This document shows, piece by piece, positions 1 through 60,525 of a DNA stretch of 60,525 nt. Below the pieces are notes generated by a model that was not told where the DNA came from, did no database searches, and saw nothing but the letters and a program-made list of their open reading frames with translations. Both the position numbers and the translations under genes were made by a program. Position 1 is the stretch's first letter. Each line of letters begins with the position of its first letter. Source of the DNA: Lutibacter sp. (GTDB taxonomy: Bacteria; Bacteroidota; Bacteroidia; Flavobacteriales; Flavobacteriaceae); NCBI RefSeq assembly GCF_013041805.1, contig NZ_JABDRI010000035.1, positions 1 through 60,525 on the forward strand. The letters are read 5' to 3'.

Positions 1-341
1 AACATATGCTGCACACCATTTTAAGAAATTTAGTAACAAATGCGTTAAAATTTACACATCCAGAAGGAACCGTTAAAATAGCAATTAAAAATACTCAAAA
101 TGAAGTTCTATTTGTAGTATCTGATACTGGAATAGGAATACCAACAAAATATTTAAACAATCTTTTTTCAATTGATTGCGAACTTTCAAATAACGGTACT
201 GCCAACGAAAAAGGAACTGGTTTAGGGTTGATTTTATGCAAAGAATTTGTTGAGCAACAAAACGGGAAAATTTGGGTTGAAAGCAAAGTTGGAGAAGGAA
301 GTAGTTTTAAATTTTTATTGCCTAGTGCAAAAAAAGAATAA
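1..341 (+). CDS. Sensor histidine kinase, C-terminal fragment (cut by left edge)
   Basis: Only the ATP-binding end of a sensor histidine kinase is present; the reading frame is open to the left edge, so the ATG at position 6 is an internal methionine. The visible part is a HATPase_c domain: an N box (NLVTNALKFT), a G1 box (DTGIGIP) and a G2 box (GTGLGL), followed by the usual closing segment ending in FKFLLP. It would bind ATP and phosphorylate a histidine located upstream of the window. No receiver domain follows before the stop, so the protein ends as a plain kinase. The input domain and partner regulator cannot be seen. The family call is secure; the specific role is unknown. Confidence 0.93.
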   Translation, partial: HMLHTILRNLVTNALKFTHPEGTVKIAIKNTQNEVLFVVSDTGIGIPTKYLNNLFSIDCELSNNGTANEKGTGLGLILCKEFVEQQNGKIWVESKVGEGSSFKFLLPSAKKE

Positions 342-513
342 AACCTTTGAACAGTATTTCAAAAATCATTTGAATTTAAAAATATATACTTAATTTTATC
401 AGAAATAAATTTGGAAAGAAAAACTATTTAATAAACCAAAAAATCATTTCAAATTTTCAGATTGTAAAATTAGAAACAAAAACAATTTTCTTTATTAGAA
501 TTAACGTAAACGA

Positions 514-1269
514 ATGATAAAATTCTTTAGAAAAATTAGACAGCAACTTCTAACTGAAAACAAATTCAGTAAATATTTGATATATGCCATAGGTGAAATT
601 ATACTTGTAGTTATTGGAATTTTGATTGCACTTCAAATTAATAATGCGAATGAGAATCGAAAGTCTAATATACAAGAGAATTTATATTTGAAACGCTTGC
701 TTACTGAGAACAAAGAAGATATCAATACTTTTAAAACTAATATTTTAAATTTAGAAAAAGGAATTGAAACTATTAAAAATCTTTCATTGGTTTTAAACTC
801 TAACAACGTATCAGATAAGAAAATTGTTACAGCTACAAACCAATATTTTAAATATGGCAGCATCTACCCTATTTTTACATCTTCCACCTCAACTTTTGAC
901 GACCTTTCTAGCACAGGTAATTTAAAAGACATTAGAAATACAAAACTTCGTGATGAATTGGTAAAACATTATGCTAAACATAAACAAGCTGCAGAATGGA
1001 TTAGAATTGGGACGGAATGGGCACTTCCAATTGATGCACCATTTTCATACAACAATAATATTATGAAATTTGAACCCGTATCTTCCTTTTTATTTGGAGA
1101 ACAATCTTTAACAAATCAAGCCAACCATTTAAGAGCTAAAAAAGAGGAATATATAAACAATGCAGCAGTTCACTTTTGGATTAACAAAGATGCCTTAGAT
1201 AAACTAGATAGTTTGCTTAACGACACTTCCAAAATAATTATTTTGATTGAAAAGGAATTAGAAAAGTAA
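514..1269 (+). CDS. DUF6090 family membrane protein
   Basis: The protein has 251 residues. The N-terminus (MIKFFRKIRQ, then ENKFSKYLIYAIGE) and the following hydrophobic segment at about residues 25-45 (EIILVVIGILIALQINN) are the hallmark of the DUF6090 family, common in Flavobacteriia and of unknown function. After the single membrane helix comes a charged, mostly helical region of about 200 residues, probably on the outer side of the inner membrane. It seems to be a single-gene unit: the kinase fragment ends 172 bases upstream and a nitrilase begins 157 bases downstream. A remnant of a second copy of this gene lies at 2474-2548. Family call from memory of the N-terminal signature; function unknown. 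Confidence 0.85.
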   Translation: MIKFFRKIRQQLLTENKFSKYLIYAIGEIILVVIGILIALQINNANENRKSNIQENLYLKRLLTENKEDINTFKTNILNLEKGIETIKNLSLVLNSNNVSDKKIVTATNQYFKYGSIYPIFTSSTSTFDDLSSTGNLKDIRNTKLRDELVKHYAKHKQAAEWIRIGTEWALPIDAPFSYNNNIMKFEPVSSFLFGEQSLTNQANHLRAKKEEYINNAAVHFWINKDALDKLDSLLNDTSKIIILIEKELEK

Positions 1270-1426
1270 TAAAACTTCAACAATAGCTATAACATAGTAG
1301 TTGGTATTTTCCTTTCACTTTTCTTATATTGGTAATTTAAATGTGTAAGGTGGTTTTCTAGTGTTGTTGAAAATTCTTTTTCGTTTCATTTTTTGAATTA
1401 CTTTACATAACAACTAATTTATATCT

Positions 1427-2389
1427 ATGTCAACATCAATAAGTACGCTAAAAGTAGCGCTAGCCCAAATTTCTCCGGTTTGGCTGAATAAAGAAAAAAC
1501 AATAGAAAAAGTAATAGCATCAATAAAAGATGCTGGGAAACAAAATTGTGAACTGATAGTTTTTGGAGAAGCATTACTCCCTGGTTACCCATTTTGGATA
1601 TCTTTAACGAATGGAGCTGATTGGAATTCTAACGTACAAAAAGAATTACACGCACATTACATTAGAAACTCAATTATCATTGAAAAAGGAGAATTGGATG
1701 CTATCTGTAAACTAGCAAAAGAATACAATATTGCAATATATTTAGGGATTATTGAAAGAGCAACTAATCGCGGTGGTCATAGTCTTTATTGCTCGCTGGT
1801 ATACATTTCGCAACTTGGTGAAATTAAATCGGTACATAGAAAATTACAACCAACTTACGATGAACGATTAACTTGGGCCCCAGGCGATGGAAATGGGTTA
1901 CAAGTACATTCTCTGAAAAATTTTACTGTTGGAGGATTAAACTGTTGGGAAAATTGGATGCCATTAGCCAGAACCGCTTTATATGGCTTAGGGGAAGATC
2001 TTCATATAGCAGTTTGGCCTGGAAGTGAAAGAAATACCATTGATATTACACGATTTATTGCATTAGAAGCAAGATCATTTGTGATATCAGTTTCTAGTCT
2101 TATGAGAAAAGAAGATTTTCCTGATGACACTCCACACCTAGAAAAAATATTAGAAAATGCACCAAATTTTTTAACTGATGGAGGCTCTTGTATTGCTGGT
2201 CCTGATGGGAAATGGATTGTAGAACCAGTAATTAATAAGGAAGAATTAATTATTGAAACAATTGATTTTAATAGGGTGTTGGAGGAACGCCAGAATTTTG
2301 ATTCAGTTGGACATTACTCTCGCCCTGATGTCACTAAATTAAGCATTAATAGAGAGAGGCAATCAATACTTAACTTGGAGAACGAATAA
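1427..2389 (+). CDS. Nitrilase / carbon-nitrogen hydrolase
   Basis: This 320-residue cytosolic enzyme belongs to the nitrilase branch of the carbon-nitrogen hydrolase superfamily, which converts nitriles to carboxylic acids and ammonia. The catalytic triad is visible: Glu48 in FGEALLPGYP, Lys139 in HRKLQPT and Cys173 in GGLNCWENWMPL. The Cys-Trp-Glu-Asn context and the length are typical of aliphatic nitrilases and cyanide-converting relatives rather than of amidases or NAD synthetase domains. The start ATG at 1427 gives the expected N-terminus leading into VALAQISPVW. The gene stands alone between a DUF6090 gene and the remnant of another. Substrate cannot be read from sequence; cyanide dihydratase or an arylacetonitrilase are the alternatives. 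Confidence 0.9.
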   Translation: MSTSISTLKVALAQISPVWLNKEKTIEKVIASIKDAGKQNCELIVFGEALLPGYPFWISLTNGADWNSNVQKELHAHYIRNSIIIEKGELDAICKLAKEYNIAIYLGIIERATNRGGHSLYCSLVYISQLGEIKSVHRKLQPTYDERLTWAPGDGNGLQVHSLKNFTVGGLNCWENWMPLARTALYGLGEDLHIAVWPGSERNTIDITRFIALEARSFVISVSSLMRKEDFPDDTPHLEKILENAPNFLTDGGSCIAGPDGKWIVEPVINKEELIIETIDFNRVLEERQNFDSVGHYSRPDVTKLSINRERQSILNLENE

Positions 2390-2473
2390 ACTTTATAAAT
2401 TTAATTATCCGTGCAATAACCCCACTAAAAAACTAAAATAGCATTTTTAAAATTTCATTAAAATAACAAATTA

Positions 2474-2548
2474 ATGATAAAATTCTTTGTGAAAATTAGA
2501 CAACAATTATTAATTAAAAATAAATTTACCCCTTTTAAAAATAGATAA
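2474..2548 (+). pseudogene. Remnant of a second DUF6090 gene
   Basis: An ATG at 2474 opens 24 codons reading MIKFFVKIRQQLLIKNKF before a stop at 2546-2548. This matches the first 18 residues of the intact DUF6090 protein at 514 (MIKFFRKIRQQLLTENKF) with three differences. Beyond the stop, traces of the following KYLIYAIGE segment may persist out of frame, but the membrane helix and the rest are gone. I read it as the 5' end of a deleted paralogue. The 328-base gap from 2390 to 2717 otherwise holds only AT-rich DNA and the promoter of the next gene. Confidence 0.7.
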
Positions 2549-2661
2549 TTTGCTGTAGTATTCATATAAATTCCTAACAACTAAAAGGTTTAACATAAGT
2601 TTTTAGAAATATGATAACCGTAATTTTTCAATATGTTAAATGTTAATTTTTTCCCAACAAA

Positions 2662-2691
2662 TTGTTTTTGTCTAACTTTATAGTACTTTTG
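2662..2691 (+). promoter_or_regulatory. Bacteroidota-type promoter for the GLPGLI/OMP pair
   Basis: A TTG at 2662-2664 is followed after 19 bases by TACTTTTG at 2684-2691, an exact match to the Bacteroidota -7 element TAnnTTTG with the usual -33 spacing. The start codon of the GLPGLI gene lies 26 bases further on, leaving a leader of roughly 20 bases. Confidence 0.6.
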
Positions 2692-2717
2692 TTAAACAGT
2701 TTAACTAAAATATCATT

Positions 2718-3548
2718 ATGAAGTACATTTTTTCATCAAAATTAGTTTACACTTTTTTAAGTATATTTCTATTTTCAGTTGCTATTACAGCGCAAGATTT
2801 TCAAGGAAAGGCTTATTATTTTTCTAAATCAACTATGCAACTTGGTAGTTGGGGAGCTAGATTAAGTGAGGCTCAAAAAAAACAAATCCAAGCCAATCTA
2901 AAAAACAGGTTAGAAAAAACGTATGTATTAACGTTTAATAAGGAAGAATCTATTTTTGAAGAAGATGAAAAGCTTGATGCTATGTCTGGAGCTACAGATT
3001 CTTGGGGAAAGAACTTTTCACCAGGTAATCAATATAAAAATGTAAAAACAAATTCCTTTGTTCAAAACCAGGAATTTTATGGAAAACAATTTTTAGTTAA
3101 AGATAATTTGCAAAAAATTGATTGGAGAATGGAAAGTGAAACCAAACAGATTGGAAATTACACATGTTTTAAAGCAACTGCCTCTATTCCAACTTCTGAA
3201 CTTAATTGGTATAACTTTTCTTGGAATGACATAAGACAAAGTGCTTCAACTGAAGAAAATGAAGAAAAAGAAATTGAAATGACTGAAGTTGTAGCTTGGT
3301 ATTCACCACAAATTCCAGTGAGCCAAGGTCCATCCGAATTTTGGGGACTTCCAGGATTAATTTTAGAAGTAAATATTGGTAATACAACTATGCTTTGTTC
3401 AAAAATAGTTATGAATCCTGAGCAAAAAACTAAAATTGAAGCTCCTGAAAAAGGAAAACTTGTTGCTAAGATGGAGTATAAAGAAATCATCACAGGAAAG
3501 ATGAAAGAAATGAGAGATAACCGAGGCAGATCAAGAGCTAGAAGGTAA
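2718..3548 (+). CDS. GLPGLI family secreted protein
   Basis: The protein has 276 residues. A signal peptide covers about residues 1-25 (hydrophobic core followed by ITAQ), so the product is exported. The family-defining motif FWGLPGLILEVN is present, with GLPGLI at residues 210-215. The family is widespread in Bacteroidota and has no known biochemical role. The C-terminus is basic (RDNRGRSRARR). The next gene, 45 bases downstream on the same strand, encodes an outer-membrane beta-barrel protein with a carboxypeptidase-regulatory-like N-terminus. GLPGLI proteins are commonly encoded beside such barrels, so the two probably act together in the envelope. That partnership is inferred from context. 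Confidence 0.92.
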   Translation: MKYIFSSKLVYTFLSIFLFSVAITAQDFQGKAYYFSKSTMQLGSWGARLSEAQKKQIQANLKNRLEKTYVLTFNKEESIFEEDEKLDAMSGATDSWGKNFSPGNQYKNVKTNSFVQNQEFYGKQFLVKDNLQKIDWRMESETKQIGNYTCFKATASIPTSELNWYNFSWNDIRQSASTEENEEKEIEMTEVVAWYSPQIPVSQGPSEFWGLPGLILEVNIGNTTMLCSKIVMNPEQKTKIEAPEKGKLVAKMEYKEIITGKMKEMRDNRGRSRARR

Positions 3549-3593
3549 TATAGTTTCTAATATTTCTCATTTAATTACATAATATTCCTTCAT

Positions 3594-6338
3594 ATGAAAA
3601 ATCTATTTTTTGCATTATTCTTTATTGTTGCAAATACAGCAATAGCTCAAATTAAATTTCAAGGTACTGTAAAAGATAGCATTGGTAACGCGTTAGAATT
3701 AGCAAATGTTATTGCTATAAACCAAGAAACAAAAGCCTTGGAATCCTATGCTATTACCAATGAGAAAGGATATTTTGCCCTTTCTTTAGGTAAAAATAAT
3801 AGATACAAAGTTCAAATTAGCTACATTGGATTGAAAAATGTTGATGCAATTATAACTGTCAATGAAGAAAATATCTCGCGAGATTTTACATTAACATCTG
3901 ACAATACTTTAGATACCATAGAATTAACCTACGAAATGCCTGTTAGGGTAAAGGGAGATACCCTTGTATACAATGCAGATTCTTTTAAAAATGGCTCGGA
4001 ACGAAAATTGGAAGATGTACTTGAAAAACTTCCCGGAGTAGAAATAAATGAAGAAGGGCAAGTAGAGGTTGAAGGGAAAGTTGTAAATAAATTAATGGTA
4101 AATGGTAAAGATTTTTTTGATGGTGACACCAAAATAGCTACAAAAAATATACCTTCAAATGCTGTTGATAAGATTCAGGTTTTAAGAAACTATTCAGAAG
4201 TTGGTCAATTAAGCAGAGTAACAAATAATCAAGATAATTTTGCATTAAATATTCAACTAAAAAAAGGAAAAGAAAATTTTTGGTTTGGTAATGTTACCGT
4301 TGGAGCAGGATCTTCACCAGAAGAGGAATTATATTTAGCACAACCAAAATTGTTTTATTACAGCCCTAAATTTAGCCTTAACTTATTAGGTGATTTAAAT
4401 AATACTGGAGAGGTAGGTCTTTCTCGAAGAGATTTAAGAAACTTTGGCGGTGGATTTGGAGCGAGGGCACCAAGCAGAAGTAGTGGAACAAATATTAATC
4501 TAGGAAATAACAGTCTCGGTTTTTTAACAAATCAAAATAATGCACTAAAAGTTGAGAACAAATTAGGTGCTACAAATTTTAGTTATTCACCGAATAGAGA
4601 TTTAGATATTAGTGGATTTGCAATATATAATAGTAGCCGTATAGCTTCGAGACAAATAAGTTTTAGAGAATTTACAGATTCAGATTTAGGAATTCCAGAT
4701 GAACAAACAGAACAAACAAGCGATGAACGATCTGATCAAGGTTTACTGAAACTAAGTGCATCGTTTAAACCGAATGTAAACAATCAATTAGACTATGATA
4801 TTTTGGGTAGAATTTCAAAAGACACCCAAGATCAACTTTTTTCATCTTCAGTTTTAGGAAACACAAATCAAATTGATGAAACAACTCCATTTAGCATCAA
4901 CCAAAATCTTAATTATTACTATACCTTAGATGAAAAAAATATTTTTGCTTTTGAGGCACAACATGTAATAAAAGATGAAGATCCTTTTTACAATGCTTTA
5001 TTGGTTAATAATCCTGATAATAATGATGAACTTGAACCTGATGATAGAGATGCTTTTGATACAACTGCAGATGCCTTAGGATTGAATGGAAATTTAAATA
5101 ATTATAATTTAGGACAAAATAGGCGCATAAAATCGAACCAACTTGATGCCAAACTTGACTATTATTACATCATAAATGCTACGAGCAATTTAAATTTAAC
5201 TTTAGGAACAATTTTAAGCCGTCAAGAGTTTAACTCGAATATATTTCAATTTTTAGAGGATGGTTCAACATTTGATCCTACCCCAACTTTTAACAATGGA
5301 CGAGCGGTTAATGATACTGAGTATAACTTTAGCGATTTATATTTAGGTGTTCATTATCGAGTAAAAACAGGGAAATTTACTATAACTCCAGGTTTTTCTC
5401 TTCATGAATACGGAAATAAAAACAGTCAATTTGGAGAAGAATATAACGATAATTTTGTTAGAATTTTACCTGATTTTGAAGCCAGAATTCAACTTAAGAA
5501 AAGTGAAAGTTTGACGTTTAGATATAACATGCAAAATCAGTTTACAGATGTCACTAGACTTGCACAAGGATTAGTTTTAAATAACTTTAACAGTATTCAA
5601 TTTGGAGAACCTGAACTTCAAAATGCCTTGTCACACAATCTAAATTTATTATATTCAAGCTTTAATTTATTTAATTACACCAATGTATTTGCTCGTTTAG
5701 CCTATGCTAAAAACATTGACCAAATTAGAGGGTTAACAAATTTTGAAAACGTAATTACAACTAGTACCTTTTTTAATTCTAGCTTTGCAGATGAAAATTT
5801 TTCAGCCTTTGGAAGAGTTCAACGAACTTTTGGAAAAGTACGTGCTACTCTTAATGCTAATTTCAACTACAGTAAATTAAATCAGTTTATACAGAACAGA
5901 CAATCTGTTAATGAACGATTTACACAAAGCTATACTCCAGGATTACGTACTAATTTTAAAATAGCTCCAAATGTTAGTGTTAATTATAGATACAGCATAT
6001 CTACAAATAATCAAGGAACTAATAAAACCATATTTTATACCAATGCTCCTTCTATAGATTTTGACGCATATATCTGGAATTCAGTCACTTTTAGAACAGA
6101 TTATACGTATAATAATCAAAGAATAGAAAATGGAGATAGTGATTCATTTGAAACTTGGAATGCATCATTGTCATATAGAAAAGATAGAGATGCTAAATGG
6201 GAATATGAAATTAGAGCTACAAATTTATTAAATATAGATTCTCGTCTAAATAATAATGCAAATAATCTGTTTGTTGAATCCTCTGAAACATTTATTCAGC
6301 CTCGATTTATTACATTTAGATTAAGATATGTAATCTAA
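3594..6338 (+). CDS. Outer-membrane beta-barrel protein with CarboxypepD_reg-like N-terminus (TonB-receptor-like)
   Basis: The protein has 914 residues. A signal peptide (about 1-18, ending IAQ) is followed by a carboxypeptidase-regulatory-like beta-sandwich (about 20-105: FQGTVKDSIGNALELANV). A plug-like region follows (about 115-215: LEDVLEKLPGVEINEEGQVEVEGK, with VNGKDFFDGD), then a long amphipathic beta-barrel domain of the OMP_b-brl_3 type. The last residues, ITFRLRYVI, form a typical closing strand. It resembles SusC/TonB-dependent receptors but is shorter than true SusC proteins, no SusD partner is nearby, and I see no clear TonB box. It forms an apparent operon with the GLPGLI gene upstream. 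The substrate is unknown. Confidence 0.88.
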   Translation: MKNLFFALFFIVANTAIAQIKFQGTVKDSIGNALELANVIAINQETKALESYAITNEKGYFALSLGKNNRYKVQISYIGLKNVDAIITVNEENISRDFTLTSDNTLDTIELTYEMPVRVKGDTLVYNADSFKNGSERKLEDVLEKLPGVEINEEGQVEVEGKVVNKLMVNGKDFFDGDTKIATKNIPSNAVDKIQVLRNYSEVGQLSRVTNNQDNFALNIQLKKGKENFWFGNVTVGAGSSPEEELYLAQPKLFYYSPKFSLNLLGDLNNTGEVGLSRRDLRNFGGGFGARAPSRSSGTNINLGNNSLGFLTNQNNALKVENKLGATNFSYSPNRDLDISGFAIYNSSRIASRQISFREFTDSDLGIPDEQTEQTSDERSDQGLLKLSASFKPNVNNQLDYDILGRISKDTQDQLFSSSVLGNTNQIDETTPFSINQNLNYYYTLDEKNIFAFEAQHVIKDEDPFYNALLVNNPDNNDELEPDDRDAFDTTADALGLNGNLNNYNLGQNRRIKSNQLDAKLDYYYIINATSNLNLTLGTILSRQEFNSNIFQFLEDGSTFDPTPTFNNGRAVNDTEYNFSDLYLGVHYRVKTGKFTITPGFSLHEYGNKNSQFGEEYNDNFVRILPDFEARIQLKKSESLTFRYNMQNQFTDVTRLAQGLVLNNFNSIQFGEPELQNALSHNLNLLYSSFNLFNYTNVFARLAYAKNIDQIRGLTNFENVITTSTFFNSSFADENFSAFGRVQRTFGKVRATLNANFNYSKLNQFIQNRQSVNERFTQSYTPGLRTNFKIAPNVSVNYRYSISTNNQGTNKTIFYTNAPSIDFDAYIWNSVTFRTDYTYNNQRIENGDSDSFETWNASLSYRKDRDAKWEYEIRATNLLNIDSRLNNNANNLFVESSETFIQPRFITFRLRYVI

Positions 6339-6371
6339 CCTTATGAAATAACTTGAAATTAAATTATTATC

Positions 6372-6680
6372 TTATTTGTCATCATCATCTAAGTCAACAT
6401 CATCAATATCTTTCAAATCAACTTCTTCAGGAATTTCAGAATTGATAAGATCATCGTCATCATCATCATCGTGATTTTCCATACTATCTACTAATTCATC
6501 ACTAATTTTAACTAAATACATGGTATCATCGGTAGATACTTCAACGGCTTCAACATATTTCCCTTTATGATTTGTAAATTTTACAATATCTCTAATTCCA
6601 TAACCATCAGGGAATTTTTCTACTAATAGATTAAGTATTTCTGTTGTTAATTTTTTGTAATCGACAATTATTCTCTTCAA
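6372..6680 (-). CDS. Small conserved protein with acidic C-terminal tail
   Basis: The protein has 102 residues. The first 65 or so form a compact domain (RIIVDYKKLTTEILNLLVEKFPDGY, then an EAVEV and TMYLVKI strand pair). The last 35 residues are strongly acidic, with a run of seven aspartates and a DDVDLDDDDK end. I recognise the type as a conserved small flavobacterial protein but know of no function. The start codon is TTG (6678-6680), supported by the natural N-terminus MKRIIVDY and by a good promoter upstream at 6737-6766. The acidic tail could bind metal, basic proteins or RNA-binding partners; this is a guess. It is a single-gene unit, convergent with the barrel gene. Confidence 0.72.
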   Translation of the reverse strand: MKRIIVDYKKLTTEILNLLVEKFPDGYGIRDIVKFTNHKGKYVEAVEVSTDDTMYLVKISDELVDSMENHDDDDDDDLINSEIPEEVDLKDIDDVDLDDDDK

Positions 6681-6736
6681 AACAATTCTATTAATTATGA
6701 ATTAAAATTTTAGTTCATTCAAATTTTATATGAACT

Positions 6737-6766
6737 CAAATATAAAAAAATAATTCTATCATCAAA
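6737..6766 (-). promoter_or_regulatory. Bacteroidota-type promoter for the acidic-tail protein
   Basis: Read on the minus strand, TTTG (6766-6763) is followed after 18 bases by TATATTTG (6744-6737). Both elements match the Bacteroidota consensus exactly. The TTG start codon at 6680 lies 56 bases downstream. Confidence 0.65.
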
Positions 6767-6810
6767 TAAAATTAACAAGAACAAATATTTTTTATTTCTA
6801 TCAAAATTAT

Positions 6811-6844
6811 AAAAAAGAAAAACCAAGATATATCTTGGTTTTTC
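6811..6844 (-). terminator. Intrinsic terminator of the pseudouridine synthase gene
   Basis: A perfect inverted repeat with 14-base arms (GAAAAACCAAGATA / TATCTTGGTTTTTC, 6817-6844) lies 25 bases after the stop of the minus-strand gene. It is followed on that strand by a run of T (complement of 6811-6816). Confidence 0.75.
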
Positions 6845-6869
6845 TAAAGTATTTTATAATTAAAAGAAC

Positions 6870-7772
6870 TTATAGCATCATTAAATTACTAACCTCTAAC
6901 TCTGTTAAATGCCTCCAATGTCCTCGCGGTAAATCTTTTTTTGTCAAGCCCGCAAAAATTACACGATCTAGTTTTACAACACTATAATCAAAATGCTCGA
7001 ATATTCGTCTTACAATTCTATTTCTACCAGAATGAATTTTAACGCCAACCTCACTTTTTGGTTGATTTTGTATATATGAAATTTCATCAACCAACACTCT
7101 TTTTTCATCTAAGATAAAACCTTCTGCAATTTTTTGCAAATCTCTCATTGCTAATTTCTTATCTAAAGAAGCATGGTATAATTTCTGGATATTGTGCTTC
7201 GGATGTGTTAACTTTTTTGCCAATTCACCATCATTTGTAAATAACAATAGACCAGTAGTGTTCCTATCTAATCTACCAACAGGATAAATTCGTTCTTTTG
7301 AGGCAGTTGCAATTAATTCCATAACTGTCTTACGTCCTCTATCATCATCCATTGTTGTGATAAAATTCTTTGGCTTATTTAGTAATACATATCTTTTCTT
7401 CTCAGGACTAATTGTAGAGCCATCAAATTTAACAACATCTGTTGGCATTACTTTGTAGCCCATTTCAGTAATTAATTTACCATTTACTGAAGCACTTCCT
7501 GCTTTAATATAAACATCAGCCTCTCTACGAGAACAAATACCAGAATTAGAAATGTATTTATTTAAACGAATACCTTCATTACCTTCTGTTGTTTTAGTTT
7601 GTTTTGCTCCAGAAGCTTCACTAGTAGAAGTAGATTTACTTCTTTTTAAAATTGGTTTAGGTCTGTAGTTTTTCGCAAATTTCTTTTTGCTATCTAAACC
7701 TGGTTTTGAAGTATTTTGTGTATTTTTTTTACTCTGGTGTCGTCCTCTCGACGAGTTTTTATTTGAATTCAT
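6870..7772 (-). CDS. rluB: RsuA/RluB/RluF-family ribosomal pseudouridine synthase
   Basis: The enzyme isomerises a uridine in ribosomal RNA to pseudouridine. After a basic, low-complexity N-terminal extension of about 75 residues comes an S4 RNA-binding domain (IRLNKYISNSGICSRREAD, SVNGKLI). The catalytic domain follows, with the family motif GRLDRNTTGLLLFTNDG, whose Asp is the catalytic residue, and the RIVRRIFEH segment. The open frame could begin at a TTG at 7790, but that codon is part of a TACTTTTG promoter element (7788-7795), so the ATG at 7772 is the likely start, giving 300 residues. The neighbouring prenyltransferase ends 58 bases upstream. The symbol is by family; RluB, RluE and RluF are hard to tell apart here. 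Confidence 0.88.
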   Translation of the reverse strand: MNSNKNSSRGRHQSKKNTQNTSKPGLDSKKKFAKNYRPKPILKRSKSTSTSEASGAKQTKTTEGNEGIRLNKYISNSGICSRREADVYIKAGSASVNGKLITEMGYKVMPTDVVKFDGSTISPEKKRYVLLNKPKNFITTMDDDRGRKTVMELIATASKERIYPVGRLDRNTTGLLLFTNDGELAKKLTHPKHNIQKLYHASLDKKLAMRDLQKIAEGFILDEKRVLVDEISYIQNQPKSEVGVKIHSGRNRIVRRIFEHFDYSVVKLDRVIFAGLTKKDLPRGHWRHLTELEVSNLMML

Positions 7773-7787
7773 TCTTTGTATTTTTTG

Positions 7788-7795
7788 CAAAAGTA
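7788..7795 (-). promoter_or_regulatory. -7 element directly upstream of the pseudouridine synthase start
   Basis: On the minus strand the octamer reads TACTTTTG, an exact TAnnTTTG. It ends 15 bases before the ATG at 7772, so transcription would begin about 8-11 bases before the start codon. It rules out the upstream TTG as a start. Confidence 0.55.
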
Positions 7796-7829
7796 ATTTA
7801 TTCTAATGATAAATTACCTAACAATTACT

Positions 7830-8765
7830 TTATTTCATCAATATTTTATTTATAATTACATTATAATCAATTAAAGCTAAACTAAATACTCCTGCAATAA
7901 TTAATAGCTTCAATATTAAATGTAGCCTTACATAATTGCGCTGGCTTTTACTTTTCCACAAAGCAATTACAAAACTTATAAGTACGAAAATACTTACATA
8001 AAAGAAGTATTTCATCCCTCCTATTTCGGGGTATTTAAGCAAAAAATAAATTGGGTTTAATGTTAAAATTGTTAAAAATGAAATTAATATTTTCGTGAAA
8101 TGTTCTCCATACTTTACAGCTATTGTTTGATAGTTTTGAATAAAATCACCTTTAATTCTTTCCAAATCTTTAATTAATTCTCTAATTAAGAGTATAAAAA
8201 ATAAAAATGCCGCGTGTGTAAAAATTATTTCCGAGAAGTTTTTAAAATATACAAAAACTGCAAAAAATGGTAAAATTGCTAAAATTGCTGCTGAGAATAA
8301 ACCCGCTAAAGGATACTTTTTTAACTTATGAGAATAAAACCAAATTAAAAATATATATACTGCAAAAAATAAGGAGGCTCTCCAAGAAACTAGTAAGGCA
8401 ATAGCCACCCCAATAAAATTTAATAAAAAATAAAATTGAAGTTTAATTCTTTGACTTACAATAGAATCGATTTTAGATTTTATAGGCTTATTAATTTTAT
8501 CGGTTTCTGAATCATAAAAATTATTGATAATATATCCAGCTGCAATAACACAAATAGTTGATAGTACTATGAAATACAATTGTATGTCGAGCAGTACGTA
8601 TTTTAAAGATTTCTCAGGGGAAAAGATAAAAATAGAAGCTAAATATTGAGCTATGACGATTAATACAATATTATATCCTCTAATCACTGAGAACAGGCTC
8701 AACAATTTAATATATAATGGAATATTTTTTTTAGTATTTTTTTTGGAAATTTCTAATAAATCCAT
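7830..8765 (-). CDS. UbiA-family prenyltransferase (geranylgeranylglycerol-phosphate geranylgeranyltransferase-like)
   Basis: This integral membrane protein of 311 residues has about eight or nine hydrophobic helices. It belongs to the UbiA family, which moves a prenyl chain from a prenyl diphosphate to an acceptor. The first Asp-rich motif is NNFYDSETDKINKP (Asp85, Asp89) and the second is RELIKDLERIKGD, near residue 200. Flavobacterial proteins of this type are commonly named geranylgeranylglycerol-phosphate geranylgeranyltransferase; the acceptor cannot be read from sequence. Mevalonate kinase and diphosphomevalonate decarboxylase lie just upstream on the same strand (52-base gap), which fits a prenyl diphosphate user. 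Alternatives are a quinone or heme O type prenyltransferase. Confidence 0.82.
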   Translation of the reverse strand: MDLLEISKKNTKKNIPLYIKLLSLFSVIRGYNIVLIVIAQYLASIFIFSPEKSLKYVLLDIQLYFIVLSTICVIAAGYIINNFYDSETDKINKPIKSKIDSIVSQRIKLQFYFLLNFIGVAIALLVSWRASLFFAVYIFLIWFYSHKLKKYPLAGLFSAAILAILPFFAVFVYFKNFSEIIFTHAAFLFFILLIRELIKDLERIKGDFIQNYQTIAVKYGEHFTKILISFLTILTLNPIYFLLKYPEIGGMKYFFYVSIFVLISFVIALWKSKSQRNYVRLHLILKLLIIAGVFSLALIDYNVIINKILMK

Positions 8766-8817
8766 TCGTAAGAAAAATAATTAAATGTAAACCGTATGAT
8801 ACAAGTTTACGGGTAAA

Positions 8818-9747
8818 TTAAAATCTATAAACTAATTCTAACTTATAATCTTTTAAAATTCTTTTCGTTTTTGCAAAGTCTTCGGTGAAACCTAAAATAT
8901 ATCCTCCACCTCCTGAACCACATAATTTCAAATAGTAGTCGTTAGAATCTATTCCTTTTTGCCAAATTTTATGAAAAGGTTGTGGAATCATTGGTTTAAA
9001 ATTATCAAACACTACTTTCGATAATTCTTTTACATTTCCAAATAAGGATTTTATGTTTCCATGTAAAAAATCATCAATACAAGCATCCGTATGCTTAACA
9101 AAATCTTCGTTCAGCATTTTTCTAAAGCCCTCATTCTTCATTTTATTCATAAAAATGTTCACCATTGGCTCAGTTTCACCAATTATTTCAGAGTCTAATA
9201 AGAAAACAGCTCCTTTCCCTTCTTTTTGAGATGGAATTCCGGTTGCTTCTAAATTGTCTTTTGAATTGATTAAAATAGGGATACTTAAATAAGAGTTTAA
9301 AGGATCTAATCCTGAACTTTTTCCGTGAAAAAAAGATTCCATAAGTGAAAAGATTCCTTTCAGCTTTAAAAGTTTATCTCTTGTTAAATTTTCAAGAACT
9401 GTAATTTTATCATTGGCATACTTATCATAAATTGATGCTACTAACGCACCAGAACTTCCAACACCGTAACCTTGTGGTATACTTGAATCAAAATACATGC
9501 CTTCGTCTAAATCTGCCCTAAATTCAGTAAGTCTAAAACTAACTAACTTATTACTTTCAAGAGTTAAAAGATACTCGTAAAATTTTTCTAAATTTTCATT
9601 AGATTTTTTTTCAAGGTCAGAAATTTCATCTGATTTTTTCAAAGCTCCTTGATAACTATTATAAGGAATTGCAAGGCCTTTGGAATCTTTTATAATTCCA
9701 TATTCTCCAAACAATAATATTTTGGCGTAAAAAAGTGGTCCTTTCAT
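8818..9747 (-). CDS. mvk: Mevalonate kinase (GHMP family)
   Basis: The enzyme phosphorylates mevalonate with ATP. It has the GHMP fold: an N-terminal substrate-binding segment (FYAKILLFGEYGI), the glycine-rich ATP loop PQGYGVGSSGALVAS, and the C-terminal LCGSGGGGYILGF motif. SSGLDPLNSYLS fits the conserved Asp-containing segment of mevalonate kinases. An in-frame ATG exists at 9786, but it would overlap the end of the decarboxylase gene by 35 bases. The ATG at 9747, four bases after that gene's stop, gives the expected N-terminus MKGPLFYAKILLFGEYG and 309 residues. It follows the decarboxylase in an operon. Function is by family and pathway context; other GHMP kinases are less likely. Confidence 0.87.
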   Translation of the reverse strand: MKGPLFYAKILLFGEYGIIKDSKGLAIPYNSYQGALKKSDEISDLEKKSNENLEKFYEYLLTLESNKLVSFRLTEFRADLDEGMYFDSSIPQGYGVGSSGALVASIYDKYANDKITVLENLTRDKLLKLKGIFSLMESFFHGKSSGLDPLNSYLSIPILINSKDNLEATGIPSQKEGKGAVFLLDSEIIGETEPMVNIFMNKMKNEGFRKMLNEDFVKHTDACIDDFLHGNIKSLFGNVKELSKVVFDNFKPMIPQPFHKIWQKGIDSNDYYLKLCGSGGGGYILGFTEDFAKTKRILKDYKLELVYRF

Positions 9748-9751
9748 ATGT

Positions 9752-10846
9752 TTAATTATTGGATAACCATTTGGCCCCATTTCCAATTCTATCGCAAATA
9801 TAATGATTTTCTTGACAATACTTAAGTAACTCTTTAGTTATAAAATTGTTAACAATTTCTTTTTCTTGCTCAGGAAATAATATATGAACATTTGCTCCAG
9901 CATCTAACGTAAAGCAAATATTAGAATTGGTCTTTGCCCTAAATTCCCAAATTTTATTAATAATCTTCAATGTATTGGGTTTCATTAAGATAAAATAAGG
10001 GTTACTTGTCATCATCATTGCATGTAAACTCAAAGCTTCACTCTCAACAACTGCAACAAACTCTTTTAAATTACCATTTTGAAGCACTTTTGAAATTTTT
10101 GAAATATTTTCATTTGCTTGTTCAAATCGTTGTTTCGCAAACGGGTGGTTGTACATTAACTGATGACCAACCGTACTTGAAACTTGCTTTTCACCTTCAT
10201 CAACCAATAATATAGTATCATGATAGTTTTTAAAGTTAGAATGAACTTTATGAGGAAACTTTACTCCATATAAATTAGAACTCCCTTCAATGTTATCATG
10301 TTTTCCCCAAACAATTAATTCTCCTTCTATACTTCTGCAAGCACTTCCAGATCCTAAACGCGCTAAAAATGATGTTTTTTTATTGAAATATTCTTCAGAA
10401 ATTGTTGGGTTTAATTCTTTCTCCAAACTCATAATACACAAAGCCAAAGCACTCATTCCACTTGCTGAAGATGCAATTCCACTGCTATGCGGAAAAGAAT
10501 TTCTAGATTTAATTACAAAATCAAACTCTTTTATAAACGGAATATATTGTTCTATTCTTTCAAAGAATTTTTGAATTTTTGGTTTAAAATCTTCCTTTTT
10601 TTCTCCTTCAAAATAAATATCAAAACTAAAATTATTTGTATTGTTTTCCTTTTTTACATATTCTAATGTAGTTATCGTAAAACAAGCGTCTAATGTAAAG
10701 CTAATCGAAGTATTTTCAGGTATTTGAGGTTCTTGTTTCCCCCAATATTTTACTAATGCAATATTACTAGGAGTTTTCCAAGTTACACTTCCATTTGAAG
10801 CTTTTGTACTATCGAAATTTGATAAAATGAAATCGGATTCAGTCAA
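9752..10846 (-). CDS. mvaD: Diphosphomevalonate decarboxylase
   Basis: The enzyme converts mevalonate 5-diphosphate to isopentenyl diphosphate, the last step of the classical mevalonate route. The family's signature NIALVKYWGKQ lies near the N-terminus, followed by NTSISFTLD and the glycine/serine-rich ATP-binding loop HSSGIASSASGMSALAL. The open frame extends to a GTG at 10879 that overlaps the stop of the response-regulator gene. I prefer the TTG at 10846, because the resulting N-terminus MTESDFILSNF agrees with what I recall of flavobacterial MvaD proteins; neither start has a Shine-Dalgarno site. That gives 364 residues. Mevalonate kinase follows after four bases. Confidence 0.9.
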   Translation of the reverse strand: MTESDFILSNFDSTKASNGSVTWKTPSNIALVKYWGKQEPQIPENTSISFTLDACFTITTLEYVKKENNTNNFSFDIYFEGEKKEDFKPKIQKFFERIEQYIPFIKEFDFVIKSRNSFPHSSGIASSASGMSALALCIMSLEKELNPTISEEYFNKKTSFLARLGSGSACRSIEGELIVWGKHDNIEGSSNLYGVKFPHKVHSNFKNYHDTILLVDEGEKQVSSTVGHQLMYNHPFAKQRFEQANENISKISKVLQNGNLKEFVAVVESEALSLHAMMMTSNPYFILMKPNTLKIINKIWEFRAKTNSNICFTLDAGANVHILFPEQEKEIVNNFITKELLKYCQENHYICDRIGNGAKWLSNN

Positions 10847-10878
10847 AACAAAAATTTTTGTAAATATACTAGTTTTCA

Positions 10879-11595
10879 CTAAACATTTTCTAACCTTAAC
10901 AGTACATCTTTTTTATAACTTCTACTAATTGGAATTGCCTTTGAGCCCACCTCAATAAATTCATTGGTAAACGAATCAATTTTAGTAATAGCAATAATAT
11001 AAGATCTATGAACCCTCATAAAAATATTCTTTGGTAATTTAGCTTCAATGTTAGAAATAGTTTCTCTAGTAACAATTACTTTGTCAATCAAATTAATTTT
11101 TACATAATCACTTAAACTTTCCACGTAATTTATTTCTGAAAAATCTATTTTAACCATTTTCCGGTCGGCTCGTACAAAAATAAAGTCATTTTTTTCGGGT
11201 GTAATTTCTGGCGTATTACTAACTTCAACTACATTATTTTCACCTAAATATTTATTTACGGCTTGCAACAATCGTTCAAACGAAATTGGCTTCAACAAAT
11301 AATCTACTACTTGCAAATTAAATCCGTCAATGGCATACTCTCTATAAGCGGTTGTGAAAATTACCTTGATATTTTTATTGATTGATTTTGCAAAAGAAAG
11401 CCCTGAAATTTCAGGCATATTAATATCTAAAAAAATTAAATCTATTTTATTTAAATTAATTTGATTAAACGCTTCAACAGCATTTTTACAAGATGCCACC
11501 ACATGAACTGCATCAACTTTTTGTAAATGGCTTTCCAAAATTTCCCGCGCCATTGGCTCATCATCAACAATAATGCAGTTACAGATTTTGTTCAT
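10879..11595 (-). CDS. LytTR-type response regulator
   Basis: The protein has 238 residues. An N-terminal receiver domain (about 5-120) has acidic residues Asp11/Asp12, the phosphorylation site Asp57 in LIFLDINMPEISG, the conserved Thr-Thr-Ala and the Lys in DYLLKPISF. A C-terminal LytTR DNA-binding domain (about 140-236) carries FIFVRADRKMVKI, INYVESLSDYVKI and RVHRSYII. It would bind imperfect direct repeats in promoters and activate transcription when phosphorylated. Its cognate kinase gene overlaps it by 17 bases upstream, so the two are translationally coupled. The decarboxylase follows immediately downstream, so the pair and the mevalonate genes may share a transcript. Targets are unknown. 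Confidence 0.93.
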   Translation of the reverse strand: MNKICNCIIVDDEPMAREILESHLQKVDAVHVVASCKNAVEAFNQINLNKIDLIFLDINMPEISGLSFAKSINKNIKVIFTTAYREYAIDGFNLQVVDYLLKPISFERLLQAVNKYLGENNVVEVSNTPEITPEKNDFIFVRADRKMVKIDFSEINYVESLSDYVKINLIDKVIVTRETISNIEAKLPKNIFMRVHRSYIIAITKIDSFTNEFIEVGSKAIPISRSYKKDVLLRLENV

Positions 11596-12658
11596 TATTC
11601 AATATGTTTAAATTACGAATTGTCAACTTAACTGTAAAGCTATTTTCACGTTGCTCAATTTCAATATTGTGTGCATTTGGGTAGAGCATTTCTAATCTTT
11701 TTTTAATATTTTCAAGACCAATTCCTTTTTCAAAATTAGTATCTTTTATTGACGTATTCATAATTTCAAAAAATAATTTATCACCCTTCGTTTTAAGCAA
11801 CATAGTTACTCTTAATTTTCCTTTAACAATTGCACCATGTTTAAACGCATTTTCAACAAATGGAATTAATATCATAGGAGTAATCTGTGAGTTTTCATTT
11901 TCAATTTCTCTCTCAATTTTTACTTCCAGCGTATCATGAAAACGCATTTTCTCAAGAGATACATAATCTAATAAATGATTAACTTCATCTTGAAGCAAAA
12001 CACTTGGTTTTTCGACTTGATATAAAATATAATCTAATAAATTAGATAATTTTAAAATCATTTCTGGTGCTTCATCGCCTTTCTTTAAAGCAAAACCATA
12101 AATAGTATTTAACGAATTAAACAAAAAATGAGGATGAATCTGCATTTTTAAAAACTTTAACTCTTGTTCTTTGAGCTCTAGTTGCGCATTTAAAATTTTA
12201 TTATTTAAATTTTCATTTTTAACAATAGAATTATAGTTATGCACAATTAAACTTAAAGAAACTACAATTAACACCACAAAATAAACACCTAATATTATAA
12301 ACGGTAATGTTTTAGTAAGTGGAGCTGTACCAACCTCTTTATAAGCTTCAGAATAAATCAATCCATATAAAATGGATAAAATAATCACATATACTGAAAG
12401 TATAAAAGCATAAACACTATATAAAATAAAATATTTATACTTTTTCGTAAGTAAGTAATTTGGAATTAAATAATAAATTAAAAAATAACTAATTAATATG
12501 GTAACGGGCATTAGAAAGCCCGAAAATAAATTCACATATGCGACATTTGAGCTTCCATATCCTAAAAAATATGCATAAAAATAATAAATAGCAATCCAAA
12601 ATATTGAATGGCTAATTATGGTAATTATATACTTAAGTAAAGTATCTTTAGAAATCAT
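11579..12658 (-). CDS. LytS-like sensor histidine kinase (His_kinase family)
   Basis: This inner-membrane kinase has four hydrophobic helices in the first 140 residues, a short coiled segment (NNKILNAQLELKEQELKFLK), then the His_kinase phospho-acceptor domain with LKMQIHPHFLFNSLNTIYG, where the first His after Gln-Ile is the acceptor. A HATPase domain follows (PFVENAFKHGAI, GIGLENIKKRLEMLYP). This is the usual partner of a LytTR regulator, encoded directly downstream. The frame could start from a TTG at 12667; the ATG at 12658 (MISKDTLLKYI) is preferred, giving 359 residues. It is divergent from the ExbB-like gene, with a 209-base intergenic region that may hold LytTR sites, though I could not define any. 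Confidence 0.92.
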   Translation of the reverse strand: MISKDTLLKYIITIISHSIFWIAIYYFYAYFLGYGSSNVAYVNLFSGFLMPVTILISYFLIYYLIPNYLLTKKYKYFILYSVYAFILSVYVIILSILYGLIYSEAYKEVGTAPLTKTLPFIILGVYFVVLIVVSLSLIVHNYNSIVKNENLNNKILNAQLELKEQELKFLKMQIHPHFLFNSLNTIYGFALKKGDEAPEMILKLSNLLDYILYQVEKPSVLLQDEVNHLLDYVSLEKMRFHDTLEVKIEREIENENSQITPMILIPFVENAFKHGAIVKGKLRVTMLLKTKGDKLFFEIMNTSIKDTNFEKGIGLENIKKRLEMLYPNAHNIEIEQRENSFTVKLTIRNLNILNNEQNL

Positions 12659-12867
12659 AACGTGCAAATTGCAAATAAATTAAAAAGATAATTTAATTTA
12701 GCGATAGATACAGAAAAAGGTACGGTTTTTTACAAGTTTTTAGCTTCTTTTTGCAAAATACAGTTTAAATCTGTCAAATACGGTGACTATATTGTTGTTA
12801 ATCGCAATTATATATTTCTGTTTAGATAAATAAATACATTTGAATTATTAATTTTAAAAATATTATT

Positions 12868-13257
12868 ATGTTATTAGTTTTACAAAACTTTATTTCACTT
12901 TCTGGAAACCCTTTTATTGATAGATTAAATGAGGGCGGACCACTTTTTATGTACACAACACTTTTTATTTTAATTGTAATTATTGCATTACTAATAAGAG
13001 GTTTTATAAAACCAACAACAAGAAATAAAACTGTTACTTTGGTTAGTTCAATTAGTTTATTTGTTTTAGTTTGGGGCTTTTTAGGACAAATGATTGGGTT
13101 TATTGAAGCTTTTGATGCTATTAGTGTAGCTGGCGATATTTCTCCTGCCATGTTAGCAGGTGGAATTAAAGTTTCTATACTTTCTCCATTATTTGGAATG
13201 GTTGCTTTCTTAATTGCTAGAATAGGAATCATTATTTTGAATATATTAAATAAGTAA
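12868..13257 (+). CDS. Short MotA/TolQ/ExbB-like membrane protein
   Basis: The protein has 129 residues with three predicted membrane helices (about 25-45, 58-80 and 100-127). The segment GDISPAMLAGGIKVSILSPLFGM resembles the conserved pore-lining region of the MotA/TolQ/ExbB proton-channel family, where an alternating small-residue helix precedes a second helix. It is shorter than ExbB or TolQ (usually about 210-250 residues) and no ExbD/TolR partner is adjacent. It is transcribed divergently from the LytS/LytR pair and has its own terminator, so it could be a target of that pair. The family call is moderate; proton-channel activity is unproven. Confidence 0.7.
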   Translation: MLLVLQNFISLSGNPFIDRLNEGGPLFMYTTLFILIVIIALLIRGFIKPTTRNKTVTLVSSISLFVLVWGFLGQMIGFIEAFDAISVAGDISPAMLAGGIKVSILSPLFGMVAFLIARIGIIILNILNK

Positions 13258-13272
13258 AATCATAAACTTATC

Positions 13273-13310
13273 AGCCTTTTTAGTTATTTTGCACACTAAA
13301 AAGGCTTTTT
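13273..13310 (+). terminator. Intrinsic terminator after the ExbB-like gene
   Basis: Perfect 12-base arms AGCCTTTTTAGT (13273-13284) and ACTAAAAAGGCT (13295-13306) enclose a 10-base loop and are followed by a T run. Confidence 0.8.
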
Positions 13311-13391
13311 GTTATAAGTATTTATGTCTATTCCAACTATAAATTTACGACTCAAAAACAATTCGTTCTTACTAACTTTAAAAACATTAAA

Positions 13392-14636
13392 ATGAAAAAC
13401 TACTTTCTTTATAACTCAATAGTATTTCTATTTATTACAAGTTTCCAAATTATTAGTTCTCAAAACAACGAAATCAAACTAAGTATTACTGATAGTATTT
13501 ATTCTGAAACTTTAAATGAATCAAAAAATATTTGGGTACAATTACCCGAAAATTACAATCCAGAAAGTAACGAAATGTATCCTGTTGTTTATTTACTAGA
13601 TGGTTTTTCCTTGAGAAATAATTTGGAAACCGTCTATAACAATTATCTAGGACATTATTTACCAGATATGATTCTTATAGGAGTTTCAAACAGCAAAAAT
13701 AGAATGAGAGATTTAACCACTTCACAAATTAAAATGAGGCGTGGCGCTGAAATGAATAAAGCTACTGGAGGTGCTGATAAATTTACGCAGTTTATTGAAA
13801 AAGAACTAATTCCATATGTTGACTCCAAATTTCATACAACTCCCTACAGAACACTAATTGGCCATTCCTATGGTGGATTATTTACAGTTAATATATTGAT
13901 CAATCATGCTCATTTATTTAATAATTATATCGCAATTGATCCTAGTTTAGATTGGGATAATCAAAAATTATTAAAGCAAGCTAAAACTAAATTATCAACA
14001 GAAAGTTTTAAAGGAAAATCGCTTTTTGTTTCATTAGCTGCAGAACAGTTACATATGTGGAATGAAAAAGTGACTATTGATAATATAATGGAAGACACCT
14101 CAGAATTTAGTCTGTTTGGTCGCTCAATTATTGAATTTTCAAATTTTGCAGCAGCTCAAAAACAAAATGGATTGAATTTTTCTTGGAAAGTGTATCCTGA
14201 AGATTTACACGGAACGGTTCCTTTGCCTTCTATGATGGATGGAATGGTTTTTCTTTTTAATTGGTTCCAATTTAAAAACCCTCCAAAATATAACAATCCT
14301 GAAACATCAGTCGAAGAATTGGAAAAACTTCTAAATGAACAAGAGAAAATATATACTGAAAATTTTGGCTATGCATTTCCCCCAATGATTGAAGAACTAT
14401 TTATAGGTTATGGTTATATGAACATGCAAATGGGTGATAACAAAAAGGCTAAACTATTTTTTGAAAAAGGTGTAAAATACTACCCGAACAGCCCAAATTC
14501 TTATGAGTCAATGGCAGATTATTATGAATCTCTAGAAGAATATGATAAAGCTTTAAAATATGCAAACAAAGCTTTTGAAATAAGTGGTAGTGATTATCAC
14601 AAAGAACGAATAGAAACTTTCAAAGCTAAAAACTAA
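13392..14636 (+). CDS. Secreted alpha/beta-hydrolase (esterase D/IroE-like) with C-terminal TPR-like region
   Basis: The protein has 414 residues. A signal peptide (about 1-24) leads into an alpha/beta-hydrolase domain of the putative esterase (EstD/Fes/IroE) family. The substrate-strand segment YPVVYLLDGFSL is followed by the nucleophile elbow GHSYGG with Ser159, and VYPEDLHGTVP carries the probable catalytic His. The last 90 residues look like two or three tetratricopeptide-like helix pairs (GYGYMNMQMGDNKKAKLFFEKG; MADYYESLEEYDKALKYANKAF). It likely cleaves ester bonds in the periplasm; the substrate is unknown. Some relatives hydrolyse siderophore esters, but no siderophore genes are nearby. 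It appears to be a single gene. Confidence 0.85.
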   Translation: MKNYFLYNSIVFLFITSFQIISSQNNEIKLSITDSIYSETLNESKNIWVQLPENYNPESNEMYPVVYLLDGFSLRNNLETVYNNYLGHYLPDMILIGVSNSKNRMRDLTTSQIKMRRGAEMNKATGGADKFTQFIEKELIPYVDSKFHTTPYRTLIGHSYGGLFTVNILINHAHLFNNYIAIDPSLDWDNQKLLKQAKTKLSTESFKGKSLFVSLAAEQLHMWNEKVTIDNIMEDTSEFSLFGRSIIEFSNFAAAQKQNGLNFSWKVYPEDLHGTVPLPSMMDGMVFLFNWFQFKNPPKYNNPETSVEELEKLLNEQEKIYTENFGYAFPPMIEELFIGYGYMNMQMGDNKKAKLFFEKGVKYYPNSPNSYESMADYYESLEEYDKALKYANKAFEISGSDYHKERIETFKAKN

Positions 14637-14682
14637 AAACACTCTATTTTTTCTAATTTAATTAAATAATGTTCTTTTTTGC

Positions 14683-14690
14683 TATTTTTG
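14683..14690 (+). promoter_or_regulatory. -7 element immediately before thiamine pyrophosphokinase
   Basis: TATTTTTG is an exact TAnnTTTG and ends six bases before the ATG at 14697. The transcript would therefore start at or within a few bases of the start codon. A -33 TTTG is not evident. Confidence 0.5.
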
Positions 14691-14696
14691 TGATCT

Positions 14697-15305
14697 ATGA
14701 AAACGAAAAAGGCATTTATTTTACTGAATGGTTCAAAACCTACAAGTTTACCAGATTTATCACAATACGATATTGTTTGTGCTATTGATGGTGCATATAA
14801 CTATTTTGAAGCGAATAATATCATTCCAGATCTAGTAACAGGAGATTTTGATTCTATAAATAGAATCCCAACTTCTGTTGAAGTTATAAACACTCCCAAT
14901 CAAGACTTTACTGATTTTGAAAAAGCATTACAAATTTTAAAATATCGCGGATTTTATACTATTGATGTGTATGGTGGCAGCGGAAAAGAACATGACCATT
15001 TTTTAGGAAATATTAGTACCGCATTGCAATGGAAGATTGGCTTAAACATTACTTTTTTTGATGACTTTGGTAAATACTTTTTTATAGAAGAAAGCATCTA
15101 TTTAACGAATATAATTGGGAAAAACGTCTCATTAATTCCACTTCCAACGGCTAGCGGAATTGTCACAGAAGGATTGCTATACCCTCTTAAAAATGAAACA
15201 CTTACCTTTGGAGAACGCATTGGAACTAGAAATAAAGCCTCTAAAAATGAAGTTGAAATTTTTGTTGAAAAAGGTGATTTACTTATTTATATTAGTCACA
15301 ATTAA
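14697..15305 (+). CDS. Thiamine pyrophosphokinase
   Basis: The enzyme transfers a diphosphate from ATP to thiamine, making the cofactor thiamine diphosphate. The 202-residue length is normal. The N-terminal catalytic domain shows IDGAYNYFEANNIIPDLVTGDFDS, with the conserved acidic residues, then NQDFTDFEKAL and the GGSGKEHDHFLGNI motif (Gly-rich plus Asp-His). The C-terminal beta-domain ends with GTRNKASKNEVEIFVEKGDLLIYI. The start ATG sits six bases after a promoter element, suggesting a leaderless transcript. A small conserved gene follows after 10 bases. I found no thiamine riboswitch in the short upstream region. Confidence 0.92.
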   Translation: MKTKKAFILLNGSKPTSLPDLSQYDIVCAIDGAYNYFEANNIIPDLVTGDFDSINRIPTSVEVINTPNQDFTDFEKALQILKYRGFYTIDVYGGSGKEHDHFLGNISTALQWKIGLNITFFDDFGKYFFIEESIYLTNIIGKNVSLIPLPTASGIVTEGLLYPLKNETLTFGERIGTRNKASKNEVEIFVEKGDLLIYISHN

Positions 15306-15315
15306 TACCTAAAAA

Positions 15316-15549
15316 TTGAATAGAAAACTAAAACTTATATGGGATTTTAAAGGTCCCGTTTCACAAAAAACAGCCGAACATCATTGCATTCATTTAAAGG
15401 AATTTGCAACTATTGAAAAACTTCATTTTTATGAAATTAATTTCACTGTTTTATCTGAAATGCATACAATTGCATTTATCATAGTTGATGAAATTGATAT
15501 GAAAACTTACAGAGATGCATTAAAACCTCATCGAGGGCAACTGGCTTAA
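15316..15549 (+). CDS. Small conserved protein of unknown function
   Basis: The protein has 77 residues with no signal peptide or membrane helix. It reads as an alpha/beta domain: KLKLIWDFKGP, a helix with a His-His pair (AEHHCIHLKEF), a strand (HFYEINF), then HTIAFIIVDE and an Arg/His-rich end (ALKPHRGQLA). The start is a TTG at 15316, since no ATG lies near this natural beginning. It sits 10 bases after thiamine pyrophosphokinase, so it is probably co-transcribed. Its stop overlaps the stop of the opposite-strand flavoprotein gene. I believe similar short proteins exist in other Flavobacteriia but know no function. Confidence 0.68.
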   Translation: MNRKLKLIWDFKGPVSQKTAEHHCIHLKEFATIEKLHFYEINFTVLSEMHTIAFIIVDEIDMKTYRDALKPHRGQLA

Positions 15550-16757
15550 TTTTCTATAGAATTAGCCACAACCCATCCTCCGGTCCAAGCGTTCTGAAAA
15601 TTAAATCCACCAGTAATAGCATCAATATTTAAAACTTCGCCCGCAAAAAATAAATTTTTATAAAGTTTACTTTCGTAGCGTTTAAAATTAATTTCCTTTA
15701 AATTAACACCTCCAGCTGTTACGAACTCTTCTTTAAATGTACTTTTTCCTGAAACTTTAAACTTATTTTTTGATAACTGAGTTGTTAAATTTTCTAAATC
15801 TTTATTACTGAGCTGTGCCCATTGAGCATTAGATGATATTTGAGCCGCAATTACAAACTGCTCCCAAAGTCGCTTTGGCATTTCAGCAAAAACTGAACGA
15901 ACAATGACCTGTTTCTTTGATTGCTCTTTTTTTATAGATTTTAAAATATTCAATACAGTCTCGGGATTTGTAGACAACCAATTTACTTCAATTTCAAAAC
16001 TGTACCCTTTTTGATACAACTCTAAAGCTCCCCAAGCAGACAATTTAAGAATTGAAGGCCCACTCAATCCCCAATGTGTTATCAACAACGGCCCTTGTGC
16101 TTCTAATTTAGAGTTTAGCACTTTTACCGTAGCTTTTGGTACTGAAATACCAGGTATCTCTTTAATTCTATTATCAAAAATATTAAAAGTAAATAACGAA
16201 GGTACAGGTTCAATAACTGAATGGCCCAAGCCTTCAATCATATTCCATACTTTGGAATTACTTCCCGAAGCCACCAACAAATAATCGGCTATAAATTCTT
16301 CTGAACTTGTCTTTACAACAAAGTTTTCTTCACTTTTCGCAATAGACTCAACACGAGTACTTGTTTGTACTTTTACTCCTGCATTTTTTGCACTATCTAA
16401 AAAGCAATCTACAATAGTTTGAGAAGAATTTGATTCAGGAAAAACTCTATTATCATCTTCAATTTTCAAAGAAACACCTCTATTCTCAAACCATTCCATG
16501 GTATCGCCAGTCATAAATTGATGAAAAGGCCCAAGTAATTCTTTTTTTCCTCTTGGATAAAATTCAACCAGTTCATTTGGTGTAAAACAGGCATGAGTTA
16601 CATTACAACGCCCACCTCCACTAACTTTTACTTTTTGAAGAACGTTATTGCTTCCTTCTAAAATTATAACTTCTAATTCTGGATTCATTTCTGCTGCATT
16701 TATTGCTGCAAAAAAACCTGCTGCGCCACCTCCAATTATTACAAACTTTTTCTTCAT
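15546..16757 (-). CDS. NAD(P)/FAD-dependent oxidoreductase (HI0933/YhiN/BaiN family)
   Basis: This 403-residue flavoprotein starts with a dinucleotide-binding motif, IIGGGAAGFFAAINA, followed by the family motif KVSGGGRCNVTHA and the C-terminal FAD contact FFAGEVLNIDAITGGFNFQNAWTGG. These define the HI0933/YhiN family. Family members are named as aminoacetone-type or bile-acid (BaiN) oxidoreductases, but the substrate here is unknown. The ATG overlaps the stop of the GYDIA kinase gene (TAATG), so translation is coupled and the three genes from HMG-CoA reductase to here form one operon. The link to isoprenoid metabolism is contextual only. Confidence 0.88.
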   Translation of the reverse strand: MKKKFVIIGGGAAGFFAAINAAEMNPELEVIILEGSNNVLQKVKVSGGGRCNVTHACFTPNELVEFYPRGKKELLGPFHQFMTGDTMEWFENRGVSLKIEDDNRVFPESNSSQTIVDCFLDSAKNAGVKVQTSTRVESIAKSEENFVVKTSSEEFIADYLLVASGSNSKVWNMIEGLGHSVIEPVPSLFTFNIFDNRIKEIPGISVPKATVKVLNSKLEAQGPLLITHWGLSGPSILKLSAWGALELYQKGYSFEIEVNWLSTNPETVLNILKSIKKEQSKKQVIVRSVFAEMPKRLWEQFVIAAQISSNAQWAQLSNKDLENLTTQLSKNKFKVSGKSTFKEEFVTAGGVNLKEINFKRYESKLYKNLFFAGEVLNIDAITGGFNFQNAWTGGWVVANSIEN

Positions 16758-17686
16758 TATAAAATTAAATCTTGATAAGGAATTACTGTTTCAAATCCTT
16801 TTTTGTTAAAATAATTGATGGTATCGTCATTACCAGTCGCTAAAATAAAATCACCGCCCCAAGCACCTAAACTCTTTGTTTGTCCAAAATAATCTAAAAA
16901 ATGCAATTCTTGAACAGGTTGTAGTTTAATGGTTTTTGAAACTATTTGTTCATGTTCTTTTAGTAGTCTTTCAAAATTTTTCAAATTGTCACAATCTAAA
17001 AATGCATCTGTTAAATTCGAAATTTGAGCTATTTCTGATGTTAAATTCCCTTTTAACTTATTAAATCTACTAATTCCCTCTCTACTATTCTGCTTTTTGT
17101 TTAAATAAATAAAATACAATTGATTTTTAAAACCCGGATTAAAATCAACTTGCTCAATAATTGGCTCAATGCTACTTTTAGTATATAAAATAGCGGTATT
17201 ATTTTGAGCGCAAGCAATATCGTAACCGCTTCCTCCAAATGTGTTTTCTAATAATTGATACGGATTTATTTCTGCCCAATTTGCTATATTATTAATTAAA
17301 GTTGAGGAAGTTCCTAAACCCCAATTTTTTGGAAAAGTTAAATTTGTATTTATCCTAAACCCTTTTTCTGAACTCAAAAAAGAAGGATTCAAACCTTGAG
17401 CTTGTATTAGAATTTCTCTTAAATTTTCAGCTAGCTTATCTGATCCGCCATCTTTTTCAGAATCAAAAGTTGCACTTACTAAACGTAGTTTAGGCAAATC
17501 AAAAATTGCTTCTAACCAACATTCACCTTCATTTGTAAAGCTATTCCAAATTAATTGGGATTCATTTATTGGTTCAATCACCAAATCTTGACCACAACTA
17601 GTTGGTACAGCCAAAGATTTTGCTCCATCTAATACAAAATATTCACCCGTTAATAATAGTTTCCCGTTGCTGTAAAATTCTTTCAT
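16757..17686 (-). CDS. GYDIA-family GHMP kinase (possible phosphomevalonate kinase)
   Basis: The protein has 309 residues. Its N-terminal FYSNGKLLLTGEYFVLDGAKSLAVP matches the start of mevalonate and phosphomevalonate kinases. An ATP loop, NWGLGTSSTLINNIANW, follows, then GGSGYDIACAQNNTAILY, whose Gly-Tyr-Asp-Ile-Ala string names the family, and a C-terminal SLGAWGGDFILAT. Placement between HMG-CoA reductase and a flavoprotein, with one-base TAATG overlaps on both sides, ties it to the mevalonate route. Mevalonate kinase and the decarboxylase are present at 8.8-10.8 kb, so phosphomevalonate kinase is the missing step it could fill. This is inference; a bona fide second mevalonate kinase is the alternative. 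Confidence 0.85.
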   Translation of the reverse strand: MKEFYSNGKLLLTGEYFVLDGAKSLAVPTSCGQDLVIEPINESQLIWNSFTNEGECWLEAIFDLPKLRLVSATFDSEKDGGSDKLAENLREILIQAQGLNPSFLSSEKGFRINTNLTFPKNWGLGTSSTLINNIANWAEINPYQLLENTFGGSGYDIACAQNNTAILYTKSSIEPIIEQVDFNPGFKNQLYFIYLNKKQNSREGISRFNKLKGNLTSEIAQISNLTDAFLDCDNLKNFERLLKEHEQIVSKTIKLQPVQELHFLDYFGQTKSLGAWGGDFILATGNDDTINYFNKKGFETVIPYQDLIL

Positions 17687-18963
17687 TATTTATCCTGAAC
17701 TAACTTATTATATGCTTCAACAACTGCATTATGTGTAACTGTTTTATTTTCAAAATAATTAATTAAAAACGACTTTTCTTCTTCACTTGCACCTAATTGC
17801 TTAATTATATTTGTTAGGTGCATTTTCATATGTCCTTTTTGAATTCCAGTAGTAGTTAATGCTCTTAGCGCTGCAAAATTTTGAGCTAATCCTGCTACTG
17901 CTATAATTTCCATAAGTTCTTTTGCTGAAGGGTTTCCTAACAATTTTAATGACAATTTTGATAGTGGATGTAACGATGTTAAGCCTCCAACGGTTCCTAA
18001 TGCCAATGGAATTTCAATCCAAAATTTAAAAATTCCATTTTCTATGGTTGCATTTGTCAAACTTTTATATTTTCCACTTCTTGATGCATAGGCGTGAGCA
18101 CCTGCTTCAATAGCTCTAAAATCATTTCCGGTTGCAATTACCACCGCATCAATTCCATTCATAATCCCTTTGTTATGAGTTACAGCTCTATGAGGCTCAG
18201 CATTCGCAATTTGAATTGCTTGAATAAATTTTTGCGCTAATATTTCAGAATTTTCTGCGTATAAATCATTTACATTGCAGCTTACTTCGGCGTGCACTAA
18301 ACATTCTGGAACATAATTAGACAATATACACATGACTATTTGTATATCTTCTTTTTTAAACTCACCCGCTATAGCTTCTAAACAAGAATTTATAAAATTA
18401 GCACCCATACTATCAACAGTATCAAAAGTTACGTGCAGTTGATAGTAATTATCTAATTCAGCTGTTTTATTGCGCAATTCAATATTTAAAATTCCACCTC
18501 CTCGCTTCCGCATATTTTTTGTTATAGCAGTTGTAACGCGAAACAAATCTTCTTTTTTTGAGGCAAAATAATTTTTAAGTTCAACTTCATCGCCTTCATA
18601 CATAAAATGTATTTGACCAATTTTTGTAGTTGAAATTACTTCTGCTTTAAAACCTCCTCTGGTACTCCAAAATTTAGCTACCAGTGATGCTGCAGCAACA
18701 ACTGAGCTTTCTTCAATAGTCATAGGTATTGTATACTCCTTGCCATTTATTACAAAATTTGGAGCGACAGCAAAGGGCAAATAAAAATTGGAAATTGTAT
18801 TTTCTATAAAATCGTCATGTAAATCTTGCAGTACTTCATTTTTATTCCAATATTGCTTTAAAATATCTTTCACATTTTCATCATTATAAAAAAAAGATGA
18901 TACTAACCAGTTTATCTTTTCTAACTTATTAAATTTTGAAAATCCGCTTATTGTTTTTGGCAT
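17686..18963 (-). CDS. mvaA: Hydroxymethylglutaryl-CoA reductase, class II (degradative type)
   Basis: The enzyme interconverts HMG-CoA and mevalonate. The protein has 425 residues, the length of class II bacterial enzymes. Landmarks are the N-terminal ISGFSKFNKLEK, the substrate segment IPMTIEESSVVAAASLVAKFW with the catalytic Glu, VDSMGANFINSCLE, the Lys-containing THNKGIMNGIDAVVIATGNDFRA with the catalytic Asp, and the C-terminal QKGHMKMHL with the catalytic His. Despite the degradative label, in this context it most likely makes mevalonate. It is the first gene of a coupled operon with the GYDIA kinase and flavoprotein. A TATCTTTG promoter element lies at 18990-18997. Confidence 0.94.
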   Translation of the reverse strand: MPKTISGFSKFNKLEKINWLVSSFFYNDENVKDILKQYWNKNEVLQDLHDDFIENTISNFYLPFAVAPNFVINGKEYTIPMTIEESSVVAAASLVAKFWSTRGGFKAEVISTTKIGQIHFMYEGDEVELKNYFASKKEDLFRVTTAITKNMRKRGGGILNIELRNKTAELDNYYQLHVTFDTVDSMGANFINSCLEAIAGEFKKEDIQIVMCILSNYVPECLVHAEVSCNVNDLYAENSEILAQKFIQAIQIANAEPHRAVTHNKGIMNGIDAVVIATGNDFRAIEAGAHAYASRSGKYKSLTNATIENGIFKFWIEIPLALGTVGGLTSLHPLSKLSLKLLGNPSAKELMEIIAVAGLAQNFAALRALTTTGIQKGHMKMHLTNIIKQLGASEEEKSFLINYFENKTVTHNAVVEAYNKLVQDK

Positions 18964-18989
18964 TTTTTAGGTAAAATTTAGTCAAGTCA

Positions 18990-18997
18990 CAAAGATA
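18990..18997 (-). promoter_or_regulatory. -7 element for the HMG-CoA reductase operon
   Basis: On the minus strand it reads TATCTTTG, an exact TAnnTTTG, 26 bases before the ATG at 18963. No clear -33 TTTG is present at the expected distance. Confidence 0.45.
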
Positions 18998-19112
18998 AAT
19001 TAATAATATTTAAATTCTACATATTAGCGTATTGTTAATTTTATGACATATTTCATCTTTCAATTGCGAAATTTTCCTTAAACTTGACACTCATTTTAAG
19101 AAATCTCAAATA

Positions 19113-21302
19113 ATGAAGAAAATACTCATTTTTTTTATAGCTATTACATCTTTAGCCAGCGCACAAAAAAAAACAATTGCATTAGAAGAAATTTGGAATG
19201 GAACATTTAGAACAGAGCGCATGAACTCTCTGAATTCTATGAATGGTGACTTCTATACCTTACAAAACTTTAATAGAGAAACTGGAAGTACTACAGTAGA
19301 TAAATTTAGTTATGCAACTTTAGAAAAAGTTGAAACCATTGTTGACAGTAAAGATTTAGAAGATTTAAAATATTTTGAGAGTTATTCATTTAATAATAAT
19401 GAGACTAAATTAATTTTAGGCGTAGATACAGAACCAATTTATAGAAGATCTAGTTTAGGAATTTTCTATGTATATGATATTGCTTCAAAATCACTAAAGC
19501 TAATTGATGAAGACAAAATACAAGAACCAACTTTTTCGCCAGATAGTAAGAAGGTTGCATACGCGAAAGACAATAATTTGTTTATTAAAAATTTAGAAAC
19601 AAATGAAGTGATTCAAATAACCAATGATGGCTTAAAGAATAATATTATCAATGGTATTTGCGATTGGGTTTATGAGGAAGAATTTGGTTTTGTGAAAGCT
19701 TTTGAATGGAGTAATGACAGCTCAACTATCGCTTTTTTACGTTTTGACGAATCTGAAGTTCCTACCTATTCAATGGATATTACTGGAAAAGAATTATATC
19801 CAACACAACAGGTTTTTAAATATCCAAAAGCAGGGGAAAAAAATGCTGTAGTAACACTTCATCTATTCAATGTAGATAAAAAATCAACTTCAAAAATAAA
19901 TTTAGGTGATTACGAATATATACCTAGAATAAAATGGACTAATGATGCTAATATTTTATGTGCTACCACATTAAATCGTCATCAAAACAATTTAAACTTG
20001 TATTTTGTAAATGCAACAGATGCTTCAGCCAAAATAGTTTTGAATGAGACTGATAAAGCGTATGTCGATATTCAAGACAACTTAACTTTTTTAGAAGATA
20101 ACAGTTTTATTTGGACAAGTGAAAATGATGGTTTTAATCATATTTATTATTATGATGAACAGGGAAATTTAAAAAATCAAATTACAAAAGGAAATTGGGA
20201 AGTCACTAAATTTTATGGAGTTAACGAAAAAACAAAAACTATTTATTATCAGTCTGTTGAAGACGGCTCAATAAATAGAACAATTTATTCGATTAAACTA
20301 AACGGAAAAAATAAAAAGCGTTTAACAAATGCTAGTGGAACAAATAGTGCATCATTTAGTAAAAACTTCGCCTATTTTATCAATACTTTTTCTGACGCAA
20401 ACACGCCACCCATTTACACGCTTCATAATGGAAATGGAAAATTATTAAAAGAAGTACTAAATAACAATAAACTTTCAAAACAGTTAGAAGGATACAAACT
20501 TGCTAAAAAAGAATTTTTCACATTAAAAACAACTACAGGTGATTTTAACGCTTGGATGCTAAAACCTACAAATTTTGATGCAAATAAAGAATATCCATTA
20601 TTTATGACTCAATATTCAGGACCAGGTTCGCAGTCTGTTAGTAATAGTTGGAATGGATCAAATGATTATTGGTATCAGCATTTAGCAAATGAAGGTTATA
20701 TTATTGTTTGTGTTGATGGAAGAGGTACAGGTTTAAAAGGTGCAGAATTTAAAAAAGTAACCTATAAAGAATTAGGGAAATATGAAGTTATTGATCAAAT
20801 TGAATCGGCAAAAGAGTTAGGAAAAAGATCATATATCAACCAAAATGAAATTGGAATTTGGGGTTGGAGCTATGGTGGTTTTATGTCTAGTAACTGCTTA
20901 TTAAAAGGGAATGATGTTTTTAAAATGGCTATTGCGGTTGCTCCAGTTACAAGCTGGCGTTTTTATGACTCTATTTATACAGAGCGGTATATGCAAACAC
21001 CTCAAGAAAATCCAAGCGGTTATGATGAAAACTCACCTTTAAATTACGCTGACTTATTAAAAGGAAAATATTTGTTAGTTCACGGAAGTGGTGATGACAA
21101 TGTGCACGTACAAAATACCATGCGCTTTTCAAATGCCTTGATAGAAGCAAACAAACCTTTTGATCACGCAGTATACCCTGATAGAACTCACGGAATTTAT
21201 AGAGGTAAAAACACTAGATTGCACCTTTACAATAAAATGACTAGTTTTATCAAAGAAAATTTAGGTGAACAAACATCAACTATTGAACTTTTAAAACAAT
21301 AA
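19113..21302 (+). CDS. Dipeptidyl peptidase IV-like S9 family peptidase
   Basis: This exported serine peptidase of 729 residues has a signal peptide (about 1-17, ending SASA). The N-terminal beta-propeller (DPPIV_N, about 40-460) holds the Glu motif DWVYEEEFGF (Glu188-190), which in DPP IV anchors the substrate N-terminus. The C-terminal hydrolase domain has the nucleophile Ser586 in GWSYGGFMS, the Asp in HGSGDDNVH and the His in DRTHGIY. It should remove dipeptides from peptide N-termini, preferring Xaa-Pro. The POT transporter gene follows after 39 bases, so peptidase and importer are probably co-expressed. The family is confident; substrate preference is inferred from the Glu motif. Confidence 0.92.
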   Translation: MKKILIFFIAITSLASAQKKTIALEEIWNGTFRTERMNSLNSMNGDFYTLQNFNRETGSTTVDKFSYATLEKVETIVDSKDLEDLKYFESYSFNNNETKLILGVDTEPIYRRSSLGIFYVYDIASKSLKLIDEDKIQEPTFSPDSKKVAYAKDNNLFIKNLETNEVIQITNDGLKNNIINGICDWVYEEEFGFVKAFEWSNDSSTIAFLRFDESEVPTYSMDITGKELYPTQQVFKYPKAGEKNAVVTLHLFNVDKKSTSKINLGDYEYIPRIKWTNDANILCATTLNRHQNNLNLYFVNATDASAKIVLNETDKAYVDIQDNLTFLEDNSFIWTSENDGFNHIYYYDEQGNLKNQITKGNWEVTKFYGVNEKTKTIYYQSVEDGSINRTIYSIKLNGKNKKRLTNASGTNSASFSKNFAYFINTFSDANTPPIYTLHNGNGKLLKEVLNNNKLSKQLEGYKLAKKEFFTLKTTTGDFNAWMLKPTNFDANKEYPLFMTQYSGPGSQSVSNSWNGSNDYWYQHLANEGYIIVCVDGRGTGLKGAEFKKVTYKELGKYEVIDQIESAKELGKRSYINQNEIGIWGWSYGGFMSSNCLLKGNDVFKMAIAVAPVTSWRFYDSIYTERYMQTPQENPSGYDENSPLNYADLLKGKYLLVHGSGDDNVHVQNTMRFSNALIEANKPFDHAVYPDRTHGIYRGKNTRLHLYNKMTSFIKENLGEQTSTIELLKQ

Positions 21303-21341
21303 ATTTAATTTAACTATTAATAATAAAAACAACTAAATACT

Positions 21342-22838
21342 ATGGCTGATAAAGTAATAAAAGAAGGACATCCAAAGGGTCTATATTCTCTATTCTACAC
21401 TGAAATGTGGGAACGTTTTAGTTACTATGGAATGCGTGCTTTACTAACAATCTTTTTAACTGCTGAACTTGCAACTGGAGGTTTTGGAATGGACCGTGCT
21501 GAGTCTTTAGCAATTTATGGATTATTTACGGGTTTAGTATACTTAACACCTATTATTGGAGGGTGGTTTGCTGATAAAATAATTGGACAACGAAAATCAA
21601 TTTTTATTGGTGGTATTACAATGGCAATTGGGCAATTTTTATTGGCTGCTAGTGCGGTAACTTCTTTATATAATGATCTTGATTCTAGGCTATTTATTTT
21701 TTATCTAGGTTTGGGAGTTTTAATTTTAGGTAATGGTTTTTTCAAACCAAATATTTCTACCATAGTTGGTGATTTATATGATAATGATGATCCAAGAAAA
21801 GATGGTGGATTCACTATTTTTTATATGGGTATTAATATTGGAGCCTTTTTATCTCCTTTTATCGCTGGTACTTTAGGCGAAAAAGTAGGATGGCCTTATG
21901 GTTATTTAGCTGCCGGTATTGGTATGTTAATTGGGGTGATTTGGTTTTATGCACGAAGAAATACATTAGATAATTTAGGATTACCTCCTGGAGCTGCTGA
22001 AGAAGGAAGAACCAATTTAATTGTGAAAGATTGGAAAGATATTGTTATATATTCTATTGCTAATTTCCTTGTAGTTTTAGCAGTAATGTTATTTTGGGGA
22101 GTAACTTCCGATCTTATACATACTATTGTTATTTGGGTTGTTGGTATTGGAGGAGCGTCTTTCTTAGGTTTATCTATTTTCAAAGGAACTACTGGAACAA
22201 CAGAATGGACACGTGTTATAGTTATTATTGTTTTAGCAATATTTAATATTGTGTTTTGGGCAGGTTTTGAGCAAGCAGGTGGTACATTTAATTTATTTGC
22301 ACAAGAAAATACAAACCGAATGGTTGGAGGGTTTGAAATTCCAACAACATGGTTTCAAAATATAAATCCTATAGCTATTGTTACACTAGCACCTATTTTC
22401 TCTATTTTATGGATAAAATTAGCAAAAGTAAAAGCAAACCCACGTACACCTATTAAGTTTGCATTAGCGATGTTTATTGGTGCTCTTGCTTTTTATATTA
22501 TGACAATTGCTAATAACAATGCAGAAGGTGGTAACTTAGTTAGTCCAATGTGGTTAGTTGTTGTTTATACTTTATTAACTATTGGTGAACTTATGTTATC
22601 GCCAATTGGGTTATCTATGGTCACAAAATTATCTCCCGGTAAAATTACCTCAATTATGATGGGTGTATGGATGGCTAGTTTTGCTTTAGGTAATTATTTA
22701 GCTGCTACATTAGAAGCTATTTTGCATCAATATCAATTTGATTTGTATCCATTTATAACTTGGTTAATGGCCGGATCAGGTGTTGCCTTATTAGCACTTT
22801 CTCCAATTCTTAATAAGTTTATGAAAGGAATTCACTAA
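21342..22838 (+). CDS. Peptide MFS transporter (POT/PTR family)
   Basis: This is a proton-coupled oligopeptide importer of the inner membrane, 498 residues with about 14 hydrophobic helices. The POT signature EMWERFSYYGMRALL (ExxER on helix 1) is present, as are FYMGINIGAFLSPF on the helix that carries the PTR motif and FKPNISTIVGDLY. WASFEQAGG-like FEQAGGTFNLFA lies on helix 7. The gene follows the DPP IV-like peptidase closely and ends at a strong terminator (22867-22898). It would bring in the di- or tripeptides released outside. POT identity is firm; peptide selectivity is not readable. Confidence 0.92.
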   Translation: MADKVIKEGHPKGLYSLFYTEMWERFSYYGMRALLTIFLTAELATGGFGMDRAESLAIYGLFTGLVYLTPIIGGWFADKIIGQRKSIFIGGITMAIGQFLLAASAVTSLYNDLDSRLFIFYLGLGVLILGNGFFKPNISTIVGDLYDNDDPRKDGGFTIFYMGINIGAFLSPFIAGTLGEKVGWPYGYLAAGIGMLIGVIWFYARRNTLDNLGLPPGAAEEGRTNLIVKDWKDIVIYSIANFLVVLAVMLFWGVTSDLIHTIVIWVVGIGGASFLGLSIFKGTTGTTEWTRVIVIIVLAIFNIVFWAGFEQAGGTFNLFAQENTNRMVGGFEIPTTWFQNINPIAIVTLAPIFSILWIKLAKVKANPRTPIKFALAMFIGALAFYIMTIANNNAEGGNLVSPMWLVVVYTLLTIGELMLSPIGLSMVTKLSPGKITSIMMGVWMASFALGNYLAATLEAILHQYQFDLYPFITWLMAGSGVALLALSPILNKFMKGIH

Positions 22839-22866
22839 AATATGTTTACAAATTAATTATCATATT

Positions 22867-22898
22867 AAAAAGCTCAAGGAATTAATTCCTTGAGCTTT
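22867..22898 (+). terminator. Intrinsic terminator between first and second POT transporter genes
   Basis: A perfect 16-base-arm palindrome (AAAAGCTCAAGGAATT and its complement) ends in a T run continuing to 22908. It separates the peptidase/POT unit from the next two transporters. Confidence 0.85.
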
Positions 22899-22930
22899 TT
22901 ATTTTTATCAACTATTTTTAACTTAAAACT

Positions 22931-24412
22931 ATGAGTGCAGAAAAAAGATCTTTTTTTGGAACATTGGGATCGTTTAAAAAAACATTTTGGATAGCGAGTG
23001 CTATGGAATTATTTGAACGTTGGGCCTGGTATGGAATTTTTACTTTATTAGCAATATACCTAGTTGGCTCTACTGATACAGGCGGACTTGGTTTTTCTCA
23101 TACAGAAAAAGGACAATTAATGGGCTTTATTCCCGCAATTTTATACTTACTCCCTTTATTTACAGGAGTAATTGCCGATAAAATCGGGTACAAATTATCA
23201 TTAATAATTGCCTATATCATGCTTATAGTTGGCTATTACTTAATGGGTGAAGTTACTTCTTACTGGAGCGTATTTTTTGTATTTCTTTTCGTAGCACTTG
23301 GCGCAGCTTTATTTAAACCTGTAGCTTCTGCAATTGTTACAAAATCTACAGATAACTCAAACTCAACTTTAGGATTTGGTATTTTTTATATGATGGTAAA
23401 TATTGGTGGTTTTATAGGACCGGCAATGTCATCAGGATTGAGATCTACTTATGGATGGAAACTAATTTTTATACAAGCTGCTATTGTAATTGGTATTAAT
23501 TTAATTATTGTTTTATTTTTCTTTAAAGAACCTTATCGAGAAGAATCCTCTAATGAAAATTTTGGAGAAGCTGTTTCAAATTCTATTAAGAAAATTATTG
23601 AGGCTGTAAAAGACGTTCGTCTTTCTGTTCTTTTAATTATTATGGTTGGTTTTTGGACTATGTTTAACCAATTATTTAATACACTTCCGAATTTTATTGA
23701 AGACTGGGTAGACTCTTCTATTTTAAGTACAACAATTACAGAATTTTGGCCTTGGTTAGGAAATGTGATGAGTGATGGAGGGCAAATTAAACCTGAATGG
23801 TTTACTCAAATTGATGCCTTAATGATTGTATTTTTACAAATTTTTGTTTCCTTTTTTGTGTTAAAAATGAGACATGTAACAGCGATGGTTAGAGGTTTTA
23901 TAATTGCTACTATAGGAATTGGTTTAACATTTTACACACAAAATGTATGGTTTACCGTTATTGGAACTGTTGTTTTTGCCATTGGCGAAATGGCCACTAA
24001 CCCTACTTTTTCATCATTTATAGCAATTATAAGTCCAAAAGGGAAAGAAGCTCTGTACCAAGGAACCTATTTTTTACCAGTGGCTGCGGGAAATTTTTTC
24101 ACTGCTTTTGTATCTGGTAACTTGTACCAGTCATGGTCAGATAAATTAAGTTTATTACAAACTGAAATGGCTACAAGAGGTATTGAAATGCCAGCCGTTT
24201 CTGCTGAATTTAGTAAAAATCAATATTACGATTTAGCTGCTCAAAAATTAGGAATATCACAAAGTGACATGACAGCACTACTTTGGAATAACTATAGCCC
24301 AAATAAGATTTGGATTGTAATTGTTGGTATTGGTGTGGTTACAATTTTAGCATTAGCTATCTATGATAAACTCGTTATTAAACCAAAAGAAGCCGCTGAA
24401 AAAGCTAAATAA
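22931..24412 (+). CDS. Divergent POT/MFS-family transporter
   Basis: The protein has 493 residues and about 12-14 membrane helices. Helix 1 carries a variant POT signature, AMELFERWAWYGIF (ExxER kept, but WAWYG in place of FSYYG). FFVFLFVALGAALFKPVASAIV and FYMMVNIGGFIGPAMSSG correspond to the FKP and PTR-motif helices. It lacks the FEQAGG motif seen in its two neighbours, so substrate recognition may differ. An extra segment of about 45 residues sits between helices near residues 245-300 and another near the C-terminus (about 400-450). It starts 33 bases after a terminator and is followed after 20 bases by another POT gene, suggesting a two-gene unit. Confidence 0.84.
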   Translation: MSAEKRSFFGTLGSFKKTFWIASAMELFERWAWYGIFTLLAIYLVGSTDTGGLGFSHTEKGQLMGFIPAILYLLPLFTGVIADKIGYKLSLIIAYIMLIVGYYLMGEVTSYWSVFFVFLFVALGAALFKPVASAIVTKSTDNSNSTLGFGIFYMMVNIGGFIGPAMSSGLRSTYGWKLIFIQAAIVIGINLIIVLFFFKEPYREESSNENFGEAVSNSIKKIIEAVKDVRLSVLLIIMVGFWTMFNQLFNTLPNFIEDWVDSSILSTTITEFWPWLGNVMSDGGQIKPEWFTQIDALMIVFLQIFVSFFVLKMRHVTAMVRGFIIATIGIGLTFYTQNVWFTVIGTVVFAIGEMATNPTFSSFIAIISPKGKEALYQGTYFLPVAAGNFFTAFVSGNLYQSWSDKLSLLQTEMATRGIEMPAVSAEFSKNQYYDLAAQKLGISQSDMTALLWNNYSPNKIWIVIVGIGVVTILALAIYDKLVIKPKEAAEKAK

Positions 24413-24432
24413 TTAATTGATAGTTTTTAAAT

Positions 24433-26451
24433 ATGAGTACATCATCAAACGAATTTTTTAAAACCCAAGTTCTGGGGCATCCCTCAGGGCTTTTTGTGTT
24501 ATTTTTTACTGAAATGTGGGAACGTTTTTCATTCTATGGAATGCGTGCCTTATTAGTATTATTTTTAGTAAGCGCCTTAGGTATAGGAGGTTGGGATTGG
24601 CCACGTGAAAATGCATTGGCACTTTATGGAACTTATTTAGCCTTACTATATTTAACACCAATTATTGGTGGAACCTTAGCTGATAAATATTTAGGAAATA
24701 GGCGCGCAATTATTATTGGAGCATTAATCATGACACTTGGTCACGCTAGTATGGCTATTGAATCCAATCCGTTTTTTTTATATCTAGGTTTAGGATTATT
24801 AGTAATTGGAACTGGTTTTTTTAAACCTAATATGAGTTCTTTTATTTCTATACTTTATCAAGATGTACCTGAAAAAAAAGATGGTGCATACACTATATTT
24901 TATATGGGTGTTAATGCAGGTGCTTTTTTAGGAATTATGCTTTGTGGATATTTAGGTGAAATTCTTGGTTGGAGTTGGGGATTTGGATTGGCAGGCATTT
25001 TTATGCTGCTTGGATTACTACAATTCTTATTTGCACAAAATATTTTTGGAGAAGTAGGTAAAAAGCCAAATAAAGAAGATAAAACCATTGAAACTGATGA
25101 CCATTCTAAAATTGAAGATAAATTAAATCCGTTTACAATAGTAGATAAAATTTTAATTATTATTGTAGCAGCTGCAGGATTAACTTGGGTTATAAACGAC
25201 CCGCTATCCAAAATTGGTGATTTCAATTTGTTAAGTTTTGGCGGAACTGATTATTCAAGTGAAACCATTATAGTTACCTTAATTTTATTTTTGTATCTAT
25301 TAGCTTCAAGAATTTTAAGATATAGTCCTATTACAAGAGATAAAATGGTGGCTGTAGTAATTTTTGCATTCTTTATTATTTTCTTTTGGGCTTCATTTGA
25401 GCAAGCTGGCGGATCTATGAGTATTTTCGCAAAAGATTATACAAGTAGAATTTTATCTGGAAATTCAGCCTTGCTGTTTAACATAGTTGATGTAATCATA
25501 ACAGTAGTACCCGTTGCAATAATAACATGGGTTTTATTTTTATTCTTTAAACAAACATTTAAAAAATATTTTATTTCAAACTTAATTTTAGGATTTAGTT
25601 TTGTTCTTATTTGGGGTTTAATTGTTTGGAAAATAAATAATAATTTCAACACATTTTCTTATGAAATTTCCTATCCAACTTATCAAGTAACAAATAGCAA
25701 TGGAGCTGTTGAAAGTTTCTCAATAACGGCTGAAACTTTAGTCCCCAAAAATGCCGAATTAATTGAAAAAAGTACGGTAATTAGATCTGCTACTGAATAT
25801 GTTGAAAACGATAAGTTATCAATTATTGATATTGATAAAAAGGGAGTTAATTTTAAACCTTTATCTGCAGAACAAGCTGAAGCAATTACCACAAATATTT
25901 CAGCCACTGTAAAGCGAAAGAAAGAAAATGAAATTGAAATACCTGCAACTTGGTTTTTAATTTTAAACTCTTTGTTTATAATTGCTTTTGCTCCATTATT
26001 TTCAAAATGGTGGGAAAGTAAGTACAACCCTAATCCGGCTTCAAAATATGCTATTGGATTATTTTTCTTGGCTATTGGGTTTGCCTTTTTAGCTTATGGA
26101 GCAACCGGAATTCCACAAGGAGCAAAAACTGCTTCTGTTAGTATTGTTTGGCTAATTTTAGCTTATTTATTTCATACACTAGGTGAACTTTGTGTATCGC
26201 CTGTTGGACTTTCATATGTGAGTAAATTAGTTCCTCCTAGAATGATTGCATTTATGTTTGGTGTTTGGTATTTAGCGTTGGCAATTGGGAATAAAACATC
26301 TGGGAAAATGGGTTCTATGATTGATGATATCACTAATAAATATGACATTGCAACATTTTTTTTAATATTCACATTTGTCCCAATAATTATTGGTGTAATT
26401 GCCTTATTACTAACACCTGTTCTTAAGAAATTGATGCACGGTGTAAAATAA
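24433..26451 (+). CDS. Peptide MFS transporter (POT family) with large extra-membrane insert
   Basis: The protein has 672 residues, longer than usual POT carriers (about 450-520). The N-terminal half has the signature EMWERFSFYGMRALL, FFKPNMSSFISILYQ, FYMGVNAGAFLGIM and FWASFEQAGGSMSIFA. Then a soluble segment of roughly 100-110 residues (about 415-520, rich in Glu, Thr and Ser, with ITAETLVPKNAELIEKST) interrupts the membrane region before WFLILNSLFIIAFAPLF and the last helices. The insert probably lies on one face of the inner membrane; its role is unknown. The gene is 20 bases after the divergent POT gene. It imports peptides by family membership. Confidence 0.9.
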   Translation: MSTSSNEFFKTQVLGHPSGLFVLFFTEMWERFSFYGMRALLVLFLVSALGIGGWDWPRENALALYGTYLALLYLTPIIGGTLADKYLGNRRAIIIGALIMTLGHASMAIESNPFFLYLGLGLLVIGTGFFKPNMSSFISILYQDVPEKKDGAYTIFYMGVNAGAFLGIMLCGYLGEILGWSWGFGLAGIFMLLGLLQFLFAQNIFGEVGKKPNKEDKTIETDDHSKIEDKLNPFTIVDKILIIIVAAAGLTWVINDPLSKIGDFNLLSFGGTDYSSETIIVTLILFLYLLASRILRYSPITRDKMVAVVIFAFFIIFFWASFEQAGGSMSIFAKDYTSRILSGNSALLFNIVDVIITVVPVAIITWVLFLFFKQTFKKYFISNLILGFSFVLIWGLIVWKINNNFNTFSYEISYPTYQVTNSNGAVESFSITAETLVPKNAELIEKSTVIRSATEYVENDKLSIIDIDKKGVNFKPLSAEQAEAITTNISATVKRKKENEIEIPATWFLILNSLFIIAFAPLFSKWWESKYNPNPASKYAIGLFFLAIGFAFLAYGATGIPQGAKTASVSIVWLILAYLFHTLGELCVSPVGLSYVSKLVPPRMIAFMFGVWYLALAIGNKTSGKMGSMIDDITNKYDIATFFLIFTFVPIIIGVIALLLTPVLKKLMHGVK

Positions 26452-26480
26452 AATCTTCATTTATCCCATGTATATTCATA

Positions 26481-26496
26481 TAACTTTGTAATTTTG
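26481..26496 (+). promoter_or_regulatory. Tandem -7 elements upstream of the secreted thioredoxin
   Basis: TAACTTTG (26481-26488) is directly followed by TAATTTTG (26489-26496); both fit TAnnTTTG exactly. The ATG at 26560 is 63 bases downstream. No clear -33 element is seen. Confidence 0.4.
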
Positions 26497-26559
26497 GCAG
26501 CATATTTGCATCAAAAAGTAAAAAGAAATAAATAAAAATTAAATAGAAAATATTAAAAA

Positions 26560-27099
26560 ATGAAAAAAATAATAGTCTTTGCCCTAACTATTTTTAGTTT
26601 ATCTGCTACCGCTCAAGAAATAAAATGGATGACATTTGAAGAAGCTGTTGCTGCACAAAAAGTAACACCTAAAAAAATATTTGTTGATGCCTATACCATT
26701 TGGTGTGGACCTTGTAAAATGTTAGATAAAAATACATTTAGTAATAAAGATGTAGCTGATTATGTAAATGAAAATTATTATGCCGTTAAATTTAACGCTG
26801 AAGGTAATGAAACTGTAAACTTTAAAGGTGTAACCTATACAAATCCAAATTTTAAACCGGAAAGTACTGGAAGAAATAGTTCTCACGAATTATCACAATA
26901 TTTTGGTATTAGAGCATATCCTACTATAATATTTTTAGATGAAAAAGCTGGCTTAATTGCACCAATTCCAGGTTATAAAACACCTCAACAATTAGAGCTT
27001 TATTTAAAATTATTTAAAACTGATGATCATAAAAAAATAACTGAACAAAATGATTGGGAAAATTATCAAGCTAATTTTACCCCAGAATTTAAAGATTAA
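26560..27099 (+). CDS. Secreted thioredoxin-fold protein
   Basis: The protein has 179 residues. A signal peptide (1-18, ending SATA) places it in the periplasm. The thioredoxin fold has the active site IWCGPCKMLD with Cys49 and Cys52, FVDAYTIWC as the preceding strand, and the cis-Pro loop IRAYPTIIFLD. An insertion between the active-site helix and the cis-Pro strand (about 85-110) resembles the DUF255/thioredoxin_7-like relatives. It would reduce or isomerise disulfides in exported proteins. It stands 108 bases after the POT genes with its own likely promoter, and converges with comEC eight bases downstream. Confidence 0.9.
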   Translation: MKKIIVFALTIFSLSATAQEIKWMTFEEAVAAQKVTPKKIFVDAYTIWCGPCKMLDKNTFSNKDVADYVNENYYAVKFNAEGNETVNFKGVTYTNPNFKPESTGRNSSHELSQYFGIRAYPTIIFLDEKAGLIAPIPGYKTPQQLELYLKLFKTDDHKKITEQNDWENYQANFTPEFKD

Positions 27100-27106
27100 A
27101 TTTAAC

Positions 27107-29143
27107 TTACTTTAAAATAAAAGCCCCTTTTTGCATAGTACTGTGAAAAGGGGTTTTATTTTTTACACATGTTTTTTCCCATTGCATAACAAGGCTTACA
27201 TAATTTGAACCGTCAGCGACAATTAAAGTAGGCTTGATTTTTTTTAATAACCGTTCTAAATTAATTTTGGGCGAATTCTGTAAAATTACTATTGATGGTT
27301 TTATGCTTTTAAAATTATACAGTCCTAAACTATCCACCACTAAAATAACTTCATTCTTAAATTTAAATAAATTTCTATTTATTATTTGAAAATTTTTAGA
27401 TACGCCAGAACCAATCACATAAGACTTTAGAGCATAATCATTTAGTTTTAAAGAATCAGGAGAGTTTAACAATAAACTTCGCCCTACTCTAATTCCAATT
27501 AAACTAGATTTACTTTTATTAAATACAACAAACTCATTGTTAGTTTGCGCAGTAAACTTTTCGAAAACTAAAACTACTTGGATACATATAAATGCAAGAA
27601 GTACTAAAATAAAACGATAAAATATCTTTTTCTCTATCCATTTGAAGAATAAAAAGATAAATAAATATATAACCAACATGAGTTGCAATGAAAATGATAT
27701 ATCTTGAATTAAAAAAGCTTCTTGATTGGCAACCCAATCCACAAAACCATTCATTGTTTCAATGATAAAAATATAGGCATCTCTAAAATTTCCTGGTAAA
27801 ACATCAAAAACAGCTAATACCAGTGTAAGAATACCACTAACTATAATAAATCCTAAAAACGGAATCAGTATCAAATTTGATAAAAAGAATAAACCTGGAA
27901 ATTGATGAAAATAAAACAAACTTAAAGGTAAAACTCCAAGTTGAGCGGCAATTGAAACCGTAAATAATTGCCATAATTTATCTGGTAACCAATAAGCTGG
28001 TTTCCACAAATGATATAATTTTGGTTGAATCCAAACTATTGAAAATACGGCCAAATAACTTAACTGAAAACCTACTTCAAACAAATAAAATGGATTAAAC
28101 ATCAATAAAAAAAATAGTGAAATTACCAATGTATTGTAAATACTTGACCTTTGAACTAATTGCATACCTACAGTCAATGCCGTAAACATAGAAACTGCCC
28201 TCACTACAGAAGCCGATAAACCAGCAATTATAGCATACATCCAAAGCAAAAGTACAATAAATACTGTGGCAATTAATTTACCATTTTTAAAGTAATGAAG
28301 TGGCTTACATAGAAAAGTCAGTAGTAATAAAATAATACCAACATGTAATCCTGATACTGCTAAAATATGAATAGCTCCTGCTCCCACATAGCTCTCCAAC
28401 AAATCAGTTGTAATTGAATTTCTTTGTCCTAAAATCAGTGCATTAATTACAGCCAATTCATCATTTTTAAAACCGTTATTTACCAATGCCGAATTTATGT
28501 TGCCTCTAATTTTTGAAGCAAATCCTTTTAAGCTAAGTTGGTTCTTAGGCAACTTTAAAAATTGATTGCTTTTTAAAGATATTTGATGGTGAATTTGTTG
28601 GTGTTTTAAATACGAATTGTAATTAAAGCTATATGGGTTTAAAGGTTCATTAATAGTTTTAAATTCAGTCTTAACTACTAAAACATCATCCACTTCTAAT
28701 ACTCTTTTAATAGTGTCTAGCTGAATATTAAGAAGTATCTTACCAATCACATCTGTATTTTCAATTTGAAAAACTTCAGCCTCATATTTTGCATTATATA
28801 GGTTTGGTTTTAAAACTTTTTCTATTCTCATACTAACTAAAAAAGGTTTCTGTTCTAGAAACAACGAAGCGCTAGTATAATGTTTCTGCTTATTAATATT
28901 ATTTTTAAAAGTTATTGCGTTAACTCCAACAAAAAAAGAAAGAAGAAAAAAAACACTGGAAAATAAAAATGTAGGCTGAAACTGTTTGTTGGTAAAAATA
29001 TAAACAAGTCCAAATATCAATAATAAAAACATACCCAGCTCAACTAAAAGCATTGGCTGAAAATTAAAATAATTTCCAACTAAAATTCCAATGACTAAAA
29101 AGAATGTAAGCTGAAAAGGGATGAACTTTAAAAACTTTATCAT
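27107..29143 (-). CDS. comEC: ComEC/Rec2-family DNA uptake channel, lacking a canonical metallo-hydrolase motif
   Basis: The protein has 678 residues. After an N-terminal hydrophobic part and a small soluble OB-like domain (DUF4131 type, about 80-200) comes the competence membrane domain with HILAVSGLHVGIILLLLTF and VRAVSMFTALTVGMQL, then several further helices to about residue 510. It forms the inner-membrane channel for single-stranded DNA in natural transformation. The C-terminal region (about 540-678) has the position of the beta-lactamase-like domain of longer ComEC proteins, but the HxHxDH metal motif is absent. The gene is monocistronic and convergent with the thioredoxin gene. Confidence 0.88.
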   Translation of the reverse strand: MIKFLKFIPFQLTFFLVIGILVGNYFNFQPMLLVELGMFLLLIFGLVYIFTNKQFQPTFLFSSVFFLLSFFVGVNAITFKNNINKQKHYTSASLFLEQKPFLVSMRIEKVLKPNLYNAKYEAEVFQIENTDVIGKILLNIQLDTIKRVLEVDDVLVVKTEFKTINEPLNPYSFNYNSYLKHQQIHHQISLKSNQFLKLPKNQLSLKGFASKIRGNINSALVNNGFKNDELAVINALILGQRNSITTDLLESYVGAGAIHILAVSGLHVGIILLLLTFLCKPLHYFKNGKLIATVFIVLLLWMYAIIAGLSASVVRAVSMFTALTVGMQLVQRSSIYNTLVISLFFLLMFNPFYLFEVGFQLSYLAVFSIVWIQPKLYHLWKPAYWLPDKLWQLFTVSIAAQLGVLPLSLFYFHQFPGLFFLSNLILIPFLGFIIVSGILTLVLAVFDVLPGNFRDAYIFIIETMNGFVDWVANQEAFLIQDISFSLQLMLVIYLFIFLFFKWIEKKIFYRFILVLLAFICIQVVLVFEKFTAQTNNEFVVFNKSKSSLIGIRVGRSLLLNSPDSLKLNDYALKSYVIGSGVSKNFQIINRNLFKFKNEVILVVDSLGLYNFKSIKPSIVILQNSPKINLERLLKKIKPTLIVADGSNYVSLVMQWEKTCVKNKTPFHSTMQKGAFILK

Positions 29144-29354
29144 AGCACTATAAAACTAAAAAAATTAATCGAATTGAATCGATTCTATCAAGTATTTTTT
29201 AGGCTGATTTAACTCAAAATACATTAGAACTAGGTTTCATAGAGATGAAAAATCAAAAAATATAGCTTTGAAACACAATCATATTGTACAAACTTTCATG
29301 AAACAATTATTACATAGACTGATTAATGTCATTAAAAACATATTCTTTAAATAG

Positions 29355-29362
29355 TATTTTTG
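29355..29362 (+). promoter_or_regulatory. -7 element for the DUF302-like gene
   Basis: TATTTTTG is an exact TAnnTTTG, 22 bases before the ATG at 29385. No matching -33 TTTG is visible. Confidence 0.4.
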
Positions 29363-29384
29363 ATGAATAATTAAAAATAAAATC

Positions 29385-30272
29385 ATGAGAAAACTAATTC
29401 TTAGTAGTATAACAGTTTTAATAATTACATTCAATTCATTTGGTCAAGAAATATCACCTTATATAAAAATTGGTGAAAGCAGTGAAAGTATTCAGCAAGT
29501 TTCTGATAAGGTAATTAACACCTTAAAAGAAAATTCATTTGAAGTTTTAGGAATGTATAATCCGTCAAACAAAAGCACATTAAAAGTAATTGCTTTTACA
29601 AGAACTGATTTAAAAGAAACTGTTGTTAAAATAACTGATAGAGGTGCGCTTGCAGCAACATTTAAAGTAGGTTTAATTCAAAAAGATGGAAAAGTTGTAA
29701 TATCCTATACAAATCCTGACTATATTTTAAGAGCTTATTTAGGTGACAATTACGTTACATTTAAAAGTACCTTTGAAAAATTTAGTGCAGATTTAAAAAC
29801 TACATTCTCAACATTGGGAACTAGCTTTACTCCTTTTGGCGGAAGTATCAAAGCAGATAAATTAGGTAAATACCATTATAAAATAATGATGCCTTATTTT
29901 AGTGATCCTGTTGAACTCAATGAATATACATCATTTGAAGAAGGATTAAAAATAATTGAAGCTAATTTAAAAGCTAAAAAAGGACAAACTGTTGAAGTCT
30001 ATAAAATTGTATATCCAAATGAAAAAATAGCAGTTTTTGGAGTTGGCTTGCAAAGTAAAGAAGATGGAGAATCTGTATTTTTACCTAAAATTGGTGAAGA
30101 CCATCTTGCTGCCTTGCCTTACGAAATAATTTTACAAGGTAAAACTGCTACAATGCTACATGGAAAATATAGAATTGCGTTGCATTGGCCGGAGTTAACA
30201 ATGGGAACTTTTATGAAAATTATGAGTACGCCTGGTGATATTGAAGATACACTTGAAGGACTTTGTGAATAA
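29385..30272 (+). CDS. Secreted protein, DUF302-like
   Basis: The protein has 295 residues, with a signal peptide (about 1-20, ending NSFGQ). The mature part contains two alpha/beta units. The first is YIKIGESSESIQQVSDKVINTLKENSFEVLGMYNP, a helix plus strand typical of DUF302-like folds. The second is SFEEGLKIIEANLKAKKGQTVEVYKIVYPN, followed by AVFGVGL and a conserved-looking end, LPYEIILQGKTATMLHGKYRIALHWPELTMG. The assignment to the DUF302 superfamily is tentative. It is a single gene ending at a bidirectional hairpin shared with lpxB. Function unknown. Confidence 0.6.
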   Translation: MRKLILSSITVLIITFNSFGQEISPYIKIGESSESIQQVSDKVINTLKENSFEVLGMYNPSNKSTLKVIAFTRTDLKETVVKITDRGALAATFKVGLIQKDGKVVISYTNPDYILRAYLGDNYVTFKSTFEKFSADLKTTFSTLGTSFTPFGGSIKADKLGKYHYKIMMPYFSDPVELNEYTSFEEGLKIIEANLKAKKGQTVEVYKIVYPNEKIAVFGVGLQSKEDGESVFLPKIGEDHLAALPYEIILQGKTATMLHGKYRIALHWPELTMGTFMKIMSTPGDIEDTLEGLCE

Positions 30273-30296
30273 TATAATGGTTATAAAATAATTTTT

Positions 30297-30329
30297 AATA
30301 AGCTGAGATATTCAAAATCTCAGCTTATT
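30297..30329 (+). terminator. Intrinsic terminator after the DUF302-like gene
   Basis: Perfect 13-base arms (AATAAGCTGAGAT and ATCTCAGCTTATT) flank a seven-base loop, followed on the plus strand by TTATTT. It touches the stop codon of the convergent lpxB gene. Confidence 0.7.
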
Positions 30330-31432
30330 TATTTTACAATAAGTTCTGCTACTTTTTTTGAAGCTCCTTTACCACCTAGTTTTTTTTCTAATTCAAAATA
30401 ATTTAAGAATAATTCATCTCTTTTTTTACCTTCCAATATATTATAAAGTTCTTTCTCTAGATTTTCCACATTAAATTCATGTTGAATCAATTCCTTCACG
30501 ACTTCTTTATTCATAATTAAATTTACCAAAGAAATATATTTTAAATCAACCAATCGTTTTCCAATCTGATAAGATAACCAACTCGTTTTGTAACAAACTA
30601 TTTCAGGAACTTTAAACAATGCCGTTTCTAATGTCGCCGTCCCAGAAGTTACAATTGCTGCATAAGAAACAGACAATAAATCGTAAGTTTTATTACTTAT
30701 AAATTTTACATTTTCTTTATTTATAAATTGCTGATAAAACTGAAAATCCTGGCTTGGAGCTCCTGCAATTATGAATTGATATGCTTGAAATTTATCTGCC
30801 ATTTGTACCATTATCGAAAGCATTTTTTTTATTTCTTGTTTTCTACTTCCAGGCAATAAGGCAATAATTGGTTTTTTAGATAAGTTGTTCTTACTTTTAA
30901 AAGTATCCACATCTACTTGTTTTCTATTAGAAATTGCATCAATTAATGGATGACCAACAAAGTGTACTGGAAAGTGATGTTTCTTTTCGTAAAAATCTTT
31001 TTCAAATGGCAAAATTACTGACATTTCATCTACGTCTCGCTTAATTTTTTTGATTCTATTTTCTTTCCACGCCCAAATTTGAGGTGAAATATAGTAGTGA
31101 ACTTTAATTTTTTGTTTTTTGGCAAACTCAGCAATTCGCATATTAAAACCAGGGTAGTCAATTAAAATTAACGTATCTGGCTTAAACTCTAAAATGTCTT
31201 TTTTACAAAAGCTTATATTTTTAAAAATAGTACGAAGATTCATTAAAACTTCAGCAAAACCCATAAAAGCCAATTCACGATAATGCTTTACTAAGGTTCC
31301 TCCTACTTGCTGCATTAAATCGCCTCCCCAAAATCTAATTTCGGCATTTGCATCTTTTTCATATAAAGCTTTCATTAAATTTGAACCGTGCAAGTCTCCA
31401 GATGCTTCGCCAGAAATAATGTAATATTTCAT
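30329..31432 (-). CDS. lpxB: Lipid-A-disaccharide synthase
   Basis: This glycosyltransferase joins UDP-diacylglucosamine and lipid X to make the lipid A disaccharide on the inner face of the inner membrane. The 367 residues show family landmarks throughout: ISGEASGDLHGSNLMKAL at the N-terminus, RFWGGDLMQQVGG, FMGFAEVL, DYPGFNMRIAEFAK, YYISPQIWAWKENRIKKI, FVGHPLID, LLPGSRKQEI and SGTATLETAL. Length is normal. It lies four bases after the small membrane protein gene and downstream of surE, an arrangement I recall from other Flavobacteriia. It implies the host makes lipopolysaccharide or a related lipid A. Confidence 0.95.
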   Translation of the reverse strand: MKYYIISGEASGDLHGSNLMKALYEKDANAEIRFWGGDLMQQVGGTLVKHYRELAFMGFAEVLMNLRTIFKNISFCKKDILEFKPDTLILIDYPGFNMRIAEFAKKQKIKVHYYISPQIWAWKENRIKKIKRDVDEMSVILPFEKDFYEKKHHFPVHFVGHPLIDAISNRKQVDVDTFKSKNNLSKKPIIALLPGSRKQEIKKMLSIMVQMADKFQAYQFIIAGAPSQDFQFYQQFINKENVKFISNKTYDLLSVSYAAIVTSGTATLETALFKVPEIVCYKTSWLSYQIGKRLVDLKYISLVNLIMNKEVVKELIQHEFNVENLEKELYNILEGKKRDELFLNYFELEKKLGGKGASKKVAELIVK

Positions 31433-31436
31433 TTAT

Positions 31437-31721
31437 TTAGGTTGAAAAAATTGTTAAAAATAAAACTGTTAATGCTATTAAAATGGTTTCAAACAAAACA
31501 CCCCTTGCCCTATAAATTTGTTTCTTTTTAAGAAAAACAAAAAACACAAAGAAATTTGCAATAGCCCCTAAAACAAGTACTTTTCCTTCAAGATTGCCTT
31601 CTTTTATCAATTCTAAACTTTTATTAAAATCGTACGAAGAAAAATATTCTATAAAAATAAAGCACCCAAAAGCGGTTGCAATTAATGCAACTACAAAACC
31701 AATTAGCATTTCTTTAAGCAT
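31437..31721 (-). CDS. Small three-helix membrane protein
   Basis: The protein has 94 residues with three hydrophobic helices (about 5-25, 48-65 and 76-93). A short charged loop lies between the first two (NKSLELIKEGNLEG) and a basic one (KKKQIYRARG) between the last two. The positive loop suggests a cytosolic position by the positive-inside rule. It sits between surE (30 bases upstream) and lpxB (four bases downstream), so it is almost certainly co-transcribed and might serve the envelope. No known family recognised. Confidence 0.7.
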   Translation of the reverse strand: MLKEMLIGFVVALIATAFGCFIFIEYFSSYDFNKSLELIKEGNLEGKVLVLGAIANFFVFFVFLKKKQIYRARGVLFETILIALTVLFLTIFST

Positions 31722-31751
31722 ACTTTTAACTATTTTATTTGAACTACTGAT

Positions 31752-32516
31752 TTACAGATTCCAATTATTTAATTTATGTATAAAATGATGCGCCGTTAAA
31801 TCGAACTGAACTGGCACCATAGAAACATAATTATTTGCCAAAGCCCATTCATCGGTATCTTCACCTTTATCCATATTTACAAACTTACCTGTTAGCCAAT
31901 AGTATTCCTTACCCTGAGGGTTTACCCTTTTATCAAACTCTTCAACCCAATTAGCACGTGCCTGTCTACATACTTTAATTCCTTTAAACGTCTCACTTTT
32001 TGGAAAATTAACGTTTAAAACAACACCATCAGGCAATCCATTTTCCAATACATTCAATGCAATTTTCTTAATATAGGCTTTTAAAGGTTCGAAATTTGCA
32101 TCCCAAGAATAATCTAATAACGAAAATCCGATAGCTGGTATACCTTCAACACCTGCTTCAACAGCAGCACTCATTGTACCAGAATAAATAACATTTATGG
32201 AAGAATTTGATCCATGATTAATCCCAGAAACACATAAATCTGGTTTTCTATCTAAAATTTCACTAACGGCCAATTTTACACAATCGGCTGGTGTACCTGA
32301 AGATTTATATTCTCGTTGTGGACCATCATCCACTTTAATTTCATTACAATACAATGTTTCATTAATGGTAACAGCGTGTCCCATTCCACTTTGAGGGCTA
32401 TCTGGAGCTATCACAACTACATCCCCTAACTCATTCATTACTGAAATTAATGCTCTCACTCCTGGTGCAGTAATTCCATCATCATTACTAACTAAAATAA
32501 GCGGTTTTTTATTCAT
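31752..32516 (-). CDS. surE: 5'/3'-nucleotidase SurE
   Basis: SurE removes phosphate from nucleoside monophosphates. The protein has 254 residues. The metal-binding N-terminus LVSNDDGITAPGVRAL (Asp12, Asp13) is intact, as are APDSPQSGMGHAVTI, SGTPADCVKLAV, VSGINHGSN with its metal-binding Asn, YSGTMSAAVEA and VVLNVNFP. It is the first gene of a likely surE / membrane protein / lpxB operon, with a TAGCTTTG promoter element at 32535-32542. Family assignment is firm. Confidence 0.95.
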   Translation of the reverse strand: MNKKPLILVSNDDGITAPGVRALISVMNELGDVVVIAPDSPQSGMGHAVTINETLYCNEIKVDDGPQREYKSSGTPADCVKLAVSEILDRKPDLCVSGINHGSNSSINVIYSGTMSAAVEAGVEGIPAIGFSLLDYSWDANFEPLKAYIKKIALNVLENGLPDGVVLNVNFPKSETFKGIKVCRQARANWVEEFDKRVNPQGKEYYWLTGKFVNMDKGEDTDEWALANNYVSMVPVQFDLTAHHFIHKLNNWNL

Positions 32517-32534
32517 ATTTTAATAATTAAACAA

Positions 32535-32542
32535 CAAAGCTA
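32535..32542 (-). promoter_or_regulatory. -7 element for surE operon
   Basis: On the minus strand the octamer is TAGCTTTG, an exact TAnnTTTG, 18 bases before the surE ATG. No clear -33 element. Confidence 0.4.
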
Positions 32543-32753
32543 CTATATTTTATTTGGTTATATGAATTTAAACTTTAACATTTTGTAAAGAAACTTCATC
32601 TAATTATTTGGTATTATTGTAATCATAAATCCTGACAAATACTTGTGAGAATTTAAAAGTTAAGTCTCAAATTTATAAAAAAACGTTAAATTACTGACTT
32701 AACTAAAATATTGGCACTATTTTAGTAGTCAGTTGAGTAAAATATTTAGAAAA

Positions 32754-34865
32754 ATGATGATTAGAAAATTCAAATTTTTATTGCCACTTATTTTTGCAGT
32801 AAGTTTATTAATAAGCTTTCAAACTAAAGCAACGACCGACCCAAAGGACAAAGCATTATTAACCATATTAAAATATGTTTTAACACAAGGTCACTACAGT
32901 CCACAAGAAATTGACGATACTTTTTCTGAAAATGTTTACAACAGATTTTTAGAAAGCTTAGACCCTGCTAAACGGTATTTTTTACAATCAGATATTGATG
33001 AATTTTCTGCCTATAAAAAGTTAATTGACGATCAAATTAATAGTGAAGATTTAACATTTTTCTATTTAGTTTATGAGCGATTAACCCAGCGAATTGAAGA
33101 GTCGAAACCATATTATAAACAAATTTTAGCCACTAAATTTAATTTTGATAATAACGACACTTATGATGTTGATTATACAAAAATAAACTATCCTAAAAAT
33201 GTTGAAGAAAAAATTAAGGTGTGGCACAAGCAACTTAAATTTTCAACCTTATCGCGTTTGAACGACAAAATTACTATAGAAAATGACAAGAAAAAGGAGG
33301 ATAATACGTACACTGTAAAATCATTTGATGAACTAGAAAAAGAATCTCGAGAAACAACATTATCAAATATGGATGATGCTTTTATACGAATTCAAGAACT
33401 AACTTATTCTGATTGGTTTTCTACCTATATAAATTCTATTTCCGAAGAATTTGATCCACATACAACCTATTTTGATCCAAGTGTTAAAAAGCGATTCGAT
33501 ATTTCAATGGCGGGTAAATTAGAGGGTATTGGAGCTCGACTTCAGAAGAAAAATGATTATACAAAAGTGAGTGAATTAATATCTGGTGGTCCCGCTTGGA
33601 AACAAGGAGATTTAGAAGTTGGAGATTTAATTTTAAAAGTGGCACAAGGAAATGGCGAACCTCTTGATATAGTTGGTATGCGTTTAGATGATGCCATAGA
33701 ATATATTAAAGGAAAAAAAGGTACTGAAGTTAAATTAACAGTTAAAAAAATAGACGGAACTATTTCTGTAATTTCTATAATTAGAGACGTTGTTGAATTA
33801 GAAGAAACATTTGTTAAATCTAGTATTGTTAAAAAAGATGACAGAACGTTTGGAGTGATTAACTTACCTAAATTTTATATTGATTTTGATGAAAAAAACT
33901 TTAGAAATTCTGCAACTGATATGGCGCAAGAAATTGAGCGTCTCAAAGCTGAAGGAGCTGAAGGATTAGTATTAGATTTAAGAAATAATGGTGGTGGCTC
34001 TTTGCAAACTGCTATTGAAATTTCTGGATTATTTATAAATAAAGGTCCAATAGTACAGGTTAAATATAGAGATAGAGATGCTGATGTAAAGAGTGATGTT
34101 GACGCTAAAATTCATTGGGACAAACCATTGGTTGTTTTAGTAAATGAGTTATCTGCCTCTGCTTCAGAAATTTTTGCAGCCGCGATGCAAGATTATGGAA
34201 GGGCCGTAATTATTGGAGGAAAACAAACCTATGGAAAAGGCACAGTTCAAAGTGTATTAGATTTAAATAGATATCATAACTTAAAGGAAGATATTGGTGC
34301 CTTAAAAATGACTATTCAAAAGTTTTACAGAATAAATGGTGGTTCAACACAATTAGAAGGTGTGCATTCTGATATTATGCTTCCAGACAGATATACGTAT
34401 ATGAATATTGGTGAAAGAGATCTTGAAAATCCTTTAAAATTCGATAAAGTTCCACAAGCAAATTATACGATTTGGAATAATTACGAGAATTTCAATGAAG
34501 CGATTAACAATAGCAAAAAACGCATTGCTAATAATACCTATTTTAAGTTAATTGATAAAAATGCGAAATGGTTAAAAAAATCCCAGGATGATACACTTGT
34601 TTATTTAAACTATGAGGCTTATAAAAACGATTTGGAATTTCACGAAAATGAGTCGTCAAAATATGATGTTTTAAGAGATTATAAGAGTGATTTAACCTAT
34701 ACTTCGCCTCTTTATGAAAAAGAATTAATTGCTAATGATCCTGATTTAGCTGAAAAAAGAACGGCTTGGCATAAAAACTTAAAGAAAGATTTATACGTTG
34801 AAGAAGCCTTAAATGTTTTAAGTGAATTAAAAATTAAACCACAGTATCATTTGGTAAAAAATTAA
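32754..34865 (+). CDS. prc: Tail-specific carboxy-terminal protease (S41A, Prc/Tsp type)
   Basis: This periplasmic protease degrades or trims proteins from their C-termini. After an N-terminal signal or anchor (IRKFKFLLPLIFAVSLLISF) comes the TSP N-terminal region (DPAKRYFLQSDIDEF). A PDZ domain follows (about 240-330: GIGARLQKKNDYTKV, GGPAWKQGDLEVGDLI), then the S41 core with LVLDLRNNGGGSLQTA, the Ser-containing LSASASEIFAAAMQDYGRA and the Lys in KQTYGKGTVQ (the catalytic dyad, near residues 470 and 495), and a DUF3340-like C-terminus. The frame could begin at a TTG at 32733; the ATG at 32754 gives 703 residues and a natural signal. Monocistronic, with a terminator downstream. Confidence 0.93.
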   Translation: MMIRKFKFLLPLIFAVSLLISFQTKATTDPKDKALLTILKYVLTQGHYSPQEIDDTFSENVYNRFLESLDPAKRYFLQSDIDEFSAYKKLIDDQINSEDLTFFYLVYERLTQRIEESKPYYKQILATKFNFDNNDTYDVDYTKINYPKNVEEKIKVWHKQLKFSTLSRLNDKITIENDKKKEDNTYTVKSFDELEKESRETTLSNMDDAFIRIQELTYSDWFSTYINSISEEFDPHTTYFDPSVKKRFDISMAGKLEGIGARLQKKNDYTKVSELISGGPAWKQGDLEVGDLILKVAQGNGEPLDIVGMRLDDAIEYIKGKKGTEVKLTVKKIDGTISVISIIRDVVELEETFVKSSIVKKDDRTFGVINLPKFYIDFDEKNFRNSATDMAQEIERLKAEGAEGLVLDLRNNGGGSLQTAIEISGLFINKGPIVQVKYRDRDADVKSDVDAKIHWDKPLVVLVNELSASASEIFAAAMQDYGRAVIIGGKQTYGKGTVQSVLDLNRYHNLKEDIGALKMTIQKFYRINGGSTQLEGVHSDIMLPDRYTYMNIGERDLENPLKFDKVPQANYTIWNNYENFNEAINNSKKRIANNTYFKLIDKNAKWLKKSQDDTLVYLNYEAYKNDLEFHENESSKYDVLRDYKSDLTYTSPLYEKELIANDPDLAEKRTAWHKNLKKDLYVEEALNVLSELKIKPQYHLVKN

Positions 34866-34889
34866 AAGTTTCAATAAAAAAACCTATAA

Positions 34890-34929
34890 AGTCTCCTAGC
34901 GTTATATAATGCTAGGGGACTTATTTTTT
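34890..34929 (+). terminator. Intrinsic terminator after the tail-specific protease
   Basis: Arms AGTCTCCTAGC (34890-34900) and GCTAGGGGACT (34911-34921), with one G-T pair, enclose a 10-base loop and are followed by a TTATTTTTTG run. Confidence 0.75.
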
Positions 34930-35139
34930 GGTTAAATACCCAACTCCTCCCATATTACAAATAATCAAAAATTAAACACCTACAGTTTAAATTCAAAAAA
35001 ATAATTGTACATTGTAACAATTGTTACATAATTTTAGACCAGTTTTTATGCTAAAATTCAATGAACTGGGTAACAAAATTGGATTGTGATTGATATATAC
35101 TAAAACAATCAAAAAAAACTACTAACTAAAAACAAACAG

Positions 35140-37335
35140 ATGAAAAAACATGTATTTCTTGTTTTTTTTGCGCTAACTTTTGTAGGTTATTCCCAAAAAA
35201 AATCAAACGATTTAAAATCAAGTGATATGAGCTTGGTTGAAGTGATAGTTGCCGCTGGTATATCAAGTGGAGTGTCAACATTTAGTGATGATTCTTATGC
35301 TGGTAACGGCAGTTATGTTGAGTTATCCTCAGCCTATTATTTTTCTAAAATTGGAATAGGAATTTCACTTGGAAGTTTTTCAAACCCAACAGAAAGTAAT
35401 TTGTTGGATTTTGCAAATCAGGCTGCTTACCCAATTGCATTAAATTCAGAAGAATGGAAAACATCTTATTACGGAATTGGTCCAAATTTTAGAACAACTA
35501 TAGGAAGTCTAGAAACTACTATTTTTGGTCGTGCTGGTTTAATGTCTATTCAACCAATCTCTTTAGAAGGAAATTTTATTGCTGAAAATGCAGATGTCTC
35601 AACAACAGTTCCTGTTTATAATTTCAATACAAACGAAACTTCAAGCGTAGGATTTTATACTGCTGGTGTTAGACTTGGTTATAAAGTAAATCCAAATTTA
35701 GGTCTTCACATTTCAGCAAATTACATGTCTGCCTTTTCTGATGGTATTATTGCACAAGATGGTAGAAAACAATTTACAGATATTGACAAAGATGGTCTTA
35801 TAACAGAAATAGATATCATTAGACAAGATGGTGAACAAGTAGAATTTCAATACACAGAAAAAAACATAAAACCACAGGTGTTTAATTACGGTTTTGGCCT
35901 AAGTTATAGTTTTGGAAAAAGAACTATTAAAATTGGAGGAGCAGAAAAACCCTACGCTAGAGGGCAATCAAACCCATATTTTGTTAATAATGAAATGGTA
36001 GGTGAAATGATGTCTGCAAATCCTGACGGAAGCAGCGGAAATGGAAATAATGAAGGAATAAAAAACGTTTATGTAGGCAAAAATAGAATTTCTGTAGCCT
36101 TAACGAATCCATCTAAAGAAGAAGCTAAACAAAAAGACCAACAAGTAAAATTAATAAACGTACTACCAAAAAACAACAGTAACTATAAAAACACAAATGA
36201 AATAGGTTCATTCAATTGGAAAATAATTGGAAGTAAAATTCCGAAACCTAACTATATCATTGAAGTAACTAAATTAAATAACGTTAAACAACCTCAACGA
36301 TCTTATGCTAGCCAAACATCAAAAAATAGTATAAAGGCAACTACTCTTTTTAAAGATGATAAACTAAGTGATGGCAATTATAGCTGGAAAGTTACCGAAA
36401 CATCAACAGGAATTTCGTCAAATCCAAGTTATTTTACGATGACCCAATGCGAAATTGATTTCACCATTGCAAATGAAGAGATTGAATGTTTAGGCTATGA
36501 ACAGGAAAATAGAAAGTTTAAAATTTGTTTTGATGTAACTTATGCAAGTACTTCAGGCGATTTAACATTTGTAAATCCAGGTACTGGCTTATCAGTTTAT
36601 GATCAAACATATGCATCATTATCATATACTTTAGTAAGCCCAAATCCAACATTAGTTACACAAATTGGTGCAACTACATCTACAGTTAGTTATTGTTTTG
36701 AAGTAACGGTGTCAGCAAGTGTAACCGCCATAGGTTTTGGGTTACAAGGCGACGATTTAGATCCAAGCCCAATTACTTGCCAGCCAGGCGTTAGTCAATT
36801 ATTTGATGACTTACCAGATTGTATTTGCGATGAATGTGAAGAAATTGAGCTTTCATTTGATGAATTCAATATCACACCAAATTTGGGAACAGGAAACCAG
36901 TTCAATTTTAATGGAAACATTAATGTAAATGTTCCTATTTACGGAATTGAGTTCCAAGTACAATCATATACATATTCCGCATCACCAAGTGCGTGCTCAG
37001 ATGGTGTTAGTAGTGTTGAAGAATCTGGAATGATTTTAATGCCAGGAACAACTATAAACGGTTCAACCTCTTTACAGTTAACTAATGAAACTGCTTCTGG
37101 AAGTCCAAGCTCTAATGATAACGCAACGAAAAACATAAAATATACAAGTAATTCACCTTTAACAGGTGCAATTCCAGTGAACTTAACTATTGGCTTACCG
37201 GGACCTATATCAGGTCTCGATCCAAGTTGCTGTGTTATGGAATACACGGTCTGCATAAAAGTTAAAGTCTTTTATGAAGAAAGTAATTGTAAATCGTGTG
37301 TGTTTACACATTGCTTCACATTTAATAACCAATAA
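35140..37335 (+). CDS. Outer-membrane/surface protein with N-terminal barrel-like region and C-terminal cysteine-rich module
   Basis: The protein has 731 residues. A signal peptide (about 1-18) is followed by a region rich in alternating beta strands ending in Gly/Tyr/Phe, like an outer-membrane beta-barrel (about 30-270; GSYVELSSAYYFSKIGIGISLG, VFNYGFGLSYSFGK). Next is a fibronectin-like segment (about 345-435: GSFNWKIIGSKIP, DGNYSWKVTET). From about 440 it turns cysteine-rich. Residues 563-731 form a module with a CxxC start (CDEC) and an end pattern SCCVMEYTVCIKVKV, NCKSC and HCFTF. The same pattern occurs in the next protein, 11 bases downstream. I do not recognise the module. The pair is probably an anchored/secreted surface complex. 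Confidence 0.75.
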   Translation: MKKHVFLVFFALTFVGYSQKKSNDLKSSDMSLVEVIVAAGISSGVSTFSDDSYAGNGSYVELSSAYYFSKIGIGISLGSFSNPTESNLLDFANQAAYPIALNSEEWKTSYYGIGPNFRTTIGSLETTIFGRAGLMSIQPISLEGNFIAENADVSTTVPVYNFNTNETSSVGFYTAGVRLGYKVNPNLGLHISANYMSAFSDGIIAQDGRKQFTDIDKDGLITEIDIIRQDGEQVEFQYTEKNIKPQVFNYGFGLSYSFGKRTIKIGGAEKPYARGQSNPYFVNNEMVGEMMSANPDGSSGNGNNEGIKNVYVGKNRISVALTNPSKEEAKQKDQQVKLINVLPKNNSNYKNTNEIGSFNWKIIGSKIPKPNYIIEVTKLNNVKQPQRSYASQTSKNSIKATTLFKDDKLSDGNYSWKVTETSTGISSNPSYFTMTQCEIDFTIANEEIECLGYEQENRKFKICFDVTYASTSGDLTFVNPGTGLSVYDQTYASLSYTLVSPNPTLVTQIGATTSTVSYCFEVTVSASVTAIGFGLQGDDLDPSPITCQPGVSQLFDDLPDCICDECEEIELSFDEFNITPNLGTGNQFNFNGNINVNVPIYGIEFQVQSYTYSASPSACSDGVSSVEESGMILMPGTTINGSTSLQLTNETASGSPSSNDNATKNIKYTSNSPLTGAIPVNLTIGLPGPISGLDPSCCVMEYTVCIKVKVFYEESNCKSCVFTHCFTFNNQ

Positions 37336-37346
37336 AAATTACTATC

Positions 37347-40300
37347 ATGAAAAAAATAATATATACATTCAAAACATATATGTTGCTAGTATTTTTATTC
37401 GCAACAGCTCTAGGGTACTCACAAATAGTATTAAATACTTCACCAAATACAGATACATGTAATTTAAGTGGAGATAATGTTACAGTTTCTGTTCCATCAG
37501 AAGCTTTAACAGGTGACAATATTGCTTTAAACATTACATTACCCGGAAGTTATGATGCTGGCTGTGTAAAAACAGTAAGTATTACAAACTCTGCAAATTT
37601 AGTATTTCAAAGTTCTGGAGCCATTCCTTTTACAAATATGGGAGGTGGAACCTACCAAAATAATCCATCACCTACTTTAAATGGTAATGATGGTCATAAT
37701 TTTAACGTGTTCTATAAATTTCCAGGTTATACAACGTGCAATGGAACTGTTGGTACTTTTGATGTTACAGTAACTCTCGATTGTGCTGGTGTTATAACAA
37801 CGTGCACAACTTCAGTAAGTGTTATTGCCAGAGCTGATAATTATTGGTCTATCACCAAAGAATTTGTAACAGGTGATTTAACTTGCGGACTTTCAACTTG
37901 GAAAATTAAACTTCATCATAACAATCCAAATGGATCTGGTTTAGGGACTTACAAACTGTCTGGTACTATTACTGAAACCCCTTCTGTTCCTATAGTAAAT
38001 GGAGCGGTGCACACCGTAAATTATTCTATGGCAAGTAATTCATTTTACACAAAATATGTAACGCTTCAAAACTGTGCTCCAGAAGGCTCTATTATTACGA
38101 ATAGTGCTAATTACAATTTCACATTGGGAGACGGCACTTGTGGTACAATGACAGGGTCAGTTTCTGCTGTTTCAGACCCTTTAGTTTCTCCAAATACAGA
38201 TTTATCTTTTGTTAAATATGCCTATGATAATAATGGGTATCCAAGTACGCATCCTTATTTTAACATCCCACCAGGTTGTTCTGGGAAATACCGGATTCAA
38301 GCCAAGAATAATGGAAATGTACCTTGGACAAATCTTGTAATTACTGATGATTTCAATATTCCTGGAATTACAATTACAAATATAAGCCCACCTGCAGGAT
38401 GGATAACATTACCTACAATACCTCCTTACCTAAATATATTGTACACATTTACAGCTCCACTTGGTTTTGTTTTAAATCCCGGGGAAGAAATTAATATTTG
38501 GGTAGATTTTGAAGTAAATTTAACAACCTTAGTAGGAACTACAATTACGAATAGTGCAACTATCGATTATCAAGCTAGCGGAACAGGGAGTGGGAACGGT
38601 AATGGAGGTGGTCCATCACCTTGCCCTGCAATCAGTTGTCCAACAATTGATACTTCTCTTCAAAATGACTCAACTACTGTAGATTTTGATGTTGCAACAA
38701 AAGAACCAAGAGGCTCTATTAAAAAGTGTATTTTAAATCCACCTAGTGCAATTGTTCCTCCTATTTACCAAATTGGTGATATCATGGAATTTAGCGTAAT
38801 GATTGGAAATTCTGGGGCAGGAAATTTAACTACAATATTAACAGATGCTTTTGGAATGCCTGGACAAAATTTAGAGATTCTTCCAGGTTCAATTACCTAT
38901 GAATATTATGCAGATCAAAACCGAAGTTATCGAAACAGTTGTAGCCCGCCATTTGGAGCTCCAATACCACCGCCTTTTTCAGTTGTGGCTGATACATTGA
39001 ATTTGCAAAATCCATTTTGGACTATTACCAATATGCCAGGAATTTGTGATTACAATAGGTCTAACTTCTTAATTATTAAATTTAATGCTGAAGTTCTACC
39101 TCAACTACATGGTACAAAAACAAATTCAGCAAGTATTCCAAGTACGACAGGTGCTGGAACGCATTCAAGTGCAGTAAATTATAGTATAGATCAAGTTGGT
39201 GTGTTAGGAATATTTAAAGAAGCTGATGAAGAAATTGTAGAAAACGGACAATCGTTTAATTATATAATTACAATTTCAAATGATGGAAGTGTACCTTTAG
39301 ATAACATTGTAATTACCGATATGTTACCTAATTGTGTTTCTGTAAATGGAACCTTAACGATTGAAGATGACCTAGCAACTCCTATCCCTTTTACAACTTC
39401 TGGTAGCCTCATAATTAATATCAATCCGGCTATACAAATATTCCCAGGAAATGATTTTACAATCACAATTCCGGTTGTTAAATCTGGAGGAGGAAATTGT
39501 TGTAATGAAAGTGTTTCAGTAACTGCTGAAATGACAACTTCAGGTGTAGAATTAAATGCTAATTATGGAAGTCCAGAAGCTCCTGCTGCTTGTGTTACAG
39601 GAACTGAATGTTGTGATATTGAAGATTTCGATGCCTCTATTCAAGAAAACAATGGTTCATTTAACGTTAATATAAATGGTGGAAGTGTTCCTTTACAAGA
39701 GGTTGAAATCTCCATGGTAGATTATCATATTGAATATTCTGAAAGAGATTGTAAACCTGATGATTTAGGTGTATTTGGAACGTTAACAACTTCAACAACC
39801 AACCTTAGTAATTTAATTTTAAATTCTGGAGACAATGGCACAAGCAGTTTGTCTTGGTTGTTAGGAAATCCTTCAATAATAAACTCATCAGTTAATTTGG
39901 ATATTTTGTATCCTGATGTTTTAAATTTAGAATGTTGTGATGTCGAGTTTTACTTTTGCTTAAAAGTGAAAGTTAAAGATGTTAACTGTAATGTTTGTGA
40001 AAAAATTATTTGTTTTACAAATGAGACACCACCACCTCCTTGTGAAATCGATATTAATGGTTTACAAGATCAAAAATATTGTGTGGGTGAAACTATTACA
40101 ATAAACTGGTCTGGTTCTACACCAACTGGACTTGTAAATGTTTCTTTATTTGATGTTACAAATAGTGCAATTTATCAAGTGTTGGCTACAAATATTCCAA
40201 ACACAGGAACATTTACATATACCATTCCTGCAACCATATCTTGTGATCCTCCTAGAACTTGGTCTTTAATTGTTGAAGATGCAGAAAAAGAGTGTTTTAA

Positions 40301-40766
40301 TAGAAGTAATCCATTTATAATTGAATGCTGTGAACAACATGGTGATTGTGATTGTGGCGAATGGTTAACAAATGGTGTTACGGTAAAAGGATACATTAAA
40401 AAGATTCCTAAAGATCCGAAACAAAAAATAAATTTCCAAACAAACTTTGAAAAGCAAATAGAATGTGAAGGTCAAATAACTCTAAAACCTACCATGAATT
40501 ATACCTTTACATCGCCAAACTATGTTTGTAATCCAGAAAATTGTGATGTAGCATACAAATGGGAAGTTATAGATCCAGATGGAATTATTTTATCTGGCAA
40601 TGGAAAAACATTCAATTATAACTTTAATGATTATGGAACTTATAAAATAATTTTTACACCAATTTGTGGTGGAAATGAATGTGAGCCTTGTATAGTTTAT
40701 GTGAATATTGAAAAACAAGGACCTGTTGTTATAGATGGGCAAATTTATAAACCTACTAAGTTTTAA
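37347..40766 (+). CDS. Large secreted DUF11-repeat protein with the shared cysteine-rich module
   Basis: The protein has 1139 residues. A signal peptide (about 1-26, ending LGYSQ) is followed by beta-sandwich repeats. DUF11-like domains lie at about 285-395 (VPWTNLVITDDFNIPGI) and 615-715 (VGVLGIFKEADEEIVENG, VPLDNIVITDMLPNCVSV). Residues 755-891 hold the cysteine module also found in the previous protein: ECCDVEFYFCLKVKV at 862-876, then NCNVC and ICFTN. After it come a Ser-Thr-type Ig-like domain (about 898-985) and a PKD-like domain near the end (YKWEVIDPDGIILSG). No type IX secretion sorting domain is evident at the C-terminus. An adhesin or matrix role is plausible. A terminator follows. 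Confidence 0.8.
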   Translation: MKKIIYTFKTYMLLVFLFATALGYSQIVLNTSPNTDTCNLSGDNVTVSVPSEALTGDNIALNITLPGSYDAGCVKTVSITNSANLVFQSSGAIPFTNMGGGTYQNNPSPTLNGNDGHNFNVFYKFPGYTTCNGTVGTFDVTVTLDCAGVITTCTTSVSVIARADNYWSITKEFVTGDLTCGLSTWKIKLHHNNPNGSGLGTYKLSGTITETPSVPIVNGAVHTVNYSMASNSFYTKYVTLQNCAPEGSIITNSANYNFTLGDGTCGTMTGSVSAVSDPLVSPNTDLSFVKYAYDNNGYPSTHPYFNIPPGCSGKYRIQAKNNGNVPWTNLVITDDFNIPGITITNISPPAGWITLPTIPPYLNILYTFTAPLGFVLNPGEEINIWVDFEVNLTTLVGTTITNSATIDYQASGTGSGNGNGGGPSPCPAISCPTIDTSLQNDSTTVDFDVATKEPRGSIKKCILNPPSAIVPPIYQIGDIMEFSVMIGNSGAGNLTTILTDAFGMPGQNLEILPGSITYEYYADQNRSYRNSCSPPFGAPIPPPFSVVADTLNLQNPFWTITNMPGICDYNRSNFLIIKFNAEVLPQLHGTKTNSASIPSTTGAGTHSSAVNYSIDQVGVLGIFKEADEEIVENGQSFNYIITISNDGSVPLDNIVITDMLPNCVSVNGTLTIEDDLATPIPFTTSGSLIININPAIQIFPGNDFTITIPVVKSGGGNCCNESVSVTAEMTTSGVELNANYGSPEAPAACVTGTECCDIEDFDASIQENNGSFNVNINGGSVPLQEVEISMVDYHIEYSERDCKPDDLGVFGTLTTSTTNLSNLILNSGDNGTSSLSWLLGNPSIINSSVNLDILYPDVLNLECCDVEFYFCLKVKVKDVNCNVCEKIICFTNETPPPPCEIDINGLQDQKYCVGETITINWSGSTPTGLVNVSLFDVTNSAIYQVLATNIPNTGTFTYTIPATISCDPPRTWSLIVEDAEKECFNRSNPFIIECCEQHGDCDCGEWLTNGVTVKGYIKKIPKDPKQKINFQTNFEKQIECEGQITLKPTMNYTFTSPNYVCNPENCDVAYKWEVIDPDGIILSGNGKTFNYNFNDYGTYKIIFTPICGGNECEPCIVYVNIEKQGPVVIDGQIYKPTKF

Positions 40767-40788
40767 ATATAATTAAATATTAAAATTT

Positions 40789-40820
40789 AAAAGACCTCCT
40801 AAATTATGGGGGTCTTTTTT
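40789..40820 (+). terminator. Intrinsic terminator after the DUF11-repeat protein
   Basis: Arms AAAAGACCTCC and GGGGGTCTTTT (one G-T pair) enclose an eight- to nine-base loop and end in a T run. Confidence 0.8.
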
Positions 40821-40860
40821 ATTGAATTTCATGTAAATTAGCATTTTTAAAATAACATTC

Positions 40861-41310
40861 ATGAATTTCGAAATTACCTTTCATACCAAATGGTCAGACT
40901 TTGACCCAAATAGACATATGCGTCATACTGCTTATAATGATTATGCTGCAGAAGTTAGAGTTCGATTTTTTCAAGAACATGGTTTATCTATCAACGAATT
41001 TGCTAAACTAAATATTGGACCTATTTTATTTAAAGAAGAGACTTCATTTTTGAAAGAAATTCATATTGGTGAGAATATTACAGTAAAAATGGAATTAGAA
41101 GGTGTTTCAAAAGGTATTGAACGGTGGCGTTTTAAACACCAGATTTTTAATGAAGCAGGAAAACTATCAGCTGAAATTAAAGTGTATGGTGCGTGGATAG
41201 ATTTAATAAAAAGAAAATTAACATCACCTCCTGAAAAGTTTAAAACTATTTTTGAAACATTATCAAAATCACCTAATTTTATTGAAATTCCACTAAAAAG
41301 TGAAAAATAA
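40861..41310 (+). CDS. Acyl-CoA thioesterase (hotdog fold, 4HBT-like)
   Basis: The protein has 149 residues. It is a single hotdog domain with the 4-hydroxybenzoyl-CoA thioesterase-like start KWSDFDPNRHMRHTAYNDYAAEVRVRFF, in which the Asp followed by NxHM is the typical active-site loop. Later strands include FLKEIHIGENITVKMELEG and ERWRFKHQIF. It probably cleaves an acyl-CoA thioester in the cytosol; the acyl group is unknown. Its end overlaps the GTG start of the nuclease gene by 11 bases, so the two are likely coupled even though their functions seem unrelated. Confidence 0.87.
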   Translation: MNFEITFHTKWSDFDPNRHMRHTAYNDYAAEVRVRFFQEHGLSINEFAKLNIGPILFKEETSFLKEIHIGENITVKMELEGVSKGIERWRFKHQIFNEAGKLSAEIKVYGAWIDLIKRKLTSPPEKFKTIFETLSKSPNFIEIPLKSEK

Positions 41311-42097
41311 AAAGTCCATATATACTATAATTACACTAGTTTTCGCAATAGGATTTTACATTTATGATAATTATTCTTTTGAAAGTAAAACAACCTCAAC
41401 GAATGTTGAAAAAAGTTTAGATGCAAACTTTCTTCCTACTTCAACAACAGGTAAAATTGTACATCATAATTTTTATTCACTTTCATATAGTGAAAAGCAT
41501 GAGCAAGCTGAATGGGTTGCTTATGAATTATACAAAGATCATATTACAAGCACTAATTTTAAGCGCCCTTATTTTACAAAAGATCAAAAAGTAAAAACAC
41601 AAAGTGCGCACTACAGAAATTATTCAAATTCTGGCTATGATAAAGGGCATTTATGCCCAGCAGGTGATAGAAAGTTTTCAAAAGAAGCTCATGATGAAAC
41701 TTTTTTAACATCAAATATTTCACCACAAAATCACGAGTTTAATAGTGGGATTTGGAATAGACTAGAACAAAAAACACGTTATTGGGCTCAGAAATACCAA
41801 AACTTATATATAGTAACTGGTGGAATTTTAACGCCCAACCTAGAAACAATTGGAAGCGAAAAAGTAGCGGTTCCAAAATATTTTTACAAAATAATACTAG
41901 ACTTTCATGAACCAGAAATAAAGGCCATTGCATTTTTAATTCCTCATAATAAATCTGAAAAAGCGTTGTACAAATTCGTAACTTCCATAGATGAAATTGA
42001 AAAAATTACTGGAATTGATTTTTTTCCTGAAATAGAAGATTCTCTAGAAAATAAATTGGAGAAATCTAGCAGTTATTCCAATTGGAATTTTAGATAA
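41300..42097 (+). CDS. Membrane-anchored or secreted DNA/RNA non-specific endonuclease
   Basis: The protein has 265 residues. An N-terminal hydrophobic segment (about 5-25, YTIITLVFAIGFYIYDN) serves as a signal anchor or signal peptide. The nuclease domain is of the beta-beta-alpha metal (NUC1) type. The active-site motif YDKGHLCPAGDRKFS replaces the more usual DRGH with DKGH, its His being the general base. The metal-ligand Asn lies in FLTSNISPQNHEFNSGIWNRLE. It would degrade DNA and RNA outside the cytosol, perhaps for nutrient release. The start is a GTG within the end of the thioesterase gene. A small basic secreted protein follows. Confidence 0.9.
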   Translation: MKNKKSIYTIITLVFAIGFYIYDNYSFESKTTSTNVEKSLDANFLPTSTTGKIVHHNFYSLSYSEKHEQAEWVAYELYKDHITSTNFKRPYFTKDQKVKTQSAHYRNYSNSGYDKGHLCPAGDRKFSKEAHDETFLTSNISPQNHEFNSGIWNRLEQKTRYWAQKYQNLYIVTGGILTPNLETIGSEKVAVPKYFYKIILDFHEPEIKAIAFLIPHNKSEKALYKFVTSIDEIEKITGIDFFPEIEDSLENKLEKSSSYSNWNFR

Positions 42098-42180
42098 TTT
42101 TAAATTTAGGGTAACAAAATTTAGATGTAGTTGATATAGTTGTAAAGAAACAAATTTTTACAAACTATAAAACAACTATT

Positions 42181-42555
42181 ATGAAAACTAAGTTATTTTT
42201 AATCGCAACATTATTTATTTCAACACTAACATTTTCTCAAACTACTAAAAAAGGATACAACTATTACAAAAATACAAGTGATATCAAAAAAATGAAGAAC
42301 GGTGAAGAAATTCATGTTTTAGCGAAACAAAGAAAGTTTTCAATAAAGAAATATGGGAAAATGGGTAATCACCCAACCACTGCAAGACACAACTGGATAC
42401 AAGGCCGCAGCAGAGCAAGTATTTCAACACAAGAAATTGAACAAACAAATTCTAAAAAGTTTAGATCTAGACCAATTGATGGAAAAAATGAAATTGGACA
42501 ATCAGATCACTTACATTTAAGAAAAAGACCTGGAAGAACTAAATACAAAAATTAA
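42181..42555 (+). CDS. Small basic secreted protein, unknown function
   Basis: The protein has 124 residues. A signal peptide (about 1-19, ending LTFSQ) precedes a strongly basic mature chain of about 105 residues rich in Lys and Arg (KKMKNGEEIHVLAKQRKFSIKKYGKMG; RKRPGRTKYKN) with several His and no Cys. No recognised domain. It lies 83 bases after the nuclease gene; given its charge it could bind nucleic acid or anionic polysaccharide, but that is only suggested by composition. A hairpin terminator at 42654 ends the unit. Confidence 0.6.
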   Translation: MKTKLFLIATLFISTLTFSQTTKKGYNYYKNTSDIKKMKNGEEIHVLAKQRKFSIKKYGKMGNHPTTARHNWIQGRSRASISTQEIEQTNSKKFRSRPIDGKNEIGQSDHLHLRKRPGRTKYKN

Positions 42556-42653
42556 GTAGCTAATAAAATTATAACTTTACAAATACCAACTAAAGCAACA
42601 GATTATAATAGTTTTAGAAGTAATAAAAATACATCTTATTAAAACTTATAAAT

Positions 42654-42675
42654 GCCTTCTTTTGAAGGCTTTTTT
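42654..42675 (+). terminator. Intrinsic terminator after the basic secreted protein
   Basis: GCCTTC and GAAGGC enclose a TTTT loop (42654-42669), followed by six T bases. Confidence 0.75.
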
Positions 42676-42698
42676 CATGTACCAAGAGTAGCTATATT

Positions 42699-42954
42699 AC
42701 TATAAAACAGAGGTGCTAAGAATGATTACAGCGCAAGTAGAAGCAACACAACTTCTTTTATAGCTGACTCAAATTCTAATAAAAAACTAAAAGTGGCAGC
42801 AAAGTAATACAAAATGATTAAGTAAAACTAGCAAGTAATAAGGTTAATATTTCTAGAAACAAAATTAGAGCGACAGCTAAAAAGTTCAAAATATTATCAC
42901 AACCGGAGTTTTAGAAGGTTTAATTATCTTCTTACTGCTTTTACTATTTAAATG
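42699..42954 (+). pseudogene. Decayed gene ending in a membrane helix
   Basis: The 560-base gap at 42556-43115 contains a stretch that reads like protein only if stops and frames are crossed. One frame gives NRGAKNDYSASRSNTTSF and goes on to KKLKVAAK before stops. A second gives ASNKVNISRNKIRATAKKF. A third ends IITTGVLEGLIIFLLLLLFK then TGA at 42952-42954, a clear hydrophobic C-terminal helix. I read this as a small membrane-protein gene with at least two frameshifts and several stops. No intact homologue is seen in the window. The remaining 160 bases before the next gene are plain AT-rich DNA. Confidence 0.4.
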
Positions 42955-43115
42955 AATTATTAAACCATTTATTATCAAACAGATACTAATTATGTAATAT
43001 TTTTAATAGAAAAAAGAGTATGCGACTATTTTTTTAATTATATTTAATGATTATTTCCACTTCAAATTAAAAGTGAAATAAAAAACAAATATCTAGAAAT
43101 TCATACACTAGCAAT

Positions 43116-46100
43116 ATGAAAGTGAGTCCAACCTATGAAGAGTTATTGAAAAAGGTGGAATACTATGAAAAAAAGTATGAAAATAATGATTCATTTTCAG
43201 ATGAAAGTTTAAGCAATAACATTCAGGAAAAAAAGTTAAACACGTATTTAAATGCTTTTAAAGATGGTGTGTATTTATGCTCCGCTAATAAAGAGATTGA
43301 ATATTTAAATAGTGCCATGATTGCTAAAATAGGTAGGAATGCTCTTGGTGAGAAATGTTATAAAGCAATTTATAATTTAGATGAACCCTGCTCTTACTGC
43401 TATTATGATACATTAAAAGAAAAAGGAAAAACAAGCGTTGAATTAAAACTTAATAATAAAAATTATTTGGTATCATCTGTTTTATTAGAAAATGACTCAA
43501 AAATTACTATCTATACCGATATTTCAAAATTAAAACAAACTGAAGCAGATTTAAGAAAAAATCTTATTGAATTTGAAGAAATACAGCAAATTGCAAAAAT
43601 TGGAAATTGGGAGCGCAACTATATAAATGATAAAATTACTTGGTCTAATGAAATGTATAATATTTCTGAAGTTGACCCTAAATCTTTTAAACCTTCTATT
43701 CAAAATATTAATCAATTTATACATCCAGACTATATAGAAAAACACCAAAATACTTTAAAAAAGTCACTTGAAGGAAAACAGAATTACAGCATTGAATTCA
43801 AATTATTATTACCAAACGGCAAAGAAAAATGGGTTGTTCAACACGGAACACGAGCATATAATAATGAAGGTATCGCAATTCGTTCCTATGGGAATTTACA
43901 AGATATTACACTCCAAAAAAATATTGAACTTGAACTTATTCAGCTAAAAGAAAAAGCCGAAGAAAACGAACTTTATTTCCGTTCCATTTTTGATGCTCAA
44001 CCTTCTTTAATTAGTGTCACAAAAGTCTCAGATTCTACATTTACATTTGTTAATAAATCATTTGCCAAATTTACTGGATATACAAAAAAAGAACTTACTG
44101 GAAGTAATGCTCAAAATATTAATCTCATAATTAATGCTAATGATATCACAACAATAAATACCGAATTAGAGAAACGAAGAAAAGTATCTAATACTGAAAT
44201 AACTATTACCTTAAAAAATGGCTCGTTAAAAACAGTAGATATTTCGATGCGATTTTTTAAATATATGAATGAACTACATATACTAACGACAGGACAAGAC
44301 ATTACAGAACAACAAAAAGTAAAAGAAGAAGCAAAAAAATTATCAGTCGCCGTTGAACAAAGTGCAAGTTCTATTGTAATTACTGATGTTTATGGAAATA
44401 TAGAATATGTAAATCCAAAATTCACTGAGGTAACCGGATATACTTTGAAAGAAGTTTTTGGTAAAAACCCACGCATCTTAAGCTCAGGAAAACAATCAAA
44501 CGCCTATTACGAAGAAATGTGGAAGAAAATAATGGCAGGTGAAATTTGGAGAGGAGAATTCAGCAATAAAATTAAAAATGGTAATATTATTTGGGAACAA
44601 GTAAGTATTACACCTATTAAAAATGAAAAAGGTGAAATCGTCAATTTCTTAGCCGACAAAGAAGATATCACAGCTCTTAAAGAAAGCGAAGAACTACTAA
44701 AATCATTTATAAATTCTGTACCTGATATTATTTGTTATAAAGATGGAAAAGGAAAATGGTTACTTGCTAATAATGCCCGACTAGAACTTTTTGGTTTAAT
44801 CGATGTGGATTATTTTGGAAAAACTGATGCAGAATTAGCTCATTGCACAAATGTGATATACAAAGAATTGTTTTCTAGCTGTGAAATAAGTGATGAAATT
44901 GCTTGGAGGAATAAAAAAACTTCAAAAGGTATCAAAATTATTCCTTCAATAAATGGAGAACAAAAAGAATATGATTTTGTTAAAATACCAACTTTTTATA
45001 ACAACGGAACTAGAAAAGCACTTGCCATAATTGGTAGGGATATTACCGAATTAAAGAAAAAAGAGAAAGAATTAAAACTAGCTAAAAATAAAGCCGTAGA
45101 GAGTGACCGTTTAAAAACTGAATTTTTAAACAATATGTCGCACGAAATTAGAACTCCACTAAATGGTATTATAGGGTTTTCAGAAATAATTACTGAAAAT
45201 ACCAATATTTCAAATGAAAAAAGAAGAAATTATGGTGCTATTATAAAAAGTAGTGGTAACCAATTAGTAAAAGTTATTGATGATATTTTAGAAATATCAA
45301 GGCTTGGCACAAAACAAGTTAAGGCAATTCAAAATAAAGTTAATTTAAATAATGTATTACTTCATTTATTTTCAATTTTTGACATAAAGGCAAAAGAAAA
45401 CAAGGTGCCTCTTTACCTAAAAAAGGGTCTGTTAGATACTGAAAGTACTATTTATACAGATGAATCGAAGCTCATAAAAATTTTAAGTAATTTATTAGAA
45501 AACGCACTTAAATTTACTGAGGCAGGTAGTATTGAATTAGGATATATTTTAAATAAAACCACAAACCCACCACAACTAGAAATTTATGTAAAAGATACTG
45601 GAATAGGAATAAATAAAACTAATCACAAATCAATTTTTGATAGATTTTCACAAGAGGAAAAAGAAATATCTCAAAAAACAGGTGGCTTAGGACTAGGTCT
45701 GTCAATTGCAAAAGAAAATGCAGAAATATTAGGAGGAACAATTCAATTGAAATCTAAAAAAGGAAGTGGTACAACTTTCACCGTAATTATTCCATACAAA
45801 CCAATACAATCTAATACAGAAAATATTAATAGACCCACAACATCTGAGACCTTAAAAACATCGAAACCTATTATTTTAATTGCAGAAGATGAAGAAGTTA
45901 ACTATATTTTTCTTGAAACGTTACTTCACGATTCAATAAAATTAAATTGTACACTTATACACGCAAAAAATGGAATCGAAGCTGTAGAAATTTGCAAAAA
46001 CAATCCAGCTATTAACTTGGTTTTAATGGATATTAAAATGCCACAATTAAATGGTTATCAGGCTACAAAACTAATTAAAAAATTTAGGCCCAATTTACCT

Positions 46101-46241
46101 ATAGTTGCTCAAACAGCTTACTCTACCCAAAATGATATTAATACATCAAAAACTATGGGTTGTGATGATTTTATTTCAAAACCAATTCGTAAAAAAACAT
46201 TAAATGCTATTTTAACTACCTACTTAAAAGTTAAAAATTAG
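43116..46241 (+). CDS. Hybrid sensor histidine kinase with multiple PAS domains and receiver
   Basis: The protein has 1041 residues and no membrane helix, so the kinase is probably cytosolic. A short coiled N-terminus is followed by about five PAS domains (roughly 41-135, 145-275, 285-400, 405-525, 530-650). The first has three cysteines in a CYKAIYNLDEPCSYC pattern (Cys81, Cys92, Cys95). Then come HisKA with the acceptor His676 in NNMSHEIRTPLNGIIGFSE, HATPase (NLLENALKFT, DTGIGINKT, GGLGLGLSIAKENA) and a receiver with Asp972 in VLMDIKMPQLNGYQ and Lys in FISKPI. It would sense several small-molecule or redox cues and pass the phosphate to an unlinked partner. It stands alone. Confidence 0.94.
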   Translation: MKVSPTYEELLKKVEYYEKKYENNDSFSDESLSNNIQEKKLNTYLNAFKDGVYLCSANKEIEYLNSAMIAKIGRNALGEKCYKAIYNLDEPCSYCYYDTLKEKGKTSVELKLNNKNYLVSSVLLENDSKITIYTDISKLKQTEADLRKNLIEFEEIQQIAKIGNWERNYINDKITWSNEMYNISEVDPKSFKPSIQNINQFIHPDYIEKHQNTLKKSLEGKQNYSIEFKLLLPNGKEKWVVQHGTRAYNNEGIAIRSYGNLQDITLQKNIELELIQLKEKAEENELYFRSIFDAQPSLISVTKVSDSTFTFVNKSFAKFTGYTKKELTGSNAQNINLIINANDITTINTELEKRRKVSNTEITITLKNGSLKTVDISMRFFKYMNELHILTTGQDITEQQKVKEEAKKLSVAVEQSASSIVITDVYGNIEYVNPKFTEVTGYTLKEVFGKNPRILSSGKQSNAYYEEMWKKIMAGEIWRGEFSNKIKNGNIIWEQVSITPIKNEKGEIVNFLADKEDITALKESEELLKSFINSVPDIICYKDGKGKWLLANNARLELFGLIDVDYFGKTDAELAHCTNVIYKELFSSCEISDEIAWRNKKTSKGIKIIPSINGEQKEYDFVKIPTFYNNGTRKALAIIGRDITELKKKEKELKLAKNKAVESDRLKTEFLNNMSHEIRTPLNGIIGFSEIITENTNISNEKRRNYGAIIKSSGNQLVKVIDDILEISRLGTKQVKAIQNKVNLNNVLLHLFSIFDIKAKENKVPLYLKKGLLDTESTIYTDESKLIKILSNLLENALKFTEAGSIELGYILNKTTNPPQLEIYVKDTGIGINKTNHKSIFDRFSQEEKEISQKTGGLGLGLSIAKENAEILGGTIQLKSKKGSGTTFTVIIPYKPIQSNTENINRPTTSETLKTSKPIILIAEDEEVNYIFLETLLHDSIKLNCTLIHAKNGIEAVEICKNNPAINLVLMDIKMPQLNGYQATKLIKKFRPNLPIVAQTAYSTQNDINTSKTMGCDDFISKPIRKKTLNAILTTYLKVKN

Positions 46242-46373
46242 GGTAAAGTGGTTTCTATATGCTGCGCTGCGTTAAAATTTAGTTAATCCCTTTGAAGTTT
46301 CAAAGGTTAGTTATACATATTAGTAACTTTACACAATCAAAAAATTCAAATCAATTTAATTCAACGTTTTAAA

Positions 46374-46973
46374 ATGAAATTTCAGAAAGCCTCTTTTTTA
46401 CTGCTCATGTTCGTACATCTTTCTACAGTTTTATTTTCTCAACAAAGAGGAAATAGACAAAATGTACCACAACAATCACAAAGTACTGCAACGTCTGCAC
46501 AAGAAGTAAGTCCTCAAAATATGGCAGGACTCATTATGTACGATAATGAAGTTGTTATTAAAAAATTAAAAATTAAAACTGCTTCAAAAAAAACATTGGT
46601 GACCCAAGCCATTTCAAAACACAATGCTAAAATAAATGAATTAAAAACTTTTAATTTTGAAACATTTGATAAAGTAAAATTCTTTTTAGCTAAAAAAAGA
46701 AATGAAGCAATGGCAAACCGTGATTTTAGAACTATGAGAGAAGCGCAAATGCAAGCGCAAGAAATGCTAGCACCAATTAAAACAAAAGTTCGAGTTCAAA
46801 AAAACATGTTAAATGAAACATTTGAACAAGAATTATCTGAAAAACAAAATAAAACCTGGCTTAAATACCAACAAGCTGAATTAAAAAAATTAAATCCAAG
46901 AGCTCAGGAAAAACAACAAACACAAAGAAATAGTCAAGGTAGCAGGAGAGGACAAGGCAGAATGAACAACTAA
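46374..46973 (+). CDS. Secreted Gln/Arg-rich helical protein, possibly Spy-like
   Basis: The protein has 199 residues. A signal peptide (about 1-22, ending LFSQ) precedes a Gln/Ser-rich linker. A mostly helical core follows (about 50-160: MAGLIMYDNEVVIKKLKIK, TLVTQAISKHNAKINELKTF, FRTMREAQMQAQEML), then a tail rich in Gln, Arg and Gly (GSRRGQGRMNN). Charged amphipathic helices of this size recall periplasmic Spy/CpxP-type chaperones, but no LTxxQ motif is evident, so the call is weak. Monocistronic, with a strong terminator downstream shared with the opposite-strand tRNA gene. Confidence 0.6.
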   Translation: MKFQKASFLLLMFVHLSTVLFSQQRGNRQNVPQQSQSTATSAQEVSPQNMAGLIMYDNEVVIKKLKIKTASKKTLVTQAISKHNAKINELKTFNFETFDKVKFFLAKKRNEAMANRDFRTMREAQMQAQEMLAPIKTKVRVQKNMLNETFEQELSEKQNKTWLKYQQAELKKLNPRAQEKQQTQRNSQGSRRGQGRMNN

Positions 46974-46995
46974 TCTATTTTTTTAAAAGTTAATA

Positions 46996-47027
46996 AAAAA
47001 AGCCTCTCAAAATTGAGAGGCTTTTTT
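46996..47027. terminator. Bidirectional terminator between the secreted protein gene and tRNA-Leu
   Basis: The sequence AAAAAAGCCTCTCAA-AA-TTGAGAGGCTTTTTT is a long perfect hairpin with A and T tracts on both flanks. It can stop transcription from the plus-strand gene and from the minus-strand tRNA. Confidence 0.85.
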
Positions 47028-47029
47028 AG

Positions 47030-47111
47030 TGCGGGCGGGGAGACTCGAACTCCCACACCTTGCGGCACTAGATCCTAAGTCTAGCGTGTCTACCAATTCC
47101 ACCACGCCCGC
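47030..47111 (-). tRNA. tRNA-Leu (anticodon TAG)
   Basis: On the minus strand the sequence folds as a class II tRNA: acceptor arms GCGGGCG and CGCCCGC with discriminator A, a D-loop with GGTAGAC, and anticodon stem CTAGA/TCTAG holding the loop CTTAGGA with anticodon TAG. A variable arm (TGCCGCAAGGTGT) and a T-arm GGGAGTTCGAGTCTCCC complete it. The CCA end is not encoded. The gene is isolated, with a very good promoter upstream. Confidence 0.95.
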
Positions 47112-47127
47112 TTAAGAATTGTGGGTG

Positions 47128-47157
47128 CAAATATACACAATACTTTAAAATTGCAAA
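47128..47157 (-). promoter_or_regulatory. Bacteroidota-type promoter for tRNA-Leu
   Basis: On the minus strand, TTTG (47157-47154), 18 bases, then TATATTTG (47135-47128): both elements match the consensus exactly. The tRNA 5' end lies 16 bases downstream. Confidence 0.75.
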
Positions 47158-47206
47158 GCAGTTTTTCATTATTTTTTATAGATACATGTATCCGAATAAA
47201 ATTGTG

Positions 47207-47214
47207 TATTTTTG
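47207..47214 (+). promoter_or_regulatory. -7 element for the M20 dipeptidase
   Basis: TATTTTTG is an exact TAnnTTTG, 22 bases before the ATG at 47237. No clear -33 TTTG at the usual distance. Confidence 0.45.
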
Positions 47215-47236
47215 AACAAAACAAATTATAATTTTA

Positions 47237-48625
47237 ATGGAAAATATTAAATCATACGTTAGCGAACATAAAGACCGTTTTATAAACGAACTTATTGAAC
47301 TCTTAAAAATACCTTCTATTAGTGCCGATTCTGCCTATAGCCAAGATGTTTTAAATACCGCAGATGCGGTTAAAAATGCGCTTGAAAAAGCCGGTTGCGA
47401 TACTGTTGAAATTTGCGAAACTCCCGGGTATCCAATTGTTTATGGAGAAAAAACAATTGATAAAAACCTTCCCACAGTTTTAGTTTATGGGCATTATGAT
47501 GTACAACCAGCAGACCCTATTGATCTTTGGGATTCTCCCCCTTTTGAACCAGTTATTAAAACTACAACAATTCATCCTGATGGTGCCATTTTTGCACGTG
47601 GAGCTTGCGACGACAAAGGTCAAATGTATATGCACGTAAAAGCATTGGAATATATGACCAAAAATAACAATTTACCATGTAACGTAAAATTTATGGTTGA
47701 AGGTGAAGAAGAAATTGGATCGTCTAGCTTGTCATGGTTTGTTGAACGCAATCAAGACAAATTAGCCAATGATGTTATTTTAATTTCTGATACAGGCATG
47801 ATTTCAAATACTCAACCATCTATTACAACTGGTTTGCGTGGTTTAAGTTATGTTGAAGTTCAAGTTACTGGCCCAAATAGAGATTTACATTCTGGCTTAT
47901 ATGGTGGTGCCGTTGCAAATCCAATTAATATTTTATCAAAAATGATTGCTTCACTTCACGATGATAACAATCATATCACTATTCCTGGTTTTTATGATAA
48001 AGTAGAAGAACTTTCCAAAGAAGAAAGAGCTGAAATGGCAAAAGCACCTTTTTCATTAGAGAACTATAAAAAAGCACTAGACATTGAAGATGTTTATGGT
48101 GAAAAAGGCTACACAACCAACGAGCGAAATTCAATACGCCCAACTTTAGATGTAAACGGAATTTGGGGAGGTTATATTGGTGAAGGCGCCAAAACCGTAA
48201 TTGCAAGTAAAGCGTATGCAAAAATATCGATGCGATTAGTTCCTAACCAAGAAACTGAAGAAATCACTGAATTATTTACAAAGCATTTTGAAAGTATTGC
48301 ACCTAAAGGCGTTAAAGTAAAAGTTACTCCACACCACGGTGGACAAGGTTATGTAACTCCAATAGATAATATTGGCTATAAGGCCGCAAATAAAGCGTAT
48401 ACCGAGACTTTTGGTAAACCTGCAATACCTCAACGTTCAGGGGGAAGTATTCCTATTGTTGCTTTATTTGAAAAAGAATTAAAAAGTAAAACCATTTTAA
48501 TGGGATTTGGCTTAGATAGTGATGCCATTCACTCACCAAACGAACATTTTGGTATTTTTAATTACTTAAAGGGTATTGAAACAATTCCTCTATTCTACAA
48601 ATATTTTGTTGAAATGAATAAATAA
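47237..48625 (+). CDS. M20-family dipeptidase
   Basis: This cytosolic zinc peptidase has 462 residues. Metal and catalytic motifs are visible: VYGHYDVQPADP with His86 and Asp88, GACDDKGQMYMHVKALE, MVEGEEEIGSSSL with the general-base Glu, ISDTGM, and the last metal His in DAIHSPNEHFGIFNY. The dimerisation domain lies between about 195 and 345 (VQVTGPNRDLHSGLYGGAV). It belongs to the CNDP-type M20 dipeptidases, which split dipeptides such as those imported by the POT carriers in this window. It is a single gene between tRNA-Leu and a terminator hairpin. Confidence 0.93.
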   Translation: MENIKSYVSEHKDRFINELIELLKIPSISADSAYSQDVLNTADAVKNALEKAGCDTVEICETPGYPIVYGEKTIDKNLPTVLVYGHYDVQPADPIDLWDSPPFEPVIKTTTIHPDGAIFARGACDDKGQMYMHVKALEYMTKNNNLPCNVKFMVEGEEEIGSSSLSWFVERNQDKLANDVILISDTGMISNTQPSITTGLRGLSYVEVQVTGPNRDLHSGLYGGAVANPINILSKMIASLHDDNNHITIPGFYDKVEELSKEERAEMAKAPFSLENYKKALDIEDVYGEKGYTTNERNSIRPTLDVNGIWGGYIGEGAKTVIASKAYAKISMRLVPNQETEEITELFTKHFESIAPKGVKVKVTPHHGGQGYVTPIDNIGYKAANKAYTETFGKPAIPQRSGGSIPIVALFEKELKSKTILMGFGLDSDAIHSPNEHFGIFNYLKGIETIPLFYKYFVEMNK

Positions 48626-48666
48626 TATTGATTATTTTGAAATTGTTTCGAAATATTAATATTTAA

Positions 48667-48703
48667 AAAAAAGCCTGTAAATTATTAAATTACAGGCTTT
48701 TTA
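48667..48703. terminator. Bidirectional terminator between the dipeptidase and PhnA-like genes
   Basis: AAAAAGCCTGTAA and TTACAGGCTTTTT enclose a nine- to ten-base loop, with A and T tracts on either side. It serves the two convergent genes. Confidence 0.8.
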
Positions 48704-48721
48704 ATATCTTGTTTTATCTAA

Positions 48722-49300
48722 TTATAATTTCTTTACATAATCAGTAATAATTACTATTTGAGTCGGTCCAACTTTACCTTCAATATATTTTTCATTTTCT
48801 GGATCTAAAGAAATTCTTCTAACAGCAGTTCCTTGTTTAGCAACCAAACTTGAACCCTTTACTTTTAGATCTTTAATTAAAACTACTGAGTCTCCCGATT
48901 CTAATACCACTCCATTCACATCTCTATGAATTACTTTATGCTCTTCTTCAATACCTTCACCTGTAGCTTTTGCCCATTTTAAATTTTCCTCATCTAAATA
49001 GAGCATGTCCAACAAATCTTGTGGCCAACCTTCTGCACGTAAACGAGTTAACATCCTCCAAGCAACAACTTGAACTGCAGCAACTTCACTCCACATACTA
49101 TCATTTAAACAACGCCAATGATTTGCATCCACAGCATCAGGATTTTCTAATTGATTTTTACAAGTTGCACAAGTCAAAATACTACCATCAACCGTTTCAA
49201 CAGGCATTGGCGGTAGTTTATACATACTTAAATTATCTTTTGAACCACACAATTCACATGTAGAACCACTTCTTTCTTGTAATGTATTTAATATACTCAT
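48722..49300 (-). CDS. PhnA/YjdM-like zinc-ribbon protein
   Basis: The protein has 192 residues. A first cysteine pair (TCELCGSKD, residues 14-17) and a second (LTCATCKN, about 43-46) form a zinc ribbon. Next comes a helical part (WRCLNDSMWSEVAAVQVVAWRML) and the C-terminal PhnA domain (DVNGVVLESGDSVVLIKDLKVKGSS, then KVGPTQIVIITDYVKK). The PhnA name is historical: the family is widely called alkylphosphonate-utilisation protein but has no proven link to phosphonate use. E. coli YjdM is shorter, so the helical middle is extra. Single gene. Confidence 0.88.
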   Translation of the reverse strand: MSILNTLQERSGSTCELCGSKDNLSMYKLPPMPVETVDGSILTCATCKNQLENPDAVDANHWRCLNDSMWSEVAAVQVVAWRMLTRLRAEGWPQDLLDMLYLDEENLKWAKATGEGIEEEHKVIHRDVNGVVLESGDSVVLIKDLKVKGSSLVAKQGTAVRRISLDPENEKYIEGKVGPTQIVIITDYVKKL

Positions 49301-49556
49301 TTGCTATCTTTATGGTGGTAAAAATACATTAAAAAAGAGTAATCACACAATTGATAGAATCATATTAACTATAAAGTTACTTTCATTTTGGCTTTTCGCA
49401 ACAAGTCATCGTAATTGCTTTGTGATCTTTACTTCTATGCCTAAGGCAATAAAAAAATAGCTTTTAAGTTATTTAGAACATACTTTCTCTTTTAAGATTC
49501 CTTTAAGATACTATAAATAAATATTTTACGTTATTTGCAATACAAACTACTATGTT

Positions 49557-50660
49557 ATGCTTAAACAATTCTTTTGGATGTGCTCTGGCGCTGATATCGA
49601 TATTCTTCAAACAAGCTCAAAAGCTGAGCAAACTAAATATGCCGGCATAGGCGGAACTGTATTCTTTACTGCAGTTATGGCTTTCATAGCATCAACTTAT
49701 GCCCTTTTTACCGTTTTTGACAATTATTTTATAGCCATTATATTTGGATTAGTTTGGGGCTTACTAATTTTTAACTTAGACCGTTTTATTGTTTCAACGA
49801 TTAAAAAACAAGACAATAATTGGAAAGAAGTTTTACAAGCAACTCCACGAATTATTTTAGCTATCATAATTGCCGTTGTCATATCAAAACCTTTAGAAAT
49901 GAAGATTTTTGAAAAAGAAATTAATCAGGTTTTGTTAACCCAGAAAAACGATTTGACTTTGGCTAATAAAAATCAAATTGCAACTAGGTTTATCCCAGAA
50001 ATACAAACAATTCAAAACGAAATAACAGCGTTAAAACAGGAAATAGCAAAAAAAGAAGCTGAGACAAATGCATTATATGAAACATATATTTCAGAAGCGG
50101 AAGGAACGGCAGGAACAAAACTTCTTGGCAAAGGACCTGTTTACAAAGAAAAAAGAGAAAAACATGATGCTGCTTTAACCGAATTACAACAATTAAAAAT
50201 CACTAATACAGCTAAAATTTCAGAAAAAGAAAATCAACTTACAACTTTAACTACCCAACAAAAAACTGAGGAAACAATTACTCAGCCAATTATTAATGGT
50301 TTTGATGGGTTAATGGCTCGCATAAATGCCTTGAAAGAATTGCCTTGGCTCCCTTCCTTTTTTATTTTCTTACTTTTTCTAGCCATTGAAACTTCCCCAA
50401 TTTTTTCAAAATTAATAGCTCCCAAAGGTGAATATGACTATAAATTACAAGACCATGAAAATGCTGTAAAAACGTGGGTTGAACAAAAAGTACGACAAAG
50501 AGCCGCCATATTAAATACAGATACCGAATTAAATTCGGCTATTTATGAAGATATCTCTAAGGAAGAAGAACTATATAACTTTAAAAAACAAAAAGCCCGT
50601 GAAATTTTACAATTTCAAGCAGATGCTTTTTATAAAAGTCAGAAAAAAATTATTGGTTAG
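49557..50660 (+). CDS. DUF4407 family membrane protein
   Basis: The protein has 367 residues. The N-terminus FFWMCSGADIDIL and three early membrane helices (about 30-80 as a pair, with FNLDRFIVSTI after them, and 95-115) are the signature of DUF4407. A long coiled region follows (about 130-245: EIQTIQNEITALKQEIAKKEAE), then a fourth helix (WLPSFFIFLLFLAIETSPIF) and a charged C-terminal tail. Topology suggests the coiled part on the outer side of the inner membrane. Function unknown. The start ATG at 49557 is chosen because an ATG five bases earlier is out of frame. Confidence 0.88.
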   Translation: MLKQFFWMCSGADIDILQTSSKAEQTKYAGIGGTVFFTAVMAFIASTYALFTVFDNYFIAIIFGLVWGLLIFNLDRFIVSTIKKQDNNWKEVLQATPRIILAIIIAVVISKPLEMKIFEKEINQVLLTQKNDLTLANKNQIATRFIPEIQTIQNEITALKQEIAKKEAETNALYETYISEAEGTAGTKLLGKGPVYKEKREKHDAALTELQQLKITNTAKISEKENQLTTLTTQQKTEETITQPIINGFDGLMARINALKELPWLPSFFIFLLFLAIETSPIFSKLIAPKGEYDYKLQDHENAVKTWVEQKVRQRAAILNTDTELNSAIYEDISKEEELYNFKKQKAREILQFQADAFYKSQKKIIG

Positions 50661-50724
50661 AAGTATTTAATATAATTATTTATTGTTTGACGCAAAGAAA
50701 ATTAACTTCTGTAAAACAAAAAAT

Positions 50725-52359
50725 TTACGAATCAGAAATTTCACGCAAACTTTCCATTTTTTTTAACTCCATAAAACCTGTAATATCTTCAAAATGTTCT
50801 CTCACACGTTTATGACCAAACTCAAAAACTTTCTCCGCCAAACCATCGAGAAAATCTCTATCATGAGAAACCAAAATTAACGTACCGTCAAAATCTTTTA
50901 GCGCATCTTTAATTATATCCTTAGTTTTCATATCTAAATGATTTGTAGGCTCATCCAAAATTAAAAGATTTACTGGCTCTAATAATAATTTTATCATAGC
51001 TAAACGTGTTTTTTCACCTCCAGACAACACTTTTACTTTTTTGGTAATATCATCACCACTAAACATAAAAGCTCCTAACATTGCTTTAATTTTGGATCGG
51101 ATATCACCAACCGCAACTTGGTCTATTGTTTCAAAAACTGATAAAGTTTCATCTAATAGCGAAGCTTGATTTTGAGCAAAATATCCAATTTTTACATTTT
51201 GAGCCATTTCCAAGGAGCCTTCAAAATCTATTTCGCCCATAATTGCTTTTATCATTGTTGACTTACCTTCTCCATTTTTCCCCAGAAAAGCCACCTTTTC
51301 ACCTCTTTCAATTACTAAATTAGCATTTTTAAAAACAATATGCTCATTATATTTTTTTGATAAATCATTTATTACAATAGGATATTGTCCACTTCTTGGA
51401 GATGTTGGAAATTTCAACTTTAAGGCTGAATTATCTACTTCGTCAACTTCAACCAGTTTTAATTTTTCTAACATACGAACACGTGATTGAACCTGATTTG
51501 TTTTAGAATACGTTCCTTTAAAACGCTCAATAAAATCTGTATTCTCTTGAATCATCTTTTGTTGTTCTTCATATGCTTTTAACTGATGTGAACGTCTATC
51601 CTTTCTTAGTTCTAAATAATGAGAATAGGTAGCTTTATAATCATAAATTCTACCCATAGTCACTTCAATAGTTCTATTGGTTATATTGTCCACAAATGTT
51701 CTATCATGCGAAATTACAATCACTGCTTTTGCTGAGTTTATTAAAAAATCTTCCAACCACTGAACACTTTCAATATCAATATGATTTGTCGGCTCATCTA
51801 ATAAAATTAAATCGGGTTTTTGTAATAGAATTTTTGCCAACTCAATTCTCATGCGCCATCCACCTGAAAATTCAGAAGTTGAACGTGTAAAATCGTTTCG
51901 TTCAAAACCAAGACCTTTTAAAACAATTTCAACTTCAGCTTCATAATTAACTTCTTCAATAGAATAAAATAATTCGCTTAATTCTGAAACCCGTTCAATT
52001 AGTTTCATGTATGAATCGCTTTCATAATCAGTTCTTACCGTTAAAGCTTCATTAATTTCATCTATTTCAGCTTTCATTTTAAACACTTCATCAAAAGCTT
52101 TTGAAGTTTCTTCAAAAACTGTGGTATCGTCTGTAGTTAATAAATGCTGCGGTAAATAAGCAATTTTAGCATCTTTTGGAGCAGTTAAATTCCCGGAAGT
52201 TGGTTTTTTAACACCCGCAATTATTTTTAACAATGTTGATTTTCCTGCCCCATTTTTACCCATTAAAGCAATTTTATCATTTTCATTAATTGAAAATGAA
52301 ACATTATCAAACAAGGTGGTTCCTCCAAATTGAACTGCAATATTGTTAACTGTAATCAT
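50725..52359 (-). CDS. ABC-F family ATP-binding protein
   Basis: This 544-residue cytosolic protein has two ATP-binding cassettes and no membrane part. Cassette 1: Walker A GKNGAGKSTLLK, signature SGGWRMRIELAKIL, Walker B LILLDEPTNHID. Cassette 2: GKNGEGKSTMIK, LSGGEKTRLAMIKLL, LLILDEPTNHLD. Between them is the ABC-F linker (about 240-305, with RRSHQLKAYEEQQKMI and RVRMLEKL), which reaches the ribosome's tRNA sites. The type resembles YbiT/Uup-like housekeeping factors; antibiotic resistance cannot be excluded. Single gene with a TATATTTG promoter element at 52405-52412. Confidence 0.93.
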   Translation of the reverse strand: MITVNNIAVQFGGTTLFDNVSFSINENDKIALMGKNGAGKSTLLKIIAGVKKPTSGNLTAPKDAKIAYLPQHLLTTDDTTVFEETSKAFDEVFKMKAEIDEINEALTVRTDYESDSYMKLIERVSELSELFYSIEEVNYEAEVEIVLKGLGFERNDFTRSTSEFSGGWRMRIELAKILLQKPDLILLDEPTNHIDIESVQWLEDFLINSAKAVIVISHDRTFVDNITNRTIEVTMGRIYDYKATYSHYLELRKDRRSHQLKAYEEQQKMIQENTDFIERFKGTYSKTNQVQSRVRMLEKLKLVEVDEVDNSALKLKFPTSPRSGQYPIVINDLSKKYNEHIVFKNANLVIERGEKVAFLGKNGEGKSTMIKAIMGEIDFEGSLEMAQNVKIGYFAQNQASLLDETLSVFETIDQVAVGDIRSKIKAMLGAFMFSGDDITKKVKVLSGGEKTRLAMIKLLLEPVNLLILDEPTNHLDMKTKDIIKDALKDFDGTLILVSHDRDFLDGLAEKVFEFGHKRVREHFEDITGFMELKKMESLREISDS

Positions 52360-52404
52360 CTATTGAACTACTATTAAGTTTATTTAATAAATTTTAAAAT
52401 TGCG

Positions 52405-52412
52405 CAAATATA
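52405..52412 (-). promoter_or_regulatory. -7 element for the ABC-F gene
   Basis: On the minus strand it reads TATATTTG, an exact TAnnTTTG, 45 bases before the start codon at 52359. Confidence 0.4.
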
Positions 52413-52457
52413 TACTCTTTGATTGATTTCTAAACTATTAACTTAGATTTAAAACAT

Positions 52458-52490
52458 AAAAAAGCAAGAGTGTTTAGCTCTTGCTTTTTT
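52458..52490 (-). terminator. Intrinsic terminator of prfA
   Basis: Perfect 13-base arms AAAAAAGCAAGAG and CTCTTGCTTTTTT enclose a seven-base loop, 20 bases after the prfA stop. Confidence 0.82.
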
Positions 52491-52510
52491 AAAAATTAAG
52501 AATGGGTTAT

Positions 52511-53587
52511 TTATAATACTTCACCCAATTCTTTAAGCTTTTCAGTATTTTCGGCTAGTTTTAATTCTTCTACAATTTTATGGATATCTCCGTTTATAAC
52601 ATTAGATAAGTCATACAGAGTTAATCCAATTCTATGTTCAGTAACTCGACCTTGTGGATAGTTATAAGTTCTAATTTTTGCAGATCGATCCCCACTAGCA
52701 ACCAACGAATTTCTTTTCGCTGAGTCAGCCGCTAACTTTTTCTCTAATTCTTGCTCATACAAACGAGAACGCAATACTTTCATTGCTTTTTCCTTGTTTT
52801 TATGTTGTGATTTTTGATCTTGACATTGCGCTACTAATCCAGTTGGAACGTGCGTTAAACGAACCGCTGAATACGTAGTATTCACAGATTGCCCTCCAGG
52901 ACCCGAAGAACAAAAATAATCTACTCTAATATCACTAGGTTTTAACTCTACATCAAACTCTTCAGCCTCTGGCAATACCATAACTGTTGCTGCTGAAGTA
53001 TGCACGCGTCCTTGAGTTTCTGTTTGCGGAACACGCTGTACACGATGCACGCCAGATTCAAACTTCATGTCTCCGTAAACATCGGAACCAGTTACACTAA
53101 ATATAATTTCTTTAAAACCTCCTGAAGTTCCCTCACTAATATCTTCTACTTCCGTTTTCCAGCCTTTATCAGAACAATATTTTGTATACATTCTGTACAA
53201 ATCACCTGCAAAAATACTTGCTTCATCTCCTCCAGTTCCCGCTCTTATTTCTACAATTACATTTTTAGCATCTTCAGGGTCTTTTGGAATTAACATAAAC
53301 TTAATATCATCTTCCAATTTTGGAATACGATTTGTAGCTTCTTCCAACTCTAATTTTGCCATTTCTGTCATTTCGGCATCAGAACCATCAGCTATAATTT
53401 CTTTAGCTTCTTCAATATTATTCAATAAAGATTCATATTCCTCAGCAATTTTCATCACTGCACTTAAATCTTTATATTCTTTATTTATTTTTATATAGCG
53501 TTTTTGATCTGTAATAATATCAGGTTGAATAATTAAATCTGATACTTCATCAAAACGTTGTTTTACTATTCTTAGCTTATCTAACAT
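52511..53587 (-). CDS. prfA: Peptide chain release factor 1
   Basis: The factor releases the finished chain at UAA and UAG codons. The protein has 358 residues. The GGQ motif at 231-233 ([18 protein letters not shown]) is intact. FAGDLYRMY and [15 protein letters not shown] mark the central domain, and [15 protein letters not shown] precedes the catalytic loop. The codon-recognition region is of the RF1 type ([13 protein letters not shown]-like [15 protein letters not shown] near the end is also family-typical). Absence of the RF2 programmed frameshift agrees with RF1. It lies 50 bases after the PurM-like gene but has its own TAAATTTG element at 53608-53615. Confidence 0.96.
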
Positions 53588-53607
53588 CTTCTTTTTTAAT
53601 TGGATTG

Positions 53608-53615
53608 CAAATTTA
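53608..53615 (-). promoter_or_regulatory. -7 element for prfA
   Basis: On the minus strand it reads TAAATTTG, an exact TAnnTTTG, 20 bases before the prfA ATG, in the short gap after the PurM-like gene. Confidence 0.4.
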
Positions 53616-53637
53616 CAAATTTTAAACGATATAAGTT

Positions 53638-54816
53638 TTAATACTTAAAAGTTCCAAACTTACTTTTAATAGTTAATTTTTTAGTTTCAGAAGCTTCAAC
53701 TCTCCCTATAATTTGAGCATCAACATTAAAACTTTTAGAAATATTTATTATATCAGTTGCTATTTCAGCGGGAACATACAATTCCATTCTATGACCACAA
53801 TTAAAAACCTGATACATCTCCTTCCAATCAGTTTTAGACTGTTCTTGAATTAATTTAAAAAGTGGTGGTACTTCAAACATCGTATCTTTCACAATATGTA
53901 AATTATCTATAAAATGAAGAATTTTTGTTTGCGCTCCTCCACTGCAATGTACCATTCCATGAATATCTTTTGATGTAAATTTTTCCAAGACTGCTTTAAT
54001 AATTGGCGCATATGTCCGTGTTGGAGAAAGTACTAATTTTCCAGCATTTAGAGGAGAATTTTGTACCTCACCAGTTAATTTCATATTTCCAGAATATACT
54101 AATTCTTCAGGAACAGCTGCATCAAAACTTTCAGGATATTTTTCCGCTAAATACTTATGAAATACATCATGACGAGCTGATGTTAAGCCATTAGAACCCA
54201 TTCCTCCGTTATATTCTTTTTCATACGTTGCTTGACCGAAAGAAGCCAAACCAACAATTACGTCACCTGCCTTTATATTGGCATTATCAATAACATCTTC
54301 TCTTTTCATACGTGCTGTTACCGTAGAATCAACAATAATAGTTCTCACTAAATCACCAACATCAGCGGTTTCACCACCAGTTGAGTAAATCTCCACACCA
54401 AACTCTTTCAAATCTTGTAATAATTCTTCGGTACCATTAATAATTTCAGAAATTACCGCTCCTGGTATTAAGTTTTTATTTCGACCGATGGTTGAAGACA
54501 ATAAAATATTGTCAGTTGCACCTACACAAATTAAATCATCAATATTCATAATTAATGCATCTTGCGCAATGCCTTTCCAAACAGAAATATCTCCTGTTTC
54601 TTTCCAATACATATATGCTAAGGAAGATTTTGTACCTGCTCCATCTGCATGCATAATTAAACAGTAATTCTTATCGCCGGTTAAATAATCTGGAACAATT
54701 TTACAAAATGCTTTTGGAAATAATCCCTTGTTGACATTTTTTATAGCATTATGTACATCTTCTTTGGAAGCTGACACACCTCTTTGACTATACCTTTTAC
54801 TTATCTCTGAGCTCAT
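53638..54816 (-). CDS. purM: PurM-like AIR synthase (phosphoribosylformylglycinamidine cyclo-ligase)
   Basis: The protein has 392 residues. It has the PurM N-terminal ATP-binding domain ([57 protein letters not shown]) and C-terminal domain ([48 protein letters not shown]). In purine synthesis PurM closes the imidazole ring of AIR. Bacteroidota versions are a little longer than E. coli PurM (345 residues), and this branch is sometimes only named AIR synthase related protein, so the reaction is probable rather than certain. It has a TACTTTTG promoter element at 54840-54847, just downstream of the terminator of the curli operon. Confidence 0.85.
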
Positions 54817-54839
54817 AATTACTATAATTTTATATGTTA

Positions 54840-54847
54840 CAAAAGTA
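54840..54847 (-). promoter_or_regulatory. -7 element for the purM-like gene
   Basis: On the minus strand it reads TACTTTTG, an exact TAnnTTTG, 23 bases before the ATG. The region that would hold a -33 element merges with the upstream terminator. Confidence 0.5.
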
Positions 54848-54871
54848 ATTTATCTTTTTAAATGATGAAAC

Positions 54872-54904
54872 AAAAAAGCCGAATGAAAATCATTCGGCTT
54901 TTTT
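54872..54904 (-). terminator. Intrinsic terminator of the curli operon
   Basis: Perfect 15-base arms AAAAAAGCCGAATGA and TCATTCGGCTTTTTT enclose an AAA loop, 14 bases after the stop of the last gene of the operon. Confidence 0.88.
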
Positions 54905-54918
54905 TATTATAAAATTTT

Positions 54919-56433
54919 TTATTCCCAATCTGGCATAATTGCATTTTGAAATAGTTCTATTCTATTATTATTTGTGTTAATACTATTTATATCCATCTTA
55001 TATATTGACTTCGAAGAAATACCATCATTAGAGGTATTTACAAAAATAACTTCTGCTTCATTTGGTGAAAATCGAGGATCTAAATCTAGCGTTCCTGAAT
55101 CTTTCAAAATAGAAATATCTGTAGCTACAGCGGTATCAAATTCATAAACGAATATTCTGGTATCTAATTGTCTATTACTTGAACTTTCAAATTCAGAAAC
55201 ATCATAGGTATATAGTAACAACTTTTTATCGACTGATAAATTAAGTCCTCCAGCAGCTCCATTCACTCCTGACAAAACAGTTGTTAATATAGTTCCTTCC
55301 AAATCAATGGTAAAAATAGAAACATTATACCCATCTAAATCATTTGTTTTCAGCGCAATCATAGTTCCGTCACTACTCCAATCACATTCTGAAATATAAC
55401 TTCCATCAACTGTTTGGTAAATTTGTTGTAAACCACTTCCATCTTTATTAATTATAAATAATTTATCATAATTAGGATACAATAATTGATCACCATTTGA
55501 AGACCAAGAGAAATCAAGCTCATTTAAATTAGTACCAGCAATAGGTACATCTGATGTAACTTGAAATACATTTGAGCCATTCTGATTCATTGTAAATAAA
55601 TGTGTTTCATTATTTGAAGTTCTTAAAAAAGCAATTAAGTTGGCTGCTTGATTTTTTCGAGGCCTCCAACTATTTTGATCTGAGGCGGTTAACTCTATTG
55701 TATCTTCCTGCAAAGAAGTGGCATCATTATAATTTGCTGAATATATTACACTGTTGTTATTAGTGTTTTTTTGAACATAGAGATATCTATTGTCTGGATC
55801 TACTTTTGTTTTAAAAGTGCTAACCGAGCTTAAAACTTCAGGGTTAATATCATCTGAAGCAGCAATTTGCCAAAAATATTTTACACCATACTTTAGATCC
55901 GAAATTACGTAGGTAGTATCAATAATATTTTCCATTGCGATAATATCATTATTAACATCATTCTTAATTTCTAATCGATATTCAATAGTATCGCCTTCAG
56001 GATCAGAAGAAGACCAAATTAACTCAACTGAAAGCTCTTGATCTTCTATGCCATCTGTAGGAGTTATTAAAATTGGAGTTGATGGCGCTCTATTTAAAGC
56101 TGTCTCCTCATCCATTTCAAAAATTACATTTACTTCTAAATCTGTTGTTACAGTTGCTGGTTCAAATGAGGTTAAATATCCTTCTTTAGTAGCACTAACT
56201 GAATAATCACCTGCTTCAACTCCACTAATGATAAAATATCCATCAACATCAGAAAATACTGTGTTATTTGATGGGCTTAAACTAATTTTAGCATTTTCAA
56301 TAGGGTCAAAACTATTTGATTCTACTACCCTACCAGTAATAGTTCCTTCACCAATAAAACCAGTGGTATCTTCACTGCAATTAACTAAAAAAATTAGTGA
56401 AAGTAATAGTATTAAATTATATTTATTTTTCAT
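54919..56433 (-). CDS. Lipoprotein with carboxypeptidase-regulatory-like, fibronectin-like and PD40 propeller domains, last gene of the curli operon
   Basis: The protein has 504 residues. The lipobox LVNC puts the lipidated Cys at 19. Residues about 31-110 are a carboxypeptidase-regulatory-like sandwich (TGRVVESNSFDPIENAKISL; DVDGYFIISGVEAGDYSVSATKEGY). Residues 113-210 are fibronectin type III-like (SVELIWSSSDPEGDTIEYRLEI; KYFWQIAASDD). Residues 220-500 carry TolB/PD40-type beta-propeller blades (NQAANLIAFLRTSN; LDFSWSSNGDQLLYPNYDKLFIINKDG; LDPRFSPNEAEVIFVNTSNDG). The gene starts 10 bases after csgG, so it is part of the operon. It has no counterpart in E. coli curli loci as I know them. A role in fibre anchoring or regulation is inferred. 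Confidence 0.85.
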   Translation of the reverse strand: MKNKYNLILLLSLIFLVNCSEDTTGFIGEGTITGRVVESNSFDPIENAKISLSPSNNTVFSDVDGYFIISGVEAGDYSVSATKEGYLTSFEPATVTTDLEVNVIFEMDEETALNRAPSTPILITPTDGIEDQELSVELIWSSSDPEGDTIEYRLEIKNDVNNDIIAMENIIDTTYVISDLKYGVKYFWQIAASDDINPEVLSSVSTFKTKVDPDNRYLYVQKNTNNNSVIYSANYNDATSLQEDTIELTASDQNSWRPRKNQAANLIAFLRTSNNETHLFTMNQNGSNVFQVTSDVPIAGTNLNELDFSWSSNGDQLLYPNYDKLFIINKDGSGLQQIYQTVDGSYISECDWSSDGTMIALKTNDLDGYNVSIFTIDLEGTILTTVLSGVNGAAGGLNLSVDKKLLLYTYDVSEFESSSNRQLDTRIFVYEFDTAVATDISILKDSGTLDLDPRFSPNEAEVIFVNTSNDGISSKSIYKMDINSINTNNNRIELFQNAIMPDWE

Positions 56434-56443
56434 ATCCTACTTT

Positions 56444-57841
56444 TTATTCAAACATTACAGATTTTACTTTTTCATATGGTTTTCCAAAATAAAAATTTAA
56501 GCCTAAACCAATTTTATAATAGGCATCGTTCCATTTTCCTTGCACTAAGCGATCCATATCATCTGTGAGAAGAATATTTTGCTCAGCGAAAATTTTAATT
56601 CCTAAATTCTTTTTAGGTAAATACTCAATTCCTCCCCCAAACTGGAATTTTAAAGAATCGAAATAGTTAATTACTTTATTATTAGAAACAGCACCAAAAC
56701 CTGCATATACAAAAGGTGAAATATTATCATATGGCAGTATATCATATCCAACATTTATATCTATTGAAAGGAACTGATCTTTAAAATTATTTTTATTTTC
56801 CAGTTCAAAATAACTTGCTCCAAGGTTTATATTAAATCCGGGCTTCTTAAAATATAATTTTAAAGAAGCATTTACTCCTAACTTTTCAATTGCATCTCCG
56901 TAATCGTTATTAGGAACCACCATAGCTCCTTCTATATTTACAGCTGCCTTTCCTCTCCTATCTTCAAGTTTTCTATCGTATAAAGCTGTTGATTCCGCTT
57001 CCTCCTTCTCAATTAAGTATTGTTCTTTTACCAAATTAACAGTTGCATCACCACCTTTAGTTTGCCATAAACCATCAATAATACCTTCCACAATTAAAAG
57101 CTCTACAGCTTTATCAATTGCTTCTTTTACAGCTAATTGAGCAGGCTCGTTTTTAGTAACACCTGTTTCTACTTCTAATAATCTTTTAACGTTTACGTAT
57201 CTAAATAAATTAGCAGAAATGCCTTGAGATAAGATTGTTTTTGAAACATACACATTTTTTAATATTCTACCACTTGATGTAGAAACAGCTCTTAAATAAA
57301 TTGTTATTCTATCTTCTCTATATTCAGCTGCACCACCAACTCCAAAATACCTTGCCCCTGAGCCCCCTGTAATTATATTTGAATCATACGATACAACTCC
57401 TCCCTCTAATATTATTCCAGCAAACAATAACGGTGGCATAGATGCGGTTTGATTTTGATTGGCATCTTTGGCATATTCCTGACGCGTAGATCTAATTATT
57501 TGGCGTTCATTTAATAAATTTCCAATATTTTCTCTTTCGATAGGTTGAAACCATTTAGATTCTTCTAATGATTTTAATAAAATTGAAGTTCCTCCTTGTG
57601 TAACAGCCGTGCTGAATGTTGAACCGTTTTCTACTAATTTATATTGACCTGTTTGATCTCTAAACTTATAGACACCGACAATAGTTTCATTCAATGGCAT
57701 TATCGTATCTAGTATACTTTTTCTTGAAGTACTTTCTCCTATGCGTGCTTTACCTGTATTAAAAGGTTGGTTTAAATAGGTACCACAGCTAGTTAAAATT
57801 AATAAAACGGTCCAAATAAAAAATTGGAAATACTTTCTCAT
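56444..57841 (-). CDS. csgG: Curli secretion channel CsgG with extra C-terminal barrel-like domain
   Basis: CsgG is the outer-membrane lipoprotein pore that exports curli subunits. The lipobox LTSC places the lipidated Cys at 19. The CsgG domain (about 20-265) shows VGVYKFRDQTGQYK, FQPIERENIGNLLNERQIIR, LLFAGIILEGGVVSYDSN, the GARYFGVGGAAEYREDRITIYLRAV hairpin, VSTSSGRILKNVYVSKTI, and KEAIDKAVELLIVEGI. E. coli CsgG ends near 277 residues; here about 190 more follow. They are made of alternating strands (FVYAGFGAVSN; FFEQNILL-like KIFAEQNILL; YYKIGLGLNFYFGK) resembling an eight-stranded outer-membrane barrel. The gene lies between csgF (20 bases) and the lipoprotein gene (10 bases). Confidence 0.94.
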   Translation of the reverse strand: MRKYFQFFIWTVLLILTSCGTYLNQPFNTGKARIGESTSRKSILDTIMPLNETIVGVYKFRDQTGQYKLVENGSTFSTAVTQGGTSILLKSLEESKWFQPIERENIGNLLNERQIIRSTRQEYAKDANQNQTASMPPLLFAGIILEGGVVSYDSNIITGGSGARYFGVGGAAEYREDRITIYLRAVSTSSGRILKNVYVSKTILSQGISANLFRYVNVKRLLEVETGVTKNEPAQLAVKEAIDKAVELLIVEGIIDGLWQTKGGDATVNLVKEQYLIEKEEAESTALYDRKLEDRRGKAAVNIEGAMVVPNNDYGDAIEKLGVNASLKLYFKKPGFNINLGASYFELENKNNFKDQFLSIDINVGYDILPYDNISPFVYAGFGAVSNNKVINYFDSLKFQFGGGIEYLPKKNLGIKIFAEQNILLTDDMDRLVQGKWNDAYYKIGLGLNFYFGKPYEKVKSVMFE

Positions 57842-57861
57842 AAGTTAAGGGTTTCTTATAT

Positions 57862-58272
57862 TTAATTAGGTATAGTTATTTGTGTCTGCTCCCCTGTTAT
57901 TGTATCCAATATATTTACAGACAGCCCATTATTTGAAGGAGTTACTTCTACAACTAACGAACCGAAAACGAAGGTACCTACTGATAATGACTGATCACCA
58001 AACTGTTGTTGAAATAAATCTTGTGATAGTGAATTTAGCAATTGTCTATTTAAGCTTTCTGTGAAATTCTCTAAATCTGTGGCTTGAGTAAAATCAAAGC
58101 CCGAATCTTCTTCAAAACTATTTTGAGCATTTGCCGAAGCTAATAACTGTTGATAATTAAAGGTATCTCCTCCAAAAAAAGGATTAATAGGCTTATATAC
58201 AATGTTTTGCGAAAATACAAAACTCGAAATACAAACAAAACTCACGGTAAAAACAAATTTCAACTTTTTCAT
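57862..58272 (-). CDS. csgF: Curli assembly protein CsgF
   Basis: The protein has 136 residues. A signal peptide (about 1-21, ending VFSQ) leads straight into the family's hallmark NIVYKPINPFFGGDTFNYQQLLASANAQN, corresponding to the E. coli CsgF N-terminal plug that inserts into the CsgG pore. A variable helical part follows, then a C-terminal beta region (GTFVFGSLVVEVTPSNNGLSVNILD). CsgF couples secretion to nucleation at the cell surface. It sits between csgE (21 bases) and csgG (20 bases). Confidence 0.95.
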   Translation of the reverse strand: MKKLKFVFTVSFVCISSFVFSQNIVYKPINPFFGGDTFNYQQLLASANAQNSFEEDSGFDFTQATDLENFTESLNRQLLNSLSQDLFQQQFGDQSLSVGTFVFGSLVVEVTPSNNGLSVNILDTITGEQTQITIPN

Positions 58273-58293
58273 ATTTAAATGTACTAATTTTAA

Positions 58294-59022
58294 TTATATC
58301 CTGCTATTTCTAAACAACATCTTTCTCTGTTTAGAATATTGACTTAAATTTTGCAACGTAATTTTAACATTTGATTTTAAGTATTCCTCATCTGGTTTAG
58401 ATATAAATTCATGAATAATTCTATCATCTACTTTTACAGATATGATACTGCTTGTGGCAAAATATGGCTTTTCAGTAATGGTAATTATAAATGGATATTG
58501 CGTTCCAGAATTTAAATAATCCTGATAAAAATAATCGTGAAAATCCTTTCCAATTTTTGTAATCACCTCATCAACTACAATTCCTTTTAGCTCAAAATCA
58601 ACTTCTCGTACAACGCTTTTTTCAATTTGCTGTTGTTTTTGAGGAAGTATATAGATAGAATCTTTTGCTATTAATTTATCTTCTTGTTTTATAAATAAAT
58701 AGATACGCAACTCTTCATCAGCATCTTTATTTAAACGAATTTCAGAAAGAGTTTTACTTTCTCCAGGATTTAATGAAAATTCACCTTCTTGTCTATTATT
58801 AGAATAATTTCCTGATGCAGTTTTTTTTAAAGCTAATAAATTATAAAATAAATTATTTTTAAAAAGTGGTTCTTCATTTTCAACCTGCGCTTTTATCAAA
58901 ATTAAATTATCTGATTCTTGAATATTAATTCTACCTGTAACCGTCTCATTCAATTGAGAATAAACTTGATTAAAAGACAACAATAAACAACATAAAATAA
59001 TATGTATTTTTAGTTGGCCCAT
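58294..59022 (-). CDS. csgE: CsgE with an N-terminal CsgH-like domain
   Basis: The protein has 242 residues, about twice E. coli CsgE. After a signal peptide (about 1-22, ending VYSQ), residues 24-120 form a beta-sandwich with NYSNNRQEGEFSLNPGESKTLSEI, the pattern I associate with the CsgH curli chaperone (Ser-rich loop, then GxFSLxxGE). Residues about 138-232 are CsgE: KGIVVDEVITKIGKDFHDYFYQDY, ITITEKPYFATSSIISVKVDD, SKPDEEYLKSNVKITLQNL. CsgE delivers CsgA to the CsgG pore, and CsgH prevents early fibrillation. Here the two activities appear fused. The gene begins three bases after csgB. Confidence 0.9.
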   Translation of the reverse strand: MGQLKIHIILCCLLLSFNQVYSQLNETVTGRINIQESDNLILIKAQVENEEPLFKNNLFYNLLALKKTASGNYSNNRQEGEFSLNPGESKTLSEIRLNKDADEELRIYLFIKQEDKLIAKDSIYILPQKQQQIEKSVVREVDFELKGIVVDEVITKIGKDFHDYFYQDYLNSGTQYPFIITITEKPYFATSSIISVKVDDRIIHEFISKPDEEYLKSNVKITLQNLSQYSKQRKMLFRNSRI

Positions 59023-59025
59023 AGC

Positions 59026-59487
59026 CTAATAATTCTTTATAATTAAGGTTTTAAAATTAGATTTTTGAAAAATACTAATATTGTTAATAATAGAATTTTC
59101 TCCATAAATTTGAAGATTATTAGCATTCCCTTGTTGTACAATATTAAAATTGGAAGGTGTATTGTTGTAGTAATTAATAAAATTATAATAATTGTTATTC
59201 CCTAATTGATTAACTGTTTGAGAATCACCACCTTTTTGTTTAATATCAATTTGATTGTTATTACCTACCTGATTTAAACTTACAAAATTATTTTGTGATT
59301 GTAATCTATTTGAAGTTGTTTTAGCATTATTTTCGAACAAAGAAGACTCTTTATTTAATTGAAAATATTGATTTATGATATACGTATTTTCATCTGTAAG
59401 TTCCTGAGCATTTCCATTAAAAAATGTAAAACTAAGGATAAAAAGGAATAATATTGTTTTGTGAGGATTTACCATAGTAAAAATCAT
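59026..59487 (-). CDS. csgB: Minor curlin (nucleator-like) CsgB
   Basis: The protein has 153 residues. A signal peptide (about 1-27, ending GNAQ) precedes a short linker and curlin repeats of the NxxxxxQxGxNN kind: FVSLNQVGNNNQIDIKQKGGDSQTVNQLGNNNY, FNIVQQGNANNLQI, then ISIFQKSNFKTLIIKN. The final unit is basic and hydrophobic, as in E. coli CsgB, whose last repeat anchors the nucleator to the cell. Only about five repeats and a position directly after csgA suggest the nucleator role. A second in-frame ATG at 59475 is an equally possible start. A terminator-like hairpin separates it from csgA. Confidence 0.86.
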   Translation of the reverse strand: MIFTMVNPHKTILFLFILSFTFFNGNAQELTDENTYIINQYFQLNKESSLFENNAKTTSNRLQSQNNFVSLNQVGNNNQIDIKQKGGDSQTVNQLGNNNYYNFINYYNNTPSNFNIVQQGNANNLQIYGENSIINNISIFQKSNFKTLIIKNY

Positions 59488-59513
59488 TTTCAGATTATAT
59501 CAAATATAAGAAA

Positions 59514-59538
59514 AAAAAGGGGAATTATTCCCCTTTTT
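59514..59538 (-). terminator. Hairpin between csgA and csgB (possible partial terminator)
   Basis: Perfect 11-base arms AAAAAGGGGAA and TTCCCCTTTTT enclose a TTA loop, with further T bases beyond on the minus strand. It lies in the 111-base gap after csgA, 61 bases beyond the csgA stop. Confidence 0.75.
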
Positions 59539-59598
59539 ACATATAATTTAAACTGGTTCAAATAAAATATTTACAGACAGTTTTTAATTTGGAGGCTG

Positions 59599-60525
59599 CT
59601 AATTATTAATACCAACACTATTTTGCTGAACACAAGCAGTATTATTATTACCCATTTGGTTTATATAACTTAAATTCCAACTAGATCCTGTGCTATTTGC
59701 TGTTTGAATAACAGATGATCTATTGCCCATTCCATTTTGATATACATCGCTATAATTTGCACCAGTAGTACCTTCAGTTTGAGTTAAACAGTTCTTGTTA
59801 CCAGTTCCTATTTGCATTACGTCAGATATGTTAGTTATCAAACCAGAAGCATTATAAGACCCTGCAATTTGAGTTTCTGAAGACATATTTCCATTACCTC
59901 TTTGTTCTGTTTCTGCATCATTAAAACTACCATTTTGAGTTTGATTTACAGTATTAGAATCTCCAATTTGTAGAACGTCAGCTCTACTTCCTGCTGCCTG
60001 ATCACTTCCAGATGATTGATATTGAATCACATCATTATAATTACCAATTGAATTAGAATTTGCCCAGTTATTATCATAATACTGAGTTTGTGACGAACCA
60101 TTATCTGTACCTATTTGATTAGATTTAGCATAATTAGTTTCAGCATATCCTGCACCAACTAATTGTTTAGCATAATTTAGACTACCTTCTTGCCAAACTA
60201 TATTGGTATTATGGTCTCCTAACTGATCAATATCTGAATAGTTATTACTTCCTTCTTGATATACCCAAGCTTGATTATATGATCCTCCAATGCCTAATTG
60301 ACTTGCAGCCCCATCTTGATCCACTTCACTGTAATTACCTGTTCCAAATTGATTTACACGTGCAAGGTTTCTCATACCATCTTGATCAATATTACTTAGG
60401 TTACTATCTCCTCCGTAACGCACTCTTTCAACTTGTTCTAATTCACAGTCATCACATTCAGCCCAAGTTCTAGGACCCTGTTGTGCAAAAAGTGCAGTTG
60501 TTGCGCATAGCATAGCCATGCTTAA
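59599..60525 (-). CDS. csgA: Major curlin CsgA-like fibre subunit (5' end cut by right edge)
   Basis: The start lies beyond the window; the visible part begins inside the signal peptide (LSMAMLCATTALFAQQ). The mature chain has an N-terminal segment with CDDC, then about fifteen imperfect curlin repeats of roughly 11-22 residues with the N-x(5)-Q core: NLARVNQFGTGNYSEVDQDG, NNYSDIDQLGDHNTNIVWQEG, SNTVNQTQNGSFNDAETEQR and so on to NNTACVQQNSVGINN. Repeats of this kind stack as a beta-helix amyloid. It is longer than E. coli CsgA (five repeats). It has four mature cysteines, unusual for curlins. First visible gene of the csg operon; its promoter is off-window. Confidence 0.93.
   Translation of the reverse strand, partial: LSMAMLCATTALFAQQGPRTWAECDDCELEQVERVRYGGDSNLSNIDQDGMRNLARVNQFGTGNYSEVDQDGAASQLGIGGSYNQAWVYQEGSNNYSDIDQLGDHNTNIVWQEGSLNYAKQLVGAGYAETNYAKSNQIGTDNGSSQTQYYDNNWANSNSIGNYNDVIQYQSSGSDQAAGSRADVLQIGDSNTVNQTQNGSFNDAETEQRGNGNMSSETQIAGSYNASGLITNISDVMQIGTGNKNCLTQTEGTTGANYSDVYQNGMGNRSSVIQTANSTGSSWNLSYINQMGNNNTACVQQNSVGINN

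Follow-up and report, generated by a model that had tools for sequence, protein, structure and literature searches.

Two adjacent genes of a Lutibacter species share an unregistered cysteine-rich module and recur as a pair in the Bacteroidota

Two neighbouring genes of a Lutibacter sp. (contig NZ_JABDRI010000035.1, of which the 60,525 nucleotides analysed are hereafter the window) encode proteins that carry homologous copies of one cysteine-rich module, and the gene pair recurs in distant relatives. The first gene encodes P1 (35140..37335, 731 aa) and the second P2 (37347..40766, 1139 aa); both, like every feature located below, lie on the + strand. The coordinates and the 11-base gap between the genes, as given in a first-pass annotation, were confirmed. 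We infer that P1 and P2 bind physically and that the module is used for this binding. Our estimate is evenly balanced as to whether they form a dedicated two-partner envelope cassette, with P1 as the anchor, P2 as the passenger and the module as the docking unit.

The module measures ~145-170 aa and occurs as m1 in P1 (aa 561-731; 36820..37332) and as m2 in P2 (aa 749-891; 39591..40019), each with 10 cysteines and a predicted Ig-like fold. The pattern from which a common module had been proposed, CC-x2-E-[YF]-x2-C-[IL]-KVKV-x(3,5)-NC-x2-C-x4-CF, is matched once per protein (P1 697-726, P2 863-890), and the proposal holds beyond it. Smith-Waterman alignment of the two regions scored 122, far above shuffled sequences (34.7 +/- 6.3; none of 2000 as high), and profiles built separately from m1 and m2 matched each other at E 1.8e-6. 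The full proteins gave a BLASTP E of 6e-6 over the ~70 last residues of P1, and m1, searched against its own 2.8 Mb genome at E <= 10, returned only itself and m2 (E 3.6e-4). The paired cysteines said to open both modules stand in part: both modules start with Cys-containing stretches, but the arrangement differs, being C-x-C-x-x-C in P1 (561/563/566) and C...CC in P2 (749/755/756). Across 59 modules, the first and last of these cysteines are aligned (Cys in 56 and 59, respectively) and the middle one is shifted. Cys 705 and Cys 725 are lost together (phi 1.00; both absent in 6 modules), a co-loss that is weaker than this value looks because five of the six cases, all one-gene relatives in which the C619 column is also missing, fall in one tree group; m1 of G900 is the sole separate case. 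A disulfide between 705 and 725 is therefore predicted only weakly.

Scans of 27 module members against Pfam and NCBIfam produced no match at E <= 0.01, in keeping with the earlier description of the module as unrecognised, and a separate scan of 15 members produced two lone weak matches (DUF4321 at 0.0012, KKLCAg1 at 0.018). Judged by these comparisons, the module is an unregistered and unnamed domain family; none of the titles and abstract openings listed under module-related terms describes it. Strand order agrees between two separate structure predictions, in which m1 and m2 look like Ig-like sandwiches. The term Ig-like leans mainly on this strand order, because Foldseek TM-scores are low: the best 50 rows for the P2 fragment are mostly chains of Ig-/Fn3-type domains with TM by query <= 0.25, and the first eight rows for P1 are integrin chains with TM <= 0.19, ahead of OmpA-type barrels.

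The P1 gene, supported by orthologues and by its model, encodes a signal peptide read by eye (aa 1-19; 35140..35196), a predicted eight-stranded outer-membrane barrel of OmpA type (aa 30-260; 35227..35919), a linker, a domain with model strands and a custom-profile match that we take to be Fn3-like (aa 337-436; 36148..36447), the Cys-containing domain D1, defined by a custom profile (aa 437-560; 36448..36819), and, directly after it, the C-terminal m1. Foldseek matched the barrel to OmpA, OmpX, OmpW and NspA (TM by target 0.55-0.63), and Pfam OMP_b-brl reached only E 0.92, short of its cut-off. The strand count and the topology, with both ends periplasmic, are readings of an AlphaFold2 model of moderate confidence (mean pLDDT 69.5, pTM 0.36, parts of m1 <50), in which eight long strands were read among 13 strand segments. 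The loop DIDKDGLITEID (aa 214-225; 35779..35814), presumably EF-hand-like, has a predicted position in the fourth long barrel loop, and relatives have similar loops. P1 is predicted to be an OmpA-like barrel protein with m1 in the periplasm, so that contact between P1 and P2 may not be on the surface. One terminator-like hairpin (15 pairs; 34889..34922) separates P1 from the protease-type gene upstream of it, and another (40796..40812) follows P2; both come from a pattern scan that marked 11 sites in the stretch against 2.8 expected, several of them inside genes.

P2, as read from its sequence and from family scans, comprises a signal peptide (aa 1-25, by eye; 37347..37421), Ig-like repeats, m2, a Kre9-like domain and a CGEW/PKD-like domain. 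One repeat (~aa 620-709; 39204..39473) is of DUF11/DUF7507 type (PF24346, E 4.2e-9; TIGR01451, E 1.7e-13; TIGR04226, E 1e-4, below its cut-off). The Kre9/KNH-like Ig domain (aa 897-997; 40035..40337) is named after a homologous stretch of L066 that matches PF10342 over cut-off (E 2.5e-8); window P2 gave no PF10342-type Pfam match at E <= 1. The second recurrent Cys-containing domain (aa 1001-1121; 40347..40709) is PKD-like on weak PKD/Y_Y_Y matches, and its custom profile finds it in other loci too. An extra FISUMP-like C-terminal domain occurs in 6 of 14 aligned orthologues, with scores in L003 and L049 that are all below cut-offs (TIGR02145 3.6e-5 and 6.9e-7; PF09603 2.1e-6 and 8.8e-6, respectively); family scans found neither TIGR02145 nor PF09603 in window P2, and a literature search under the name FISUMP found no paper. 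DUF11 repeats and FISUMP-like domains are usually taken as surface parts. Some P2s have a lectin-like C-terminal domain ending SVRCIKN, for which a diversity-generating-retroelement reading is unsupported, though not disproved; no reverse transcriptase was recognised by eye beside P2 among the ORFs listed for L003, L005 and L049. As to sorting signals, window P2 gave no match to the type B domain TIGR04131 (E <= 1; tail alone, 0.05) or, in full or as tail, to the type A signal Por_Secre_tail (TIGR04183); the P2 of L094 has a weak TIGR04131 match (0.0021), below cut-off.

Searches with the module found it across the Bacteroidota, and the paired genes recur in distant relatives. In all 24 pair loci (23 from genomes, our own included, and one from record L006), the two genes are direct neighbours and share a strand; the gaps between them, -71 to 26 bp, rest on mechanically chosen starts. 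The distance from m1 to the P1 C-terminus is 0-29 aa in 23 of the 24 and 77 aa in one. Of 38 genomes of the genus, 13 carry the pair, and in each of the 13 the two genes are adjacent; the cultured L. flavus DSM 27993 (L004) is a carrier. Among genomes with a module match, the pair was found in 20 of 23 from other genera of the class, made up of 5 of 5 in a family draw, 13 of 15 in family f18 (8 genera, with one genus supplying five of the 13) and two of three new genomes in a class draw. An order-level draw returned our own genome only (1/395). For three matches in the class no partner is visible: G1709, G1212, which lies close to a contig end, and G1303, which has stops inside. Seven genomes of other classes show one gene only, likewise with no visible partner, including L102, whose contig begins 97 bases before the gene. 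Five of these seven one-gene relatives carry, at the end of the protein, a type A signal that passes its cut-off; in L097, which combines the module with DUF11-type repeats, TIGR04183 is weaker (0.0021), and L096 has none at 0.05. In G912, two neighbouring proteins have two modules each. For the count of pair loci, matches above 1e-6 were dropped (e.g. a weak internal one in L070) and split matches that fell in a single open frame counted as one module; L042, which contains unread bases, was excluded from the full P1 alignment and kept in the m1 alignment A1, and genomes with several locus numbers entered the trees once.

Other parts of P2 are exchanged between loci. At E <= 0.001 (BLASTP), the P2 of 6 of 14 relatives (G014, G235, G150, G1056, L147 and L150) resembles window P2 in the module only. 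Compared with the window, G014 has three flanking genes that are 78-91% identical, alignable parts of the pair at 50-52%, and N-terminal parts of the pair proteins that do not align; in both tree halves the G014 modules cluster with the ones from G235, which belongs to another genus. Because loci were found by module search, pairs whose P2 lacks the module are invisible, which weakens any claim of a constant module. P1 also varies outside the module: with profiles whose own alignment included many of these P1s, 14 of 22 pair loci showed the Fn3-like domain, D1 and the module, six had no D1 match and two had the module only. A putative barrel gene of ~580 aa was present in the fetched stretch of 7 of 10 loci with no barrel-profile match in P1 and in none of 15 other stretches, by a profile built from five of the seven and with the L095 gene 5 kb away. 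Barrel-profile matches in L049, L066 and L067 were rejected as artefacts, those rows having sat in the profile's own alignment, and the contrast becomes 7 of 13 if these loci count as barrel-less. Distances among m1 and among m2 modules correlate (Mantel r 0.944, 0/2000 permutations) in a value that still includes species phylogeny, and the nearest neighbour is identical for m1 and m2 in only 12 of 24 genomes. The larger pair tree needs three changes for a split of m1 from m2, with 0% of bootstrap trees at one change; another tree gives that split 50% support.

In the cassette that we propose, P1 would be an outer-membrane subunit whose OmpA-like barrel is followed by a flexible linker and then by the Fn3-like domain, D1 and m1, and P2 an exchangeable passenger built from Ig-like repeats of adhesin type, to which some relatives add a lectin-like FISUMP-type domain. 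An old duplication would have given both proteins their disulfide-rich Ig-like module, and m2 would be the part of P2 recognised by P1, most simply via m1-m2 pairing and possibly assisted by the domains adjoining m1. The predicted barrel topology points to the periplasmic face, on which P1 would keep P2 beneath the membrane or pass it on for export. The first-pass annotation had suggested a disulfide-locked pairing domain that joins a membrane-anchored to a secreted surface protein. The cysteine-rich module outside searched families, the common strand order and the conserved neighbourhood, which fits a partner role, lend that suggestion partial support; the surface location does not sit well with a predicted periplasmic m1 and a window P2 tail that matches no sorting family, nor the partner role with the modules that lack a visible partner in other classes.

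Ig-like modules are common and may be mere spacers, which speaks against docking. An ordinary Ig-like spacer reused in secreted proteins, whose genes are merely co-transcribed and which mediates no binding, would account for the Ig-like strand order, the generic Ig/Fn3-type matches, the one-gene forms and the two modules in each of two L093 proteins. We nevertheless consider this unlikely, as a spacer needs none of what the 24 pair loci display across many genera, namely one module per neighbouring gene while other P2 parts change.

That P2 is exported and held outside is, in our estimate, rather improbable. The genome encodes SprA (2544.7 bits) and 21 type A signals, 19 of them over cut-off, and in 7 of 24 pair loci (G794, G900, G1145, G1412, G1438, G1728, G1761) m2 lies 0-5 aa from the P2 end, where sorting domains sit; the type A signals of the one-gene relatives point the same way, as does the frequent encoding of SprF-like barrels next to cargo noted in PMC12618676. 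However, m2 stops 243 aa short of the C-terminus of window P2, the module and a separate type A signal coexist in one-gene relatives, and P1, which has no PorP/SprF family match in NCBIfam at E <= 1, is predicted to be OmpA-like and not 14-stranded. The literature describes PorP/SprF-like barrels (SprF-SprB, PorP-PG1035) as holding cognate type B T9SS cargo, often from adjacent genes (PMC9143113, PMC12618676), the barrel as 14-stranded and FadL-type (PMC9143113), and the periplasmic tail of SprF as bearing a conserved Cys-x-Cys (PMC12635249). The likeness lies in a barrel and a large adhesin-like protein encoded side by side, and in the Cys-x-Cys of SprF beside the C-x-C-x-x-C that opens m1. 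The differences are the predicted OmpA-like P1, the lack of a type B signal match in P2, the homologous domain in barrel protein and passenger, and the barrel gene coming first. A new two-partner export and anchoring route, in which m2 would be a new sorting or docking domain belonging to neither type A nor type B, P1 its dedicated outer-membrane carrier, and the C-x-C-x-x-C of m1 a site of periplasmic disulfide exchange with P2 or track proteins, like the SprF/PorG twin cysteines, appears quite unlikely to us.

Other known systems resemble the pair in part. One-gene relatives with the module recall those T9SS type A substrates that bear DUF11-type repeats, whereas window P2 lacks such a signal and comes with a partner gene. 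The TANFOR proteins of Bacteroidota (PMC7073777) have Fn3 domains and in most cases a Sec signal, and occur near T9SS substrates; the N-termini of some barrel-less P1s look similar by eye. TIGR02542 (TANFOR) matched neither window protein at E <= 1, nor the P1s of L092, L094 and L095 or one L093 protein at E <= 0.01, and this reading was dropped. OmpA-type barrels with periplasmic C-terminal domains share the predicted barrel fold, but the periplasmic part of P1 is Ig-like and Cys-rich, and its sequence falls below the Pfam barrel cut-off.

It is very unlikely that the pair builds a periplasmic or outer-membrane structural layer with P2 staying in the periplasm, to which an OmpA-like topology that places the Fn3-like domain, D1 and m1 inside, the P2 tail without a sorting-family match and many conserved cysteines (at home in the oxidising periplasm) would be suited, but not the adhesin-type DUF11 repeats of P2 or the FISUMP-like domain of its orthologues.

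Recognition of the unregistered family and of the recurrent gene pair lets annotators, and those who plan experiments, see which proteins go together. Should P1 be the carrier of P2, Bacteroidota would possess a second and structurally distinct means of pairing a barrel in the outer membrane with a large passenger of its own, and partner recognition could be tested on a natural set, the exchangeable parts of P2.

The module shared by the two adjacent genes is a real, unregistered domain. The proteins described in the first-pass annotation, P1 (35140-37335, forward strand, 731 aa) and P2 (37347-40766, forward strand, 1139 aa), were confirmed as stated, as was the cysteine pattern common to their module copies, m1 (P1 residues 561-731) and m2 (P2 residues 749-891). 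Similarity between m1 and m2 is well above chance: their alignment score of 122 was matched by none of 2000 shuffles, and separate profiles built from 14 m1 and 14 m2 sequences match each other (probability 89.8%, E 1.8e-6). When its own genome was searched with m1 at E <= 10, m1 and m2 were the sole matches. The description of the module as unrecognised also holds, as no Pfam or NCBIfam family matched any of 27 wider members at E <= 0.01. A Pfam scan of 15 module sequences at E <= 1 returned DUF4321 (0.0012) and KKLCAg1 (0.018), in one member each; the 27-row profile matched no PDB sequence at E <= 1, and an earlier 15-row profile matched one (E 0.33).

Predicted structures bear out the proposal of a common module, the main strands of m1 and m2 following the same order rather than differing, in predictions made from separate alignments. 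The P1 model places m1 strands at 571-580, 587-596, 600-615, 665-674, 677-685, 699-711 and 719-729, with stretches 621-628 and 650-660 below pLDDT 50; the P2-fragment model (mean pLDDT 84.2, pTM 0.42) places m2 strands at P2 residues 762-768, 771-777, 783-797, 834-838, 846-853, 866-878 and 883-890. In the window each copy holds ten cysteines. Across 59 modules, the C705 and C725 columns (P1 numbering) are both Cys in 53, neither in six and one alone in none, and the sequences hint at a 705-725 disulfide. Five of the six modules without this couple are related one-gene forms (module genes with no visible partner) in which the C619 column is missing too, so its absence reflects about two independent losses. 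C566 and C717 are Cys in 59/59 modules, while the first cluster's middle cysteine occupies column 563 in 22 rows, column 565 in 33 and both in none.

The gene pair, neighbouring P1-type and P2-type genes each with a module, is real and recurrent. Because every locus was found by module search, pairs without the module cannot appear among those considered here. In the 24 loci tabulated, both genes always lie on the same strand, with intergenic gaps of -71 to 26 bp. The first protein ends 0-29 aa beyond m1 in 23 loci and 77 aa beyond it in G1056; the second varies from 589 to 2042 aa, m2 being internal or at its very end (0-5 aa left in 7/24). In BLASTP comparisons with the window's proteins (E <= 0.001), the module was the sole common part in 6/14 P2s, and 5/14 P1s gave no match (L142, L143, L147, L150 and G1056). 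Home-made profiles found the module and the preceding Fn3-like domain in all five of these, and D1, the other domain preceding m1, in one. Among 22 pair loci profiled, many of whose P1s had also gone into the alignment behind the profiles, 14 carry Fn3-like, D1 and module, six Fn3-like and module, and two the module alone.

Six of 14 aligned P2 orthologues (L008, L011, L003, L005, L014 and L019) carry an extra FISUMP-like C-terminal domain of ~200 aa, for which family scans of two gave matches below cut-offs. The window's P2 stops (about 40730-40766) where this domain would begin, and may therefore have lost it. G327 has, after the pair, an incomplete third P2-like frame (L066 4513-5301) with a module end and the Kre9-like and CGEW domains that follow m2.

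The module is rare within any one draw, or sample of genomes searched, yet spread over the phylum. At E <= 0.001, P2 and P1 were each matched in 16/38 genomes of the genus draw; both occurred with modules in 13, adjacent in 13/13 (G014 included). The other P1 matches were partial, covering the barrel region (G010, G012) or a short piece (G021), as were the other P2 matches, C-terminal pieces in G021, G029 and G030. Matches were found in 7/397 genomes of the family draw (five outside the genus, all with the pair), 1/395 of the order draw (the window's own genome) and 6/395 of the class draw (three known before, two further pairs and one single). Of the 12/395 genomes matched in the phylum draw, one is the window's own, three have the pair (G794, G900, G1056), seven show one-gene forms, and in G912 two neighbouring proteins hold two modules each. 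In one other family (f18), 15/324 matched, 13 with the pair, in eight genera. Named P1 relatives comprised three Lutibacter records and a metagenome bin labelled Psychroflexus, so a Lutibacter-like flavobacterium is the probable source of the window.

In trees, modules cluster by gene position without a single clean split. The m1/m2 split needs 3 changes in a tree of 48 modules, against 16.3 in shuffles, and one in a tree of 55 (support 54/84; 50% of bootstraps). Genome groups recovered in both halves are G014 with G235, six around G794, and G1412, G1438, G1728 and G1761. Distances among m1 and among m2 correlate (r 0.944), a value that shared ancestry alone could yield, and the nearest neighbour is identical for both copies in 12/24 genomes. 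G014 belongs to the same genus, and three of its genes upstream of the pair, which we take to be lpxB-, surE- and tail-protease-like, share 78-91% identity with their counterparts in the window. Identity is 50-52% over the alignable stretches of the pair, whose N-terminal parts are unalignable, and its modules cluster with those from G235, another genus. From these sequences the pair thus looks to have been replaced as a unit at a fixed site. A transposase-like gene was seen by eye directly upstream of the pair in a Lutibacter bin (L005 3-749).

The P1 model (mean pLDDT 69.5, pTM 0.36) has 13 strand segments from residue 32 to 258, which may be interpreted as eight long strands joined by short turns (67-71, 121-124 and 182-187) and, elsewhere, by long loops; a very low-confidence linker (260-334) then leads to sandwich domains. 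Foldseek listed integrin chains first, followed by barrels of the OmpA, NspA, OmpX and OmpW types, with TM-scores by target of 0.55-0.63. Given an even strand number, as in OmpA topology, we infer that the C-terminal domains of P1 would be periplasmic. A 12-residue EF-hand-like loop lies at residues 214-225 (window 35779-35814), in the predicted fourth outer loop; loops resembling it were picked up by a pattern in eight further P1 frames, of which six come from the genus and the others from G244 and G150.

Near pairs whose P1 lacks a barrel-profile match, a putative ~580 aa barrel family was noted by eye (L095, L142, L143, L146, L147, L150, L151), adjoining the pair in five loci, one frame off in L146 and 5 kb off in L095; three of these proteins had no Pfam match at E <= 0.01. 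LytTR-type response regulators lie within 9/24 fetched pair stretches besides the window (L067, L069, L070, L092, L137-L140, L146), five confirmed by Pfam; the window's own match, at 10879-11595, is >23 kb from the pair. A barrel-type secreted protein of G010 contains HU/IHF-like sequence, recognised by eye, and a small protein, also secreted, that is encoded downstream of the pair has remnants of such sequence (L050 6445-9954; L003 7659-8174; window 42181-42555). The window has one tRNA-Leu gene (47029-47111, minus strand).

SprA is encoded in the own genome, along with 21 type A signals, of which 19 exceed the cut-off; the tail of the window's P2 matched no sorting family at E <= 0.05. Among one-gene relatives from other classes, 5/7 end in a type A signal over the cut-off, L097 has a weaker match and L096 none, so the module probably sits outside the cell in these forms. 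The closest working model for the pair is the pairing of barrel and cargo described for type B T9SS substrates (PMC9143113, PMC12618676), which is alike in outline; unlike it, P1 is predicted to have another kind of barrel and P2 gave no match to a type B signal. PMC12635249 reports a twin-cysteine motif that SprF and PorG use for disulfide links to GldK; the C-x-C-x-x-C of P1 is a lead in that direction and no more. A docking role is the likeliest reading of the module, and one that we infer with about an even chance of being right.
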